Part shown: one piece after another, positions 1 through 64,000 of the stretch
Numbering within the stretch: the first letter of the stretch is position 1
Layout of the letters: each line of letters opens with the position of its first letter
DNA from: an uncultured beta proteobacterium
Lineage (GTDB): Bacteria > Pseudomonadota > Gammaproteobacteria > Burkholderiales > Burkholderiaceae_C
NCBI GenBank assembly: GCA_903823025.1
Contig: CAIJRK010000044.1
Location: forward strand, 1 to 64,000
DNA length: 64,000 nucleotides
Reading direction: 5' to 3'
Program-made: the position numbers and the translations under genes
The notes under the pieces: generated by a model
The model's database searches: none
Told to the model about the DNA's origin: nothing
The model's input: the letters and a program-made list of their open reading frames with translations, nothing else

Positions 1-175
1 CGATCACGCTCGATTTTATGGGCTGATTTGAGAGCCGATCTTTGGCTGATAGAGAGAAATTTCTGCATACTCGTATTTTCACATTTGGCGGCGAGGAGAA
101 TTCATACTTCTGGCTGCATTTTGATTAGCGATTGCTATAGCAGTTGGTATCCTCGGCGCAGTTTTCGGATCATCC

Positions 176-556
176 TTGGATAAACCAGCTGTTCAACAGT
201 ATCGCTATCGATATGCACTCAGACTGCATAATGGCGAAATCAGTTACCAAGAGAGCGTGCAAAGCGACCCATTCAGGCATCCGGTGGGAATGTGCATAGA
301 TTTGAAAAATATTTCACCAGCCCCACAAATTTTATGCACCCAAACTGCCGCTGATGTCCGAAAAGCCTATATCGAAATCGTCGAAGCAAAATCTACACAT
401 GCGGCATCGTCAACTCCGCTGGAAAAGTCAAACTCAATTCAAGTACCCATCATGACACCACTAGTCATGAGCAATGTTGATTGCAAATTAGGTAATCTGG
501 CACCTATTTCAATAACGCCAGAAAAATGTAATGCTATCGGAGGAACACCACTATGA
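176..556 (+). CDS. hypothetical protein, probably the remnant of a membrane-anchored protein
   Basis: I do not recognise the family. The only usable start in frame is TTG at 176. The same frame upstream encodes a strongly hydrophobic stretch (about 98-175, rich in Ile, Leu, Ala and Gly) that would make a good membrane anchor, but an in-frame TGA at 122-124 interrupts it and no ATG, GTG or TTG lies between the TGA and 176. The intact ancestor was therefore probably an inner-membrane protein with a short polar C-terminal domain. The stop overlaps the start of the following lipoprotein gene by 4 bases, so the two look translationally coupled. The region is AT-richer than most of the window, which suggests accessory DNA. 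Confidence 0.4.
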   Translation: MDKPAVQQYRYRYALRLHNGEISYQESVQSDPFRHPVGMCIDLKNISPAPQILCTQTAADVRKAYIEIVEAKSTHAASSTPLEKSNSIQVPIMTPLVMSNVDCKLGNLAPISITPEKCNAIGGTPL

Positions 557-1137
557 AATCTCTACTGTCTATCGTCGTCACCTGTATTGTGCTAACCGGA
601 TGCGCGGCAACCTACATCTACGATGGGAACAGATATACCGACAAAGAGACTTTCAATACGGCAGTGGACGCTAAACTGAGCCAAGCTACTTCCTCGGTGT
701 CGCCTTTACCCGCAAGCATCAGCAAAAAAACACTAGTGTTTGCCATTCCATCAGAACAGACAATTGCACAGCAGTCGATCGCGAATTTTTCTAAGCTGAA
801 TGGTCGCCCCATTGGACTTGGTGAAGAGATCATCGCACGTTCGGTGTGGACTGCAAGCTACAAGGGGCTTAAGGCTTTTCACGATGCGATCGTTCGGCGC
901 AATATTTATCAGAATGTCAAGTACATTGAACTTGACACTATGACACCAGATCTGCAGGCGACAACGAGCGAAGACATCTTGTTCCTTTCAGAGGCTCAGA
1001 TTGGCGCAGGCCAGTGGTACTACGCCAGTGCAAAGGCGGGAAAGCAAGCATTCTCATATGACCGTGGCGGCGTTGATATGGGTGCACGCACTAGAGCGTT
1101 CATCGACGCCATCCAGGTTTACGCAATCAAGGATTGA
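553..1137 (+). CDS. putative outer-membrane or periplasmic lipoprotein, function unknown
   Basis: A 194-residue protein with a classical lipoprotein signal peptide: MKSLLS, a hydrophobic core, then the lipobox LTGC with the acylated cysteine near residue 17. GGAGG lies 9 bases before the ATG. The mature part is soluble and has no family signature I can name. It overlaps the preceding ORF by 4 bases, so the two were probably one transcription unit. Because the upstream partner is damaged, this gene may be a surviving half of a decayed two-gene module. Confidence 0.65.
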   Translation: MKSLLSIVVTCIVLTGCAATYIYDGNRYTDKETFNTAVDAKLSQATSSVSPLPASISKKTLVFAIPSEQTIAQQSIANFSKLNGRPIGLGEEIIARSVWTASYKGLKAFHDAIVRRNIYQNVKYIELDTMTPDLQATTSEDILFLSEAQIGAGQWYYASAKAGKQAFSYDRGGVDMGARTRAFIDAIQVYAIKD

Positions 1138-1234
1138 ATGAATGAATAGCACCGAGAGCTTGACTAAAAAAGTAGAGACAATGAGCTACTAATCGCTTAT
1201 AAACTGTGAGTCGCCAATAAACCCCTGCAACACC

Positions 1235-1273
1235 AACAAAAAACCCGCCCAAATCTTGCGAGTCAAGCGGGTT
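1235..1273 (-). terminator. rho-independent terminator of the mmsA operon
   Basis: Read on the minus strand, AACCCGC (1273-1267) and GCGGGTT (1248-1242) form a 7-bp stem with an 18-base loop, followed directly by a run of T. It sits just beyond the mmsA stop at 1297. Confidence 0.7.
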
Positions 1274-1296
1274 CTCAGAGTCGTTAACTTGTAGGT

Positions 1297-2802
1297 CTAG
1301 CGATTACTAGGAAAACTATAAACCGTCCCTTCACGCACACCCGCCGAAGGCCAGCGTTGCGTGATCGTTTTGCGTTTGGTATAGAAGCGAACAGCGTCCG
1401 GGCCGTAGGCTGAGAGGTCGCCAAACAGCGAGCGCTTCCAGCCGCCAAACGAGTGATAGGCCACCGGCACCGGTAGAGGAATGTTCACGCCGACCATGCC
1501 GACCAGAATGTTGTCGGTGAAGTAGCGGGCGGCTTCACCGTCGCGGGTGAAGATGCAGGTGCCGTTGCCGTATTCGTGGGCGTCAATCAAATCCATCGCT
1601 TCTTGCAAGGTGTTGACGCGCATCACGCCCAGTACCGGGCCAAAGATTTCTTCCTGATAAATAGTCATGCCGGGTTTGACGTTGTCAAACAAACATGCGC
1701 CCAAGAAGTAGCCCTCTTCATGGCCGGGCACCTGGATGCCACGCCCATCGACCACCAAGGTCGCGCCTTCCGCCACACCTTGATCGACAAAGCCTTTGAC
1801 CTTCTCAAAATGCTGCTTGGTGACCAGCGGCCCCATGTCGTTGCCTGCGTCCATACCGGGGCCAACTTTCATTTTGGCCATCTCGATTTTCAGGCCTGCA
1901 ATCACCGCATCGGCGGTGGCATCGCCCACGGCCACGAGCAACGGAATCGCCATGCAGCGCTCGCCGCACGAACCAAAAGCTGCGCCCATCAAGGCGCTCA
2001 CGGCGTTGTCCACATCCGCGTCGGGCATGATCACGGCGTGGTTTTTAGCACCGCCCAAAGCCTGCACGCGCTTGCCGTTGGCGCAGCCGGTGGCGTAGAT
2101 AGTTTCGGCAATCGGCGTGGAACCGACAAAGCTCACGGCTTGCACGCGCTTGTCGGCCAGCAACGTGTCCACGGCTTCTTTGTCGCCGTTCACGACGTTC
2201 AGCACGCCGGGCGGCAAACCGGCTTGCAAGGCCAGTTGCGCGACTAATAAGGTGCTGCTCGGGTCGCGCTCGGACGGCTTGAGGACAAAGGTGTTGCCGC
2301 AAGCAATCGCCATTGGCCACATCCACAACGGCACCATCACGGGAAAGTTGAACGGCGTGATGCCAGCGGTCACGCCCAAGGGCTGAAACTCGCTCCACGA
2401 ATCCACGCCCGTGCCTACGTTTTTGCTGTGCTCGCCTTTGAGCAACTCGGGCGCGTAGCTGGCGTATTCGACGTTTTCAATGCCGCGCTGCAACTCACCC
2501 ATGGCGTCGGTCACTACTTTGCCGTGTTCGGCGGTCAGCAAGGCGCAGATCTGGTCGGCATTTTCTTCCAGCAGCACTTTGAGTTTGCTCATGACCCGCG
2601 CCCGCTTGAGCGGCGTGGTGGCGCGCCACGCCGGGTAGGCGGCGTGCGCGCTGGCGATGGCTTGTTCTACGGTGAGTTTGTCAGCGAGTAATAAACGCTT
2701 TTCAGCTTGGCCGGTCGCGGGGTTAAAAACGTCTTGCGAACGGCTGCCGCCTGCGACCAGTTGGCCGTCAATCAGGTGTTGAATCAGAGGAAGATTTTGC
2801 AT
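1297..2802 (-). CDS. mmsA: CoA-acylating methylmalonate-semialdehyde/malonate-semialdehyde dehydrogenase
   Basis: A 501-residue ALDH-superfamily enzyme, full length for MmsA. It oxidises (methyl)malonate semialdehyde with NAD+ and CoA to acetyl-CoA or propionyl-CoA plus CO2, in the cytosol. The substrate/NAD region ITPFNFPVMVPLWM (about 148-161) and the catalytic cysteine in GERCMA (about Cys283) are typical of the CoA-acylating branch, and EEIFGPV is present near residue 385. The gene starts 12 bases after the omega-amino-acid aminotransferase gene, so the pair forms an operon: the aminotransferase makes malonate semialdehyde from beta-alanine and MmsA converts it to acetyl-CoA. A divergent LysR gene at 4297 probably controls both. 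Confidence 0.93.
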   Translation of the reverse strand: MQNLPLIQHLIDGQLVAGGSRSQDVFNPATGQAEKRLLLADKLTVEQAIASAHAAYPAWRATTPLKRARVMSKLKVLLEENADQICALLTAEHGKVVTDAMGELQRGIENVEYASYAPELLKGEHSKNVGTGVDSWSEFQPLGVTAGITPFNFPVMVPLWMWPMAIACGNTFVLKPSERDPSSTLLVAQLALQAGLPPGVLNVVNGDKEAVDTLLADKRVQAVSFVGSTPIAETIYATGCANGKRVQALGGAKNHAVIMPDADVDNAVSALMGAAFGSCGERCMAIPLLVAVGDATADAVIAGLKIEMAKMKVGPGMDAGNDMGPLVTKQHFEKVKGFVDQGVAEGATLVVDGRGIQVPGHEEGYFLGACLFDNVKPGMTIYQEEIFGPVLGVMRVNTLQEAMDLIDAHEYGNGTCIFTRDGEAARYFTDNILVGMVGVNIPLPVPVAYHSFGGWKRSLFGDLSAYGPDAVRFYTKRKTITQRWPSAGVREGTVYSFPSNR

Positions 2803-2814
2803 AGGTAAAAGGCC

Positions 2815-4164
2815 TCAAGCGGTTTGGTTGATGGTCTCGCCCAAGGCGTCGATCAGGCTGTCGATCTGGGCCGGGGTCGAGATAAAGGGAGGCGCGAGTT
2901 GGATGGTATCGCCGCCGTAGCGCACATAAAAACCTTTTTTCAGCATGGCCATGGCAATCTCATAAGGTCGGCGCGCAGGCTCGCCCGGCAAGGCGTCAAT
3001 GGTGATGCCCGCAGCCAGACCAAAGTTACGGATGTCGGTAATGTGCTTGGCGCCTTTGAGGCTGTGAACGGCGTTCTCGAAATAAGGGGCCAGCGCCTTG
3101 ACTTTTTCGACCATGTTTTCTTTGACCAGCAAGTCCAGCGCGGCCAGTCCGACGGCACAGGCCACGGGATGCGCGGAATAGGTATAACCGTGGGCAAATT
3201 CGAGCAGGTAGTCCGGGCCGCCTTGCGCCATGAAGGTGTCGTAAATCTCTTTTTTGACCAGCACCGCGCCCAACGGTTGCGCGCCATTGGTGATTTGCTT
3301 GGCGACATTCATGATGTCGGGCGTCACGCCAAAAGCTTCTGCGCCGGTGTAGGCACCCGCACGGCCAAAGCCGGTGATGACTTCGTCAAAAATCAGCAGG
3401 ATGTTGTGGGCCGTGCAAATGTCGCGCAGACGTTGCAAGTAGCCTTTGGGCGGAATCACCACGCCCGCTGAACCCGAAAACGGCTCGACGATCACGGCGG
3501 CAATGTTGCTGGCATCGTGCAGCGTGATGAGGCGCAGCAAGTCGTCGGCCAACTCGGCGCCTTTGTCGGGCATTCCGCGTGAAAAAGCGTTGCTTGCCAA
3601 CTGCGTGTGCGCGATGTGGTCGGCGGAAATTCCTTGACCAAACATCTTGCGGTTAGCCGCAATGCCTCCCACCGAGATGCCGCCAAAGTTGACGCCGTGA
3701 TAACCCTTCTCGCGCCCGATCAACAAGGTTTTGCTGGCCTGACCCTTGGTGCGCCAGTAAGCGCGGGCGATCTTGAGCGAGGTGTCGGCGGACTCGGAAC
3801 CTGAGCCGGTAAAGAACACGTAATCGAGTCCAGCGGGCGTGAGTTCTTTCAGCTTGTTGGCCAATTCAAACGACAGCGGGTGGCCGAATTGAAAGGCGGG
3901 TGAATAGTCCAGCGTGGCCATTTGCTTGGTCACGGCGTCCACCAGTTCCTGGCGACCGTGCCCTAAACCGCTGCACCACAAACCGGACAAGCCATCAAAA
4001 ATTTGTTTGCCGTGGTGGTCGGTGTAGTAGCAACCCTTGGCACTCACGATCATGCGCGGGTTGGCCTTGAAATCACGGTTGCCGGTGTAGGGCATCCAGT
4101 GCGCGTCGAGCCAGGCGGCATCGGTGCGGGGCGTGGTCAGTGGTTGGGCATCGTTCAGGTTCAT
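2815..4164 (-). CDS. omega-amino acid (beta-alanine):pyruvate aminotransferase
   Basis: A 449-residue class III PLP-dependent aminotransferase. The N-terminal MPYTGNRDFK and GLSGLWCSGLGHG segments are characteristic of beta-alanine:pyruvate transaminases. The PLP-contacting aspartate lies in LLIFDEVITGFGR (Asp260) and the Schiff-base lysine in NVAKQITNG (Lys289). Expected reaction: beta-alanine (or another omega-amine) plus pyruvate gives malonate semialdehyde plus L-alanine. It is the first gene of the operon with mmsA, which consumes the product. Exact amine specificity cannot be read from sequence; taurine or gamma-aminobutyrate activity is possible. Confidence 0.9.
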   Translation of the reverse strand: MNLNDAQPLTTPRTDAAWLDAHWMPYTGNRDFKANPRMIVSAKGCYYTDHHGKQIFDGLSGLWCSGLGHGRQELVDAVTKQMATLDYSPAFQFGHPLSFELANKLKELTPAGLDYVFFTGSGSESADTSLKIARAYWRTKGQASKTLLIGREKGYHGVNFGGISVGGIAANRKMFGQGISADHIAHTQLASNAFSRGMPDKGAELADDLLRLITLHDASNIAAVIVEPFSGSAGVVIPPKGYLQRLRDICTAHNILLIFDEVITGFGRAGAYTGAEAFGVTPDIMNVAKQITNGAQPLGAVLVKKEIYDTFMAQGGPDYLLEFAHGYTYSAHPVACAVGLAALDLLVKENMVEKVKALAPYFENAVHSLKGAKHITDIRNFGLAAGITIDALPGEPARRPYEIAMAMLKKGFYVRYGGDTIQLAPPFISTPAQIDSLIDALGETINQTA

Positions 4165-4296
4165 GGGGCAGGCCTTGGTAAAAAACGTGAATTTCTACTT
4201 GCGCAGAAATGACAGATTTATACAAATCTTGCTGATATTTTGAGCGACGCTGTTACGCTTATAAATGATTAAGTATCACTTTTAAGTTAACAATTT
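4165..4296. promoter_or_regulatory. divergent promoter region of the aminotransferase operon and the LysR gene
   Basis: The 132 bases between the two divergent starts are AT-rich near the LysR end, with runs such as CTTATAAATGATTAAG. This is the expected location of overlapping promoters and LysR binding sites, but I could not assign a specific -35/-10 pair or T-N11-A box with confidence. Confidence 0.4.
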
Positions 4297-5232
4297 ATGC
4301 AAGCAAAGAGTCGGGCCGCTTTGGGCCAGTTGAGCGATATGGATTTGCGTCTGTTGCGCGTGTTCAAAAGCGTCGTGGAGTGCGGCGGCATGGCTGCGGC
4401 TGAGCTGGAACTCAACATCGGCACCTCCACGGTGAGCCGTCACATCAAGGATCTGGAAACCCGCCTCGGGTTGACGCTGTGTCGCCGGGGTCGGGCGGGT
4501 TTTGCGCTGACGACCGAAGGCCAACAAATTTACACCGAGACTTTGCGTTTGCTGGCGGGGGCGGACGCTTTTCGCAGTAGCGTGGACGAGATTCACCGGC
4601 GCATGGGCGGACAACTCAACCTTGCCGTGTTTGACAAAACCGCCAGCAATCCCGGCGCGCATCTCGGTCAAGCCATCGCCTTGTTTACAGAACTGGCCCC
4701 GGACGTGAGCCTGCATTTATTTGTCGTGCCGCTCAACGCCATTGAGCGTGGCGTCATCGACGGGCAGTTTCAGGTGGGCGTGATTCCGGGTCATCGCAGT
4801 TCAGACACGCTGGCTTATGAAGAACTGTTTACCGAAACCATGTTCTTGTATTGCGGCGCGCCCCATACGCTGTTCAAGAGCGAGCCGCCCGGGATGACGT
4901 GGGACGATATGCGCGCCTACCCGTTTGCCGGCTTGGGCTACCACTCGCCCAACATGGACATCAGCCAGCAAGTGCATCTGACGCGCAAGGCCACCGGCTA
5001 CGATCAGGAATCCATCGCCACCTTGATTTTGTCGGGTAAATTCCTGGGATTTTTGCCGGATCATTACGCGGAAGGTTTTGTGCGCAGCGGCCAGATGCGG
5101 GCGGTTCATCCGGCCTTGTTTCGCTACACCTGCAGTTTTTTCAGCATCGTGCGGCGCTCGCCGCAACCGTCCCGGGTGACGCGGGCGTTTCAGGCTTGTT
5201 TAACCAAGGCGCATCACATTGCTAACTCATGA
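4297..5232 (+). CDS. LysR-family transcriptional regulator
   Basis: A 311-residue LysR-type regulator. The winged helix-turn-helix covers about residues 18-76 (DLRLLRVFKSVVECGGMAAA, then TSTVSRHIKDLETRLG). The rest is the substrate-binding-like effector domain. It is transcribed away from the omega-aminotransferase/mmsA operon and shares its control region, the usual arrangement for a pathway-specific activator, so beta-alanine or a related amino acid is a plausible effector (inference). Its stop overlaps the next gene's start in an ATGA arrangement, so the phospholipase D-like gene may be cotranscribed. Confidence 0.88.
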   Translation: MQAKSRAALGQLSDMDLRLLRVFKSVVECGGMAAAELELNIGTSTVSRHIKDLETRLGLTLCRRGRAGFALTTEGQQIYTETLRLLAGADAFRSSVDEIHRRMGGQLNLAVFDKTASNPGAHLGQAIALFTELAPDVSLHLFVVPLNAIERGVIDGQFQVGVIPGHRSSDTLAYEELFTETMFLYCGAPHTLFKSEPPGMTWDDMRAYPFAGLGYHSPNMDISQQVHLTRKATGYDQESIATLILSGKFLGFLPDHYAEGFVRSGQMRAVHPALFRYTCSFFSIVRRSPQPSRVTRAFQACLTKAHHIANS

Positions 5233-6803
5233 TTTCACGCCAAATTTTTAAAGCTTGGCTGCCACTTGCCTTCCTCCTTATGGTCGTCCTATCCGTTTCT
5301 TTGACGGCTTGCAGCGCCTTACCTTCGTTGGCTGGCCGCACCGCCTCCACTTACATTCAAGAAACCGGGGACACTCGACTCGGGCGCGCCGCCGCCAGTG
5401 CGAACGCCGCACCGGGCACCAGCGGCGTGTTTGCACTATCAGCGCCAATGGACGCATTTGCCGTGCGGGTGTTGCTGATGCGCACGGCAGAGCGCTCACT
5501 CGATATTCAGTATTACATCTGGCACGCAGACATCACAGGACGACTTCTGCTTGATGAGGTTTTGCGTGCCGCCAATCGGGGCGTGCGCGTTCGTCTGCTG
5601 CTGGACGACAACGGCATCTCGGGTCTGGACGCTGATCTCGCTTCTTTGGGCCAACACCCCAACATAGAAGTGCGGGTCTTCAACCCTTTTGCCCAGCGCC
5701 GTTTCAAGGCCTTGGGTTATCTGACGGATTTCGGACGCGTCAACCACCGGATGCACAACAAATCCCTGACCGCCGACGCGCAAGCCACCCTTGTGGGTGG
5801 CCGAAACATAGGCGACGCTTACTTTGGCGCCGACCCGATTTTGGATTTCGCCGATGTTGATTTGCTCGCCGTCGGCCCCGTGACAAAAGAGGTCTCAACG
5901 GCTTTTGATGCGTACTGGAACAGTGAGCTGGCTTACCCTTTTGACTTATTCCCCAGCCCCGCCACCAAGCAAGCACTGGAGAGTTTGGCAGCCCGCTATG
6001 CCGAGTTGAATGGGGCCGCCGAATCGCAAAGCTACGTGGAGGCCGTGCGACAAGCGGAGGTGGTGGAACGGTTGGTCAACCAAAAGTTGCCACTGGCGTG
6101 GGTTCCGGTGCAATTGGTTTACGACCCCCCGGCCAAAGCACAACGGGCGCTGGAAAAAAACGAAGCCCTCATTGACCAGCTTGTTACGGCTTTGGGCGGC
6201 GCGCAGTCGCAGTTGGACATCGTGTCGCCGTACTTCGTGCCGGGACAAGCGGGCACAGACGTGCTGGTGCAAGAAGCCCAACGTGGTTTGAAGATTCGGG
6301 TGGTGACCAATTCGCTGGCCTCCACCGACGTGATTGCTGTCCACGCCGGTTATGCCAAGCGTCGCCAGGCCTTGCTCAAGGCCGGAGTCCGGCTTTTTGA
6401 AATAAAGCCTGATGCGCAGACAAGCAACTCGTCTGAGGAATTCAAGGTTCACAAAAAGTTGATTGGCAGTTCGGCGGCCAGTTTGCATGGCAAGACCTAC
6501 GCCGTGGATCGCCGAAGCATTTTTATTGGCTCCTTCAATCTTGATCTCCGCTCCATCGAGCTGAACACCGAAATGGGGCTGGTGGTGGAGAGTGCCACTT
6601 TGGCCGGTGGTCTGTCAGACCTGCTTGACAAGGAATTGTCAAAACACGCCTATGAAGTCCGCCTGACAAGCAGCGGGGCGCTTGAATGGATTGAACAAAC
6701 AGAGACTGGCGACATTCACTACAGCAGCGAACCCAAGGCGGGCGTTCTATCTCGGCTGGGGGTGGTGGTGATGTCGTGGCTGCCGATTGAGGGGTTGCTT
6801 TAG
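5229..6803 (+). CDS. phospholipase D-family lipoprotein (cardiolipin synthase C-like)
   Basis: A 524-residue protein with an N-terminal membrane segment and lipobox LTAC (Cys28). Two HKD catalytic motifs are visible: HNKSLTAD followed by GGRN (His176, Lys178, Asp183), and HGKTYAVD followed by GSFNLD (around residue 420). Two HKD motifs behind an anchor match the PLDc_2/ClsC (YmdC) group, which transfers phosphatidyl groups in cardiolipin synthesis at the inner membrane. Other phosphodiesterase roles are possible. It overlaps the upstream LysR gene by 4 bases, though no functional tie is obvious. Confidence 0.82.
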   Translation: MISRQIFKAWLPLAFLLMVVLSVSLTACSALPSLAGRTASTYIQETGDTRLGRAAASANAAPGTSGVFALSAPMDAFAVRVLLMRTAERSLDIQYYIWHADITGRLLLDEVLRAANRGVRVRLLLDDNGISGLDADLASLGQHPNIEVRVFNPFAQRRFKALGYLTDFGRVNHRMHNKSLTADAQATLVGGRNIGDAYFGADPILDFADVDLLAVGPVTKEVSTAFDAYWNSELAYPFDLFPSPATKQALESLAARYAELNGAAESQSYVEAVRQAEVVERLVNQKLPLAWVPVQLVYDPPAKAQRALEKNEALIDQLVTALGGAQSQLDIVSPYFVPGQAGTDVLVQEAQRGLKIRVVTNSLASTDVIAVHAGYAKRRQALLKAGVRLFEIKPDAQTSNSSEEFKVHKKLIGSSAASLHGKTYAVDRRSIFIGSFNLDLRSIELNTEMGLVVESATLAGGLSDLLDKELSKHAYEVRLTSSGALEWIEQTETGDIHYSSEPKAGVLSRLGVVVMSWLPIEGLL

Positions 6804-6816
6804 CTGTTAAAAACAG

Positions 6817-6830
6817 CGTATTTAAATACG
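6817..6830. repeat. 14-bp perfect palindrome between the PLD and antiporter genes
   Basis: CGTATTTAAATACG reads identically on both strands and lies 13 bases after the PLD stop and 45 bases before the antiporter start. No T-run follows, so it is more likely a protein-binding site than a terminator. Confidence 0.4.
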
Positions 6831-6875
6831 TCGCTCAAATAGTCGCGCAAACACCCAGCAACGACAATCAGCCTC

Positions 6876-8618
6876 ATGGAAACACATAGCGCCTTCCCCT
6901 TTTTAAAAGAAATTATTCTCTTTTTAACGTTGTCGGGCGTGCTCGTGCCGCTGCTGGCACGTTTGCGCATCAACCCGGTGTTGGGCTTTTTGGCCGTGGG
7001 CACGCTGCTCGGGCCTTATGGACTGGCGAGCTTGAGCAGCGACTGGCCGTGGTTGACGTATGTCACCTTCTCACGGCTGGAGGGCGTGGAGGTGCTGGCA
7101 GAGTTGGGCGTCATCTTTTTGATGTTCATGATTGGACTGGAGATGTCAATCAACCGTTTGTGGTTGATGCGCCGACTGGTGTTTGGCATGGGCAGTTTGC
7201 AGGTGGTGCTGACCTCGCTGGTGATTGGGGCGTTGGCATGGCGCTTTGGGAACGGCCTTGAGGCCTCCGTTATTTTGGGGCTGGTGCTGGCGTTTTCTTC
7301 AACCGCCATCGTCATGCAACTCCTTAGTCAGCGCCATGAACTCGGTTCACCCATGGGTCAGGCTTCGTTCTCGATCCTGCTGTTTCAGGACTTGGCCGTG
7401 ATTCCGCTGCTGGTGCTGATCAGCATTTTGGGTGAACCTTCAACGGGGAGCAGCTTTGGCGAACTCCTCAGCGTTGCCGCTCTCAAGGGGGTGTTCACGG
7501 TGTTGGTGATTTATCTGGTGGGGCGGCGCGTGGTGCGCCCACTGTTTCACCAGATTGCCGCCAGCCATCAACCCGACACCTTTATGGCGCTCACGTTGCT
7601 GGCGACGCTGGGCGTGGCCGCGCTCACTTGGGCGGCGGGCCTGTCGATGGCGCTGGGGGCTTTGCTGGCGGGCCTGATCATTGCCGAAACCGAATTTCGC
7701 CATGAAGTCGAGGTGACGATTGAGCCGTTTCGGGGCTTGCTGATGGGCCTTTTCTTTTTATCGGTCGGCATGAACATCGACGTGCGGGCGCTGCTGGTGG
7801 CGCCGTTGTGGATGCCGCTGTCCGTGGTCGGTCTGTACTTGATCAAAGGCACGCTGATTTCAGGGCTGCTGCGCCTGTTTGGCTTGTCCTGGGGACGCGC
7901 CGTGGAGGGCGGGCTGCTGCTCAGTCAAGGCGGCGAGTTTGCTTTTATTGTGATTGGATTGGCGCTGTCCTTTAACCTGCTTCCCCGTGACGTGAGCCAG
8001 TTCATGCTGATTGTGGTGGGGCTTTCCATGCTGGTGGCGCCGCTTATCGCCCGCGTCGGGCAGCAACTGGGCGACTGGGTCGATCTGAAGCTGGGTCGGT
8101 TTGAGTTACCCGACGAGGCCGAGTTGGGCGAGCTGCACGACCACGTCATCATTGCCGGCTATGGCCGCGTGGGCCAGATGGTCGGGCAAATGCTGGCCGG
8201 GCAGGGTGTCCCGTTTGTGGCTATTGAACACAACCCCAAATTGCTAACCCGTCACCGCGCTGCCGGGATGCAGGTAATCTTTGGTGACGCCAGCCGTCCC
8301 GAGTTGCTCCACAAGCTCAAGCTGGAACGCGCCCGCGCCGTGGTGTTGACGATGGATGACACCTCGGCGGCAATTTATGCCGCTCGCGGTGTGCGCAGTC
8401 TGATGCCGAAGCTGAAAATTATTGCCCGTGCCCGTGATGAAACTCACGCACTCAAGCTGCTCAATGCCGGGGCGTCCATCGTAGTGCCCGAAACGCTGGA
8501 GTCAAGCCTGAAGCTGACCGGCTCGGTGCTGGAAACCCTGGGCGTGCCACCAGACGCTGCCGGGCGCCTGCTGGACAAGGAGCGAGAACGTTGCCTGGCG
8601 GTGTTGCGGGACGCGTAA
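6876..8618 (+). CDS. CPA2-family cation:proton antiporter with RCK (TrkA-N) domain, KefB/KefC-like
   Basis: A 580-residue inner-membrane protein. Residues about 10-400 form the Na+/H+ exchanger domain with roughly 12 hydrophobic helices. The cytosolic C-terminus from about residue 425 is a TrkA-N/RCK nucleotide-binding domain starting HVIIAGYGRVGQMVG, a Rossmann glycine motif. This layout is that of KefB/KefC/YbaL potassium or sodium efflux systems gated by nucleotides or glutathione adducts. No KefF/KefG ancillary oxidoreductase is adjacent. Transport specificity cannot be decided from sequence. Confidence 0.88.
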   Translation: METHSAFPFLKEIILFLTLSGVLVPLLARLRINPVLGFLAVGTLLGPYGLASLSSDWPWLTYVTFSRLEGVEVLAELGVIFLMFMIGLEMSINRLWLMRRLVFGMGSLQVVLTSLVIGALAWRFGNGLEASVILGLVLAFSSTAIVMQLLSQRHELGSPMGQASFSILLFQDLAVIPLLVLISILGEPSTGSSFGELLSVAALKGVFTVLVIYLVGRRVVRPLFHQIAASHQPDTFMALTLLATLGVAALTWAAGLSMALGALLAGLIIAETEFRHEVEVTIEPFRGLLMGLFFLSVGMNIDVRALLVAPLWMPLSVVGLYLIKGTLISGLLRLFGLSWGRAVEGGLLLSQGGEFAFIVIGLALSFNLLPRDVSQFMLIVVGLSMLVAPLIARVGQQLGDWVDLKLGRFELPDEAELGELHDHVIIAGYGRVGQMVGQMLAGQGVPFVAIEHNPKLLTRHRAAGMQVIFGDASRPELLHKLKLERARAVVLTMDDTSAAIYAARGVRSLMPKLKIIARARDETHALKLLNAGASIVVPETLESSLKLTGSVLETLGVPPDAAGRLLDKERERCLAVLRDA

Positions 8619-8639
8619 GGGTCGAAGGGTCGCTGACGC

Positions 8640-9971
8640 TTATTGGTCTCGGGCCAGCGTCATCAGAACCTGTTCAACCTCGCCAAAAAGTGGGCGCGTG
8701 TTCGTTGTTTCCTGAAAGCAGGCAGTTTTTAAATGGGTCAGTGCCGCCAGCGTTTGAGGCGCGTCAGTCGGTGCGTTACAGCGCTCAAGCAGCTCTTCAA
8801 GCAGGCAGGCAAAGGCGCGGATTTCAAGACGTTGTAACGCGTGAGCTTGTCGCTGATCTTCTGGCGCCAGAAAAGAAGCCGCCCCAAAATCTCCCAGCAA
8901 CGCCGTCGCTTGACCGTCATGCAAGATATTGTGCGCATACAAATCGCCATGCATGAGGCCTTGCGCGTGCAGATGCCGGGCCGCCGAGGCGATACCGAGC
9001 GCCAGCCGAATCGCGGTGCGCAGGTCAAAAATGGCGTCCAACGCATAGTGGTCGCGGGTGCAGGAATCCAGGCTGGGCGGATGGGCCAGATTGCGAAAAC
9101 ACGGATCAATCAAGGCCATCACCATTCCGTGCGCGCTGGCCGGATGCCCCGCCACTTGGCCGAGAACCGGGATCAGGTGCGCGTGACCGCCCGCGCTGAT
9201 GCAGGCCGCCATTTCAGAGCGCGGCAAGCCGTCGCTGGTGACATCGCCCTTGAAAAGCTTGACCGCCACGGGCTGCACGTCCTCGCTGCGCCGCCATTGC
9301 GCTTGATGAATCACGCCGGACGCGCCTTCACCCAATTGATGTTGAAGCTGCAAGTTGTCCCAATGAATAGGGGCGATAGGCGTCTCGGATAAAGCGGCGC
9401 GCTCCCGGTTCTCGCAGAACGGATTGTCGGCATAAGCCAACCAAGACAATCGCGGCAACGAGAGCAAGAATTCAGGAAGTTCAGCTAAACGGTTGGCCGA
9501 GATGCGTAGCAATTCCAGCCGGGTACAAGCCGCCATCTCGGGCGGCAAGGCCCGCAATTGGTTGCCAGCCAGCATGAGCTTTTGCAACTGGGTGCAGCGC
9601 CCGATCTCGCCGGGCAGTGCATCAATCTGGTTGTCGGTGAGCACCAGCCAACGCAACGCGGCGGGCAGCGATTCGCCGGGCACCGTCCGAATTTGGTTCG
9701 CTTTGAAGCCGATCATGGTGAGTTGCGCACACTGCCCGAGAACTTTGGGCAACTCGGTAAAAGGGTTGTCGGAACAAAACAGAATGCGCAACTTCTGCAG
9801 CCGAGGCAGGTCATCGGGCAGGGCTGAGAGCTGGTTGTGAGAGAGGTCGAGGATTTCCAGCGTGTCAGCAAGATCAAAAATCTCGCGTGGAAATTCGTGC
9901 AGACCACACGCCAAAGTCAGTCGCCGGATGCCCGCCAGTTGGCCGGAGTGGAGTTGTTCAAGTGTGTGCAT
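8640..9971 (-). CDS. leucine-rich-repeat protein kinase
   Basis: A 443-residue protein with two clear parts. Residues about 15-200 carry seven leucine-rich repeats of about 23 residues (for example LDLSHNQLSALP and LMLAGNQLRALP). From about residue 213 there is a Hanks-type kinase domain: glycine loop LGEGASGVIHQ, the VAVK lysine, catalytic HGDLYAHN and GDFGAAS. All essential catalytic residues appear present, so it may be active. There is no signal peptide or membrane segment, so it is cytosolic. The architecture resembles plant-type receptor kinases inverted into a soluble form and is uncommon in bacteria. It stands alone, convergent with the antiporter gene. Confidence 0.85.
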   Translation of the reverse strand: MHTLEQLHSGQLAGIRRLTLACGLHEFPREIFDLADTLEILDLSHNQLSALPDDLPRLQKLRILFCSDNPFTELPKVLGQCAQLTMIGFKANQIRTVPGESLPAALRWLVLTDNQIDALPGEIGRCTQLQKLMLAGNQLRALPPEMAACTRLELLRISANRLAELPEFLLSLPRLSWLAYADNPFCENRERAALSETPIAPIHWDNLQLQHQLGEGASGVIHQAQWRRSEDVQPVAVKLFKGDVTSDGLPRSEMAACISAGGHAHLIPVLGQVAGHPASAHGMVMALIDPCFRNLAHPPSLDSCTRDHYALDAIFDLRTAIRLALGIASAARHLHAQGLMHGDLYAHNILHDGQATALLGDFGAASFLAPEDQRQAHALQRLEIRAFACLLEELLERCNAPTDAPQTLAALTHLKTACFQETTNTRPLFGEVEQVLMTLARDQ

Positions 9972-10022
9972 TGAAAAAGCCGCTACAAATCGGCTTTGAA
10001 AAATTGACCGGTGGCTTCTACT

Positions 10023-10394
10023 TCAAACCGGCTTGGGGGGTAAGAATTTGCCGTGTGGCAGGGTCGCCAGCCGCTTGAACAGTCGGCGGCAATAGCCCGC
10101 AATGCGCAGGCATTTGTTGATCTCGTCCACTGGCAGCGGGCCGGACACCACCACAATGTCATTGGCACTGTCGAGCGCTCCTGCAGCGCGCAGGCGGCGC
10201 CGGGCCGTCGTGGCCCAGGAATAAATGCGCACGGGGTTGCCATGTTCGTGCAGCAACCCGGTGCTGAAATCAAAAGCAATGGCGACGTTATCCGTGCTCA
10301 GGCGCAAACGATATTCCCCCGTGATTTTGCTGGCAGGCGTGCTCAGATCATACAAATGGTATTTTCCTTCTTTGAGCTGGTACTGCAGTGTCAT
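10023..10394 (-). CDS. hypothetical cytosolic protein
   Basis: A 123-residue protein beginning MTLQYQLKEGKYHLYD. This ATG at 10394 is chosen over more upstream starts because AGGAGA lies 9 bases before it and the upstream extension overlaps another small gene. It has no signal peptide or membrane segment and a basic C-terminus. I do not recognise the family. Confidence 0.65.
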   Translation of the reverse strand: MTLQYQLKEGKYHLYDLSTPASKITGEYRLRLSTDNVAIAFDFSTGLLHEHGNPVRIYSWATTARRRLRAAGALDSANDIVVVSGPLPVDEINKCLRIAGYCRRLFKRLATLPHGKFLPPKPV

Positions 10395-10477
10395 GGGGGG
10401 TCTCTCCTGCGTGAAGTGTACTGTGGTTGAAGTTGCACTTCTCATACCGCCTCGTTGGCGCCTTTGGTAACCTCTTG

Positions 10478-10564
10478 CTAGGTATAGAAAGTCAAGGCTG
10501 CCGCCGTGGCCGCAACAACCAGTCCCACCCCGACCAATAACCAGCGAATTTTTTTTCGCGTCAT
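10478..10564 (-). CDS. 28-residue single-pass membrane micropeptide
   Basis: A short ORF encoding MTRKKIRWLL followed by a run of Val, Gly, Ala and Leu: a basic N-terminus plus one transmembrane helix, ending TFYT. GGAGG lies 6 bases before the ATG, a near-ideal ribosome binding site. A 7-bp hairpin (GGCAGTT/AACTGCC, 10578-10594) lies just before that site. It lies between the BON-domain gene and the 123-residue hypothetical gene, all on the minus strand. Function is unknown; it could be a small stress or transporter-associated peptide. Confidence 0.55.
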   Translation of the reverse strand: MTRKKIRWLLVGVGLVVAATAAALTFYT

Positions 10565-10710
10565 GCAGACCTCCTTTGGCAGTTTTCAACTGCCTTAAAC
10601 AAAGTTAGCACCCTCAGCGACCTAAAAACAACGCGATGATTGCCGCGCCCGATCAACGGCCAAGGCAACTGATTTGCAGCAGACATGGCAAGAGACCGCC
10701 ACCCCGTGTA

Positions 10711-11364
10711 CTAGGACTCGACCGTCATTTCATTGTTCACGCGACTCACACCGGGGGCTGACCAGGCCGCCCCCTCAGCGGCACTGCGCTCCGCCCAGGA
10801 ATGCACATGACCACGCAAGGTGACGACACTGCCATCCATTGAGATTTCGATCCGTTTGGCCTCGCGCACCGCCTGGCGCATCAAGGCCTCCTGAATTCGG
10901 CTGGACAAGTTGCTCGACACAGGCAGCGTCTTGAGCCGGACGTTGTCCGAGACGCCCACAACCCCCTTGAGGGGGCGAACTATGCGCTCAACCGCCCGCC
11001 TTTGAAAATTCCAGTCAAGCTCACCGCTCAAAGTGACCCATCCTTTTTCTACTGTCGCTTTAACCCGGCCCTGCGGCACCGAGGTGCTCCAACTCAAGGC
11101 GTGTTCTACCGCCAGCGCAATTTCAGTGTCACTACGCTGATGAACCCCGGTAGGAATCACATCGAGTTCTACGGCCAGCACCTTCACCCCCGCGACACGT
11201 TCTGCCGCCCGCTTGGTTGCAACTTTTTCAGCATAGGAATCGAGATGACCCGTCAAAGTCACCACCCCCTCATGAACCGCCACACCAATGCGTGCTTCAG
11301 GCACCAGCGGATCCCATGAAAGCTCGGTTAACACGTCATTTTTAATGTCCAAATCCGTCTTCAT
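10711..11364 (-). CDS. triple BON-domain protein, cytosolic
   Basis: A 217-residue protein made of three consecutive BON domains (about residues 4-70, 77-145 and 148-216), each with the signature glycine-valine strand, for example GVVTLTGHLDSYAEK and WVTLSGELDW. BON domains bind phospholipid or membranes, and such proteins (OsmY-like) usually respond to osmotic or envelope stress. Unlike OsmY there is no signal peptide, so this copy should stay in the cytosol. The start has AGGAGC 7 bases upstream. Its role here is inferred only from domain type. Confidence 0.82.
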   Translation of the reverse strand: MKTDLDIKNDVLTELSWDPLVPEARIGVAVHEGVVTLTGHLDSYAEKVATKRAAERVAGVKVLAVELDVIPTGVHQRSDTEIALAVEHALSWSTSVPQGRVKATVEKGWVTLSGELDWNFQRRAVERIVRPLKGVVGVSDNVRLKTLPVSSNLSSRIQEALMRQAVREAKRIEISMDGSVVTLRGHVHSWAERSAAEGAAWSAPGVSRVNNEMTVES

Positions 11365-11531
11365 TCTGGCTCCTGTTAATTCAAAACAAGGTTTTTAGAA
11401 TAGTCGCTACTGCCTCCTGTGTTTTGAGAAAAATCAATGCGTTATAGGAGCCATGATTCAGAATTTAGTTTGTTTATACCTTGACGCCTTATTTTTCTGG
11501 ATTAGCTAAAGAGCTGATCAAAGTAGGAATC

Positions 11532-12028
11532 ATGCAGCTTGTTGACAAGTCGATGAGGCATAGTCGCACCATGTTTTGTGATCGTGCTGAAGCGGCTGAC
11601 CTGTTGGCTGAAAAACTCAAAAAATACAAAGGCAAGAATCCTTTGGTTCTGGCGATTTCGAGGGGTGCTGTGCCTATAGGGAAGATGATTGCAGATCAAC
11701 GGGGTGGTGAATTGGGTGTCGTTTTAGTGCGCAAATTGCGCGCACCCCTATCAGCCCCACGGGTCGCCTCGACATCGTGGCCGATGATGGCTTGGCAACC
11801 GGGGCCACCATGATCTCCGCGCTGCATGGTCTGCGTGCGAGTTACCCGGCCCGGTTGGTCTGTGCCGTGCCGGTTGCGCCCGCCGATACGCTGGAAAAAA
11901 TAACGCTACGGGTAGATGAAATGGTGTGCCTGAACGTACCTGACTTCTTTCAGGCCGTGGGGCAGTTCTACCCATATTTTCCGCAGATTGACGACGCTGA
12001 GGTCATCGCTATTTTGAATGCGCATTGA
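11532..12028 (+). pseudogene. phosphoribosyltransferase gene with internal deletion and frameshift
   Basis: The 5' part (from ATG 11532) encodes a typical type I phosphoribosyltransferase N-terminus: CDRAEAADLLAEKL, VLAISRGAVPIG and VLVRKLRAP. Another frame, entered near 11750, continues with TGRLDIVADDGLATGATM, the PRPP-binding loop, then a normal C-terminus to 12028. The segment that normally links these parts is missing, and the two parts are out of frame. Full-length relatives are about 210-230 residues; here only about 165 codons remain. The encoded enzyme cannot be intact. The 3' end overlaps the convergent hydrolase gene by 20 bases, consistent with an association often seen between these two families. 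Confidence 0.8.
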
Positions 12029-12668
12029 GGTAATAACCAAACCAGGTCGCGGCCTGGCGGGCTACTTCATCCAGGGTTCCCGGCTCCTCAAACAAGTGGG
12101 TTGCACCGGCGGCAATGCTCAGTTCTTTGCTGCATTGAAGTCGAACATAGGCCTCCCGATTCAGCGCTAAAGTGTCTTCATCACAGCTCCCCACAAGCAG
12201 CAGGGTAGGACAAGTTACCTTGCCTAAATCATGACTACCCGCCAAGTCGGGTCGCCCGCCGCGTGAGACGACAGCACAGACATCCTGCCCCAAAGCAGCG
12301 GCGGCTTGCAAGGCCGCTGCCGCGCCCGTGCTGGCACCCAAATAGCCAATAGGCAGCGTTTGTGTGACGTGATTTAACTTGGCCCAACAAGTTGCGACCA
12401 ACAGCCGATGCGTCAATAACGGAATGTCAAAGCGGGTTTGGTAGTCGAGGTCTTCTGCGAGGGAGAGCAAGTCCAGCGCCAGCGTCCCGACGCCCTTGGT
12501 GTGCAGCATCCGTGCCACCGCATTGTTGCGCGGACTATAGCGACTGCTCCCGCTGCCGTGGACAAACAGCACCAAGCCCCGGGCCTTCTCCGGCAACGCC
12601 AGCAGGCCCTCCATCGCGACGGTGTCAACGGGGATATTGACCTGTGTTTCAAATGTTGTAGTCATCAT
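12009..12668 (-). CDS. alpha/beta hydrolase, dienelactone hydrolase-like
   Basis: A protein of about 219 residues starting MMTTTFETQ. This start avoids overlap with the upstream radical SAM gene, within which more upstream starts lie. It shows the hydrolase fold: oxyanion strand LVLFVHGSGSSRYS, a nucleophile elbow GYLGASTGAA with Ser in place, an acid-containing strand LLLVGSCDEDTL and a late histidine in GATHLFEEPG. Proteins of this group often sit next to, or are fused with, a phosphoribosyltransferase; here that neighbour is a pseudogene. Substrate unknown. Confidence 0.75.
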   Translation of the reverse strand: MMTTTFETQVNIPVDTVAMEGLLALPEKARGLVLFVHGSGSSRYSPRNNAVARMLHTKGVGTLALDLLSLAEDLDYQTRFDIPLLTHRLLVATCWAKLNHVTQTLPIGYLGASTGAAAALQAAAALGQDVCAVVSRGGRPDLAGSHDLGKVTCPTLLLVGSCDEDTLALNREAYVRLQCSKELSIAAGATHLFEEPGTLDEVARQAATWFGYYLNAHSK

Positions 12669-12687
12669 GCGAGGTGTGAAGATGTGC

Positions 12688-13770
12688 CTAAACCCGGCCC
12701 ATGGCAATAGGAATTCTCTTGCAGCCAAAAGTACCCGCCTGCGCATCAAACCGGCCCGCGATCACGGCGTCACAAGCTGGACAGTGGCCGCTGGCGGTCA
12801 GCCGGTATTGTTTGATCTGATACCAGTCCCGCACGATCAGAGCCGTGTGGCAAGCGGGACAAGAGGTGGTGTCACCCGCTTCGTGGTGAACGTTGCCGGT
12901 GTACACAAATTGCAGCCCCTCCTGAAGGCCTATGTGGCGCGCCCGGATGAGGGTGGCGGGCGGGGTGGCAGGCACATCGGGCATCTTATGGTCGGGGTGA
13001 AAAGCGGAGAAATGCAGCGGCACATCAGACCCGATTTCTTTCATTAACCAACGGCACATCGCGGTGATCTCCTCGTCGGTGTCGTTGTGACCCGGAATGA
13101 GCAGCGTAGTGATCTCAAACCACACGCGCGTCTCATGTTTGAGGTAGATCAGTGTGTCCAGCACAGGTTGTAGATGTGAGCCGGTCAGCTTGAAGTAGAA
13201 GTCATCGGAGAAGGCTTTTAAATCGACATTGGCCGCGTCCATTTTGGCGTAGAAATCACGCCGGGGCTGGTCATGCATATAACCCGCCGTGACCGCCACC
13301 GTTTGCACCCCGAGCGCATGACAGGCATCGGCGACATCCATGGCGTACTCGGCAAAAATAACCGGGTCGTTGTAGGTAAAAGCCACACTCTTGCAGCCGT
13401 ATTTAAGGGCTTCGGCGGCAATTGTTTCAGGGGAGGCCTGATCCATCAAACGATCCATGTCGCGTGACTTGCTGATGTCCCAGTTCTGACAAAACTTGCA
13501 GGCTAAATTGCAGCCCGCCGTGCCAAACGAGAACACGCTGCTGCCCGGGTAGAAGTGATTCAGCGGTTTCTTCTCAATCGGGTCAATACAAAAGCCCGAG
13601 GAGCGTCCATAGGTCGTGAGAACCATGTGGTCGCCTTGGCGGGCGCGCACAAAACAGGCGCCACGCTGGCCCTCATGCAGGCGGCAATCACGCGGACACA
13701 AATCGCACTGAAGGCGACCGTCTGCAAGCGCGTGCCAATAACGTGCCGGATAGCTGGATTCTTGCATCAT
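12688..13770 (-). CDS. amrS: AmmeMemoRadiSam system radical SAM enzyme
   Basis: A 360-residue radical SAM protein. The CX3CX2C cluster-binding motif is CNLACKFC (Cys87, Cys91, Cys94), preceded by a CDLCPRDC cysteine pair. The C-terminus has two further CPAC pairs (in SCPACHTALI and HCPACDAV) that look like a zinc-binding knuckle. The family is related to pyruvate-formate-lyase-activating enzymes. It overlaps the AMMECR1-like gene by 4 bases (ATGA), and the MEMO1-like gene is just upstream, giving the complete AmmeMemoRadiSam locus. The substrate of this three-protein system is not established. Confidence 0.92.
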   Translation of the reverse strand: MMQESSYPARYWHALADGRLQCDLCPRDCRLHEGQRGACFVRARQGDHMVLTTYGRSSGFCIDPIEKKPLNHFYPGSSVFSFGTAGCNLACKFCQNWDISKSRDMDRLMDQASPETIAAEALKYGCKSVAFTYNDPVIFAEYAMDVADACHALGVQTVAVTAGYMHDQPRRDFYAKMDAANVDLKAFSDDFYFKLTGSHLQPVLDTLIYLKHETRVWFEITTLLIPGHNDTDEEITAMCRWLMKEIGSDVPLHFSAFHPDHKMPDVPATPPATLIRARHIGLQEGLQFVYTGNVHHEAGDTTSCPACHTALIVRDWYQIKQYRLTASGHCPACDAVIAGRFDAQAGTFGCKRIPIAMGRV

Positions 13771-14342
13771 GATCTCTCAGGTTCTTGCCATTTGTGCACG
13801 CTGTAGCGATACAGGCGCAGGCGGGGTGCCCAGAAGTCCGGCGGCAAACCCGCCTTCTGTTTGAGGCGGGCCATAAACGCTTTAGCCGTCGGGAGTTGCG
13901 CCCAAACCTGCGGCAAAAAAGTGCTGCGGAAATGCTCAAATTCAAGCAGTACACCATCCACGCCGGGCTGCAGTTGCGCCAAAGCCTGCGCTTCGCTTTC
14001 AAACGGCATGGGCTGCATGGCCGACAGCAGCGAGACTTCAATGCGGGTGGTGGCCAGTTCCGCCAGCGTGAGCGGCGCAAAACGTGGATCACGCAAAGCG
14101 GCAGACACCGCATTGGCCTTGACATCGGCCAGCAAGGTGCGGTGCGCCTCCAGCGTGCCAATGCAGCCGCGCAACTGCCCTTGCCGCGTCAGCGTGACAA
14201 ACGTGGCGCCCGGCTCTTGTAACCAGGCGGCGTGCTCAGGCGCGGCCTCGTCCGCCTTGGGCACACCCCCCAAAGCGGCGGTGATAGCGGCGCGGGCAAT
14301 GGACAGCAACATCGGGCCGCGTGGGCGCGTTTCAGTGCTCAT
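13767..14342 (-). CDS. amrA: AmmeMemoRadiSam system protein A (AMMECR1 domain)
   Basis: A 191-residue AMMECR1-domain protein. The signature LRGCIGTLEAHRTL (about residues 56-69) is the most conserved segment of this family in bacteria, archaea and eukaryotes, and DPRFAPLTLAEL follows. It lies between amrB (11-base overlap upstream) and amrS (4-base overlap downstream), implying coupled translation of all three. Biochemical activity is unknown; the conserved cysteine in RGCIG is a candidate functional residue. Confidence 0.92.
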   Translation of the reverse strand: MSTETRPRGPMLLSIARAAITAALGGVPKADEAAPEHAAWLQEPGATFVTLTRQGQLRGCIGTLEAHRTLLADVKANAVSAALRDPRFAPLTLAELATTRIEVSLLSAMQPMPFESEAQALAQLQPGVDGVLLEFEHFRSTFLPQVWAQLPTAKAFMARLKQKAGLPPDFWAPRLRLYRYSVHKWQEPERS

Positions 14343-15147
14343 GCGGATGTCGCGCTGTCAACGCCAGAGAGGCATAGCCGACGACGCGTCCTTTGTCACC
14401 GGCGGTGTCGCCTGAGTTGCAAAGTTGCAGCAATTGAGGCTGCAGGTGGTGGTGTTTAGCGGCCAGCAGCAAGCCGTTAACAGGGGTACCGCCACAGGCT
14501 TGTTCGTGCGTGAGTTGGGCCTCCAGGGCCAGCATAGTTTGCACGGTCTTTTGATCAACGGCCTGTGCGGTTCGGTAGGGCAAAAAATGGGATAAGTCAG
14601 AACTGATCACGATCAGCGTTTCAGGCCCACCCCAGAGCGCCTCCAGCACCTCGGCGACTTCAGCAGGGGTGGCGTCGCCCACCGCCAACGGCAGCAATTT
14701 AAAGTCTGCCAGCACCGACTGCAAAAACGGCAACTGCACTTCCAGCGAATGCTCCATGGCATGAGCGGGCGAACTCACCACCACCTGCGGCAAGTCTGTC
14801 AGCAGGTCAATGGCCGCCTGATCTATTTCAATGTGACCCAAGGGCGTGGCAAAGAACGCCACGCCGGGCAAAGCAAGTCCGCGAACTGGCACCCGGTGCA
14901 CCGGACCCAGCAAAACCACGCGTCGAATCGTGTCGCGACCGGCGGCCAAACGGGCATAAGCCCGTGCCGCCGTCGCCCCCGAATAGACATACCCGGCATG
15001 AGGCACGATCAGCGCTTTTGGCAGCGTCGTATGTAACCCAGGGTCGGGCTTTGCCGCCGCCAGCAAGGCCATAACCTCGGCTGACAAAGCAGCACGCTGC
15101 CCTGAATAAAAGGCGCCTGCAACGGCGGGTTGACGCACGGACTGCAT
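14332..15147 (-). CDS. amrB: AmmeMemoRadiSam system protein B (MEMO1-like)
   Basis: A protein of about 271 residues starting MQSVRQPAVAGAFY, with GGAGG 10 bases before the ATG at 15147; longer upstream starts lack this and would run into the preceding gene. The fold relates to class III extradiol dioxygenases. The family's metal-site histidines appear in ALIVPHAGYVYSG and HAMEHSLEVQLPFL. IVISSDLSHF is also conserved. It is the first gene of the AmmeMemoRadiSam trio and is preceded by a c-di-GMP-related response regulator gene on the same strand. Confidence 0.92.
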   Translation of the reverse strand: MQSVRQPAVAGAFYSGQRAALSAEVMALLAAAKPDPGLHTTLPKALIVPHAGYVYSGATAARAYARLAAGRDTIRRVVLLGPVHRVPVRGLALPGVAFFATPLGHIEIDQAAIDLLTDLPQVVVSSPAHAMEHSLEVQLPFLQSVLADFKLLPLAVGDATPAEVAEVLEALWGGPETLIVISSDLSHFLPYRTAQAVDQKTVQTMLALEAQLTHEQACGGTPVNGLLLAAKHHHLQPQLLQLCNSGDTAGDKGRVVGYASLALTARHPHEH

Positions 15148-15223
15148 GAAGAACCTCCAGTTTTTTCGCCAGCTTATAGCGCCCTGGATTCGACTGACTT
15201 GTTGCTTATCAAAATCGCCTTCG

Positions 15224-16276
15224 CTACACGTAGCGCTCGCGGATGACCACAATGCCCGGCAGTTCCTGCAAGAACACGCGCACCAGCGCCGGGTCGAAGT
15301 GTTTGCCGCTGTTGGACTTGATCAAGTCCACCGCAGCCTCGACGGTCCAAGCCTTTTTATAGGGTCGCTCAGAGGTCAGGGCGTCAAAAACATCGGCCAG
15401 CGCAGCAATGCGCCCCGCTTGCGGAATCGCCTCGCCCACCAAAGCATTCGGATAGCCGCTGCCATCCCATTTTTCGTGGTGGGTACGGGCAATCTCGCAG
15501 GCCATGCGCATCAGATCGGAGTCGTCACCGTCAAGCAATTTCGCGCCGATAGTGGCGTGGGTTTTCATGATCTCCCACTCGGTTGGCTCAAACGGGCCGG
15601 GCTTGAGCAAAATGGCATCCGGAATACCAATTTTGCCAACGTCGTGCATCGGGCTGGCGTGCAGCATCAGCTCGCAGTGGGTCTCGTTCCAGCCTATCGC
15701 GCGGGCGAGCAGGGCCGATATATAGCTCATGCGCAAAATGTGGCTGCCGGTTTCTTCATCACGGTACTCGGCGGCCATGCCCAAGCGTTGCACCACCTGC
15801 AGCTGAGTCCGGCGCAGCTCTTCGGTGCGGGCCAGCACCATACGGTCGAGCACCTCTTTTTGGTCGTACATCAGGCGGTGTGCCAGTTGCGCTTGCAGCA
15901 AGTTACGTACGCGCATCACTAATTCGGTGTAGTCAAAAGGTTTGGTGATGAAGTCGCGCGCACCTGCCGTTAGCGCCCGCAGCAAAAAAGCCTGACCATG
16001 CTGGGCGGTAATAAAAACAACCGGCGGCATTAACGGATCGTTCAGCGCCTTGAGCTGTTCCAGAACCTCGTAGCCGTCCAGATGGGGCATGTTGATGTCG
16101 AGCAAAATCAAATCAGGCCGGTTGGCTTGATACAAGCCCACAACCTCGCGTGGGTCACTCACCAGCGTCACATGCCGATAGCCCTGCGCACGCAACAACT
16201 TGTTCATTAACTTGAGGTTGGCGGGTTCGTCATCGACGATAAAAATACGTTCATCGAGTAAAGAAGGAGTCATCAT
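15224..16276 (-). CDS. response regulator with HD-GYP c-di-GMP phosphodiesterase domain
   Basis: A 350-residue RpfG-like protein. Receiver domain, residues about 10-130: acidic pocket VDDE, phosphoacceptor in LILLDINMPH and lysine in ITKPFD. A coiled linker follows, then HD-GYP, about 165-345: HDVGKIGIPD gives the HD pair and HHEKWDGSGYP the GYP motif. Expected role: phosphorylation-controlled hydrolysis of cyclic di-GMP. The CHASE-PAS histidine kinase gene ends 24 bases upstream on the same strand, so that kinase is the likely partner. Confidence 0.92.
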   Translation of the reverse strand: MMTPSLLDERIFIVDDEPANLKLMNKLLRAQGYRHVTLVSDPREVVGLYQANRPDLILLDINMPHLDGYEVLEQLKALNDPLMPPVVFITAQHGQAFLLRALTAGARDFITKPFDYTELVMRVRNLLQAQLAHRLMYDQKEVLDRMVLARTEELRRTQLQVVQRLGMAAEYRDEETGSHILRMSYISALLARAIGWNETHCELMLHASPMHDVGKIGIPDAILLKPGPFEPTEWEIMKTHATIGAKLLDGDDSDLMRMACEIARTHHEKWDGSGYPNALVGEAIPQAGRIAALADVFDALTSERPYKKAWTVEAAVDLIKSNSGKHFDPALVRVFLQELPGIVVIRERYV

Positions 16277-16300
16277 CTTTTCTTTTGTTTATTTTGTTTT

Positions 16301-18511
16301 TCAGGTTCTCACATCGCAGCGCGGCAAGTCTATCCAGAAGATGCTGCCAACACCTGATTCACTTGAAAAATCGACCTTTCCGCTCATCCTTTCCACAACT
16401 TGTCGGGTAATAGTCAAGCCAATGCCGGTGCCCTGAATTTCACTGTGCTCGGCCTCCAGACGGTTAAAGGGCTGAAACAATTGTGCGTGATGTTCAGCCG
16501 CAATCCCCAGGCCCGTGTCCGTGACCCGAAGACGCAGCCCCTGCAAGCCCTGCAGCTGAACATCAATCGTGACGCTGCCGCCCACCCGGTTGTATTTGAT
16601 GGCGTTGGAGATCAGGTTCAGCAAGGCCTGCTTCAGGCGCAGGCGATCCGCCCACATGACAGACGCGCTCAACACCGTATGACTGAGCGTGATCTGACCT
16701 TGAGTGGCCAGCGGCGCCACCAGACTCAGGCATTCGTCCACCAAGGGCGCGACCTTCACGCGCTCCAGCACCAAGTCAATGTGACCCGATTCAACCTTGG
16801 CCAAATCGAGCACGTCGTTGATCAGTTCCAGCAGATGGTGACCGGCCTTGAGAATCTCCTGCACACTGTCCCGATGGTCTTCGGACAGTTGGGCGTCATA
16901 GGTCAGGAGCTGACCAAAGCCAAGAATGGCGTTCAGCGGCGTGCGCAGTTCATGGCTCATGTTGGCGAGAAATTCAGACTTGGCCTGGTTGGCCTGGTTG
17001 GCCGCATTGCGGGCGTCAATCAGCGCCTGATCCGCCTGGTGGCGCCGCGTGATGTTGCGCACAACGCCCGTGAAATAACGCCCGCCCTGCACCCGCATCT
17101 CGCTGACGGCCAGTTCCATGGGGAAGGTGCTGCCGTCTTGGCGCTGCCCCGTCAATTCGCGCTCCACCTTGATAAGGCGGGGTGCCGAAGTCGCCTGGTA
17201 GTTCGCCAGATACGTGTCGTGCAGGCTGTGGTCAGGCTCGGGCATCAGCATTTTGATGTTGGCCCCAATGACGGCCTGCGCGGTATAGCCAAAAATACGC
17301 TCGGCGGCCGGATTGAAACTTTCAATCCGCCCTTGGGCGTCGATGCTGATGATGCCGTCAGCGACCGTGTCCAGAATCGACTGCAGGCGGGCGGCATTTG
17401 AAATCAGGGTCGCCTCGTTGAGACGCACTTCAAGCGTCATTTTTTCGGCCAGCACCACCGCTTGCACACGCCGGTAACTCAGCAACCACACCAGCACAAA
17501 CAGCAGCACACTGCCCAAAAATCCGGCGATCAAGAGGCCACGGGCCCACAGCGTATTGAAGACGGCCTCAAACTGCGGGCGGCTTTGCAGTTCAAGCGTC
17601 CACCAGTGGCCCTTAAGTTCAAGAAACCGGGTGGTTGTAAAGGCGGCCTCGGCAAGCGCGACGTCTTTTACCCGGGGTGCATCTTCTTTGGAGTCGTACA
17701 GCAAGGTCTCAAGACGTGCCCCTACGCCATCGTAAATACGAAATCTGATCTCCTGCTTTTGCTCGCCCAGGATGCCCCGCATCAAGTCATTCATGAGAAA
17801 CGGGCTGTACACAAAGCCCTGCAAAGCCGCCCACCGCTGGGCCGGAGTGGCCAGCGTTTGATGCTTGCGATAAACCGGCATGTACATCAAAAACCCCACT
17901 TGCCCTGCCTCCTTGTTTTTTTGTATCAGTCTGACTTTGCCAGTCATCGCCACGTCACCGCTTTCGCCCGCGCGGCGCATGGCCCGTGCCCGGCTCGGCT
18001 CCGAGAACATGTCGTAGCCAAAAGCCGTGGCATTCTGATTTGAAAAAGGCTCCAGAAACATGATGGCGGTGTAGAGATCACGCCGCCCTGTCGGCCAAAC
18101 CTGGTAGTCCGGAAAACCTTCAGCTTGAACGCTGGCCGTGTGGGCAGGCAAGGCAGCGGGCAAAATGAGTGGGCTGTAGCCCATGCCCAGCAGACCCGGA
18201 AAGTTACGCGACAGACTCTGGCGCTCAACGTAGGTACGCCATTGCGCACGGTCCACCGACGCACTCGACTCAAACAAACCGACACCGCCCAACAGAATTT
18301 GGGCTTGCTGATCCAGCCGCGCCTCAATGGCGTTGGTCACGTCAGCCACATGAAACTCAAACTGCTGGCGGGCATTTTTTGTGACTTGCGAGGTAAAGCC
18401 CAACCAGCTCCCCCAAGTGAACAGCAGACCCAGGATCAACACCGCCCACGCAGCAGAGTTGCGGCGGTCAAACAGCGGCGGAAAGCGCCCGTCGCTTCGG
18501 AAAATTCTCAT
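16301..18511 (-). CDS. membrane sensor histidine kinase: CHASE, PAS, HisKA, HATPase
   Basis: A 736-residue kinase. A membrane helix at about 22-40, a periplasmic CHASE domain (about 70-330), a second helix at about 330-350, then a PAS domain (about 375-490). The kinase core has NMSHELRTPLNAILG with the phosphoaccepting His, N-box NLISNAIKYN and G-boxes DTGLGI and GTGIGLT. The PAS sequence MLMPEPDHSLHD is close to the heme-binding PAS of FixL. There is no receiver domain. It lies directly upstream of the HD-GYP regulator, so signal sensing probably feeds into c-di-GMP breakdown. Confidence 0.9.
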   Translation of the reverse strand: MRIFRSDGRFPPLFDRRNSAAWAVLILGLLFTWGSWLGFTSQVTKNARQQFEFHVADVTNAIEARLDQQAQILLGGVGLFESSASVDRAQWRTYVERQSLSRNFPGLLGMGYSPLILPAALPAHTASVQAEGFPDYQVWPTGRRDLYTAIMFLEPFSNQNATAFGYDMFSEPSRARAMRRAGESGDVAMTGKVRLIQKNKEAGQVGFLMYMPVYRKHQTLATPAQRWAALQGFVYSPFLMNDLMRGILGEQKQEIRFRIYDGVGARLETLLYDSKEDAPRVKDVALAEAAFTTTRFLELKGHWWTLELQSRPQFEAVFNTLWARGLLIAGFLGSVLLFVLVWLLSYRRVQAVVLAEKMTLEVRLNEATLISNAARLQSILDTVADGIISIDAQGRIESFNPAAERIFGYTAQAVIGANIKMLMPEPDHSLHDTYLANYQATSAPRLIKVERELTGQRQDGSTFPMELAVSEMRVQGGRYFTGVVRNITRRHQADQALIDARNAANQANQAKSEFLANMSHELRTPLNAILGFGQLLTYDAQLSEDHRDSVQEILKAGHHLLELINDVLDLAKVESGHIDLVLERVKVAPLVDECLSLVAPLATQGQITLSHTVLSASVMWADRLRLKQALLNLISNAIKYNRVGGSVTIDVQLQGLQGLRLRVTDTGLGIAAEHHAQLFQPFNRLEAEHSEIQGTGIGLTITRQVVERMSGKVDFSSESGVGSIFWIDLPRCDVRT

Positions 18512-18599
18512 GTATTAAACCTGGGTTGAATCATTTCAAGACTGTCAACCACGCCTTCTTTCGGGCGGGTTGTCTGTGCCGCCCGTGTCGCCTGATGGC

Positions 18600-20372
18600 T
18601 TAGAACGTTTCCCAGTCCGAGTCGTCCCCGGCGGCGGGTTTGACAGGTTTGACTGGCTTGGCAGGCAGTTGTTTCACAGCTTGTGTGAACTTGACGGATT
18701 TAACAGGCTTGACGGGTTTGATTAGCTTGAACGGTTGGGCAGGTTTGACGGCGACACGCACAGGCGGGCGCGCCTTGGGCGGCACACGGTCACCAAACAA
18801 CTCGACACGACCTTGTTGACTCTCGGTGCCGAGTTTGAACACCGCCACCACCTGCACCAATTCATTCGATTGGGCCTTCAGACTGCTCGCAGCGGCAGCC
18901 ATTTCTTCAACCAGCGCGGCGTTTTGCTGGGTTGCCTGGTCCATTTGCGTCACCGCCTCGCCGACTTGGGAGACGCCGGAACTTTGCTCGGTGCTGGCGG
19001 CGCTGATCTCGCCCATCAGGTCATTCACGCGTTTGATGGCGTTCACTACTTCGGTCATCGTGAGACCGGCTTGATCCACCAGCAAGCTGCCCTGTTCCAC
19101 GCGTTCGACGCTGGCGTTGATGAGTTGTTTGATTTCCTTGGCGGCGTCGGCAGAGCGCCCGGCCAGACTGCGCACTTCCATGGCCACCACGGCAAAACCA
19201 CGGCCTTGTTCACCCGCACGGGCAGCCTCCACCGCAGCGTTCAAGGCCAGAATGTTGGTCTGAAAAGCGATGCCGTCAATAACCTGGATGATGTCCGATA
19301 TTTTTTTGGAGGACGCATCAATGTCTTTCATGGTGTCCACCACCTGCCCCACCACTTGACCGCCTTTGATGGCCACCGTGGAGGCGCTCAGGGCGAGTTG
19401 ATTGGCTTGGCGCGCGTTGTCCGCATTTTGTTTAACAGTGGCGCTGAGTTGCTCCATGGACGCTGCCGTCTCTTCAAGCGCGCTGGCTTGTTGCTCGGTG
19501 CGTGCCGATAAGTCGTTGTTGCCTTGCGCGATTTCGGCACTGGCGGCGGCCACCCCTTCGGCGCCTTGGCGCACATGGGTCACCACAGCGGCCAGGCGGG
19601 TTTGCATGTTGGACAAGGCGCGCATCAGCGCCGCTATTTCATCGTGACCCCCGGTTGGAATGCTTTCGGTCAAATTGCCCAAAGCCACCGCTTCGCTGAT
19701 ACGCACCGCTTGGTTCAACGCACGGGTCATGTGGCGTATCAAGGCCAGACCAAAAAGAACCGCCAACAAAATACCCGACACGATAGAGGCCAGACCCCAC
19801 CACTGCAAGGTATGCGAGCGGATGCTGGCCTCGGTAAATTCTTTTTGGGCCATCTTGATTTGCAGCGCCATCAAGGTCGTCATGGGGGCTTGGGCAGCAC
19901 TGAACAGGGGGTCAATTTGCTCCAGCACCAGTCGGCGCGCCTCGGGCAGGTTGTAGGCCTGCAGCGCCGCGACGGTAGGCAGCAAGCCTTCTTGCACAAA
20001 CTGCTGGCGTTTCTCGGCATACAGCTGGGCGAGCTGCAGCTCGTCAGGCGGCAGATCGGTACTCAAATACGCCTGCCACAGAGTCGTGATTTCGGCCGCG
20101 TTGGCCGCCACCTCCGCCGTGTAGTCACGGATGCGCTCCGGGGTCGGGTGAATCAGCGTGTTGGAGATGATCAGACGGTTGCGAGTCATCAAATACAGAA
20201 TTTTTCCTTGCTCCTCAATCGCCACGGTACGGTCCGCATAAACGCGGTTAAGCGCCTGGTCGCTTTGGCGCATTCCGTACAAACCCAGACTCCCCACCAG
20301 CACCAACAAGGCGGCAAGAAAACCTATCAACAAGGTCAGTTTGGTTGATATTTTGAGATGATTAAGAGGCAT
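18600..20372 (-). CDS. methyl-accepting chemotaxis protein with CheR-docking-like C-terminus
   Basis: A 590-residue chemoreceptor. Helix 1 at about 10-30, a four-helix-bundle periplasmic sensor (about 31-190), helix 2 at about 190-212, HAMP, then a signalling domain with the conserved [17 protein letters not shown] tip. After the coiled coil comes a basic, repetitive KPVKPVK-type linker of about 50 residues, and the protein ends DSDWETF. The last five residues, DWETF, match the pentapeptide that tethers CheR and CheB to receptors such as E. coli Tar and Tsr. The ligand is unknown. Confidence 0.92.
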   Translation of the reverse strand: MPLNHLKISTKLTLLIGFLAALLVLVGSLGLYGMRQSDQALNRVYADRTVAIEEQGKILYLMTRNRLIISNTLIHPTPERIRDYTAEVAANAAEITTLWQAYLSTDLPPDELQLAQLYAEKRQQFVQEGLLPTVAALQAYNLPEARRLVLEQIDPLFSAAQAPMTTLMALQIKMAQKEFTEASIRSHTLQWWGLASIVSGILLAVLFGLALIRHMTRALNQAVRISEAVALGNLTESIPTGGHDEIAALMRALSNMQTRLAAVVTHVRQGAEGVAAASAEIAQGNNDLSARTEQQASALEETAASMEQLSATVKQNADNARQANQLALSASTVAIKGGQVVGQVVDTMKDIDASSKKISDIIQVIDGIAFQTNILALNAAVEAARAGEQGRGFAVVAMEVRSLAGRSADAAKEIKQLINASVERVEQGSLLVDQAGLTMTEVVNAIKRVNDLMGEISAASTEQSSGVSQVGEAVTQMDQATQQNAALVEEMAAAASSLKAQSNELVQVVAVFKLGTESQQGRVELFGDRVPPKARPPVRVAVKPAQPFKLIKPVKPVKSVKFTQAVKQLPAKPVKPVKPAAGDDSDWETF

Positions 20373-20536
20373 AGTGGGGGGTTCGCTGAAGAAAGAAGCC
20401 TGATTCAGGCGAGTGCTTTAAAAGCGGAGAAATTTTAGCAGTTCAACATTTTTTGTTGAAATTATTATTTTTAAACAAATAACACAAGGCGACGGCTGCC
20501 CCGGTTGTCTCACCGCCCGGCGCTTGGGCACGCCGT

Positions 20537-22597
20537 TCAGCTCATCGGCAAACTCAGACTCACGCGAGTGCCCTGGCCGGGCGTGCTGACAATCGAGAGA
20601 TCGCCCCGATGCAGTTCAATAATCTCTTTAACAATGCTCATGCCCAGGCCGGTGCCCGGAATCTTGCCGGAGGTGTCCGCCCGGTAAAAGCGTTCGCAGA
20701 CCCGGCTCAATTGCGCCGGCGTCATGCCAATGCCCTGGTCGCTAATAAGAATTTCGGCGCGCGGCGCTTGTGCGGCCTCGGTCTTGACGGCCAGCTCAAT
20801 CACCACAGGCCCGCCTGCCGGTGAATATTTGTAGGCATTGGAGAGCACATTCACAATTGCTTGCTGCAGCTTGCCCGCATCAGCGGTGACGCACAGGGGC
20901 GACGCTGGCAGCAGCAGTTGGGCGGCCTCCCGGCCCGTCGGGCGCTTGAAGGCTTTGACAATATCGCTCAACAAAGTTTGCAGGTTCACCTGGGTGTAGT
21001 TGAAGTCTTTGCTGCGACGCGCTTCAATGCGGGCCAGATTCAGCAGCTCATCCAGAATATTAGCCATCAACTTGGACTGCTCGTAGATGATGTTCAAAAA
21101 CTCTTGCTGGGTTTGCACATCCAGTTCTTGCGTGAGCAACACCTCGGCAAAGCCCAAAATACTGGCCATCGGTGTACGCAATTCATGCGCAGCAGTGGAG
21201 AGAAACTCGCTCTTCATTTGATCGACTTCGGTCTCCGCCGTGACGTCCCTGAAGTACAAAATCTGCGACACGATGCGTGACTCGCTGCAGCGCAGGCCAA
21301 CCTGCAAAATGCGTTTGCCTTCGTTGCTGATTTCAATAATTTCATGCACATCGGGCTGCGTCGGCGTGATTTTGGCCCGCAAGTGCGCGATCCCGGAAAA
21401 AGTGGGCGCGGTGATACAGCGCGCGGCCAGCCAAGCTGAAAAAGCAGTCTCATCCATCCCCTTCAGGGAAGTCAAACTCAGCGCAAACATACGCCCAAAT
21501 GCGGGGCTGACATAGTTGACACGGTGCGCCAGATCAAACGAGATGAAACCGTCCGGACTCAAGGCAAAGATGGCGTTGAGCTGCTCCGTGCGCTCCTGTG
21601 TCAACAGTTGAGCCGACTGGCTGGCTGCAATTTTTCGCTGAATGAGGCGTAAATGCCGGTGCAAGACCGCCGCCAAAGCCAACAACAGCAAACTGACCAA
21701 CGCGGCTTGCAGCCACAAAGCATGGCGGGTGCGCCAGTGGTTGACAAACACGTCCTGCGTGTCCAGCCCGGCGATTACCACCAGCGGGTAGGCCGGTATT
21801 TTGCGGTAGTGATACAGCCGCTCAACGCTATCGACGACCGAGCGATTAATGTAGGCGCCCGAAATTTCGGCGTTGGCCAGGCGCGTAAATAATTGGGATG
21901 TGAGCGCCTGGGCGCCAAACGCCTCTTGACGCCCGACCTTGCGTGCCCGCGCCACCCCGTCCAGGCCATACAAGGCGATTAACCCTTGTTGGCCGAGTTT
22001 GAGTTCCGCATAAAAACGGGTGAAATAAGCCGGATCAATCGAAACCACAATCACGCCGGCAAAGCTGCCGTCGGGCGCACTCAGACGCCGACTCAAGTGA
22101 AGCGACCACAAGCCCCCGGCACGATCAGCCTGCGGTTGGGAAATATAGAGCGTCGGGACGTTGCGCCCTGCGTGAATTTTGAAGTAGTCAAGCCCGGACA
22201 CATCCTGCGACGCCGTCATGGGCGGGTCGCTCAAGACCGTCAGGCCCTGGGCGTTCATGACACGCACCTGGGTAAAAATCGCTGCGTCCCGCACGTTCTG
22301 GGCCACCAGGGACTTAAGGTCGAGCCGGTCTGCGCGTTCCAGATAACGCGACTGAACAAACTGAATCACCTGTTCAATATGGCCCAAAGTGCGGGTAACG
22401 TGCTCTTGACTGAGGCGGGTGATGTTGGCTAAGTCACGCTCGGCCAGCGCCTGCTCCCGGGCATAACTCTCGCTGACCAGGCTAAAGACGTGCCACCACG
22501 TCAGAAAAATCAAAAGACCAGCGCCGACCCAAAGGGCAAACAAAAAAGACCAAGGCCTGCCCGCCGGACGGCTCAATTCAGCTGGCTCCTGACCCAA
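20537..22597 (-). CDS. membrane sensor histidine kinase with periplasmic Cache-type domain and PAS
   Basis: A 686-residue kinase. Helix 1 at about 15-37, a periplasmic double-Cache-like domain (about 45-290), helix 2 at about 300-315, a PAS domain (about 335-455), then HisKA with STAAHELRTPMASILGF. The ATPase domain has VLSNAYKYS, DQGIGM and GTGLGMS. Its 5' end overlaps the preceding CheY-like response regulator gene by 25 bases, so kinase and regulator are translationally coupled and probably cognate. The sensed ligand is unknown. Confidence 0.9.
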   Translation of the reverse strand: MGQEPAELSRPAGRPWSFLFALWVGAGLLIFLTWWHVFSLVSESYAREQALAERDLANITRLSQEHVTRTLGHIEQVIQFVQSRYLERADRLDLKSLVAQNVRDAAIFTQVRVMNAQGLTVLSDPPMTASQDVSGLDYFKIHAGRNVPTLYISQPQADRAGGLWSLHLSRRLSAPDGSFAGVIVVSIDPAYFTRFYAELKLGQQGLIALYGLDGVARARKVGRQEAFGAQALTSQLFTRLANAEISGAYINRSVVDSVERLYHYRKIPAYPLVVIAGLDTQDVFVNHWRTRHALWLQAALVSLLLLALAAVLHRHLRLIQRKIAASQSAQLLTQERTEQLNAIFALSPDGFISFDLAHRVNYVSPAFGRMFALSLTSLKGMDETAFSAWLAARCITAPTFSGIAHLRAKITPTQPDVHEIIEISNEGKRILQVGLRCSESRIVSQILYFRDVTAETEVDQMKSEFLSTAAHELRTPMASILGFAEVLLTQELDVQTQQEFLNIIYEQSKLMANILDELLNLARIEARRSKDFNYTQVNLQTLLSDIVKAFKRPTGREAAQLLLPASPLCVTADAGKLQQAIVNVLSNAYKYSPAGGPVVIELAVKTEAAQAPRAEILISDQGIGMTPAQLSRVCERFYRADTSGKIPGTGLGMSIVKEIIELHRGDLSIVSTPGQGTRVSLSLPMS

Positions 22598-22935
22598 GCC
22601 ACCACTTGAAGCGGGCTAAAGGGTTTGATGAAATAGGCATCAGCACCGCGCTTGCGGGCCTCGTCACTGTCAGCCGTCTGGCCGCGAGCGGTCACCATGG
22701 CTACCAGAATATCGCGTGTTTTAGGATTGTTTTTGATCGCATCAAGCACCTGCAGACCATTGAGTTCGCCGGGCATCATGACATCCAGCAAAACAATCAT
22801 GGGGTGATGCTGTTGAATGACTTGCAGGGCACCAAGGCCATCTTCCGCTTCAAGAATGGTGTAGTCCTTTCCTAAAGTGACGCTGAGTAAACGACGAATA
22901 TCAGCGTGGTCGTCAACAATCAAAATAGGAAGCAT
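22573..22935 (-). CDS. single-domain CheY-like response regulator
   Basis: A 120-residue stand-alone receiver domain: acidic pocket VDDH, phosphoacceptor aspartate in IVLLDVMMPG, switch threonine in VTARG and lysine in FIKPFS. No output domain. It overlaps the downstream kinase gene by 25 bases and follows the HTH-receiver gene by 8 bases. It may act in a phosphorelay between that kinase and another protein, or bind a motor or effector directly. Confidence 0.9.
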   Translation of the reverse strand: MLPILIVDDHADIRRLLSVTLGKDYTILEAEDGLGALQVIQQHHPMIVLLDVMMPGELNGLQVLDAIKNNPKTRDILVAMVTARGQTADSDEARKRGADAYFIKPFSPLQVVAWVRSQLN

Positions 22936-22943
22936 GGGGCAAC

Positions 22944-23570
22944 TCAGGCGGGTGGAAACTGAAAACTATTCTGGGTCACCAGACCCGTGGCAATGGCGAG
23001 CAGACGGTTAAAGGGAATAGGTTTGGGTAACACCTCAATGTCAGCAGGAATACCCCCATTTTTCGTCAGATCAGCGGTATCAAGCCCAGTGACCACAACG
23101 ATGGTCGTTTTAGCCATCTCGGGAATGTTGCGCAAGACCCGCAACATATTGAAGCCGTCCATGCCGGGCATGTGCAGGTCGGCAATGAGCAGATCAGGGC
23201 ATTGGCGTCCTATCATCAACAATGCTTTAACGGCGTTGTTGATAACCGTCACCTCAGGCCCCATGGGCCAGCGTGACAGGTTGGTTTGATACAGCCGTAA
23301 TAGATTGGCATCATCCTCCACCACCATCACCTTCAGGCGGCGTGGACCAGCGGCTTTGGCCGTGTTGGCCGCCAGCGCCGACGAGACTGGTTTTTTGTGC
23401 AACAGACGATCCACTGAATCACGTAACACGCGTCGATGCCCTCCCGCTGTCTTCCAGGCTTGCAGTAAGCCACTTTCAACCCACAACTGCACCGTACCTA
23501 CCGAGACGCCTAGCAAAAGACCAGCCTCCCGGGTCGTACAAAATGATTTTTCGATATTAGCTTCTTGCAT
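22944..23570 (-). CDS. response regulator with N-terminal excisionase/MerR-type DNA-binding domain
   Basis: A 208-residue protein with an inverted domain order. Residues about 8-60 form an excisionase-like winged helix: TTREAGLLLGVSVGTVQLWVE, then AWKTAGGHRR and an RDSVDRLL helix. Residues about 78-200 are a receiver domain with VVEDDAN, phosphoacceptor in LLIADLHMPGMDG, VVVTG and the lysine in LPKPIPF. Most response regulators carry DNA binding at the C-terminus, so the order is unusual. It is first of three closely packed genes (HTH-receiver, receiver, kinase) and is a good candidate regulator of the neighbouring chemoreceptor genes (inference). Confidence 0.85.
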   Translation of the reverse strand: MQEANIEKSFCTTREAGLLLGVSVGTVQLWVESGLLQAWKTAGGHRRVLRDSVDRLLHKKPVSSALAANTAKAAGPRRLKVMVVEDDANLLRLYQTNLSRWPMGPEVTVINNAVKALLMIGRQCPDLLIADLHMPGMDGFNMLRVLRNIPEMAKTTIVVVTGLDTADLTKNGGIPADIEVLPKPIPFNRLLAIATGLVTQNSFQFPPA

Positions 23571-23623
23571 TTTTTATTCAGCTTATTTGATTTGCGCCAC
23601 GACTTATGAAAAGTCTTGGCGAC

Positions 23624-25360
23624 TCAAAAGGTTTCCCAATCAGAATCTTCCCTCGCAGCCGCTCCCGTTTTAGATTTTTCTTTAAGCGCTGCGGGCTTGG
23701 ATGCCAGCAGTTTAGTCGACCGGACAGGGACCAAATTCGCCCGGGGTGATACAGACGGCTTGCGTGGCGGCGCCTTGACGGGTGTGGCTGGACGCTGCAT
23801 CTTGTCACCACCCAGCTTGAAGACCGCCACGGTTTGCACTAACTCTTGGGCTTGTGATTTCAGACCCGTCGCGGCGGCGGCCATCTCTTCAACCAGGGCG
23901 GCGTTTTGCTGGGTTGTCTGGTCCATCTGCATCACGGCCTCGCCAACTTGAGAGACGCCAGCACTTTGCTCGTTGCTGGCGGCGCTGATCTCGCCCATCA
24001 GGTCATTCACGCGTTTAATGGCGCTCACCACCTCGGTCATGGTGACCCCGGCCTCATCAACCAGGGTGCTACCCAGCGTGACACGCTCCACACTGGTGTC
24101 GATGAGTTTTTTGATTTCCTTGGCCGCCTCTGCAGAACGTCCGGCCAGGCTGCGCACCTCGGTGGCGACGACAGCAAAACCACGCCCTTGCTCGCCCGCA
24201 CGGGCTGCCTCCACCGCCGCATTGAGCGCCAGGATGTTGGTCTGAAAAGCAATGCTATCAATGACACTGATGATGTCCGAGATTTTGCGTGAAGCCTCAT
24301 TAATGCCTTTCATCGTGTCCACCACCTGCGCCACCACTTCGCCGCCGTTGATCGCCATCACAGAGGCGTTCAAGGCGAGTTGGTTGGCTTGGCGCGCGCT
24401 GTCTGCATTTTGTTTGACGGTGGCGTTGAGTTCTTCCATGGCCGCTGCTGTTTCCTCCAGCGAGCTGGCCTGGCTTTCGGTGCGGACGCTCAAGTCGTTG
24501 TTGCCCTGGGCAATTTCGGCACTGGCCAAGGCGACGCCTTCAGCGCTGCCCCGCACCGAGGCCACGATGCCCGATAACGACTGCTGCATCCGGGCCATGG
24601 CGGCGATGATGCTGGTGCTGTCACCGGGGCGCACACGAATAACGGTGTCGAGATTGGCATCAGCAATCGCCCCGGCCAAGGCCGCGACCTCGCCGGGTTC
24701 GCCGCCGAGTTGCGTCACGATGCTGCGCACCACCAGCCACGCCAGCCCCAAGGCGACCAACAGGCTCACCAAAGAACTGGCTATCAACAAATTGCGGGCC
24801 GTGTTGTAGTCGGCCTCGGCCACGGCGTATTCGCGCTGATTGTTGTCTTCCTGAAAGGCGATGGTGTCAGCCAGTGCGGCCTGCCACAGGTCTGTGGCGG
24901 GTTCTGCCTGCGTCAAGAGCAGCGCGGTGGCCTCCTCCGTCAGGTTAGCGCGGCCCAACTTTAAAACCTGCGTGTCCAAAGGCATAGCTTTGACGACAGC
25001 CGCCTCAAGGGTGGCGCGTTTGATTTTTCCCGTCTCGCTGATACCGAGCTGAGACAGGGCTTCATGCGCCCTGGCATATTTGGCTCGCTCGGCCACGATT
25101 TTCTGTTCATCCTTGACCATGTCGGCTTCATTGGTGCGCAACACGATAGTGCGCAACACACGCGCCACGATGTGAACGGCGTCAGACATCTCGTTGAGGA
25201 GCGTAATCTTGACGTTATTCACATGAACAATTTTGTCCAGGTTGGATTGAATCCCCTTGAGTTGCAGCAGCGCGAGTCCGTTGGACAAAAAAGAAAGCAG
25301 CACGATGATCCCAAAGGCCAAGGTGAGCCGGGTTGAAATTTTCAAGTCTTTGAAATTCAT
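23624..25360 (-). CDS. methyl-accepting chemotaxis protein with CheR-docking-like C-terminus
   Basis: A 578-residue chemoreceptor paralogous to the one at 18600. Helix 1 at about 10-32, a periplasmic four-helix sensor, helix 2 at about 190-212, HAMP, then the signalling domain with [18 protein letters not shown] basic linker leads to the end DSDWETF, identical over seven residues to the other receptor's tail. The stop is 53 bases before the HTH-receiver gene, so it could head a long minus-strand signalling operon. No cheA, cheW, cheR or cheB gene is in the window. Confidence 0.92.
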
Positions 25361-25635
25361 TGATGTGATTCTTAAAAGATGAATTAGTCTGAAGGAACAA
25401 GGCGTTGATAGGGGGAGGCACGCCAGCCACCAGCCTGGGGCTTAACAATTTTTCTTCAGGAGTAAGCCTAAGCCTGCTTCCTGACAAAACAGCGCGAATT
25501 TTCAGGTTTTTAAAACTTAAAGTTTATAGAAATATTTAAACATTTTTAAACATTTTTCCATAAGAGGCTCAAGAGAACACCCCCTCTAAAAAACCTTACG
25601 ACTTGAAGGCTGACACGGCTGGCTAAAATTTGCGA
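25361..25635. promoter_or_regulatory. divergent control region with a 10-bp tandem repeat
   Basis: This 275-base AT-rich gap separates the chemoreceptor gene from the TetR gene. At 25535-25554 TTTAAACATT occurs twice in direct tandem, followed by more T. The spacing of one helical turn suggests a binding site, possibly for the TetR protein. Confidence 0.4.
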
Positions 25636-26265
25636 ATGAATTTTAACGTTATCACTACGCTTCCTCAAAAAACTTCGTTTAAATTGCAAATGCTCAAAGC
25701 CCGCGAGGAGGCTATCGTGCAGACCGTTAATCGATTGCTGGCTGAAAAAGGGTTTGAAGCGATGACGGTGGATGAAGTAGCCGCCCAAGTCGGCATTGCC
25801 AAGGCCAGTTTGTATAAACATTTTCCCAGCAAAGAGGCGTTGGCCGCTGCCGCCATGGTGCGGGTCATGCGTCGGGCACAAGCCTTTATTAGTGCGCTGC
25901 CTGCCCAAGGCACACCGCTGGCAAAGCTACGTGCGGTGGTGCGCTGGACGCTGGAGGTCAAACTCGCGGGCGACATGCCGTCCCTGCCCAGCCAAAACTC
26001 GACGTTGCGGGCCGCGTTGATGGCGAACACGGACTATATGGATGGCTTGATGGAGGTTAGCGACCAACTCGGGCAATGGATTGAAGCCGCTCAAGCCGCC
26101 GGTGACCTGAACCCGACGTTGCCCGCGATTGCCATTTTGTACACCTTCTTTGCCCGTGCCTGCGACCCCGTCCTGGAGTTTCTGAAAATGGGCGGCCTGT
26201 ACCAGAACGAGCAAATTGTGGATATGGTTCTCAGCACTTGTTTTGACGGGCTGAACGCCCGCTAA
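25636..26265 (+). CDS. TetR-family transcriptional regulator
   Basis: About 209 residues from the ATG at 25636. The N-terminal helix-turn-helix covers about residues 25-70: FEAMTVDEVAAQVGIAKASLYKHFPSKEAL. The all-helical C-terminal ligand domain has no identifiable ligand class. It is transcribed divergently from a chemoreceptor gene and converges with a universal stress protein gene, so the target could be itself or the divergent gene. An alternative start at the downstream Met (MLKAREEA) is possible. Confidence 0.85.
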   Translation: MNFNVITTLPQKTSFKLQMLKAREEAIVQTVNRLLAEKGFEAMTVDEVAAQVGIAKASLYKHFPSKEALAAAAMVRVMRRAQAFISALPAQGTPLAKLRAVVRWTLEVKLAGDMPSLPSQNSTLRAALMANTDYMDGLMEVSDQLGQWIEAAQAAGDLNPTLPAIAILYTFFARACDPVLEFLKMGGLYQNEQIVDMVLSTCFDGLNAR

Positions 26266-26284
26266 CGTTAAATCGCTCGCGCGA

Positions 26285-26704
26285 TCAGCGCACCAGCAAC
26301 ACGGGCGTCTTGCAATGCGCCAACACCTCGGTGGCGACCGATCCCAACACCAGATTAACCAAGGTGCCATGACCATGCGACCCCATGATGAGCAGGTCAA
26401 AGTTTTCAGCCTCTGCAAACTTGGCGATGGACTCGCCCGCATGGCCGGTTTTCCAGCTGCTTTTGGCGTCGATACCGTGGCGCAATAAAAACTTTGTCAC
26501 CGGAGCCAGCACCTTCTCGACTTCGTCCTTGTAGTACTGATCCACAATTTGCTTGCCCACGGCCGCCCGGGCGCGAGGCGGCAAGACCGGTTGCACCGTG
26601 AACACGGTGTAATCGTTCGTTGACACGAACAACTCGTGCGTGGTCAGATAGGCCAGCATTTTCTTGGTGTAGGGGCTGCCGTCAACGGCGAGAAGAATTT
26701 TCAT
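26285..26704 (-). CDS. universal stress protein (UspA family)
   Basis: A 139-residue single Usp domain starting MKILLAVDGSPYTKK, a start placed by family alignment; in-frame upstream sequence would overlap the metallophosphoesterase. The ATP-binding motif G2XG9XGS is visible in MGSHGHGTLVNLVLGSVA, so this is a nucleotide-binding type. The family supports survival of starvation and stress; the specific trigger is unknown. Confidence 0.9.
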   Translation of the reverse strand: MKILLAVDGSPYTKKMLAYLTTHELFVSTNDYTVFTVQPVLPPRARAAVGKQIVDQYYKDEVEKVLAPVTKFLLRHGIDAKSSWKTGHAGESIAKFAEAENFDLLIMGSHGHGTLVNLVLGSVATEVLAHCKTPVLLVR

Positions 26705-26756
26705 GAGGTTCCTTTTTTTATAAAAACTGCAGTTTAGCCAAGGCCGCGATGCCCTC

Positions 26757-27608
26757 TCAAAGCGCAATGCAAGCGGCGCTCTGAAACGCCGATTGCTCGT
26801 TTTTGCGGGCATAACCCAAAGGGTTGGCGACAACACGGCAACCGTTTTTAACGTAATTATTAGGGGCGTGCAAGTGACCGTGTAGCCACAGTTGCGCCTG
26901 TGCCAGCAACGGGTCAAGCACGTTGCAAAACCCGGCCGTGCCAGGCGCCAGCCCGTAACGCGGGTCGGCGCTCAACAGGCTGGGCGCGAAGTGAGTGACC
27001 ACGACCGTGCGCCCCTCAAAGGGTTGCGCCAAGGCCTTTGTCAACCAGTCCTGACAGACCAGCGCTTGCTCGCGTACAGCAGCGGCCAGCATGGGTGCGC
27101 CGTGGCGTGTGCTACCGGTTTTTTTGAGGTAAAAGTTAGCAGCACGAAACGCTTTGTCGCGCGCTTTGAGTTGCTGCATGAGCAGGCCGGCGGTGGCGGT
27201 TTCAATCGCCGTGGCGGGTGGGCCGAGGGCGTCAAAGTCGGACCATAACGTCGTGCCGATAAAGCGCACGGGCGGGTCTTGTGGCGCTTGCGGGCCTGAC
27301 CAAAGCACCACTTCGCGCTCCAGCCAGGTGATGCCCAGACGGGCGCAGGTTTCTTGCAGCCGGGCGTGGCCGCTGTCAAAGTCCATGGCGTCATATTCGT
27401 GGTTGCCGGGTACGAAAAAAACAGGGGTTGGCCAGCCATTTTTCGGAGAAAACCGGGTGAGACCAAAGTCGCGGTCTTGTAGCAGCGAGCCGGGTTGGTA
27501 GGAACCAATGTCGCCCGCCAGCACCAGCAAATCGGCACCCGGCGCGGGTGTAGGCGCCCAGGCCGGATGCACTTCAAGGTGCAAGTCGGAGAGAAGCTGA
27601 ATTTTCAT
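26757..27608 (-). CDS. calcineurin-like metallophosphoesterase
   Basis: A 283-residue cytosolic phosphoesterase with all five metal-binding motifs in order: SDLHLE, AGDIGS, PGNHEYD, VVTHFAPS and LHGHLHAPN. These coordinate a dinuclear metal centre. Substrate unknown; relatives include cyclic-nucleotide and nucleotide phosphodiesterases. The first 35 bases overlap the 3' end of the upstream LysR gene in another frame, so the two are probably cotranscribed. Confidence 0.88.
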   Translation of the reverse strand: MKIQLLSDLHLEVHPAWAPTPAPGADLLVLAGDIGSYQPGSLLQDRDFGLTRFSPKNGWPTPVFFVPGNHEYDAMDFDSGHARLQETCARLGITWLEREVVLWSGPQAPQDPPVRFIGTTLWSDFDALGPPATAIETATAGLLMQQLKARDKAFRAANFYLKKTGSTRHGAPMLAAAVREQALVCQDWLTKALAQPFEGRTVVVTHFAPSLLSADPRYGLAPGTAGFCNVLDPLLAQAQLWLHGHLHAPNNYVKNGCRVVANPLGYARKNEQSAFQSAACIAL

Positions 27609-28590
27609 CCGCCGATTGTGCCGTCAGATAGCTGCGCGGGGCAAAAGCGCAATGGGCCACGTCCAGAATCGTGGCGCGTAGCCATTCGTGGGCGCTGACG
27701 CGGTGCACCTGGTGATGCCAGAGGGCGTCCACCTGAACGGTGGGCACGGCAAAAGGCAGTTCTCGCAGCACCAATTGATCAGCCATGCCGGTGGCCGTCA
27801 CAAAATGGCGCGGCAGCACGGTCAGCAGGTTGGAGTTGGCCACGACTTTGCCCGCCGTGAAAAACTGATTGACCGTCAACACAATGCGGCGCTTGCGCCC
27901 AAGCAGGCCCAGGGCGGCATCAATAAACCCAAAAGGCCGCCCGGAAAAACTGACGAGCATGTGGCGGGCTTCGCAATAGCGGTCCAGCGTAAACGGCCCT
28001 TCGGCCAGCGGGTGATCGCGACGCATCACACACATATATTCGCCGCTGTAGAGCCGCTGATGGGCATAGGCCACCGACTCGCCCGCCTGCCCGCGTGCAA
28101 TCAGGTCAGCCGTGGCGGACGGAAAGTAACCAATGGCGAGATCGACGCTCTCCTCATCGAGCAGGCGGCGCGGGTCGCGCGTGGTGAGGGGTAGCACGCG
28201 GATGGAGACGCCGGGGGCATCGCGGTCCATCACTTCGACCAGACCGGGCATCAGTTTGGCCGCCGTGGCGTCGGCCATCGCCAGCACAAAGGTGGTGTTG
28301 GCCTGGGCGGGCACAAAGCTGTTGGGCATCAGGACTTCTTGCAACTGGTGCAGCGCCTCGCGCACAGCTGGCCACAGCGCCAGGCCGCGTGGCGTTGGCG
28401 TCATGGTTTGACCGTCGCGTTTGATTAACTCGTCGCCCATGGCTTCCCGAAAGCGGCGCAAGGCATTGCTGACAGCGGGCTGCGTGAGCGACAACTTGCG
28501 CGCGGCCCGGGTCAGGCTGCGTTCGGTCATCACCTCATCAAAAACCCGGAGCAGGTTCAAGTCCAGCGTGCGAAAGTTGGTTGGATTCAT
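27574..28590 (-). CDS. LysR-family transcriptional regulator
   Basis: About 338 residues starting MNPTNFRTLDLNLLRVFDEV. Nearby in-frame Met codons at 28596 and 28599 are equally possible because none has a clear ribosome binding site. The HTH (LTRAARKLSLTQPAVSNAL) occupies about residues 25-43, and the effector domain follows with a NodD/SyrM-like sequence (EESVDLAIGYFP). The gene is divergent from a small membrane-protein gene and overlaps the metallophosphoesterase gene downstream. Its ligand and targets cannot be deduced. Confidence 0.87.
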   Translation of the reverse strand: MNPTNFRTLDLNLLRVFDEVMTERSLTRAARKLSLTQPAVSNALRRFREAMGDELIKRDGQTMTPTPRGLALWPAVREALHQLQEVLMPNSFVPAQANTTFVLAMADATAAKLMPGLVEVMDRDAPGVSIRVLPLTTRDPRRLLDEESVDLAIGYFPSATADLIARGQAGESVAYAHQRLYSGEYMCVMRRDHPLAEGPFTLDRYCEARHMLVSFSGRPFGFIDAALGLLGRKRRIVLTVNQFFTAGKVVANSNLLTVLPRHFVTATGMADQLVLRELPFAVPTVQVDALWHHQVHRVSAHEWLRATILDVAHCAFAPRSYLTAQSADENSASLRLAP

Positions 28591-28724
28591 GGCCATCATT
28601 AGAGCAATATCATTGATATGAATACACGGCATCACAAAGATAAACTTGCGAAATATCAGTGTAAACCCTAATAATCGCCCCCTGCCTCTACCGTTCTGGT
28701 AGAGCATTCAAGGAATAAATCATC

Positions 28725-29144
28725 ATGGCCAGCACCCCACAACCCCGCTTATCGGCACATCATTCAGCCGGACTCCGCACGGAAGCGGTGTATGGTGCCG
28801 AGCGCCCCAGAAGCCCCGGCTTTGACAGCGCACGCGGCTTGAGCGCCATGCTGCTGGCCGCCATGGTGTCGGCCTTGGTGGTGGTCGCTGATCAACTGAT
28901 TGAAACCTGGGTTGACGGGCACCTGATGCTGGCTTGGGTCGCCTTGTGGCTGGTCGGGTTTGGCGCGCTGGCTTTGTTTGCCGGTGCCGCGCGCAAGTTG
29001 GCGGGCACGTTTGTTGGCGTGCTGGATGCTTGGTCGGTGCGTGTGGCTAAAACCCGGGCAAACCAGCGTCTGTGGGCCATTGCCCGCTCTGACCCGCGCG
29101 TGATGACTGAGTTGACAGCCGCCATGGCGCGTACTGAACGCTGA
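28725..29144 (+). CDS. small two-helix inner-membrane protein, function unknown
   Basis: A 139-residue protein with a polar N-terminus of about 40 residues, two predicted transmembrane helices (about 42-60 and 67-90) joined by a short loop with acidic residues, and a basic C-terminal tail. AAGGAA precedes the ATG. It is divergent from a LysR gene, so it may be a regulatory target. A strong terminator follows. I do not recognise a named family. Confidence 0.65.
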   Translation: MASTPQPRLSAHHSAGLRTEAVYGAERPRSPGFDSARGLSAMLLAAMVSALVVVADQLIETWVDGHLMLAWVALWLVGFGALALFAGAARKLAGTFVGVLDAWSVRVAKTRANQRLWAIARSDPRVMTELTAAMARTER

Positions 29145-29167
29145 ATAACACAACGCCGCTGACGTTA

Positions 29168-29195
29168 AAAAGCCACCCGAAGGTGGCTTTTTTTA
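29168..29195 (+). terminator. rho-independent terminator
   Basis: AAGCCACC (29170-29177) pairs with GGTGGCTT (29182-29189) across a CGAA tetraloop and is followed by a T-run. AAAA on the 5' side makes it able to work in both directions, ending the membrane-protein gene on the plus strand and pckG on the minus strand. Confidence 0.85.
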
Positions 29196-29226
29196 TGGCC
29201 GTTCGCTACGGCCACTCGTTGACCTG

Positions 29227-31134
29227 TTAAGCCATCAAGCGCTTTTCGATCTGTGCTTTGGTGGCTTCCAGCTCTTTGGGCAGGTGGTAAGCCAGTTGCT
29301 GAAACAATTCAGTGTGCAGCTTGAGTTCTTCCGTCCAGGCGGCGGGGTCGATCCGGGTCACGGTGTCGAACTGAGCGGGCGTGAAGTCCAGCCCGGTCCA
29401 GGTGATTTCGTCATAGGTCGGGCTGATGCCAAACAACTGGTCAACGCCTTGCGGGCCTGGCGCCGCGCCTGGGGTGGCGCCTTCCAGACGGTCAATCATC
29501 CACTTGAGGACGCGCATGTTTTCGCCATAACCGGGCCAGACAAACTGACCCGCGTCGTCTTTGCGGAACCAGTTGACGCAGTAGATGCTGGGCAACGTGC
29601 CGCCGGAGGCTTCAAGCGTGTGCTCCATGTCGAGCCAATGCTGAAAGTAGTCGCTCATGTTGTAGCCGCAAAACGGCAGCATGGCGAACGGATCACGGCG
29701 CACTACGCCCATTTGGCCAACCGCTGCTGCGGTAGTTTCCGACCCCATGGTGGCGGCCATGTAAACGCCTTCCATCCAGGTGCGGGCTTCGGTGACCAGT
29801 GGCACGGTGGTGGAGCGGCGCCCCCCGAAGATGAACGCATCAATCGCCACGCCAGCCGGGTTATCCCATTCAGGGTCGAGCGCCGGGTTGTTGGCGGCGG
29901 CCACGGTAAAGCGTGAGTTGGGGTGCGCTGCCTTGGCGCCGGTGGTTTTCGCAATCTCGGGCGTCCAGTCGCGGCCTTGCCAGTCAATCAGGTGCGCGGG
30001 CAAACCGCCAGTGTCTTTCTCCATGCCTTCCCACCAGACATCGCCGTCATCGGTGAGCGCCACGTTGGTGAAAATCACGTTTTTGTCCAGACTGGCCATG
30101 CAGTTCGGATTAGTGTGGAAGTTGGTGCCGGGGGCGACGCCAAAGTAACCCGCTTCGGGGTTGATGGCGTACATCTTGCCGTCAGCGTGCGGCTTGATCC
30201 AGGCAATGTCGTCGCCAATGGTGGTGACTTTCCAGCCATCAAAACCGGCGGGCGGCACCAGCATCGAGAAGTTGGTCTTGCCGCAGGCGCTGGGGAAGGC
30301 CGCCGCGATATGGTATTTTTTGCCTTGCGGATTGGTCACGCCCAAGATCAGCATGTGCTCGGCCAGCCAGCCTTGGTCGCGGCCCATGTTGGAGGCGATA
30401 CGCAGCGCAAAGCATTTTTTGCCCAACAACGCGTTGCCACCGTAACCGGAGCCATAAGACCAGATTTCGCGGGTTTCGGGGTAATGAACAATGTATTTGG
30501 TCTTGTTGCAAGGCCAGCTCACGTCGGCCTGACCGGCTTGCAGCGGCGCCGCCACCGTGTGCATACACGGCACAAAGTCGCCGTCAGCGCCCAGCACGTC
30601 GTACACGGCTTTGCCCATGCGGGTCATGATTTTCTGGTTAACCGCGACATAGGCGCTGTCGGTCAGTTCAATGCCGATATGGGCAATGTGCGACCCCAGC
30701 GGCCCCATGGAGAACGGCACGACATACATGGTGCGACCCTTCATGCAGCCGTCAAACAGGGCTTTGGTGCCATCCGCCTGACCTTGTTGCAGGAGAAGGC
30801 GCATATCGGCGGGAGCCATCCAGTTGTTGGTGGGGCCGGCGTTTTCTTGTTGCTCGGAGCAGATGTAGGTGCGGTCTTCCACGCGGGCCACGTCACTCGG
30901 GTCAGAGCAGGCCAGAAAGCTGTTGGGGCGCTTGGCCTCGTTGAGCTTTTTGAACGTGCCGCTGGCCACCAGTTGTTGACACAGACGGGCATATTCTTCG
31001 TCCGAGCCGTCGCACCAATAGATGTCAGCGGGCTGGGTGAGGGCGGCCATGTCGGCCACCCAGGCAATCAATTTCGCGTTTTTAACAAAACTCGGGGCCT
31101 TGAAATTCAGGGCTTGCAGGACGGGTAAGTTCAT
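29227..31134 (-). CDS. pckG: phosphoenolpyruvate carboxykinase (GTP)
   Basis: A 635-residue GTP-type PEPCK, full length. It catalyses oxaloacetate + GTP to phosphoenolpyruvate + GDP + CO2, the entry step of gluconeogenesis. The phosphate-binding loop is [13 protein letters not shown] (about residues 280-292). [26 protein letters not shown] and the metal-site region GDDIAWI are typical of the family. GGAG lies 7 bases before the ATG. It appears monocistronic, with a terminator downstream. Confidence 0.95.
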
Positions 31135-31444
31135 AGAGTCACTCCAGAATGAAAAAACAGTTTGTCAAAACGAACGAAAGCAAGGGGCTTGAGGCCTTGG
31201 CCGTTCACTTTGAGAAAGCGGTTTTTTCAGCAGAGAGGCGAACTACGCGGGTGTTGTAATTTCGCGTTGTTGCAAGGGTAGGCAACCAAAAAATCGACTC
31301 GCGTGGGTAACGCGTTGCTAAGGATTCTATGAGCTTGGCGAGTAGTTACCAACCGGTTACAGGAAAAAGTTGTGCAAAACCGGTAGGGCTTCAAGTACAA
31401 AAGTCAACGCCACAGCAGGCCGTTGACCCGAAAACAAACGCCAG
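31135..31444. other. non-coding gap upstream of pckG
   Basis: About 310 bases with no supported gene on either strand. It holds the pckG promoter. A cluster of related motifs occurs at 31308-31363 (GGTAACGCGTTGC, then TTACCAACCGGTTAC), which contains the palindrome AACCGGTT and could be a regulator site. Confidence 0.4.
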
Positions 31445-31585
31445 TCAGGCCATGGTGACGGCAATAAAAGCCAGTAGAAACATCAAAACCGCGCCCACCA
31501 AAGGGAGAACAATCGGCATGACGTGAACCACGGCTTCCACCGGATCAGGCTCATGAGTTTCAACGTGCGGGGTAGGGTGCGACAT
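31445..31585 (-). CDS. 46-residue single-pass membrane protein
   Basis: A short gene encoding MSHPTPHVETHEPDPVEAVV followed by a hydrophobic helix of about 23 residues (VMPIVLPLVGAVLMFLLAFI) and a short tail. AAGGA lies 7 bases before the ATG. The histidine-rich, acidic N-terminus precedes the helix, so it may face the cytosol or periplasm. It lies between threonine ammonia-lyase and pckG on the same strand. Function unknown; proteins like this can be subunits or regulators of larger membrane complexes. Confidence 0.6.
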   Translation of the reverse strand: MSHPTPHVETHEPDPVEAVVHVMPIVLPLVGAVLMFLLAFIAVTMA

Positions 31586-31713
31586 GACAGTTCCTTATGT
31601 TTGAGGTTGTGACATCTCAAATTCTACGCACGCCAGCGCCAAAAGAACACCGGCATAGGGCGGGCGGCCAGGGGCTGTTGGCGCGATGGGCTGAAACTAC
31701 GCCGGTCAATTGA

Positions 31714-32913
31714 TTAAAGCAGATGCGCCTCAAGCCCGGCGCGTTGCAACTGGGCCAGAACGTCCTGAATGTGCTGCGGCCCGCGTGTCTGAATGACCAG
31801 CTCCACCTCGACATGCTGGGCCGCCAGCGTGGTGAAGGCGCGCTGGTGATGCACCTCGTCGATGTTGGCCCCGGCCTCGGCCACAGTCGCCGTAATTTTG
31901 GCCAGCGTGCCGGGAATGTCGCGGGCACTGACGCGAATGCGGGCCAGCCGACCGGCGCGCACCATGCCGCGCTCAATGATGGCGGCCAGTAGCAGCGGGT
32001 CGATATTGCCGCCACACAGCACCAGCCCCACTTTCTTGCCTTTGAAGCGTTCCGGGTACTTGAGTAAGGCCGCCAGCCCGGCAGCGCCGGCGCCTTCGAC
32101 CAGCGTTTTTTCCACCTCAAGCAGCATGACGATAGCCTGTTCAATATCGCCCTCGTCCACCAGCACCAAGTCCAGACCCAGGCGCACAATGATGGCTTGC
32201 GAAATTTTGCCGGGCGTGCCGACCGCAATCCCTTCGGCAATGCTGCTACTGCCTTGCGGATGTTGCGTGCCTTTGATCGCGTTCACCATGGCAGGGAAGC
32301 GCGAAGTTTGTACGCCGATGATTTCAATAGCAGGCTTGAGCGCCGTGGCCGCCGTCGCCATGCCTGCGATCAGCCCGCCACCGCCGACGGCAATCACCAG
32401 CGTGTCCAGGTCGGGCACCTCGTGCAACATTTCAAGCGCCACCGTGCCTTGGCCCGCGATGATGTCGGCATCGTCATACGGATGCACAAAGACGAGTTGC
32501 TGCTGTTCTGCCAGCATCAAAGCGTGGGTTCTCGCCTCGTCCAGCGTGTCGCCGTGCAACACAATCTCGGCCCCAAAACCGCGTGTGCGCTCGATCTTGA
32601 CGCCGGGCGTAAAGCGCGGCATCACGATCACGGCCCGCAGCCCCAACCGTTGCGCGTGATAAGCCACGCCTTGCGCGTGGTTGCCCGCGCTCATCGCAAT
32701 CACGCCGCGTTGCTGCTCCTGCGGCGTGAGTTGCGCCAGCTTGTTGCAGGCACCGCGTTCTTTGAACGAGGCGGTGAATTGCAAATTCTCAAATTTGAGA
32801 AACACCTGCGCGCCGGTGATGTCCGACAGCGTGCGGGACGCCACGCAAGGCGTGCGCAACAGTTGGCCTTGTAGGCGAACGGCGGCGGCTTGAATATCAG
32901 TGAGTTGAATCAT
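31714..32913 (-). CDS. threonine ammonia-lyase (dehydratase) with ACT domain
   Basis: A 399-residue PLP enzyme that converts L-threonine to 2-oxobutanoate and ammonia. The PLP lysine is in TASFKERGACNK (about Lys54), the phosphate-binding glycine loop further on and SAGNHAQG near residue 90. The C-terminal 80 residues form one ACT domain (IRVSARDIPGTLAKI). Length and a single ACT domain fit the TdcB-like/short IlvA class rather than the 500-residue IlvA with two regulatory domains. The ATG is preceded directly by a CRISPR-like repeat that forms a stable hairpin in the leader. Confidence 0.88.
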   Translation of the reverse strand: MIQLTDIQAAAVRLQGQLLRTPCVASRTLSDITGAQVFLKFENLQFTASFKERGACNKLAQLTPQEQQRGVIAMSAGNHAQGVAYHAQRLGLRAVIVMPRFTPGVKIERTRGFGAEIVLHGDTLDEARTHALMLAEQQQLVFVHPYDDADIIAGQGTVALEMLHEVPDLDTLVIAVGGGGLIAGMATAATALKPAIEIIGVQTSRFPAMVNAIKGTQHPQGSSSIAEGIAVGTPGKISQAIIVRLGLDLVLVDEGDIEQAIVMLLEVEKTLVEGAGAAGLAALLKYPERFKGKKVGLVLCGGNIDPLLLAAIIERGMVRAGRLARIRVSARDIPGTLAKITATVAEAGANIDEVHHQRAFTTLAAQHVEVELVIQTRGPQHIQDVLAQLQRAGLEAHLL

Positions 32914-32943
32914 GTTTCAATCCACGCCCCTACGGGGGCCGAA
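32914..32943. repeat. isolated type I-C-like CRISPR repeat (orphan), leader of the lyase gene
   Basis: GTTTCAATCCACGCCCC followed by TACGGGGGCCGA matches the usual layout of subtype I-C repeats, which on the other strand end GTGGATTGAAAC. The central GCCCC-TACG-GGGGC folds as a hairpin. A degenerate second copy of the core (ATC.ACGCCCCTAC.GG) lies 60 bases further at 32981-32997, overlapping the EamA gene's stop. No cas gene or regular array is present. On the minus strand the repeat is immediately upstream of the lyase ATG. Confidence 0.5.
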
Positions 32944-32989
32944 TTTGGAAGTTTTAGATGACCGGATTGTCCACTCGAAATCGACGCCC

Positions 32990-33868
32990 CTACCGGCCAC
33001 GCGCACCCAACAAGGCCGCACCAATAATCATGACGGCGGCCAGCGTAATCGGCCAGGTCAACGGGCGTCCGCTGGTGAGTACCAGCAAGGCGGTTGACGC
33101 CAGCGGTGTGAGATAACTGAGAATGCCGATCTGACGCGCATCGCCCAATTTAAGCGCCTTATCCCACAGAAAAAAAGCCGCGCCCATCGGCCCCAGTCCC
33201 ATCGCCAGAATCAACAAACCGTCGCGCCCGCTCAGGTGCGCCGCAGGTTCCAGCAGCGCGTGACACAACAAAGACAGCAAACCCGAGACCAAGGCGAAGC
33301 CGCCAATCGCCGACGTTGGAAAAGGTGCCACGCGGGTGGTGAGTAGCGAATAACTGGCCCAAATAAAAGCAGACGCTAACGCGGGCAAGTAACCCCACGC
33401 CCAACCCCAGTCGTTGCTGCCCACAGACCCGGCATCCGCACCGCCCAAAATCACCACGGCGGCACCCGCAAAGCCCAGCAGTGCCGCTGCAATATGAACC
33501 GGGCGCAACGCCATGTTGGGTAAGAAAACGGGGGCCAGCACCACCATCAACAAAGGCCACAAATAGTTCACCAGATTGGCTTGCACCGGCGGCGCGTGGC
33601 GCAACGCCACAAACAGCAAAAAGTGAAACCCAAACAGACCGCCAACCCCCAGCGCCAAAGTCGGCAGTGGCACCTTCCAGCGCGACAACTGAAAGCCTGA
33701 AAGTGGCAACGCCATCACGCTACACACCAGCAGCGCCAAACCGGTCAAGAGAAAAGGCGGCACATGGTTCAGCGCAACGCCCAAAGCGGCCAAGGTTCCC
33801 CACAGCGCAATGGCGGCCAAGGCCAGTAGTTTTGAAGCGAGATCAGGTCGGAATCGTGGGGTTGTCAT
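32990..33868 (-). CDS. EamA-family (DMT superfamily) metabolite exporter
   Basis: A 292-residue inner-membrane protein with about ten hydrophobic helices arranged as two EamA repeats (about 12-140 and 155-285). The first starts LLALAAIALWGTLAALG. Such transporters often export amino acids or other small metabolites; location beside the threonine ammonia-lyase gene suggests a link to amino acids but is weak evidence. The last codons overlap the degenerate second CRISPR-like repeat. Confidence 0.85.
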   Translation of the reverse strand: MTTPRFRPDLASKLLALAAIALWGTLAALGVALNHVPPFLLTGLALLVCSVMALPLSGFQLSRWKVPLPTLALGVGGLFGFHFLLFVALRHAPPVQANLVNYLWPLLMVVLAPVFLPNMALRPVHIAAALLGFAGAAVVILGGADAGSVGSNDWGWAWGYLPALASAFIWASYSLLTTRVAPFPTSAIGGFALVSGLLSLLCHALLEPAAHLSGRDGLLILAMGLGPMGAAFFLWDKALKLGDARQIGILSYLTPLASTALLVLTSGRPLTWPITLAAVMIIGAALLGARGR

Positions 33869-33962
33869 CTCGGCTATTGTCCGTGACGCACCTATAGATT
33901 TCGGATCTCCCCTTGATGCTTAAAACTTCAGTGGGAAGGGGTGCCGGTGTTCGTCAGACGAG

Positions 33963-35027
33963 TCATGGAATGATGCGCTGGGCACGCAGGGTGGTGAAGA
34001 GTTCAAGGAAAGAAGCGCGGCTGTCGTAGTAGCCTGAAAAGCCCAAATCACGGCTCTTGGTCATGTCGTTCAGACATTCCAGTTCGCGGCCCAGATCAGC
34101 GTCGGAATGCCACCACGAGGCGAGCTTATTCACGTCTGATTCCACCAAGTTATATTTTTCGGCAATGCGGGTCCATTGCGCCGGTGCCACGTCTTGCAAG
34201 CGGGCGTTGAGCGGCGCGGCTTGTGCGGGATAAGGCGCGGCTTCCAGACCAAAGAAAGCGGCGATTTCGCCCCACATCCAGCGCCAGCGAAAGACGTCGC
34301 CATTGGCGGCATTGAACGCCTGATTGCGTGCGGCTGGCGCTTGGGCGGCCCAGGCCATTTGGCGGCCTAACAGGCCGGCATCGGTCAAGTCGGTGAGGCC
34401 GTCCCACTGCACCCGGGAACCGGGAAAAACAAAGGGTTGCGAGGTTTCTTTGCACAGCGTGGCATACACCGCCAGCGTGAGGCCCATGTTCATGGCGTTG
34501 CTGCCTTTGGCTTGACCAATCATGGTGTGCGAGCGATGCACGCTCCAGGTGAAATGGTACTTCTTGGCGGCGGCAAAAAGAATATCTTCCAGTGTGTAGT
34601 AGAAGTTCTCGCCGGGCTGGCGCGGCTCACTTTCACGAAAGGGCGTCTCGGCTTTGCCGCTGCCGTAGTTCTCGAAAGAACCCAGGTAATGTTTGGTGCC
34701 GGTAACCAACGCGACGTGCTGCAAAGGCGCGCCCGCGAGACCGTCATACAGGTTGCGCATCATGGCGCCATTGGCCTCGACGTTCTCTTTTTCAGTCGCC
34801 CGACGGGTCCACGTACAAAAGAAAACGTGAGTGATTGGCAAGCCGTGCAAGGCCGTGTGGACCGAGTCCGAATCGAGCAAATCTGCGGTGACCGGAATCA
34901 CGCCTTCTTGCGCGCCGGGTTGACGCGCCAAACCGTAAACCGTCCAACCTTCGGCGACGAGAACACGGGCCAGATTGTGGCCGGAAATACCGGTCACACC
35001 AACGATTAAAGCCGTTCCTTTTTGCAT
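33963..35027 (-). CDS. short-chain dehydrogenase/reductase, PRISE (progesterone 5-beta-reductase)-like
   Basis: 354 residues from MQKGTALIVGVTGISGHN, with AAAGGA 6 bases before the ATG. The NADP-binding motif GVTGISG is in the first 20 residues. VTGTKHYLGSFENYG and the downstream FYYTLEDILF place it in the PRISE/iridoid-synthase-like group of extended SDRs, which reduce activated C=C bonds of enones. Bacterial substrates are unknown. It is divergent from an aldehyde dehydrogenase gene across a 295-base control region. Confidence 0.85.
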   Translation of the reverse strand: MQKGTALIVGVTGISGHNLARVLVAEGWTVYGLARQPGAQEGVIPVTADLLDSDSVHTALHGLPITHVFFCTWTRRATEKENVEANGAMMRNLYDGLAGAPLQHVALVTGTKHYLGSFENYGSGKAETPFRESEPRQPGENFYYTLEDILFAAAKKYHFTWSVHRSHTMIGQAKGSNAMNMGLTLAVYATLCKETSQPFVFPGSRVQWDGLTDLTDAGLLGRQMAWAAQAPAARNQAFNAANGDVFRWRWMWGEIAAFFGLEAAPYPAQAAPLNARLQDVAPAQWTRIAEKYNLVESDVNKLASWWHSDADLGRELECLNDMTKSRDLGFSGYYDSRASFLELFTTLRAQRIIP

Positions 35028-35322
35028 GAAAAATCCTTTGATTGAATTGAAAATGAACACGCAGGTCGTGTCCGAAATAGGGTGTAGTTTGAGAGCCAAC
35101 AACGAGGCGTGTTGTCGATCAACGCGCACGCTGAACCAGCTCAACCTTTGGACATTAACACTGCCAGCGCTATAAAAAATTAGAGAGAAGTTAGGCCTTG
35201 TTTCAATTGAGTGTACTGAAATCTATTGAGATAAATTAATAGTTAATTAATAGAATGAAAAGTCATCACGGGCTTTTGGCCCGCGTCTATTCTGGTTTTT
35301 ACGATTGAAAGAAGACGAAGAC
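35028..35322. promoter_or_regulatory. divergent control region of the PRISE-like reductase and aldehyde dehydrogenase genes
   Basis: 295 bases, AT-rich between 35200 and 35260 with the near-repeat AATTAATAGTTAATTAATAG. No additional gene is supported. Promoters for both flanking genes should lie here. Confidence 0.4.
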
Positions 35323-36705
35323 ATGGCCTATCAAAGCATCAATCCATTCAATGGAAAACTCCTGCAGTCCTTTGACGAACTGACCGACCCGCAGCTTGAA
35401 ACCTCCCTCGAAACGGCCGCCACCTGCTTCAAAACCTGGCGTCACTTGAGCTACGCCGAGCGCGCCGTGGTGGTGCACAAAGCCGCCACAATCATGCGTG
35501 CCAATGTGGACGAATTCGCCCGTCCTGTGACGCTGGAAATGGGCAAACGTATCGACGAAGCCCGGGCCGAAGTCCTGTTAAGCGCCAACATTCTGGCCTA
35601 CTACGCGGACAACGCCGAACAGTTTCTGGCACCGCAAACCCTGACTCCCAGCACCGGTGAAGCGGTGGTGGAAAGCGCCCCATTCGGCGTGCTCTTTGGC
35701 GTTCAACCCTGGAATTTTCCCTACTATCAACTCGCCCGTTTTGTTGCGCCTAATCTGATGGCGGGCAACGTGGCGATGGTCAAGCACGCGGGCTGTGTGC
35801 CGCAATCCGCGTTGGCGTTCGAGAAGTTGTGGCGCGATGCCGGGGCACCCGAGGGCACCTACACCAATTTGTTCATCTCGCATGACCAAGTCAAACGCGT
35901 GATTGACGACCCGCGCATCAAAGGCGTGGCCCTGACCGGAAGCGTCGCCGCTGGCAAAATCGTGGCGGCCCAAGCGGGGGCTAATCTCAAAAAGTCAACG
36001 ATGGAGTTGGGCGGTAGTGATGCCTTCATCGTGCTCGAAGATGCCGATCTGGATAAGACCGTGCAGTGGGCCGTTTGGGGCAAGATGAACAACATGGGGC
36101 AGTGCTGCGTGGCGGCCAAACGCTTCATCATTGTGGAGGCCTTGGCTGATCGTTTTCTCGAAAAGTTCCAATCGGCGCTGGCGGCCTTGCAACCCGGCGA
36201 CCCGATGGATGAAGCGACCACACTCGCCCCGCTGTCCACCGAAGGCGCTTTGCTGCAACTGCTGGGTCAGGTCGAACAAGCCGTGAGCAAGGGCGCAACG
36301 TTGGTGATGGGCGGGCAACGTCTTGACCGTTTGGGCGCGTTCATGCAGCCGACCATTCTGACTAATATCACGCCCGAGAATCCCGCCTTCCGCGAAGAGT
36401 TCTTTGGCCCGGTGGCGCTTATTTTCCGGGTCAAGAATGAAGACGAAGCAATTGCCTTGGCGAACGATTCAGAATTTGGTTTGGGTGGCGCAGTCTTTAC
36501 GCAAGACGTGGCACGCGGCAAACGGGTGGCGAGTCGCATCGACACCGGCATGGTGTTCATCAACCACCCGACTTGGACGACGGCTGACCTGCCCTTTGGC
36601 GGCATCCAGAATTCAGGCTACGGACGTGAACTCTCCAGCATGGGCATTCAGGAGTTTGTGAACAAGAAGCTGGTTCGCGTCGCCGCGCTCGACGACCCGG
36701 CTTAA
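35323..36705 (+). CDS. NAD(P)-dependent aldehyde dehydrogenase, succinate-semialdehyde type
   Basis: 460 residues from ATG 35323 (MAYQSINPFNGK); an in-frame TTG 18 bases upstream is less likely. ALDH signatures: PWNFPYYQ, the general-base segment MELGGSDAFIVL and catalytic cysteine in NMGQCCVAAKR. FGPVALIF and DLPFGGIQNSGYGREL are typical of the short succinate-semialdehyde dehydrogenases (GabD2/Sad group), which oxidise succinate semialdehyde to succinate. Other small aldehydes are possible. It is convergent with metH. Confidence 0.88.
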   Translation: MAYQSINPFNGKLLQSFDELTDPQLETSLETAATCFKTWRHLSYAERAVVVHKAATIMRANVDEFARPVTLEMGKRIDEARAEVLLSANILAYYADNAEQFLAPQTLTPSTGEAVVESAPFGVLFGVQPWNFPYYQLARFVAPNLMAGNVAMVKHAGCVPQSALAFEKLWRDAGAPEGTYTNLFISHDQVKRVIDDPRIKGVALTGSVAAGKIVAAQAGANLKKSTMELGGSDAFIVLEDADLDKTVQWAVWGKMNNMGQCCVAAKRFIIVEALADRFLEKFQSALAALQPGDPMDEATTLAPLSTEGALLQLLGQVEQAVSKGATLVMGGQRLDRLGAFMQPTILTNITPENPAFREEFFGPVALIFRVKNEDEAIALANDSEFGLGGAVFTQDVARGKRVASRIDTGMVFINHPTWTTADLPFGGIQNSGYGRELSSMGIQEFVNKKLVRVAALDDPA

Positions 36706-36730
36706 CAGCGCACAGCCTCCCGGCCCACGA

Positions 36731-39466
36731 CTACAAGTTAGGAGCCAGCAAGCGTTGCAAGGCTTGCTGATCCATGTGCCGCCGGGCAGCCAAGTCTTTC
36801 ACCTGGTCGTCACTGATTTTCCCAACACTGAAGTAGGTGCTATCAGGATGGCCCAGATAAAAACCGCTGACGCTCGCCGCTGGCGTCATCGCCAAACTCT
36901 CGGTCACGCCCATGCCGATGTCCTCGCATTGCAGTAGTTCAAACATCTCTTTCTTGACGCTGTGATCCGGGCAAGCCGGGTAGCCAGGGGCCGGGCGAAT
37001 GCCTTTGTATTTTTCGGCAATCAGCTCATCCGGGGCCAGCATCTCTTGCGCCGCATAACCCCACAAATCGGTGCGAACGCGGTGGTGCAAGTACTCGGCA
37101 AAGGCTTCGGCCAGCCGGTCGGCCAGCGACTTGAACAGGATGGCGGAGTAGTCATCGAGTTCATCGGCAAAGATTTTTTCCCGTTTCTCAACGCCCAAGC
37201 CTGCCGTCACCGCGAACACGCCCGCGTAGTCTGCGGCCACGCCTTTGGGCGCGACAAAGTCGGCCAGACAGCGGCTTGGGCGCATCACGCCGTCGATGAC
37301 TTGTTTCTCGGTTTGCTGGCGCAGGCCGTGCCAGGTGAGTGCGACTTCGGTGCGGGTTTCGTCCGTATAAAACTCGATGTCGTCATCGTTCACGGTGTTG
37401 GCTGGATACAAACCAATCACAGCATTGGCGGTGAGCCAGCGGCCTTCAATCAGTTTTTTAAGCATCTGCTGGCCATCCGCAAACACCCGTGAGGCCTCGA
37501 CGCCCACCACCTCATCTTTCAGAATAGCGGGGTACGGCCCAGCCAAGTCCCACGTTTGAAAGAACGGACCCCAGTCGATGAAACGGGCCAACTCGGTCAG
37601 GTCAAAGTTCTTGAAAACGCGACGGCCTAAAAACTTTGGCGGCGTGGGCGTGTAGTGCGTCCAGTCCACCGGCGTTTTATTGGCGCGGGCTTTGGCTAAC
37701 GGCCACATCGGTGTCTGCTTTTTGTTGGCGTGCTGGTGGCGCACGCGCTCGTAGTCGGCGTTGAGTTCGTCAATGTAGGCAGACGCTTGATCGCCCAACA
37801 GGCTTTGCGCCACGCCTACGCTGCGCGAGGCATCGGGCACATAAACCACCGGGCCGTCGTAGTGGTGCGCAATCTTGACGGCCGTGTGGACGCGCGAGGT
37901 GGTGGCGCCGCCAATGAGCAGCGGAATTTTTTTGAGGCGAAAGTGGTCGTCCTTTTGCATCTCGGCGGCCACGTATTGCATCTCTTCAAGACTGGGCGTG
38001 ATCAGGCCGGACAGGCCCACAATGTCGGCACCCTCGGCTTTGGCGCGAGCCAAAATTTCGTGCGCGGGCACCATCACGCCCATGTTGATGACGTCAAAGT
38101 TATTGCATTGCAGCACCACGGTGACGATGTTTTTACCGATGTCATGCACATCGCCTTTGACGGTGGCAATGATGATCTTGCCCTTGGTGCGCACATCGCG
38201 CCCGGCGGCTTCATCCAACCGTTTTTCTTCTTCAATGTAGGGAATCAAATGCGCCACGGCCTGCTTCATGACCCGGGCGCTTTTCACCACTTGTGGCAAA
38301 AACATTTTGCCCTGACCAAACAAATCGCCGACGATGCTCATGCCCGCCATCAACGGGCCTTCAATCACGTGCAACGGACGACCGCCCTTGGCGAGAATGC
38401 CTTGGTAAGCCTCTTCGGTGTCCGCCACGATGAAGTCGGTGACGCCGTGAACCATGGCGTGACTCAGGCGTTGATCGACGGTGGCGGGATGTTCCGCCGT
38501 GCCGCGCCATTCCAGCTTTTTGCTCTCGTCTTTGGCCGCGCCTTTGGCGTTTTCGGCAATCTCGACCAAGCGTTCTCCGGCATCAGGTCGGCGGTTCAGC
38601 ACCACGTCTTCGACCCGCTCGCGCAACTCGGGTTCCAGGTCGTCATAGACGCCCATCATGCCGGCGTTGACGATGCCCATGTCCATGCCCGCTTGAATGG
38701 CGTGGTACAAAAACACGGTGTGAATCGCCTCGCGCACCGGGTCGTTGCCCCGGAACGAAAAGCTCACGTTCGACACGCCGCCCGACACCTTGGCGCCCGG
38801 CAGGTTTTGCTTGATCCAGCGCGTGGCGTTGATGAAATCGACGGCGTAGTTGTTGTGCTCTTCAATGCCGGTGGCAATGGCAAAAATGTTGGGGTCAAAG
38901 ATGATGTCTTCGGGCGGAAAGTCCACCTCGTCCACCAGAATGCGATAGGCCCGCTCGCAAATCCCGATCTTGCGTTCGTAGGTGTCGGCCTGACCTTGTT
39001 CGTCAAACGCCATCACCACCGCTGCCGCGCCATAACGGCGAACCAGTTTGGCTTGCTGCTTGAATTGCGCCAAGCCTTCTTTCATGCTGATGGAGTTCAC
39101 GATGCCCTTGCCCTGCACACAGCGCAGCCCGGCTTCGATGACGCTCCATTTGCTCGAATCAATCATGATGGGCACGCGGGAAATATCAGGCTCGGACGCG
39201 ATCAGGTTCAAAAATCGCACCATGGCGGCTTGGCTGTCGAGCATCGCCTCGTCCATGTTGATGTCGATAATTTGCGCGCCGTTTTCGACTTGCTGACGCG
39301 CCACAGCCAGCGCTTTTTCAAACTCGCCGTTCAAGATCATGCGGGCAAACGCTTTGGAACCCGTCACGTTGGTGCGTTCACCAATATTGACGAACAACGA
39401 CTTAGCGTCGATATTGACCGGCTCCAGGCCGGATAACTTCAAGGGGGGAACAATAATTTCAGACAT
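36731..39466 (-). CDS. metH: methionine synthase, cobalamin-dependent, C-terminal polypeptide
   Basis: 911 residues starting [11 protein letters not shown]. Domains in order: methyltetrahydrofolate-binding pterin domain (about 20-290, [11 protein letters not shown] and [10 protein letters not shown]), cobalamin-binding cap and Rossmann domains (about 320-560; cobalt-ligating histidine in GDVHDIGKN, near residue 438) and the S-adenosylmethionine-dependent reactivation domain (about 580-900; [12 protein letters not shown]). The homocysteine-binding domain is a separate gene at 41249, so the enzyme is split in two polypeptides. An SAH riboswitch precedes the gene. AGGTGAG near the ATG is the ribosome binding site. 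Confidence 0.95.
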
Positions 39467-39470
39467 GCAT

Positions 39471-39502
39471 CTCACCTGTAGATTTGAAAAAAAGCAGGTG
39501 AG
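39471..39502 (-). promoter_or_regulatory. RBS-sequestering inverted repeat (riboswitch expression platform)
   Basis: CTCACCTG (39502-39495 on the minus strand, the last strand of the riboswitch) is perfectly complementary to CAGGTGAG (39478-39471), which contains the metH ribosome binding site 4 bases before the ATG. The 16-base loop is A/T-rich. The two arms allow a switch between ligand-bound aptamer and blocked ribosome binding site. Confidence 0.75.
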
Positions 39503-39566
39503 CGTCGTTGGGAAATCCAAGCCTGACAGGTCGTGTGACCCGCTGCAACGCTCCTTGGAAGGGTTG
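39493..39566 (-). promoter_or_regulatory. S-adenosylhomocysteine (SAH) riboswitch upstream of metH
   Basis: Read on the minus strand the leader contains, in order, AAGGAGCGTTGCAGCG, a short variable arm, CTGTCAGGCTTGG, then CCCAACGACGCTCACC. These are the conserved blocks of the SAH riboswitch (GGAGCG.TGC, CAGGCT, CAACG.CGCTCACC) found upstream of ahcY and metH genes in proteobacteria. P1 would form from GGAGCGTTG and CAACGACGCTC. Location directly ahead of a methionine synthase gene is the expected one. SAH accumulation should increase MetH production. Confidence 0.87.
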
Positions 39567-39631
39567 GATTTTAAAGGCTATGCCATTAGCCCGCTTTGGC
39601 TGTGCCAATTTGCAGAAATATTTTCAAAGTA

Positions 39632-39650
39632 CGTACAATAAACCGTACAA
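39632..39650 (+). promoter_or_regulatory. putative YefM-YoeB operator (repeated CGTACAA)
   Basis: CGTACAA occurs at 39632-39638 and again at 39644-39650, 12 bases apart, just before the yefM ribosome binding site. GTAC-centred hexamers resemble the TGTACA core recognised by YefM-YoeB complexes in autoregulation. Confidence 0.5.
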
Positions 39651-39666
39651 CAAATGGAGCGATTTT

Positions 39667-39918
39667 ATGGATGCCATCACCTACTCTAGCGCCCGTGCCA
39701 ATCTCGCCAGCACGATGAATCGTGTTTGCAATGACCACGAAGCGTTGATCATTACCCGCAATGGCGATCAGTCCGTGGTGATGCTCTCGTTGGATGACTA
39801 CAACGCGCTGGCGGAGTCCGCCTACTTGCTTCGCAACCCCAGCAACGCCAAACGTCTTCTATCGGCTATCGGGCAACTGAACGCAGGTCAAGGCGTTCAG
39901 CGAGAGCTTGCCCCGTGA
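39667..39918 (+). CDS. yefM: YefM/Phd-family antitoxin
   Basis: An 83-residue antitoxin starting MDAITYSSARANLASTMNRV; TGGAGCG precedes the ATG. The N-terminal Phd/YefM DNA-binding domain includes ALIITRNGDQSVVMLSLDDYNAL, and the C-terminal helix (AKRLLSAIGQLNAG) is the YoeB-wrapping segment. The stop overlaps the toxin start by 4 bases. It neutralises YoeB and represses its own promoter. Confidence 0.93.
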   Translation: MDAITYSSARANLASTMNRVCNDHEALIITRNGDQSVVMLSLDDYNALAESAYLLRNPSNAKRLLSAIGQLNAGQGVQRELAP

Positions 39919-40169
39919 GGCTGGTCTTTGCCGACGAAGCTTGGGAAGACTATCTCTACTGGCAAAAGCAGGACAAGCGCATGGTGGAGCGCATCAACAA
40001 GTTGATTCAGGAAACGCAGCGAGAACCCTTTGCCGGGGTAGGAAAACCTGAGCCTTTAAGACACGCGCTATCGGGGTTTTGGTCACGGCGCATCACCGAG
40101 GAACACCGGATGGTTTACAGGATAGAAAGCGACGCGCTGCTGATTGCGCAGTTGCGGTATCACTACTGA
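39915..40169 (+). CDS. yoeB: YoeB-family ribosome-dependent mRNA interferase toxin
   Basis: An 84-residue RelE-superfamily toxin with a GTG start overlapping the antitoxin stop (GTGA). The family's catalytic residues appear present: glutamate in GKPEPLRH, arginine in SRRITEEHRMVYR and histidine near the C-terminus in RYHY. YoeB cleaves mRNA in the ribosomal A site. With yefM it forms a complete, apparently functional module inserted between the two metH genes. Confidence 0.93.
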   Translation: MRLVFADEAWEDYLYWQKQDKRMVERINKLIQETQREPFAGVGKPEPLRHALSGFWSRRITEEHRMVYRIESDALLIAQLRYHY

Positions 40170-40293
40170 GCCGCGAAGGTCGCTTGTGCGAGAACTATTG
40201 TGGCTTGGCGATCCCGCTTATTTTGTTGAATAAACTGGGAACTCTGAATAGCCGACAATCTACATCACGTTAAACCTTCGAGCTAGATCACAA

Positions 40294-40872
40294 ATGAATA
40301 TTTCCATTGCCAAGTACAAAAAAACTTTCTCGGGTCACACCATTCCCGCCGCATTAGAAAGTTTACTAAAATTTCAAAACCGTGTGGGCTATGAGAACTA
40401 CTCACAGGCGATCACGCTACAAGACGATGATAAGTCTGGTCTCGTTCAAGGATGGTCTGACGATCCGTTGTTCTTAGCCGCGCTAGTGCCCTTCGCCAGA
40501 GCAAATGGATCGGGGTCTTTTTACGCTCTCTGGAATAACAATGAAAGTTCTAATCTTGCGAGTTGGCCTGTTGTCGTTTTCGGAGATGAAGGTGGTGAGT
40601 GGATCGTTGCAGAAAACGTAATCTCACTTCTACAAATCTGTGCTTGCGATACAGAGCCTATGGTTGACCATGATTCTGCCATCTTCTACAAAAGTGAAGA
40701 TGACTATGAAGCTAGCGAATACATCACTGAATACAAAGCGTGGCTGAAAAGCTCGCTTCAAGTTGAACCTATCGAAACGCCAGACCAAATCGTCGAGTCA
40801 GCACAAGCAAATTTACAAGAGTCATTCAACGAATGGAAGCAACCGTTTCTTGCTCATTGGTCTAATTCTTAA
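40294..40872 (+). CDS. hypothetical protein, possibly SUKH/SMI1-KNR4-like
   Basis: A 192-residue acidic soluble protein without signal peptide. The segment SGSFYALWNNNES followed by WPVVVFGDEGGEWIVAENV resembles the core of SMI1/KNR4 (SUKH) proteins, which often act as immunity proteins against polymorphic toxins. No matching toxin gene is adjacent. The gene is clearly AT-richer than its neighbours, consistent with recent transfer. It shares the metH-interrupting island with yefM-yoeB and toxin scars. Confidence 0.6.
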   Translation: MNISIAKYKKTFSGHTIPAALESLLKFQNRVGYENYSQAITLQDDDKSGLVQGWSDDPLFLAALVPFARANGSGSFYALWNNNESSNLASWPVVVFGDEGGEWIVAENVISLLQICACDTEPMVDHDSAIFYKSEDDYEASEYITEYKAWLKSSLQVEPIETPDQIVESAQANLQESFNEWKQPFLAHWSNS

Positions 40873-40932
40873 CTAAACTCGTCACGCTGATTTTTATAGG
40901 AGCAGGCTCAAATTAACCCTAGCCGCAGTGAC

Positions 40933-40998
40933 CTAAACCAACTCAATCGGTCCCGAATATTTAGCCATAGTGCTATCTGCCGTGAGGCAATGCAGCGT
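40933..40998 (-). pseudogene. C-terminal scar of a PIN-domain (VapC-like) toxin
   Basis: On the minus strand one frame reads LHCLTADSTMAKYSGPIELV and then stops. LTAD followed by a small helix and a GP-hydrophobic end is the usual C-terminal strand and helix of PIN-domain toxins. The rest of the gene is missing, and the fragment overlaps the MazF scar in another frame, so a deletion may have joined two toxin genes. Confidence 0.45.
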
Positions 40999-41110
40999 TC
41001 ATGTCATCTGGCGACACTACGAGCACAGAGCGCGTCTTTTGTATTTCGCTGCCAAGCGTGAGGTCGAGGTTGACCCAATAAACTTCTCTGCGAGAGATGG
41101 CCCGATTCAC
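40973..41110 (-). pseudogene. N-terminal fragment of a MazF/PemK-family toxin
   Basis: From a GTG at 41110 the frame encodes 45 residues including SRREVYWVNLDLTLGSEIQK and TRSVLVVSPDDMN, the hallmark start of PemK/MazF mRNA interferases, then diverges and stops at 40973. A full protein would be about 110 residues. The GTG overlaps the stop of an upstream minus-strand frame ending SIADDSEWVW, in the style of a coupled antitoxin-toxin pair. The remnant antitoxin cannot be assigned to a family. Confidence 0.7.
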
Positions 41111-41248
41111 CAAACCCACTCACTGTCATCAGCAATGGACACTTCACGCCAGTCCTGCGCCTCGACCCACTCTTGAGCCAAGACCGCATCAGACGCTTGC
41201 GTTGTTGACTCACAAACCAAGCGGGCCGAAGTGTGCGTTCGATGGGCT

Positions 41249-42295
<1,047 letters not shown>

Positions 42296-42402
42296 AGCCG
42301 TAACATTGTAGAAAAGATCGTGAGTCCCCGCGCCCGCGTTGTGTTTGGGCTGGATTTGGGACAGCCCTGTCAACGCGGCGAGGATTTGAAAGAAAAACCA
42401 AA

Positions 42403-43377
42403 ATGATTTACTTCAAAACGTATGGCGCCCTGATATTGGCCGCGCTGCTGCTGTTGGTGGGCTGTCAGCCCAAGGCGGCACCGGGTTGGTCAGGTTATGT
42501 GGAGGGCGACTACGTGTATGTGTCTTCGGCCCTCGGCGGAACGCTGTCGCAGTTGAACGTGCGAACTGGCGATCAGGCCACGCAAGATATGCCTCTGTTT
42601 GCGCTGGAGTCCGAGAACGAACAGGCTGCACGACGGGAAGCCGACGCCCGACTGGCGCGCGCCAATGCGCAACTCGCCAACGTCGCCAAAGGCAAGCAGC
42701 GTGACGAAATCGCGGTGATTCAGGCGCAACAGCGACAAGCCAGCGCGCAAGCCCGGTTGGCAGCGACCGCACTGGCCCGCGAAGAGCAGTTGGTGAAACA
42801 AGGTTTTGTTTCTGCCGCACGCCGCGATGATCTGCGCGCTACGCAGGCCCAAAGCACGGCGCGTCTGGAGGAATTGGCGGCGCAGTTACGGGTGGCGCAA
42901 CTGCCCGCACGGGTCGATGAACGCGCCGCCGCCGTGGCGGATACCGAAGCCGCCCAGCAATCTTTGCAGCAATCGGCTTGGCGCGAGGCGCAAAAATCAC
43001 GAACGGCCCCGGTCAGCGGGTTGGTGACGGACACTTTTTTTCGCGTGGGTGAGTGGGTGCAACCGGGTCAGCCGGTGGTGGCTTTGTTGCCGCCCGGTAA
43101 TGTGAAAGCGCGCTTTTTTGTGCCTGAAAGCGTGGTCGGCCATTTGCAGATGGGCGCAGCCGTCCATATCATTTGCGACGGTTGTGCTGCACCGGTTTCG
43201 GCCCGAATCTCCTTCATCTCTAACCGGGCCGAATACACGCCGCCCGTGATTTACTCCAACGCACAACGCGTCAAACTGGTGTTCATGGTGGAGGCGCGGC
43301 CCAGCCCCGACGACGGTGCCCGGCTCAAACCTGGTCAGCCGGTGGATGTTGTCCCTGTCGCCGGAGTGGCACCGTGA
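42403..43377 (+). CDS. HlyD-family periplasmic adaptor lipoprotein of an ABC exporter
   Basis: 324 residues with a signal peptide and lipobox VGC (about Cys21). A biotinyl-lipoyl-like domain starts [16 protein letters not shown], followed by a long alanine/glutamine-rich coiled coil (about 70-190), the second half of the lipoyl domain ([18 protein letters not shown]) and a beta-barrel domain. It resembles YbhG. The gene overlaps the ATPase gene by 4 bases (GTGA), so the three genes here form an operon for drug or toxic-compound efflux. Confidence 0.9.
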
Positions 43378-44306
43378 CGCTGAGCATTGACGTCACCGGC
43401 TTGACCAAGCGCTACGGCGGACGGGCCGTGGTGAATAACTTGTCGATCCAGCTGGAATCCGGGCGCATTTGCGGGTTTTTAGGCCCCAACGGCAGCGGCA
43501 AAACCACCACCATTCGTATGTTGTGCGGGTTGTTGACGCCTGACAGCGGCGCTGGCACCTGCCTCGGGCTGGACATCATCCGGGAAGCCATGCAGATCAA
43601 ACGGCAGGTCGGTTACATGACGCAGCGTTTTGGCCTGTATGAAGATTTGACGATTCGTGAAAACCTTGATTTTGTAGCGCGCATGTTTGAACTCCCGCAA
43701 CGCAAACAGGCGGTGGACGTGACGCTGGAGAGGCTGGAACTGACGGCCCGGCAACACCAACTGGCCGGCGCTTTGTCCGGCGGCTGGAAACAACGGTTGG
43801 CGCTGGCCGCCTGCCTGTTGCACGAGCCGCGCCTGTTGCTGCTTGATGAGCCGACCGCCGGGGTGGACCCGAAAGCGCGTCGCGATTTTTGGGATGAAAT
43901 TCACCGACTCGCCGCGCAAGGCATCACCGTGCTGGTGTCCACGCATTACATGGACGAAGCCGCTCGCTGCCATGAGCTGATGTACATCGCCAACGGCCAA
44001 GTGCTGACCCGAGGCACGCAGGCCGAAATCATCAAACAAGCGGGGTTGGCCGTGTGGTCTATCGCCGGGGTTCATTTGGAGGCGCTGGTGGCTCCGATCA
44101 AGGCGCTGCCCGGCGTACACAGCGTGTCCGCTTTTGGCAATACCTTGCACGTCGCGGGCGAAGATCAGGCGTTGCTGGCGCAGTCGCTGGCCCCTTACCA
44201 GGCGCGGGCTGACTTGCAACTGTCCCCGGCACAAGCGGATCTGGAAGATGTTTTTATCAGCCTGATGGATAAAGCCAAAATCACTTCGACGGGAACCGCC
44301 GCATGA
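43374..44306 (+). CDS. ABC transporter ATP-binding protein, YbhF-like
   Basis: 310 residues from a GTG start overlapping the adaptor gene. Walker A GPNGSGKTTTIRML (about 40-53), Q-loop MTQRFGLYEDL, signature LSGGWKQRL and Walker B LLLLDEPTAGVDP are all present, with the switch histidine in VSTHYMDEA. It powers the permease encoded next; YbhF in E. coli is a double-ATPase fusion, whereas this protein has one ATPase domain. Overlaps the permease gene by 4 bases. Confidence 0.93.
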   Translation: MTLSIDVTGLTKRYGGRAVVNNLSIQLESGRICGFLGPNGSGKTTTIRMLCGLLTPDSGAGTCLGLDIIREAMQIKRQVGYMTQRFGLYEDLTIRENLDFVARMFELPQRKQAVDVTLERLELTARQHQLAGALSGGWKQRLALAACLLHEPRLLLLDEPTAGVDPKARRDFWDEIHRLAAQGITVLVSTHYMDEAARCHELMYIANGQVLTRGTQAEIIKQAGLAVWSIAGVHLEALVAPIKALPGVHSVSAFGNTLHVAGEDQALLAQSLAPYQARADLQLSPAQADLEDVFISLMDKAKITSTGTAA

Positions 44307-45439
44307 GCGCTTCATTCTCTTTGGCCCGGGTGGCGGCCATCATCATCAAAGAATTTCAGCAAATGTTGCGCGAGCGCCTGACGTTTGCCATGGCCATCGG
44401 GGTGCCGGTGATGCAGCTGATCTTGTTTGGTTACGCCATCAACAACGATCCCAAAGGGCTGCCCACGGCGTTGGTGGCGTATGACAACGGCCCGCTGGCG
44501 CGCAGTCTGGTCGCGTCCGTGCAAAACACCGGCTACTTCCACATCGTCGCCCAACCTGCCACCGAAGCGCAGGCGGAGCGCTTGCTGGAAACCGGCGACG
44601 TTCAGTTTGTGATCGCGATTCCGCCCGATTTTTCAAAGCGCGTTGTGCGCGGAGAAAAACCCGCCGTGTTGGTCGCCGTGGATGCCACCGATCCGTCGGC
44701 TGCCAGCAACGCGATTGCGGCGTTGGGGCAAGTCACGCCGCTGGCCTTGGCGCACGACCTCAAAGGCGCGCTGGCTGGGTTGCAGCCGCGTGATCCGCCC
44801 TTTGAATTGCGCATTCACCGCCGCTACAACCCCGAAGGACTGACGCGCTACAACATCGTGCCCGGCCTGATCGGCACCATTCTCACCATGACCATGGTGA
44901 TGCTCACCTCGCTGGCCATGACGCGGGAACGTGAACGCGGCACCATGGAAAACCTGCTCGCCACGCCGGTGCGGCCATTTGAGGTGATGGTCGGCAAAAT
45001 CACGCCCTACATCATCATTGGTTATGTGCAATTGGGCGTCATTATTCTGGCCGCGCTGCTGTTGTTTGAGGTGCCGATTCTGGGTAGTTTTACTTTGCTG
45101 ATGTTCGTCATTGGCTTGTTCATGCTGGCGAATCTGGGCGTGGGGTTTACCTTCTCAACGCTGGCCAGCAACCAGTTACAAGCCATGCAAATGACGTTTT
45201 TCTTCTTTTTGCCGTCGATGTTGTTGTCCGGCTTCATGTTTCCGTTTCGGGGGATGCCGCTGTGGGCGCAATGGCTGGGCGAAATACTGCCGCTGACGCA
45301 TTTTTTGCGAGCCGTGCGCGCCATCATGCTCAAGGGCGCAGGCATGGGCGACATCGCCGCCAACCTCTGGCCGATGGCGCTGTTTTTGGGCGTGGTGGGT
45401 GCCATCGCCCTCAAACGCTATCGCCAGACGCTGGATTGA
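44303..45439 (+). CDS. ABC-2-type transporter permease, YbhS/YbhR-like
   Basis: 378 residues. One helix at about 25-45, a large extracytoplasmic domain (about 50-175), then five or six C-terminal helices with the ABC-2 signature ERERGTMENLLATPVRPFEVMVG. A homodimer would pair with the ATPase encoded immediately upstream. Only one permease gene is present, whereas the E. coli system has two (ybhS and ybhR). Substrate unknown. Confidence 0.92.
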   Translation: MSASFSLARVAAIIIKEFQQMLRERLTFAMAIGVPVMQLILFGYAINNDPKGLPTALVAYDNGPLARSLVASVQNTGYFHIVAQPATEAQAERLLETGDVQFVIAIPPDFSKRVVRGEKPAVLVAVDATDPSAASNAIAALGQVTPLALAHDLKGALAGLQPRDPPFELRIHRRYNPEGLTRYNIVPGLIGTILTMTMVMLTSLAMTRERERGTMENLLATPVRPFEVMVGKITPYIIIGYVQLGVIILAALLLFEVPILGSFTLLMFVIGLFMLANLGVGFTFSTLASNQLQAMQMTFFFFLPSMLLSGFMFPFRGMPLWAQWLGEILPLTHFLRAVRAIMLKGAGMGDIAANLWPMALFLGVVGAIALKRYRQTLD

Positions 45440-45633
45440 AACGGGGTCGTGCGACAAGGCTGACCGGTGGCCATATCAAAAATCGCTAGACAATAGGGGC
45501 GTTAAAAGTCTTTCCTGAAAGCAACCGGCCTCGCCGAGGTGATCCACCGCGTCTGAACCAGACGACAAGATGAATCGGTCTCTATCCCTTAAGTAGTCTG
45601 CGTAATCAGCGGCTAAATTAGTAGCAAAATATT

Positions 45634-47481
45634 TTGTCTATCCACCTTATCCTTCAAGAAGCCTTCGGCTACGGCGCGTTCCGTGGGCCACAACAAGCCA
45701 TCATCGAACACGTCGTAGGCGGCGGCGACGCGCTGGTGTTGATGCCCACCGGCGGCGGCAAATCGCTGTGTTATCAAATTCCGGCGATTGCGCGTGAGCA
45801 GGCCGGGCAAGGCATCACGGTCGTGATCTCGCCGCTGATTGCGTTGATGCACGACCAGGTCGGCGCGCTGCATGAGGCGGGGGTGAACGCCGAATTTTTG
45901 AACTCCACCTTGAGCGCCGAGGAAGCCTCCCAGATTGAAAAACGCTTGTTGCGCGGCGACATCACGCTGCTTTATTGCGCGCCCGAACGTGTCACAACCC
46001 CGCGCTTTCTGGCGCAACTGGATTCGTTGTACGAGCGCGGCAAACTAAGCCTGTTTGCCATTGACGAGGCGCACTGCGTGAGTCAGTGGGGCCACGACTT
46101 CCGGCCCGAATACCGGGCTTTGACCGTGTTGCATGAGCGCTACGCCAGCGTGCCGCGCATCGCGCTCACCGCCACGGCCGACACGCTGACCCGCGCCGAC
46201 ATCGTGACGCATTTGCAGTTGCAAGACGCCCGCTTGTTCCTGAGCAGTTTTGACCGGCCCAACATCAGTTACACCATTGTTGAAAAGCGCGAGGCGACGC
46301 AACAATTGCTGCGCTTTATTGCCAGCGAACACATGGGCGACGCGGGCATTGTGTATTGCCAATCGCGCAAACGGGTGGAAGACATGGCCAACCTGCTGTG
46401 CGACGAAGGCATTGCCGCGCTGCCCTACCACGCGGGGCTGGACGTGAAGATCAGGCGGGCTAATCAGGATCAGTTTTTGCGCAATGAAGGCATTGTGATG
46501 GTCGCTACGGTCGCCTTTGGCATGGGCATTGATAAGCCCGATGTGCGTTTTGTGGCGCATCTGGATATGCCTAAAAACATCGAAGGCTACTACCAGGAAA
46601 CAGGCCGCGCCGGACGCGATGGCGCACCCGCTGACGCATGGATGTGCTACGGCCTGCAAGACGTGGTGAACCAGCGCCGCATGATCGACGAAAGCCCGGC
46701 GGGTGAAGAATTCAAGCAAGGGCTGCGCGGCAAGTTGGATGCGCTGCTGGGTTTGGCCGAAGCCACCGATTGCCGGCGCGTGCGCTTGCTGCACTACTTT
46801 GGCGAAGAAAGTCAGCCGTGTGGCAATTGCGATAACTGCCTGCATCCGCCCGCCGTATGGGACGGCACCGAGGCCGCCCGCAAGCTCCTGAGCACCATTT
46901 ATCGCGTGCAACAGATGAGCGGCATCAGCTTTGGCACGGGTCACATCATGGACATCTTGCGCGGCAAAACGACTGAGAAAGTCACACAACGCGGGCATGA
47001 AACCTTGAGCACCTTTGGCATTGGGTCAGAATTTAGCGAGCAGCAATTGCGCGGTGTGTTACGCCAGTTAATCGCCATTGGTGCCGTCACGGTGGATGCG
47101 CAAGCCTTCAACACCTTGCAACTCACCGACGCGTCGCGTGCCGTGCTGAAGGGCGAAGTGCCGGTGCAACTGCGCGTCTCCGTCTTAACACCCGCCGAGC
47201 GGAAAACCAGACGCAGCAGTGCCAGTTCGGGCACCACCGTTAAGGCACCCGTCGCGCTGAACGCGGAGAGTGAGGCGCGTTACCTCGCGCTGAAAGCCTG
47301 GCGCGCCGAGGTCGCCAAAGAACACAACCTGCCCGCCTACGTCATTTTTCACGATGCCACGCTGGTCATGCTGGCCGAACGCGCCCCGCAGACGCTGGAT
47401 GATCTGCAAGGCATCACCGGCATTGGGGCGAAGAAGCTGGAAGCCTATGGACAAGATGTGCTGCGCGTCGTGGCCAATTGA
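45634..47481 (+). CDS. recQ: ATP-dependent DNA helicase RecQ
   Basis: 615 residues from a TTG start; an in-frame stop at 45622 excludes any upstream start. Superfamily 2 helicase: Walker A MPTGGGKSLCYQIP, DEAHCVSQWGHDFRPEY and motif VI QETGRAGRDG. A zinc-binding module follows (CRRVRLL, then CGNCDNC), then the RQC winged helix, and an HRDC domain at the C-terminus (about 535-610). It unwinds DNA 3'-5' in the RecF recombination pathway. It converges with the ridA-like gene. Confidence 0.95.
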   Translation: MSIHLILQEAFGYGAFRGPQQAIIEHVVGGGDALVLMPTGGGKSLCYQIPAIAREQAGQGITVVISPLIALMHDQVGALHEAGVNAEFLNSTLSAEEASQIEKRLLRGDITLLYCAPERVTTPRFLAQLDSLYERGKLSLFAIDEAHCVSQWGHDFRPEYRALTVLHERYASVPRIALTATADTLTRADIVTHLQLQDARLFLSSFDRPNISYTIVEKREATQQLLRFIASEHMGDAGIVYCQSRKRVEDMANLLCDEGIAALPYHAGLDVKIRRANQDQFLRNEGIVMVATVAFGMGIDKPDVRFVAHLDMPKNIEGYYQETGRAGRDGAPADAWMCYGLQDVVNQRRMIDESPAGEEFKQGLRGKLDALLGLAEATDCRRVRLLHYFGEESQPCGNCDNCLHPPAVWDGTEAARKLLSTIYRVQQMSGISFGTGHIMDILRGKTTEKVTQRGHETLSTFGIGSEFSEQQLRGVLRQLIAIGAVTVDAQAFNTLQLTDASRAVLKGEVPVQLRVSVLTPAERKTRRSSASSGTTVKAPVALNAESEARYLALKAWRAEVAKEHNLPAYVIFHDATLVMLAERAPQTLDDLQGITGIGAKKLEAYGQDVLRVVAN

Positions 47482-47508
47482 TGAGAGCGCGCTTAGGCAA
47501 CCGGTGCC

Positions 47509-48009
47509 TTACTTTTTCTTGGCAACTGTGACTTCAATTTCTACCAACCAACCCGGATTGACCAGCCCGGCAACGGCCATCGTAGAGCGTGCCGCCAGGG
47601 TCGGCTGAGACCCGCCAAAGAATTCGGCATAGCCTTCAGAAAACCCGGCAAAGTCCATCTTGCCCAGCTTGGGGTCTGCCACCAGAAAGACCTGAACCTT
47701 GACGACATCCTTGAAGTCAAGACTCATACCGTCCAGGGTAGTTTTGATCTGCTTAAGCACGCCTATTGTCTGGGTTTTGGTGTCGCCATAGGCCTCGATG
47801 CTGGTTTTGGCAACACTCGTATTGACGACGGGTGGCACATGACCACTCAAGTAGAACGTCGTCAGGCCGGGGGCAACTTCTACACCTGCGGCAATGGGAG
47901 AGGCTGCATTGGCAGACTTGTGACGCACGATGTCGCTGGCGTGTGCCGACAAGGCACTCGCAGAGAAAAGCAACGTCGCCATAGTGATAGAGAGTAGATT
48001 TTTTTTCAT
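47509..48009 (-). CDS. exported RidA-family protein
   Basis: 166 residues. A signal peptide (MKKNLLSITMATLLFSASAL, cleavage near AHA-S at about 25) directs it to the periplasm. The rest is a RidA/YjgF domain with the conserved arginine in ARSTMAVAGL. RidA proteins hydrolyse reactive enamines and imines to ketones and ammonia. It is the last gene of a minus-strand operon with a cytochrome c and an exported flavin amine oxidase, whose imine product it could clear (inference). Confidence 0.88.
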   Translation of the reverse strand: MKKNLLSITMATLLFSASALSAHASDIVRHKSANAASPIAAGVEVAPGLTTFYLSGHVPPVVNTSVAKTSIEAYGDTKTQTIGVLKQIKTTLDGMSLDFKDVVKVQVFLVADPKLGKMDFAGFSEGYAEFFGGSQPTLAARSTMAVAGLVNPGWLVEIEVTVAKKK

Positions 48010-48057
48010 CTTGATTATTTCAGTGAGTCGGTGGACTAAGTGATGGCGAATTTGCCG

Positions 48058-48480
48058 TTAATACTGGGTACTGCTCTGAGCGCGATCCACATTTTCTTTA
48101 GCTGCCACACTCAAGCGCAGGTTGGCAATCTCGGCAGAGGCCACGGAATCCGCCTGATTGCCCCAGTGTGAGCGGATAAAAGTCAGAATGGACGCGACTT
48201 CAACATCATTCAACGAGGCCTGAAACGAAGGCATTCCGCCACGCCCTCGAAGCACAACACCGGCTAGCGCCATCGTGTCACCTTGCACCAGCTTATTGTT
48301 GCTCAGGGCTGGGAAAGCACCGTCAATACCTTGGCCTTGCGCTTGGTGGCAGGCCGCGCATTTTCCTTGAAAAAGAGTGCCTCCTACAGATTCGGATTGA
48401 GCGAAGGCCGCCGTAGAGACAAGTCCTGTGACCAGCAAAGAAGTCACCAGTGCACGATGATAGAAGTTACTCGCGTTCAT
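48058..48480 (-). CDS. periplasmic monoheme cytochrome c
   Basis: 140 residues starting MNASNFYHRAL. A signal peptide ending about AFA-Q, then the heme-attachment motif CAACH (near residue 43) and a probable distal methionine in GRGGMPSFQ. The stop of the amine oxidase gene lies 10 bases upstream, so the two are cotranscribed, and the cytochrome is a likely electron acceptor for the amine oxidase, as described for the cytochrome c partner of the flavoenzyme NicA2. Confidence 0.9.
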   Translation of the reverse strand: MNASNFYHRALVTSLLVTGLVSTAAFAQSESVGGTLFQGKCAACHQAQGQGIDGAFPALSNNKLVQGDTMALAGVVLRGRGGMPSFQASLNDVEVASILTFIRSHWGNQADSVASAEIANLRLSVAAKENVDRAQSSTQY

Positions 48481-48490
48481 CGTGACTTTC

Positions 48491-50098
48491 TTAAGCGACC
48501 AATGCGCGAGCGTGCAACTTGGCCATCTGCTGCCATGACGATTCAATAGCACCCGCCATCCAGCCTGTGAGGTAACTCATGTGCTCACCCGCCAGATAAA
48601 CACGGCCCTCTGCCTCCAGTAGAACCGGGTAAGCATTTTTGCGCGACTCAACACTCCAGTCAGCCCATCCACCCATGTTGTATTTCACGCGGTGCCAAGC
48701 GACTGAGAATGTTTTCTCTACATTCTCACGGTATTGAGGAAATATTTTTTCACCAGCAGCAGTAGCAAACTCAGCGCGTTGGGCCGGACTCATGGCACTG
48801 ACTTCTACCGCATCCGCCATAAAGTTATAGTAACCCAGCAAAGTTCCTTTTTGACCTTGCCAGTGGTTTGAAGGCAGTGAAATGCTGCCGATACCTTTAA
48901 AGTTGGTTCGAATGTGCCCCCCGTAGATGGCATCATCTTCTTCCCAGAATCGACGCTTCATCTGAATCCCTATTTTTCCTGTTGGCTCGTAAGCCACTGC
49001 GGCAATAGCTTCCTTGAAGGGCGCTGAAAAATCAGTATCAATGTTCCTCAAAACAGACAGCGGTATGGTGCACAGGCAAAAGTCTGCTTCAACAAGGCTG
49101 ATCTTGCCCGTGGCACTGTCTTTAATCTGAGCGCTAACAACTTGTTTGTTTTGGCGAATCGCCAGCACTTCCGTGTTGTAGCGGATAGATTTTCCTACCC
49201 GCTTGGCAAAAGCCTTGGCAATCTGATCCATGCCGCCTACGGGTTGGAACATAGTCGCTTGCTGCGTGAAACTGTTCACAGACTTGTAAATCTTGCCTAG
49301 TTTGGAGCCTAGTAAGGCCTTGAATCCCAAGGGGTCGGAAGGCGTGCCGGGTCCTGGATTCACACCCGCGCCAGGATTGACTTTGTAGCCGCGCCCACCG
49401 GTTCCCAGATATTTCAGGTCGCCTTTGGAAAGATAGCCTTCATTAGCCAGATAGTCCAGCAACAGTACCTTGTCTTCTTCGGTTAGCTGCTCATCGAGTT
49501 TGCCGGTTTGTACGCCCTTAGCGAGAAGTTCAGCCACATGCCCACGCATATCAGCCTTGATTTCTCCTTGCCGCAAACGTTTTCCTGACAGGGCACCCGC
49601 AGTCTTTTCATGATAGACATAAGCGGCATCGTTGTCGTTAATAAATACTTCTAGTGGCACCCCAAATTCACGGGTGTAGTGCAAGGTAGAGCGGTGGTTA
49701 TACGGAATTCGCCAAGGACCATGGTTGATGTATTCGCCTTCATCAAACTGGCAAACCTGTTTTTCTCCGCCAAGTTCAGTGAGTTCAAAACCACGACGCG
49801 CGGTCTGGCAACGTCCGCCGGCAAAAGATCGGGCTTCAATTAATTGACATTCATAACCTAATTTTCCTAACTCATAAGCCGCCGTCATACCGGCTAGACC
49901 AGCACCTAGGATAAGAACTTTTTTTCCTTTTCCGCTACCGGTTAGTTCAGGTGGCCTGTCGGCTCTGGAAGGCTCACTCATACCCCATGCGTTCATGGTA
50001 GCCATGGTGAGTCCTAGTCCCCCAATAGCGGCTGTTCTATAAAGAAATTCACGGCGGGTTCGGATACCGCCAAAACTGTTGGCTTGAACTTTTGACAT
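48491..50098 (-). CDS. exported flavin-dependent amine/L-amino acid oxidase (dehydrogenase)
   Basis: 535 residues from ATG 50098 (MSKVQANSFGG); a TTG 30 bases upstream is less likely. Twin-arginine signal RTRREFLYRTAAIGG, so it is exported folded with FAD. FAD-binding motif LILGAGLAGMTAAYELG near residue 65, then GGRCQT. C-terminal VYLAGEHMSYLTGWMAGAIES is the usual flavin monoamine oxidase end. With the cytochrome c gene next to it, it probably acts as a dehydrogenase. The amine substrate is not identifiable from sequence. Confidence 0.9.
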   Translation of the reverse strand: MSKVQANSFGGIRTRREFLYRTAAIGGLGLTMATMNAWGMSEPSRADRPPELTGSGKGKKVLILGAGLAGMTAAYELGKLGYECQLIEARSFAGGRCQTARRGFELTELGGEKQVCQFDEGEYINHGPWRIPYNHRSTLHYTREFGVPLEVFINDNDAAYVYHEKTAGALSGKRLRQGEIKADMRGHVAELLAKGVQTGKLDEQLTEEDKVLLLDYLANEGYLSKGDLKYLGTGGRGYKVNPGAGVNPGPGTPSDPLGFKALLGSKLGKIYKSVNSFTQQATMFQPVGGMDQIAKAFAKRVGKSIRYNTEVLAIRQNKQVVSAQIKDSATGKISLVEADFCLCTIPLSVLRNIDTDFSAPFKEAIAAVAYEPTGKIGIQMKRRFWEEDDAIYGGHIRTNFKGIGSISLPSNHWQGQKGTLLGYYNFMADAVEVSAMSPAQRAEFATAAGEKIFPQYRENVEKTFSVAWHRVKYNMGGWADWSVESRKNAYPVLLEAEGRVYLAGEHMSYLTGWMAGAIESSWQQMAKLHARALVA

Positions 50099-50128
50099 GC
50101 GTAAATACCTATTGAAAAAAGAAGACAA

Positions 50129-50580
50129 CAGGGCTAACGCATGTTCTGTGCCTAAAGAAAATTTTTAGGCGATGTTTCTCTTTTTTACCTGTTACGTTGC
50201 GCTAGAAAAAACCTTGCAATAAGTTGCGTCCATGGCCCGGCTAAAAGACGCCAACTCCATGTGAACGCTAAGTTTTTAGGCCAAACGTGTTCCGGTATTC
50301 ATTCAAGAATAGGTGTGAAATCATGGCCTCATGAAGCCGTCAGTTTCACTAAAAAATTAATTTTTCAGGCTCGGATAAGTGGGTCATCAATTTATAAATC
50401 CATGGTTTTCACAGAAAAAACATGAACCCGATACCAATTAAAGTGATGCCTGCACAACAATCTAAGCACCATATTTGTGCAAATCAAGCTTAATAAAACA
50501 GAATTTTGTTAAATTGTTTTGTTTTGGTAGCCTGATTTCTCGTGGATGAATAAACCTGTGACCTGACAGCGTCAACGCCG
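50129..50580. other. non-coding gap upstream of the amine oxidase operon
   Basis: About 450 AT-rich bases with no supported gene on either strand. The amine oxidase promoter should lie here. An imperfect palindrome GCACCATATTTGTGC occurs near 50467-50481. No recognised riboswitch or sigma-54 box was seen. Confidence 0.45.
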
Positions 50581-50640
50581 AAAAAATAGCCGCCGGGCTT
50601 CTTCACCACTTGTTGCAGAAATTATTTCTTGCAACGGTGG
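50581..50640 (-). terminator. double hairpin downstream of the third chemoreceptor gene
   Basis: On the minus strand CCACCGTTGCAAGAAA and TTTCTGCAACAAGTGG (50640-50606) form an imperfect 14-bp stem with a three-base loop. It is followed by a small AGCC/GGCT hairpin and a T-run at about 50585-50581. The position just past the stop at 50661 fits a terminator. Confidence 0.65.
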
Positions 50641-50660
50641 CAAAACCCATGCGAGCCGTC

Positions 50661-52619
50661 CTAATCGTTGATCGTAAAAACGGCCATGGTTTTGACAAGC
50701 GCCTCCGCCTGACTTTGCAAGCTGCTGGCCGCAGCGGCCATTTGTTCGACAAGGGCGGCGTTTTGCTGCGTCACCTGATCCATCTGCGTGACCGCTTCGC
50801 CCACTTGCGAGACGCCTAGCGCCTGCTCACGGCTGGCAGCGCTAATTTCGCCCATGAGATCGCTCACACGCTTGATGGCGCTCACCACCTCTGCCATGGT
50901 GCGCCCCGCCTGATCAACCAGCGCCGAGCCTTGCTCAACCCGCGCCACGCTGATGCCAATCAGACTCTTGATCTCTTTGGCCGCCTGCGCTGAACGCCCA
51001 GCCAAGCTACGCACTTCAACGGCCACGACAGCAAAGCCACGGCCCTGTTCGCCCGCGTGGGCCGCTTCTACCGCCGCATTCAGGGCCAGAATATTGGTTT
51101 GAAAGGCGATGCTGTCAATGACGCCAATAATGTCGCCTATCTTGCGCGAGGCCTCGTTAATGCCCTTCATGGTGTGGACCACCTGACTGACGACATCACC
51201 GCCTTGAACGGCTACCGCAGAGGCATTCAGGGCCAGTTGATTGGCTTGGTGCGCGCTATCAGCATTTTGTTTGACCGTGGCACTCAGTTCTTCCATGGAA
51301 GCCGCAGTTTGTTCCAGCGCACTGGCCTGACTTTCGGTGCGCGCTGACAAGTCATGGTTGCCCTGCACAATTTCAGCACTGGCCGCCGCGACGCCATCAG
51401 AACCCAGGCGCACAGCAGCGACCACCCGGGCAAGGTTGTCCTGCATCCGCTTGAGTTGTGCCATCAAGCTGCGCTCGTCATGGGGGGCGACGTGGATCGA
51501 ACCCTCCAGATGACCCTGCGCCACCCGTACAGCAATGGCGGCAGCCTCTGACGGTTCACCCCCGAGGGGACGCAAGACCAAACGCGTGATCAAAAAGTTT
51601 AGCCCCCATGACACGGCAATCACACTCAGCAGACCCAGGATGACGGCCACATAGCGCAGGCGATTAACCCCTGCCAGCGCTTTGTCATCGGGTACGGTGG
51701 TGGCAAACGACCAGGCAGTTGGGGTGGCACCCATTTGTACCGGCACGTAAATACGCGTCACCTCGGTTTGCAGTTGTTCATTGAAATACCGGGTCTCGTG
51801 CTTGAGTCCCGCTTTGATGGCAGTTTTGGCGGCCATCATCTGTTCAGAGGTGCCCAAGTCCTGACCGATATTTTTGGCATCGCCATCGCCCACATACAAA
51901 CCCCCGTTGGAGATCAGACTGGCAAAGCCGGTTTCATACAGACGCAGCGCGCCGACTTCTTTCTGAAAACTCTCCAGCGACAAGTCAATTCCAACCACGC
52001 CAACAAACTTGCCATTGACCTGAATGGGCACGACCACCGAGGTAATCAACACATCTTTGCCCGCGACTTTGTAGAGATAGGGTTCAAGCAGCGTCTCGGT
52101 GCCCGATTGTTTGGCCAGCAGGTAGTAGTCGCCCGCGCCCGGTTTGTCGTAATCGGTCAGCGGCTCGACCACAATGCTGGCCCCGCCGCGGTTCCAGTAG
52201 GGCACGTAACGCCCGGTGGCATCGTGGCCGGGTTGACCCACGTTGTCAGCGTCCAAACCATCAAACGCGTTGGGCTCCCACCCCGTCCAGACCGCCAGAA
52301 AGCTGGTGTCGCCTTCCAGCACGCTTTTGAGCATGACATCGGTGGCGGCACGGCTGTTCATCTCAGCCGACTTAAGACCCCCCAAAGCATGGGCCAGCGT
52401 GCGCACCGCGTCCAGCGCGACCTCCACACGCGCTGAAGTCTGGCTGGCGTGGGTTCGGGCCAGCTGCTCGGCGTATTGATGGATAACCTTTTTTTGCTGC
52501 GTGGTGGCCTGGTAGGTCAACCAGCCAATTGTCAAGGTAAAACTTGCCAGAACAAGCGCCGCAATCAACGGCAAGACTCTCATTTGAAGCGTGGTCGTGG
52601 TCGTTTTTTTGGCTGGCAT
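50661..52619 (-). CDS. methyl-accepting chemotaxis protein with periplasmic dCache domain
   Basis: 652 residues from MPAKKTTTTTLQMRVLPLIA; a start at the Met of MRVLPL is also possible. Helix 1 at about 14-36, a double-Cache sensor (about 40-330; WTGWEPNAF and GRYVPYWNRGG are typical of this sensor class, which often binds amino acids or amines), helix 2, HAMP, then a signalling domain with [17 protein letters not shown]. Unlike the other two receptors it ends without a WETF-type pentapeptide. Divergent from the diguanylate cyclase gene, and 0.5 kb from the amine oxidase operon. Confidence 0.92.
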   Translation of the reverse strand: MPAKKTTTTTLQMRVLPLIAALVLASFTLTIGWLTYQATTQQKKVIHQYAEQLARTHASQTSARVEVALDAVRTLAHALGGLKSAEMNSRAATDVMLKSVLEGDTSFLAVWTGWEPNAFDGLDADNVGQPGHDATGRYVPYWNRGGASIVVEPLTDYDKPGAGDYYLLAKQSGTETLLEPYLYKVAGKDVLITSVVVPIQVNGKFVGVVGIDLSLESFQKEVGALRLYETGFASLISNGGLYVGDGDAKNIGQDLGTSEQMMAAKTAIKAGLKHETRYFNEQLQTEVTRIYVPVQMGATPTAWSFATTVPDDKALAGVNRLRYVAVILGLLSVIAVSWGLNFLITRLVLRPLGGEPSEAAAIAVRVAQGHLEGSIHVAPHDERSLMAQLKRMQDNLARVVAAVRLGSDGVAAASAEIVQGNHDLSARTESQASALEQTAASMEELSATVKQNADSAHQANQLALNASAVAVQGGDVVSQVVHTMKGINEASRKIGDIIGVIDSIAFQTNILALNAAVEAAHAGEQGRGFAVVAVEVRSLAGRSAQAAKEIKSLIGISVARVEQGSALVDQAGRTMAEVVSAIKRVSDLMGEISAASREQALGVSQVGEAVTQMDQVTQQNAALVEQMAAAASSLQSQAEALVKTMAVFTIND

Positions 52620-52924
52620 GACTGAGTTTTTAGAGTGGGAAATGTTTTTAACGCTAGGCAATAATTGTGCCGCAGACAGCCACCCTTTGACTGGGTTGTC
52701 AATGAAATAGGCATTAATTTGGTGCACGATTCTTTGTCGTGAAAGCGCTCATTCGGCTTAAAGCCTGGTCGCCGTAAAACCCAGAGGGTCGCCACGTTTA
52801 AAGTGCGCACCTCCAACCCTTGCCACACTGTTTTTTTGAAGGTACACAAAGTGTTTCTAAAATTGGCCCACCTCATTTTTGGGGCAGATGGGTGGGACCC
52901 TTGGCCGAAAGCAAAGAAACATCG
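52620..52924. promoter_or_regulatory. divergent control region of chemoreceptor and diguanylate cyclase genes
   Basis: 305 bases. Near the cyclase start, CCCACC (about 52868) can pair with GGTGGG (about 52890), making a hairpin of at least 6 bp. I saw no c-di-GMP riboswitch core. No gene is supported inside. Confidence 0.35.
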
Positions 52925-54487
52925 ATGAGTCACAAGACGCCTTTTGAAATCGCACGCGAAACACTCAAACAATTGGTGGCGCGCCAGCTGGCGCCCACGC
53001 CGCTTAATTACCAACTGATTTACAGCGAAGTGTCGGGGCTGCACATGGCGCCTCCTTTTCCAAGCGAGCAGTTGCGAGACATCGCACAGGCCTTGCCCAC
53101 CAAAACACCCGGCCAGCAAAGGCAGCGTGGAATGCTGGATTTCGCCATCGGACAACGCAACTGGGAAGGGGTTAAAAATGCCCTGATGGCTTATGGCGGC
53201 TTCAGCCCGCCCGCCCCGACGCAGGCGAACGCCAGAACGCTTGAAACTCCGACCAATTGGGGATCGTCGGACGCACCCGCCGCTGACGCGCCCGCGTTAA
53301 CCGCTGATTTTTTTGAACAGATTGCCCGTCTCATTGAGTACGCGCTGCCCGCCATGGGGTCTGATGACGCCCGGTTTATTGATCAAACACAGAACTTGCT
53401 GACCGCCATGCGCCAGCCGGGAGTCGATGCCTTGACGGTCAAAACCCTGTTGAACAGCTTTGGTAACCGGTTGTCGTTTGCCGCCGAAGAGCAGGCTGAA
53501 ATCAAGCTCACGCTGCTCAAGTTATTGCACTTGATTGTTGAAAATATTGGTGACATCAGCCCGGAGGATCAATGGCTCACCGGGCAGGTCGAGGCGTTGA
53601 TGACGGCCTGCGAGCCGCCCCTGACCCTGCGCCGACTCGATGACATCGGGCACCGCCTGCACGATGTCATCCACAAACAAAAGGAGGCCAAAGGTCAGGC
53701 GCTGGAGATGCAGGAGGAAATGCGCCAGTTGCTCGCCACATTCATCGAGCGCTTGTCCTTCATGAGCGACTCCACCAGCATTTATTACGGCCAGATAGAA
53801 AGAAATGCGCGTCTGATGGAAGACGCTAAAACCATGGCCGACATTACCCCCGTGCTCAAGGAAATGGTCAACGCCACGCGCACGCTGGCGCAAGACAGCC
53901 AGTTGACGCGGGACGAACTCCAGGGTCTGCGTGAAAAAGCGTTAGCCACCGAAACCGAATTAAGCCGCCTGCATCAGGAGCTGGATCGGGCCAGCGCCCT
54001 GGCCCGACACGACCCGCTGACCGGCGCCCTCAACCGAAAAGGGCTGGACGAGGCCTTAACCCGTGAAGTCGCGCTGGTTCAGTACAAAGCAAGTTCCTTA
54101 TGCATGGCCATGCTGGATATTGATAATTTCAAAAAAATAAACGACGAGTTAGGTGTGGAAATAGGCGATGCAGCGTTGGCCCATTTGGCGACAGTCGCGC
54201 GTGAAGCCATGCGCCCGCAGGATATTCTGGCCCGTTATGGCGGCGAAGAATTTGTGATTCTTTTGCCCGACACAACACTGGTCAACGCGCTGCAAGCCAT
54301 GACACGTTTACAACGCGAACTGACCACCCGATTTTTTTTAACAGGAACCGAAAAAAGGTTGATAACCTTCAGTGCCGGCGTGGCCGAAATAGGTGATAAA
54401 GAGACCGGCCCGGAGGCCATTCGCCGCGCTGATCAGGCGATGTATTTAGCCAAGCGGGCGGGTAAAAACCGCGTGCTGGGCGCATGA
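52925..54487 (+). CDS. diguanylate cyclase (GGDEF protein), cytosolic
   Basis: 520 residues from ATG 52925. A long helical N-terminal sensory region of unknown type, a coiled coil at about 345-365, then the GGDEF domain with DPLTGALNRKGLDEAL (about residue 370) and the active site RYGGEEFVILLPDT. RPQD lies five residues before GGEEF, matching the RxxD product-inhibition site. It should synthesise cyclic di-GMP with feedback control. No membrane segment. Divergent from a chemoreceptor gene. Confidence 0.92.
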   Translation: MSHKTPFEIARETLKQLVARQLAPTPLNYQLIYSEVSGLHMAPPFPSEQLRDIAQALPTKTPGQQRQRGMLDFAIGQRNWEGVKNALMAYGGFSPPAPTQANARTLETPTNWGSSDAPAADAPALTADFFEQIARLIEYALPAMGSDDARFIDQTQNLLTAMRQPGVDALTVKTLLNSFGNRLSFAAEEQAEIKLTLLKLLHLIVENIGDISPEDQWLTGQVEALMTACEPPLTLRRLDDIGHRLHDVIHKQKEAKGQALEMQEEMRQLLATFIERLSFMSDSTSIYYGQIERNARLMEDAKTMADITPVLKEMVNATRTLAQDSQLTRDELQGLREKALATETELSRLHQELDRASALARHDPLTGALNRKGLDEALTREVALVQYKASSLCMAMLDIDNFKKINDELGVEIGDAALAHLATVAREAMRPQDILARYGGEEFVILLPDTTLVNALQAMTRLQRELTTRFFLTGTEKRLITFSAGVAEIGDKETGPEAIRRADQAMYLAKRAGKNRVLGA

Positions 54488-54505
54488 TTAAAAGAGAAAG
54501 TTGAA

Positions 54506-55084
54506 ATGACCTATTTGATAGCCGGCTTGTTTGTTTTTTTGGGTGTGCATTCGGTGCGAATCGTCTGCGATGACTGGCGCACACAGACGCGCACGCGGTT
54601 GGGCGCGTTGCCCTGGAAAGGCTTGTATTCAATGGCGTCCCTGATTGGCTTTGGGCTGATCGTTTGGGGCTTTAGTCTGGCACGGGAGCAACCCATTCAG
54701 TTATGGAATCCGCCCGCAGGAATGCGCCACCTGGCCTTGCTGTTGACTTTGATTTCTTTTGTGTTGCTGGTGGCCGCTTATGTGCCGGGCAACGGCATCA
54801 AAACGCGCATTCGTCACCCGATGGTGCTGGGCATCAAGCTGTGGGCGGTGGCGCATTTGTTAGCCAACGGCAGCCTCGCGCATGTGGTGTTATTTGGCTC
54901 GTTATTGGTGTGGGCCATTTTTGATTTCAGCGCGGCCCGCCAGCGTGACCGAGTCACCGACGCGCACTATCCCCACGGCACGGCGGGGCGCACCGGCGTG
55001 ACTGTGGCGGTCGGCGTAGGCGCGTGGATTGCGTTCACGTTATGGCTGCACGGCTTATTGATTGGCGTGCGGCCTTTGGGTTAA
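54506..55084 (+). CDS. NnrU-family inner-membrane protein
   Basis: 192 residues with about five or six transmembrane helices. LVAAYVPGNGIKTRIRHPMVLGIKLWAVAHLLANG is the NnrU signature region; the family name comes from a gene in the denitrification (nitric oxide reductase) regulon, though its function is still unclear. No nitrite or nitric oxide reductase genes are nearby. It starts 18 bases after the diguanylate cyclase stop, so they may be cotranscribed. Confidence 0.85.
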   Translation: MTYLIAGLFVFLGVHSVRIVCDDWRTQTRTRLGALPWKGLYSMASLIGFGLIVWGFSLAREQPIQLWNPPAGMRHLALLLTLISFVLLVAAYVPGNGIKTRIRHPMVLGIKLWAVAHLLANGSLAHVVLFGSLLVWAIFDFSAARQRDRVTDAHYPHGTAGRTGVTVAVGVGAWIAFTLWLHGLLIGVRPLG

Positions 55085-55114
55085 AAGTTGCGCTAATGAC
55101 CAGGAGCTTGAAAC

Positions 55115-57787
55115 ATGAGTATTCGTCACCTTGATTCACTGTTTGACCCGGCCTCCATTGCCGTTTTTGGCGCCTCGCAGCGGGCCGGCAGTGTGGGGGC
55201 TACCGTCTGGCGCAACCTGAGTTCGGGCCGCTATGCGGGCCTGCTGTACGCCGTCAATCCCAAGTACCGTGAACTCGACGGCCACCCGGTCGTGGCCCGC
55301 GTGGCTGACCTGCCCGCCGTGCCCGACCTGGCCATCATCTGCACGCCACCGGCCACGGTGCCCAAGCTGATTGAAGCGCTGGGACGCTTGGGCACCCGCG
55401 CTGCTGTGGTGATGACAGCGGGCATGACACCCAAGCAAAAGCAGGCCATGTTGTTGGCCGCACGGCGTCATTTGTTGCGCTTGTTGGGACCCAACTGCAT
55501 CGGACTGCTGGCGCCCCACAAGGGCTTGAACGCCAGCTTTTCTCACATTGACGCGCTGCCGGGCGAACTGGCCTTTGTGTCGCAGTCAGGCGCGCTGGTG
55601 ACGGCCATGCTGGACTGGGCGCAAGGGCAGGGCATTGGTTTTTCACACTTCGTGTCGCTGGGCGAACACGCCGATGTGGACTTTGGCGACATGCTGGACT
55701 ACCTCGCCAGCGACCCCCAAACGCGCGCTGTTTTGTTGTATGTCGAGTCCATCGAGTCACCCCGCAAGTTCATGTCGGCGGCGCGGGCAGCCGCACGTAA
55801 CAAGCCGGTCATTGTGGTCAAGGCTGGGCGCTCACTGCAGGGTCAGTTAGCGGCGGCCTCACACACTGGCGCGCTGGCTGGCTCGGACTTGGTGTTTGAC
55901 GCAGCGCTGGCCCGGGCGGGCATGTTGCGGGTCAACACCTTGCAAGAGCTATTTTTGGCCGCTGAGACCTTGTCGCGGTTTCGCACCAACACCAGCGACA
56001 ACCTCACGATTCTGACCAACGGCGGCGGCGCCGGTGTCATGGCCGCTGACGCTGCCGCCCATGCTGGCGTCAAGCTGACCGAACTCAGTGCGACCACCCT
56101 CAAAAAGCTCGATGCGGTGTTGCCGCCCAACTGGTCACACGGCAACCCGGTGGACATCATTGGCGATGCGCCAGTGACGCGCTATGAACAAGCCTTGAAA
56201 GTGCTCAACGACGACCCTGCCATTGGCGCCGTGTTGTTCATCCATGCGCCAACCGCCATCGTGCCGAGCGCCGACATTGCGCGAGCACTGGTGCCACTGG
56301 CACAACACCCCACTCATGAGCCGCCGCACCTGATGAGCTGCTGGCTGGGGGACCAAGCCGTCGCGCAGGCACGTCAGTGTTTTCAGACGGCAGGCATTGC
56401 CAACTTTGATACGCCAGAGCAGGCGGTGAGCGCGTTTTCCATGTTGCAGCGCTATCGCCACAACCAGGCCGAACTCACCGAGGCACCGCCCGCGTGGCTG
56501 CCCAACTGGCGCACCGACACCGCCAAAATCAAAACTTTGGTACAAGCCGCCTTGGCACAAGGCCGCGAGATGCTGACCGAGCCTGAAGCCAAAGCCGTGC
56601 TGGAGGCCTGCCACATTCCGGTGGTGCCGACACAGCGCGTGGACGCCCAGCCCGACAGCGCCGCACACGCCGCACAGGCACTGGGTTTCCCGGTAGTGCT
56701 CAAAATTTTGTCAGACGATATTTCGCACAAGTCGGATGTCGGCGGCGTCGCCCTGAATTTGCAGGACGAGGCCGAAGTCCGCGCAGCCGCGCAAACCATG
56801 TTGACGCGCATCCAGCGCCAACACCCGCAAGCGCGCCTTCAAGGCTTTACCGTGCAGACCATGGTGCGCCGCGCCCATGCCCAGGAACTGATTGTGGGCA
56901 GCACGATTGACAACGTGTTTGGCCCCATCATTTTGTTTGGTCAAGGTGGCACCGCTGTTGAAGTCATGGCTGACCGGGCCGTCGCGCTGCCCCCGTTGAA
57001 TGTGCCGCTGGCGAAAGCGCTGGTGTCGCGCACCCGCGTGGCCCGCCTGCTCGCCGGGTGGCGTGATGCGCCCGCAGTGGACGAGGCCGCGTTACATGGC
57101 GTGTTGGTCGCGGTGTCGCAACTGCTGGCCGAAGTGCCCGAGATTGCCGAACTGGACATTAACCCCTTGATCGTCAACTTTGAAGGGGCGATAGCGCTGG
57201 ATGCCCGCATCCGTCTGAGCGCCAAAGCCCCTGCCGGGGCCAACAACTTTGCCATTCAGCCCTACCCGGTGCAACTGGAAGAAACTTTGACCTGGCAAGG
57301 TCGCCCGCTGTTGCTGCGCCCAATTCGCCCTGAAGATGAGGCGCTGCACATGGAATTTTTGCAGCATCTGGACCCTGAAGATGTCCGGCTGCGGGTGTTC
57401 TACAGCAAGCGCGCCATGGCCCGCAGTGAACTGGCCCGGCTGGTGCAAATTGACTACTCGCGTGAAATGGCTTTTGTGGCGCTGGCCCCCGGCCCGGACG
57501 GGCAGCTGCAAACGCTGGGCGTGGTGCGCGCCCTGGCCGACCCGGACAATATCGAAGCAGAATTTGGCGTGATTGTTCGCTCTGAACTCAAGGGCAGCGG
57601 TTTAGGACGTTTGTTAATGGAAAAGATGATCGCCTATTTGCGTGCCCAAGGCACGCAACGGCTGGTCGCCACGGTGCTCGACTACAACGACCGGATGCTC
57701 AAACTGGCCAAAGAACTCGGTTTCAAGCAAGACCCGGCGCCCCGGGATGGCGAGGGCACCAAGGCCATTTTTCTGGCGCTCACTTAA
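55115..57787 (+). CDS. fused acyl-CoA synthetase (ADP-forming)-like/GNAT protein acetyltransferase, Pat-like
   Basis: 890 residues; AGGAG precedes the ATG. Domains: CoA-binding (about 5-140; ASIAVFGASQRAGSVG), succinyl-CoA-ligase-like (about 155-300), ATP-grasp (about 490-700; VVLKILSDDISHKSDVGG) and a C-terminal GNAT domain (about 725-885; GSGLGRLLMEKMI acetyl-CoA loop). This order is that of the protein lysine acetyltransferase Pat/Pka, which inactivates acyl-CoA synthetases such as Acs; the ligase part is normally regulatory and often inactive. Ends convergent with and overlapping the DUF2788 gene by 8 bases. Confidence 0.9.
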   Translation: MSIRHLDSLFDPASIAVFGASQRAGSVGATVWRNLSSGRYAGLLYAVNPKYRELDGHPVVARVADLPAVPDLAIICTPPATVPKLIEALGRLGTRAAVVMTAGMTPKQKQAMLLAARRHLLRLLGPNCIGLLAPHKGLNASFSHIDALPGELAFVSQSGALVTAMLDWAQGQGIGFSHFVSLGEHADVDFGDMLDYLASDPQTRAVLLYVESIESPRKFMSAARAAARNKPVIVVKAGRSLQGQLAAASHTGALAGSDLVFDAALARAGMLRVNTLQELFLAAETLSRFRTNTSDNLTILTNGGGAGVMAADAAAHAGVKLTELSATTLKKLDAVLPPNWSHGNPVDIIGDAPVTRYEQALKVLNDDPAIGAVLFIHAPTAIVPSADIARALVPLAQHPTHEPPHLMSCWLGDQAVAQARQCFQTAGIANFDTPEQAVSAFSMLQRYRHNQAELTEAPPAWLPNWRTDTAKIKTLVQAALAQGREMLTEPEAKAVLEACHIPVVPTQRVDAQPDSAAHAAQALGFPVVLKILSDDISHKSDVGGVALNLQDEAEVRAAAQTMLTRIQRQHPQARLQGFTVQTMVRRAHAQELIVGSTIDNVFGPIILFGQGGTAVEVMADRAVALPPLNVPLAKALVSRTRVARLLAGWRDAPAVDEAALHGVLVAVSQLLAEVPEIAELDINPLIVNFEGAIALDARIRLSAKAPAGANNFAIQPYPVQLEETLTWQGRPLLLRPIRPEDEALHMEFLQHLDPEDVRLRVFYSKRAMARSELARLVQIDYSREMAFVALAPGPDGQLQTLGVVRALADPDNIEAEFGVIVRSELKGSGLGRLLMEKMIAYLRAQGTQRLVATVLDYNDRMLKLAKELGFKQDPAPRDGEGTKAIFLALT

Positions 57788-57992
57788 TGCCCATCGTCCA
57801 CTGAATCAGGTATTTGGCGACGAAGCCAACCATGCCAAAGCCAAGGCCCAGAAAAATGATGAAGGTGCCAAATTTGCCAGCCTTGGATGACCACGCCAGT
57901 TGACCAATGATGAACAACATATAGAGCATGAAGGCGCCTACGCCAAAGGTCAGCCCGAAGGCGGAGATTTGTTCTTCTGAATAGCCAAACAT
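57780..57992 (-). CDS. DUF2788 small inner-membrane protein
   Basis: 70 residues with two transmembrane helices (about 12-32 and 44-63). MFGYSEEQISAFGLTFGVG is typical of DUF2788 proteins of betaproteobacteria. The start overlaps the stop of the DUF2189 gene by one base (TAATG), so they are translationally coupled. Function unknown. Confidence 0.85.
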   Translation of the reverse strand: MFGYSEEQISAFGLTFGVGAFMLYMLFIIGQLAWSSKAGKFGTFIIFLGLGFGMVGFVAKYLIQWTMGIK

Positions 57993-58825
57993 TAGCGGAC
58001 CTCCCGTTCAGGTAAAGAGGCGGTCTCGACCAGATCGCGGTAAGCGTGCCAACTGGCATGGCCTAACAAGGGCACCGTCACAACCAGACCCAACAAGGCC
58101 AGACCCAAACCCAGCAGCGTCAGGCCCATGATGAGCGCCGCCCACAAGGCCATCGGCACAGGGTTGGTGAGCACGGCGTGCCAACTGGTCAACACCGCTT
58201 GCAACAGCGTGACTTGACGGTCCAGCAACAAGGGAATGGCAATGGCCGTTGAAGCAAAAATGGGCGCCGCCAGCACCCCCCCCAAAGCCAGCCAGAGTTC
58301 AAACAAATAACCCTCTTTGGCGAACATCACATGCTGAATAAAGTCCGTTGGTGTCGCAATAGGCACTGGCGCCAGCAAGGTGATGAGGGCCGCCGAGGTG
58401 ATGACCCAACCCGTACTCGCCAACGCCAACAACACGCCAAACTGCACCAGACACCAATAATCGCTGTCGCGTTGGTTGAAACGCTTGTTTTGCCAATTCA
58501 ACCAGGTTTTCAGCACCACACTGACATCGGCTTTTTCACCCCGCTCCAGCGCACGACTCAAGGCGTACAAGCTGGTAGCCAACACAGGCGCAATGACCAA
58601 AAAGCCGGACAAAGCACCCGCCAGCAACCAAAATCGCTCACGAGCCATAAAGAAGATAGCGGCCCCCACCAAGGCCAGCACCACCCCATGCGCCCAACTG
58701 ATCCAGCCGCAGCGGGCCATATCGCGCCACGCCAGTACCAGCCAGCGCAGGGGCTGCGTCAGGGCGATAGTTCGGATGCCGGGCAAGGCGTCATCGGGAG
58801 GAATGGGGGGAGTTTGTGTGTGCAT
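57992..58825 (-). CDS. DUF2189-family inner-membrane protein
   Basis: 277 residues with about six hydrophobic helices. The N-terminal soluble arm (PLRWLVLAWRDMARCG) precedes the first helix. WISWAHGVVLALVG and the DSDYWCLV segment are characteristic of DUF2189. In some bacteria members sit with cytochrome oxidase genes; here the partner is only the DUF2788 gene. Function unknown. Confidence 0.83.
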   Translation of the reverse strand: MHTQTPPIPPDDALPGIRTIALTQPLRWLVLAWRDMARCGWISWAHGVVLALVGAAIFFMARERFWLLAGALSGFLVIAPVLATSLYALSRALERGEKADVSVVLKTWLNWQNKRFNQRDSDYWCLVQFGVLLALASTGWVITSAALITLLAPVPIATPTDFIQHVMFAKEGYLFELWLALGGVLAAPIFASTAIAIPLLLDRQVTLLQAVLTSWHAVLTNPVPMALWAALIMGLTLLGLGLALLGLVVTVPLLGHASWHAYRDLVETASLPEREVR

Positions 58826-58909
58826 AAGGCAGGCGAGTTGACGTGAGTGCGGCTAGTTTAAGCCTTACCCGCAACGCATAATCTTAGACTTTGCCGCCAG
58901 GAGATTGCC

Positions 58910-59275
58910 ATGACACGCCCCATTCTTGATGAATCACACCTTCACCCCGCCATTCGGGAAAGGGTAGCCAATCACGAGCAAGCCATCGTGCGCGAGGTAC
59001 AAACGGCGGTGGCAACGCACCCCGTTGTCGTCATCGGCATGGGGATGAACCCGTTCCCTAAAAAAGCATGCAAGGCGCTCGATGCGGCGGGTGTGGCGCA
59101 TCACTATCTGGAATATGGCAATTATTTCAACACCTGGCGCCAACGCAACGCACTCAAACTGTGGACCGGCTGGCCCAGTTTTCCGATGGTGTTTGTAAAA
59201 GGCATGTTGATCGGCGGCGCGGACGACCTAGCCAAACTGATTGCCAGCGGTGAGCTTAAAAAACTGCTGAACTGA
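58910..59275 (+). CDS. glutaredoxin-like protein lacking the usual active-site cysteines
   Basis: 121 residues; AGGAG precedes the ATG. The thioredoxin fold is evident: strand VVVIGMGMNPFPKKACKAL, then YNFNTW-like EYGNYFNTWRQRN and the cis-proline loop GWPSFPMVFVKG with GGADDL, as in monothiol glutaredoxins. But where CGFS or CPYC should be the sequence is NPFPKKA, and the only nearby cysteine is four residues further on. Such a protein may bind glutathione or a partner but not do classical disulfide exchange. Confidence 0.75.
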   Translation: MTRPILDESHLHPAIRERVANHEQAIVREVQTAVATHPVVVIGMGMNPFPKKACKALDAAGVAHHYLEYGNYFNTWRQRNALKLWTGWPSFPMVFVKGMLIGGADDLAKLIASGELKKLLN

Positions 59276-59280
59276 ACGAC

Positions 59281-59315
59281 AAAAAGCCGGACATCGCTGA
59301 CTGCGATGTCCGGCT
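59281..59315 (-). terminator. rho-independent terminator downstream of the Spy-like gene
   Basis: AGCCGGACATCGC and GCGATGTCCGGCT form a perfect 13-bp stem with a 5-base loop. On the minus strand it is followed by five T, so it ends the gene at 59351; on the plus strand no T-run follows. Confidence 0.88.
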
Positions 59316-59350
59316 CAGGGACTCAAGCCAAGGCCGGTTAAAGCCTGTGC

Positions 59351-59881
59351 TTAAGGCTTTGCGCTGTAACCCTTGTGGTGGTAATCGCCCTTGCGGCCTT
59401 GCATGGCGCTGGTGTCAAATACTGTCTTTTGTTCGGGTGTCAACACGGCATAAAAAGCCTTGACGGCTTCACCGCGTTTGTCCATCAGCGCTTGCATTTC
59501 GTTCATGTGCTGCGTGCGCAGAGTCTTCATTTGGTCAATGCGCTCGGGCGTGGTCAACTTGTCCATTGCGGCGCGGTCGGGGCGTTGTTTGCTCATCAAA
59601 TCAACCGGGGGGTGCATGGCAGCCAGATAATTCGTCCAGGCCGCTTCTTGTGCGCTGGTGATTTTCAGCTTTGCCTTGAGGTCAGCCTGGCGTTGTGCCA
59701 TGCGTTCCTGCATTTTGGCCGGGTCCATTTTGTCCATGCGGTCATGGCGCATCCCTTGCTGCATGGCGCCGTCTGAACCCATCATGGGACAGTCGTCGCC
59801 ATTCATCGGTTGCGCAAAAGCCGTAAAACCAGCGGTAGCCAACAAGCCTGCGAGTAAAAGGGGTTTGAAAAATGATTTCAT
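59351..59881 (-). CDS. Spy/CpxP-family periplasmic chaperone
   Basis: 176 residues with a signal peptide (MKSFFKPLLLAGLLATAGF, cleavage about AFA-Q). The mature protein is helical and Met/Gln/Lys-rich. LTxxQ-type motifs of the Spy/CpxP family occur as LTTPERI and LTPEQKTVF. An N-terminal Met/His/Asp-rich stretch (CPMMGSDGAMQQGMRHDRM) may bind metal. It likely protects envelope proteins from misfolding; no cpxRA-type genes are adjacent. Confidence 0.88.
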   Translation of the reverse strand: MKSFFKPLLLAGLLATAGFTAFAQPMNGDDCPMMGSDGAMQQGMRHDRMDKMDPAKMQERMAQRQADLKAKLKITSAQEAAWTNYLAAMHPPVDLMSKQRPDRAAMDKLTTPERIDQMKTLRTQHMNEMQALMDKRGEAVKAFYAVLTPEQKTVFDTSAMQGRKGDYHHKGYSAKP

Positions 59882-60071
59882 GTGAACGTCCTTTGAAGTG
59901 GTCTAACGCACAGAACTTGGCGTCAGGTTGGATACAAGTTTGCACGACTTATGTAACGGCGAGGTGATGTGGGGATAAGCATTTGTAAAGTTGCGTTAAA
60001 AAATACAGCTGGAATTTGATGGGATGATGACGTCCATTAAATTTTATTAATCTTCAGAAAAAAGGCCCGCC

Positions 60072-60968
60072 GTGTTTAAGAACGTAATCCTGTATCGAAT
60101 TGGGGCCGGCTGGTCTGCTAGCGTCGCGGAGATCGAAGCCAGCCTGGATAGTGCCCGCTTTGTGGCGTGCGGCGCCAGCCAGGAAAAATCAATCGGCTGG
60201 TGTGAGCCTCGCGGTGAGGCCCATGGCCCACTGGTAGAGTCGGTCGGCGGGCAGATCATGCTCAAGCTGATGATCGAAACACGGGCCTTGCCCGGCTCGG
60301 TCATCACCAAAAAAGCCGAAGAACAGGTGGCCCACATTGAGGCCACGACCGGACGCAAGCCCGGCAGAAAAGAAATTCGTGAAATCAAGGACAGCCTCAA
60401 GCTTGAGCTGTTGCCGATGGCTTTTAGCAAGGAGTCATCGGTCGGCGTCTGGCTTGACCCGGCGGCCATGCTGCTGGTGATTGATGCTGGCAGTCAGGCG
60501 CGCGCCGACGAAGTGGTGACGATGCTGATCAAATCTTTGGCCGGTTTGGCCGTGACCTTAATCAACACCCAGGTGTCGCCCACCGCCGCCATGTCCGAGT
60601 GGCTGATCACGCAAGTGCCACCCTCGGGTTTTACGGTGGACCGCGAGTGTGAACTCAAAGCCGCCGATGAGTCCAAAGCCGTCGTGCGCTATACGCGCCA
60701 TCCGCTCGATACCGATGAAGTGCGTGGTTACGTTGAAAGCGGCAAGCTCCCCACCCGATTGGCACTCACTTGGGACAGTCGCGTCTCGTTTGTGCTGACC
60801 GAGGGGATGCAGCTCAAAAAGCTGGCTTTTCTGGACGTGGTGTTTGAAGGCAGCACCGCCGGAAAAGATGACGGTTTTGATGCCGACACCGCCATTGCAA
60901 CCGGCGAACTGCGCCAACTCATTCCCGATTTGTTGGCCGCCCTGGGCGGCGAAGTAGCGCTGGCTTGA
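60072..60968 (+). CDS. rdgC: recombination-associated protein RdgC
   Basis: 298 residues from a GTG start with AAGG upstream. RdgC is a ring-shaped, non-specific DNA-binding protein that modulates RecA loading on DNA. FKNVILYRI at the N-terminus, FVACGASQEKSIGWCEPRG and GRKPGRKEIREIKDSLKLEL are conserved family blocks. Monocistronic; no nearby recombination partner except recQ 12 kb away. Confidence 0.95.
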   Translation: MFKNVILYRIGAGWSASVAEIEASLDSARFVACGASQEKSIGWCEPRGEAHGPLVESVGGQIMLKLMIETRALPGSVITKKAEEQVAHIEATTGRKPGRKEIREIKDSLKLELLPMAFSKESSVGVWLDPAAMLLVIDAGSQARADEVVTMLIKSLAGLAVTLINTQVSPTAAMSEWLITQVPPSGFTVDRECELKAADESKAVVRYTRHPLDTDEVRGYVESGKLPTRLALTWDSRVSFVLTEGMQLKKLAFLDVVFEGSTAGKDDGFDADTAIATGELRQLIPDLLAALGGEVALA

Positions 60969-61057
60969 CGTTTTTCTACTAAAAATTGCACCGAACTGCA
61001 CCGGGGTGAACAAGCGCTAAGACCCGGTGCACACCAAGGTTTTAACGGGCACTTTAC

Positions 61058-61072
61058 TAGACGACCGGTCTA
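61058..61072 (+). promoter_or_regulatory. TetR operator palindrome
   Basis: TAGACGACCGGTCTA has the arms TAGAC/GTCTA around a 5-base centre and lies 19 bases before the TetR start. It closely resembles the NemR-type box (TAGAC...GTCTA), supporting autoregulation. Confidence 0.7.
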
Positions 61073-61090
61073 TTTCGACATAATCAAGGC

Positions 61091-61696
61091 ATGTCTATTG
61101 AACTCTGCAACGCCAAAACCCACCTCCTCGATTGCGGAGAAAAACTGATTGCCAGCAAAGGCTTTGTCGGCGTCGGGTTGGCAGAAATTCTGCTAACGGC
61201 AGGTGTTCCCAAGGGTTCGTTTTATCATTACTTCAGCTCTAAAGAACGGTTTGGTGAAGCCCTGCTGGTTCGCTATCTGGATCAATATTTGTGTCAGCTG
61301 GACGCCTTGCTCAAAGCCGATGGCACACCGGCGCGGGCGCGTTTGATGCGGTATTGGGCAGGCTGGAACTACATGGCGTGTGGCATTTCTGCAGAAGAAG
61401 GCGGCGCCAAATGCCTGATTGTCAAACTCAGCGCTGAAGTCGCCGACATCTCCGAGACCATGCGCCTGACGTTGCGCGACGGCACCGACCGCGTCGTGCA
61501 GCGCCTGGCCCAATGTCTTGAAGAGGCCCGCCAAGACGGTTCCGTCCCGTCCGCTTTGTCAGCACAACCTACCGCCCTGACCTTGTACGAACTCTGGTTG
61601 GGCGCCAGTTTGCTGGCCAAGCTGCACCGCGATGGCAGCCCCTTTGAAAACGCCGCCCGCAGCACCGAATGGCTGCTCGGCCCGCCCATGAATTAG
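61091..61696 (+). CDS. TetR-family repressor, NemR/AcuR-like
   Basis: 201 residues. The HTH spans about 12-55 (GLAEILLTAGVPKGSFYHYFSSKERF), identical in style to NemR and AcuR, which sense electrophiles or acrylate. Cysteines in the ligand domain (for example MACGIS and KCLIVKL) could be reactive sensor thiols. The gene is followed on the same strand by yqhD-like and curA-like reductase genes, the pattern expected for a repressor of an aldehyde/electrophile detoxification operon. Confidence 0.85.
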   Translation: MSIELCNAKTHLLDCGEKLIASKGFVGVGLAEILLTAGVPKGSFYHYFSSKERFGEALLVRYLDQYLCQLDALLKADGTPARARLMRYWAGWNYMACGISAEEGGAKCLIVKLSAEVADISETMRLTLRDGTDRVVQRLAQCLEEARQDGSVPSALSAQPTALTLYELWLGASLLAKLHRDGSPFENAARSTEWLLGPPMN

Positions 61697-61812
61697 GTGG
61701 CGCATGAATCACTTTTATCCCGATTCAATCCACCCGCCGACCGGGCCGCGTTGACCCGTTAGCGTCTTCACTAACCCCACTGCAACCTTAATTTCAAACC
61801 CAAGGAAAAAAC

Positions 61813-62973
61813 ATGAACAACTTTGATTTTCACAACCCAACCCACATTGTTTTCGGCAAAGACCGCATCGCCGACATTGCCACGTTAGTGCCCGCCGAGG
61901 CGCGTGTTCTGATTCTGGTCGGCGGCTCAAGTGCTGAAAAAACAGGCACCCTGGCCGAGGTACGTCAAGCCTTGGGCGCCCGTCAGCACGACACCTTCAA
62001 CGGCATTGAACCCAATCCAGGATTTGATACCGCGATGAAAGCCGTGCAAAAAGTGCGCGAAGGCGGCTTTGACTTTTTGCTCGCCGTCGGCGGTGGTTCG
62101 GTCATTGATGCCACTAAATTTATCGCCGCTGCCGCCCTGTTTGAAGGCGACGCCTGGAACATCTTGCTGCAAGGCGGCAAAAACATCACCCAAGCCTTGC
62201 CTTTTGGCTCGGTGCTGACCTTGCCCGCCACGGGTTCAGAAATGAACAAGGGCAGCGTGATTACGCGCCACGATATTGATGCCAAACTGCCGTTTCAGAG
62301 TGCCTATGTGTACCCGCAGTTCTCGGTGCTGGACCCCACCAAAACCTACACCTTGCCAAAGAAGCAGCTCGCCAATGGCGTGGTCGATGCGTTTGTTCAC
62401 ACCGTAGAGCAATACCTGACCTATCCCGTGAATGCGCCTGTGCATGATCGTTTTGCCGAAAGCTTGTTGCAAACGCTGGTTGAAATCGGCCCACGCCTGT
62501 TGACCGCCACCGAACCCAACTACGACGACCGCGCCACCCTAATGTGGTCCGCCACACTGGCCCTGAACGGTTTGATTGGCGCGGGCGTGCCGCAAGATTG
62601 GGCCACGCACATGATTGGCCACGAGTTGACCGCGCAGCACAACATCGACCACGCCCGCACGCTGGCCATCGTGCTGCCAGCGCTCTTGAACGAACGCCGC
62701 GTGCAAAAGCACGACAAGCTGTTGCAATACGGCGAACGTGTCTGGGGCATTCGCACCGGCACGGACGACGAGCGCATCACAGCGGCCATTGAGAAAACCC
62801 GTGACTTCTTTGAAAGCCTGGGCATTCCAACCCGCTTGAGCGCTTACGGACTGGGCGCCGAGGCCATCGACGTGGTGGTTCGCCAACTGAAAGAACACGG
62901 CATGACCCAACTCAGTGAACACGGAGATCTGACGCCAGAGATCAGCCGCCGGATTCTTGAAGCGGCACTTTGA
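61813..62973 (+). CDS. yqhD: iron-containing alcohol dehydrogenase, YqhD-like NADPH aldehyde reductase
   Basis: 386 residues, AAGGA upstream of the ATG. Type III ADH: NADPH-binding LAVGGGSVIDATKFI near residue 95 and the iron-ligating histidines in DAFVHTVEQYL, HMIGHELTAQHNIDH. MNNFDFHNPTHIVFG is a typical YqhD start. YqhD reduces toxic aldehydes such as methylglyoxal and lipid-peroxidation products. Gene order repressor-yqhD-reductase fits electrophile defence. Confidence 0.9.
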   Translation: MNNFDFHNPTHIVFGKDRIADIATLVPAEARVLILVGGSSAEKTGTLAEVRQALGARQHDTFNGIEPNPGFDTAMKAVQKVREGGFDFLLAVGGGSVIDATKFIAAAALFEGDAWNILLQGGKNITQALPFGSVLTLPATGSEMNKGSVITRHDIDAKLPFQSAYVYPQFSVLDPTKTYTLPKKQLANGVVDAFVHTVEQYLTYPVNAPVHDRFAESLLQTLVEIGPRLLTATEPNYDDRATLMWSATLALNGLIGAGVPQDWATHMIGHELTAQHNIDHARTLAIVLPALLNERRVQKHDKLLQYGERVWGIRTGTDDERITAAIEKTRDFFESLGIPTRLSAYGLGAEAIDVVVRQLKEHGMTQLSEHGDLTPEISRRILEAAL

Positions 62974-62984
62974 AAGGACGCTTG

Positions 62985-64000
62985 ATGACGCAAACCAACA
63001 CTGTTAACCGCCAGCTCCAACTGGCCTCACGCCCGATCGGCGCGCCAACAGCGGCCAACTTCAACCTCGCCACCCATCCCGTGCCGACGGCGGGTGCCGG
63101 TCAGGTGTTGTTGCGAACCGTGTATTTGTCGCTGGATCCCTACATGCGGGGCCGCATGAGCGATGCCCCGAGCTATGCCGCCTCGGTAGATGTAGGGGCC
63201 ACGATGGTGGGGGCAACTGTTTGCCGTGTGCAAACCAGCCAACTGGACGGCTTTGCAGAAGGCGAATGGGTGCTGGCCTACACCGGCTGGCAAGACTATG
63301 CCGTCTCCGATGGCACGGGGCTGACCAAGCTTGATCCGGCCATGACACACCCCTCCTACGCCTTGGGCGTGTTGGGCATGACCGGCTTCACCGCCTACAT
63401 GGGACTGCTGGACATTGGCGCCCCCAAACCCGAAGAAACCGTGGTCGTTGCAGCGGCCACTGGTGCCGTGGGGTCGGTGGTTGGCCAAATCGCCAAACTC
63501 AAAGGCTGCCGCGTTGTGGGCATTGCGGGTGGCCCTGAAAAGTGTCGGACTGCCGTTGAAGAACTGGGCTTTGACGCCTGTATTGATCATCACAACCCCG
63601 ACTTGGCAGTGCAGCTAGCGGCGGCTTGCCCCCAAGGCATTGACGTATATTTTGAAAACGTGGGCGGTCAAGTCTTTAACGCGGTGCTGGCGCTGCTCAA
63701 CACCTCAGCCCGGGTGCCGGTTTGCGGTTTGATTGCCGACTACAACAGCACCTCGCTACCGACTGGCCCGGATTGCACACCACTGCTCATGCGCACGCTG
63801 CTGACCAAGCGCATTCGGATGCAAGGTTTCATTATTTTTGAAGACTACGGCCACCGCTATCCCGAATTTGCCAAAGACATGGGCGAGTGGTTGACCCGTG
63901 GCCAGATCAAATTCCGGGAAGACGTGGTGGACGGTCTTGAGAATGCGCCGCAAGCGTTTATTGGTTTGCTTGAAGGCAAGAACTTTGGGAAATTGATCAT
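62985..64000 (+). CDS. NADP-dependent MDR-superfamily oxidoreductase, CurA/leukotriene B4 dehydrogenase-like (cut by window end)
   Basis: Starts ATG 62985 with AAAGGA 7 bases upstream, 11 bases after yqhD; 338 codons are visible and the end lies beyond the window. SLDPYMRGRM (about 50-59) and the nucleotide-binding AATGAVGSVVGQIAKLKG (about 150) are signatures of the zinc-independent 2-alkenal/curcumin reductase group. It reduces alpha,beta-unsaturated carbonyls, complementing YqhD. Family proteins are about 335-345 residues, so only a few residues are missing. Confidence 0.9.
   Translation, partial: MTQTNTVNRQLQLASRPIGAPTAANFNLATHPVPTAGAGQVLLRTVYLSLDPYMRGRMSDAPSYAASVDVGATMVGATVCRVQTSQLDGFAEGEWVLAYTGWQDYAVSDGTGLTKLDPAMTHPSYALGVLGMTGFTAYMGLLDIGAPKPEETVVVAAATGAVGSVVGQIAKLKGCRVVGIAGGPEKCRTAVEELGFDACIDHHNPDLAVQLAAACPQGIDVYFENVGGQVFNAVLALLNTSARVPVCGLIADYNSTSLPTGPDCTPLLMRTLLTKRIRMQGFIIFEDYGHRYPEFAKDMGEWLTRGQIKFREDVVDGLENAPQAFIGLLEGKNFGKLI

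Follow-up and report, generated by a model that had tools for sequence, protein, structure and literature searches.

An SAH riboswitch with covarying anti-Shine-Dalgarno arms precedes metH2, which encodes the cobalamin half of a split methionine synthase, as a probable translational ON switch

The metH2 leader and its aptamer

The window, by which we mean the whole 64-kb stretch of DNA analyzed here, encodes methionine synthase in two genes on the minus strand. The metH2 ORF covers positions 344-1229 of NF007024, the C-terminal three quarters of the enzyme, and 1.8 kb upstream of it lies metH1. Located divergently between them are a YefM-like antitoxin gene, whose upstream region overlaps the riboswitch DNA, and a YoeB-like small ORF (together 39670-40169, plus strand). 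A 192-aa ORF (40294-40872, plus strand), also between metH1 and metH2, had zero NCBIfam matches, and a short MazF-like fragment (40973-41119, minus strand) was recognized by eye near the toxin-antitoxin pair. The features of the locus considered below are as follows.

36731-39466, minus strand: metH2 (911 aa), which encodes the methionine synthase domains for folate, cobalamin, and activation (C-terminal part of NF007024/TIGR02082)
39471-39478, minus strand: arm CAGGUGAG with the Shine-Dalgarno sequence AGGUGA, 4 nt before the ATG (predicted 16S pairing)
39493-39562, minus strand: SAH riboswitch aptamer, RF01057 (cmscan, 59.5 bits, cut-off 37)
39495-39502, minus strand: anti-Shine-Dalgarno arm CUCACCUG, an 8/8 complement of 39478-39471 (covariation at positions 6-8)
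39500-39507, minus strand: P4 3' strand CGACGCUC, whose last three bases, CUC, are common to the anti-Shine-Dalgarno arm (sequence, pair covariation)
39516-39521, minus strand: P1 3' strand CUUGGA (cmscan structure line)
39527-39542, minus strand: P2 hairpin CGGGUC-ACAC-GACCUG (cmscan structure line)
39546-39553, minus strand: P4 (pseudoknot) 5' strand GAGCGUUG, eight pairs with 39507-39500 (pair 6 covaries)
39554-39559, minus strand: P1 5' strand UCCAAG, partner of CUUGGA at 39521-39516 (cmscan structure line)
39568-39573, minus strand: -10-like box TAAAAT (conserved), with transcription predicted to start some 7 nt further on, at the beginning of the aptamer
41249-42295, minus strand: metH1, the homocysteine-binding domain of methionine synthase (N-terminal, NF007024 positions 7-339)

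The preliminary description had recognized an SAH riboswitch upstream of metH2, and a covariance-model search of the leader with cmscan bore this out with a significant match to RF01057 at 39562-39493 (59.5 bits against a gathering cut-off of 37; E-value 8.9e-10 when 3 kb was searched and 1.9e-8 over the whole window). The match covers the model end to end (1-78) and is the sole Rfam match within the window; the SAM/SAH riboswitch, RF01727, gave none in the same Rfam scan. Every block of the conserved core, AGGAGCGNUGC ... CAGGCU ... CAACGNCGCUC, was found in the window's alignment, and the core was matched with at most two mismatches at all 181 loci collected from relatives. The pseudoknot helix GAGCGUUG/CGACGCUC, here called P4 after the published naming, joins the P1-P2 linker strand to the 3' strand. 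The window's sequence allows all eight of its pairs. Pair 6 covaries (T-A/T-G/C-G), being paired at 179 of the 181 loci against a shuffle maximum of 175. The folding energy of the whole leader was unremarkable (z -0.37); plain minimum-free-energy folding thus gives no support, as expected because the aptamer is pseudoknotted. The aptamer is predicted to bind SAH. Of the SAM-cycle genes ahcY, metF, and metH, it is the last, as metH2, that stands downstream of the element.

Of the 61 genomes from the window's genus, 57 carry elements of this class, as do 117 of the 121 taken from across the family, and two copies per genome are usual; two nearly complete genus genomes, G001 and G038, gave no match to the SAH riboswitch under strict filters. 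The 181 elements precede metH2 (92), ahcY (86), or unassigned genes (3), and none precedes metH1. The preliminary description's statement that the homocysteine-domain gene lacks the element therefore holds both in the window, where the region upstream of metH1 contains no SAH element and no Rfam match, and in general. The window's own genome has one further RF01057 copy, the ahcY leader at 1500-1674 of L002.

Complementary arms and the proposed switch

The segments CTCACCTG (39502-39495) and CAGGTGAG (39478-39471) are exact reverse complements over 8 of 8 bases, and the latter is separated from the metH2 ATG at 39466 by four bases (ATGC), so that both the pairing and the position of the ribosome-binding site were as first described. 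Pairing of the CAGGUGAG arm with the 3' end of 16S rRNA is predicted at -8.4 kcal/mol. A mini-ORF (ATG CAT GTC TGA, 39470-39459, minus strand) overlaps the metH2 start out of frame; it is probably due to chance, since the upstream ATG is absent in most relatives.

The trinucleotide CUC at 39502-39500 forms both the end of the P4 3' strand and the first three bases of the anti-Shine-Dalgarno arm, and because of this sharing P4 and the full 8-bp Shine-Dalgarno hairpin are mutually exclusive. The preliminary description had proposed a translational ON switch in which SAH stabilizes P1. The ON logic is supported by the covarying arms and opening energies given below, but the helix involved is P4: it is P4 (39553-39546/39507-39500) that the anti-Shine-Dalgarno arm overlaps, while P1 (39559-39554/39521-39516) lies outside the arm and takes no part in the competition. 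Without SAH, CUCACCUG would pair with CAGGUGAG, hiding the Shine-Dalgarno sequence and turning metH2 translation off. Binding of SAH would lock P4 and withdraw CUC from the anti-Shine-Dalgarno arm; the leftover 5-bp pairing would be weak, the Shine-Dalgarno sequence would open, and the MetH2 then made would help to recycle homocysteine from SAH to methionine.

Predicted energies are consistent with this scheme. The Shine-Dalgarno hairpin is predicted at -10.4 kcal/mol with 8 bp and at -3.3 kcal/mol with the 5 bp left once CUC is removed. For the 71 metH2 leaders in which 2-10 nt separate the arm from the ATG, we modeled the bound state as an RNA stripped of its aptamer, P4 included, whereupon the mean predicted cost of opening the Shine-Dalgarno arm fell from 10.0 to 5.0 kcal/mol. 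The fall was seen in 70 of the 71 leaders (window, 9.5 to 4.7 kcal/mol) and supports activation by SAH. In the modeled bound state the arm was on average about 0.2-0.3 unpaired, i.e., incompletely open, because ACCUG/CAGGU can persist. An alternative bound-state model that blocked the P4 strands alone was dropped, as P1 misfolded.

Conservation and covariation of the arms

In the 92 metH2 leaders from the window's genus and family, the CTCACC/GGTGAG pairing is near-universal; the exact CTCACCTG/CAGGTGAG pair occurs in 56, and in about 71 the arm and the ATG are spaced by 2-10 nt. The complementarity of the arms is far above chance: the mean best helix score of a leader's own arms was 7.52 across the 92 relatives. 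Base-shuffled partners scored 3.7, and when partners were swapped between species the mean was 7.08 with a maximum of 7.24 in 200 swaps, all 200 of which the own pairs exceeded.

The covariation check in relatives that had been suggested at the outset was likewise positive. Arm positions 1-5 are nearly invariant and hence carry no covariation signal; only positions 6-8 are informative, the others being fixed by the aptamer or by complementarity to 16S rRNA. Position 7 is T-A in 69 leaders, C-G in 6, and G-C in 4, and is paired in 80 of 87, a count matched in 0 of 1000 shuffles (mean 64, maximum 70 paired), with the proviso that the shuffles ignore relatedness and that position counts are not independent events. 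A fourth pair type, A-T, occurs in Hydrogenophaga (L255), and the presence of four pair types implies repeated change at this position. Position 8 gave a covariation result reached by 9 of 1000 shuffles, and position 6 showed a single change, C-G to T-A, in L152. Both arms have been rewritten and remain paired in three leaders: L152 (CTCACTC/GAGTGAG), L255 (CTCACCAG/CTGGTGAG), and L082 (CATCGAT/ATCGATG), the last covering the start codon. The L067 metH2 leader has about 100 nt of extra sequence between the arms, with CTCACCTG and CAGGTGAG both intact.

About 16 leaders from more distant members of the family, including L040, L106, L123, L124, L144, L149, L171, L174, and L200, have a different platform, with the GGTGAG arm 20-68 nt ahead of the metH2 ATG and often within a GGCCGCGGTGAG...GCGGCC hairpin. 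This shift of the arm, together with the hairpin, suggests that the expression platform has been rebuilt in these lineages. The ahcY leaders also keep CTCACC/GGTGAG, but there GGTGAG stands well away from the ATG, accompanied by a second, variable complement downstream (e.g., CCACGGCT/AGCCGTGG followed by TTTTTT, or CCGCTGGC/GCCAGCGG, among others); the ahcY platform looks like a three-part switch.

Alternative readings of the leader

The complementarity might be a by-product of two separate constraints, CTCAC being set by the aptamer and GGTGA by its complementarity to 16S rRNA, with the aptamer alone functional. Each side is indeed independently constrained, and arm positions 1-5 hardly vary; yet such an origin leaves unexplained both the covariation at positions 6-8, above all at position 7, and the joint rewriting of both arms in L082, L152, and L255, which includes cases away from any Shine-Dalgarno sequence. 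This reading is already disfavored by these data, and we consider it highly improbable. It is also very unlikely that control is transcriptional, with the run of seven T residues after the aptamer (39493-39487) acting as an SAH-switched intrinsic terminator. Such a terminator would fit the placement of CACCTGCTTTTTTT directly 3' of the P4 strand and the stem followed by TTTTTT in the ahcY leader of the same genome, but the run is missing in most relatives within the genus, where the arms are kept, and it forms the loop of the Shine-Dalgarno hairpin in the predicted folds. Inspection of the leader revealed no G+C-rich hairpin ending at the run, and as an element neither conserved nor joined to an adjacent hairpin it was rejected as a terminator.

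The opposite polarity, an OFF switch in which the Shine-Dalgarno sequence is hidden in the SAH-bound RNA, could appeal to the leftover ACCUG/CAGGU pairing that the bound state still allows. Against it, CUC is common to the hiding hairpin and to P4, so that ligand would weaken the hairpin; the class is described as gene-activating; and more MetH upon SAH accumulation makes metabolic sense. We regard an OFF switch as extremely unlikely. A translational ON switch at metH2 is well supported by the features of the leader, and an SAH riboswitch with its own promoter very probably controls metH2 translation in this manner.

Promoter and gene order

The TAAAAT box was found 17-20 nt ahead of AGGAGCG in 43 of 44 metH2 leaders of the genus, and 16-21 nt ahead of it in 35 of 48 other leaders of the family; its background frequency is 3e-4 per base. 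In L003 the box is kept though metH1 ends just 34 nt upstream. No -35 consensus was seen in the metH2 leaders. It appears probable that metH2 has its own promoter, both here and where metH1 is adjacent.

We compared gene order in a named set of 80 relatives, counting (i) 46 betaproteobacterial loci without the SAH element and (ii) 30 loci with it. The end of metH1 lies less than 200 nt from metH2 in 41 of the 46 loci of the former group, in which absence of the element was scored by a fuzzy motif, and a cmscan check of 13 of these loci was negative throughout. Members of this group belong mostly to Burkholderia, Paraburkholderia, Caballeronia, Cupriavidus, Oxalobacteraceae, Polynucleobacter, and Bordetella. 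Among loci with the element, mostly from Comamonadaceae and relatives such as Rhodoferax, Variovorax, Ramlibacter, and Roseateles, metH1 is within 200 nt of metH2 in just 2 of 30; in the set from the window's genus and family, it is within 200 nt of the aptamer in 11 of 92. This contrast to a large extent follows the species tree and is no test of cause. At five loci scored as lacking the element, with metH1 unlinked or unseen (L186, L188, L210, L211, and L247), permissive cmscan detected no SAH element. A cobalamin riboswitch (L257 1194-1355, minus strand; 42.9 bits) occurs near metH in a Bordetella relative lacking the SAH element.

Relation to known systems

In Comamonadaceae, metH has been described as a family-specific target of the SAH riboswitch, alongside ahcY, in the main-text passages of Leyn et al. 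(2014; PMC4239095), and the metH target of that regulon is the one found in the window. The same passages make no mention of restriction to the cobalamin half, of covarying anti-Shine-Dalgarno arms, or of a link to operon break-up. By its title, the paper that introduced the class (Wang 2008, as cited in PMC4239095) presents these riboswitches as activators of coenzyme-recycling genes. Compared with the RF01057 class (Wang et al. 2008; structure 3NPQ, from Ralstonia solanacearum), the window has the same P1, P2, and P4, a SAM-cycle target, and predicted activation; nothing essential differs, the window's Shine-Dalgarno-hiding arm being an exact 8-mer and its ligand binding predicted. RF01727 and SAM-II are likewise small translational riboswitches with related ligands, but they have another fold, and in them the ligand sequesters the ribosome-binding site (OFF), unlike the ON switch predicted here. 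A two-gene methionine synthase, metH1/metH2, with consecutive locus tags, was described in Burkholderia glumae (PMC6667456) and shows the same division between the homocysteine domain and the rest as the window. In the Burkholderia relatives examined, metH1 and metH2 are adjacent and have no SAH element, whereas in the window 1.8 kb and a toxin-antitoxin pair separate them.

In the window, then, a known element is met once more at a target already known for it, in an arrangement that is family-wide in Comamonadaceae. The relatives of MetH2 and the scans across the family put the window itself in Comamonadaceae, probably in or near Rhodoferax, a placement by protein similarity rather than a formal classification. 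The covarying arms and the link to operon break-up are modest additions; like the restriction to the cobalamin half, they are missing from the passages compared and may be new. The preliminary description had expected the two polypeptides to be regulated differently, and the one-sided placement of the element suggests that the metH1 and metH2 halves may be differently expressed. We tentatively suggest, as a possibility rather than a probability, that in Comamonadaceae and their allies the metH1-metH2 operon was broken up with the gain of a promoter and an SAH riboswitch at metH2 only; the cobalamin subunit would have become the SAH-controlled limiting partner, and the homocysteine subunit would be made independently.

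For this family, the metH2 leader provides a clean SAH riboswitch expression platform, in which the arm that would hide the Shine-Dalgarno sequence is traceable by covariation and control falls on a single subunit of an enzyme split in two. It raises the testable question of why control of a two-subunit enzyme would act through the B12 half alone, and that of how gain of the riboswitch relates to break-up of the operon.
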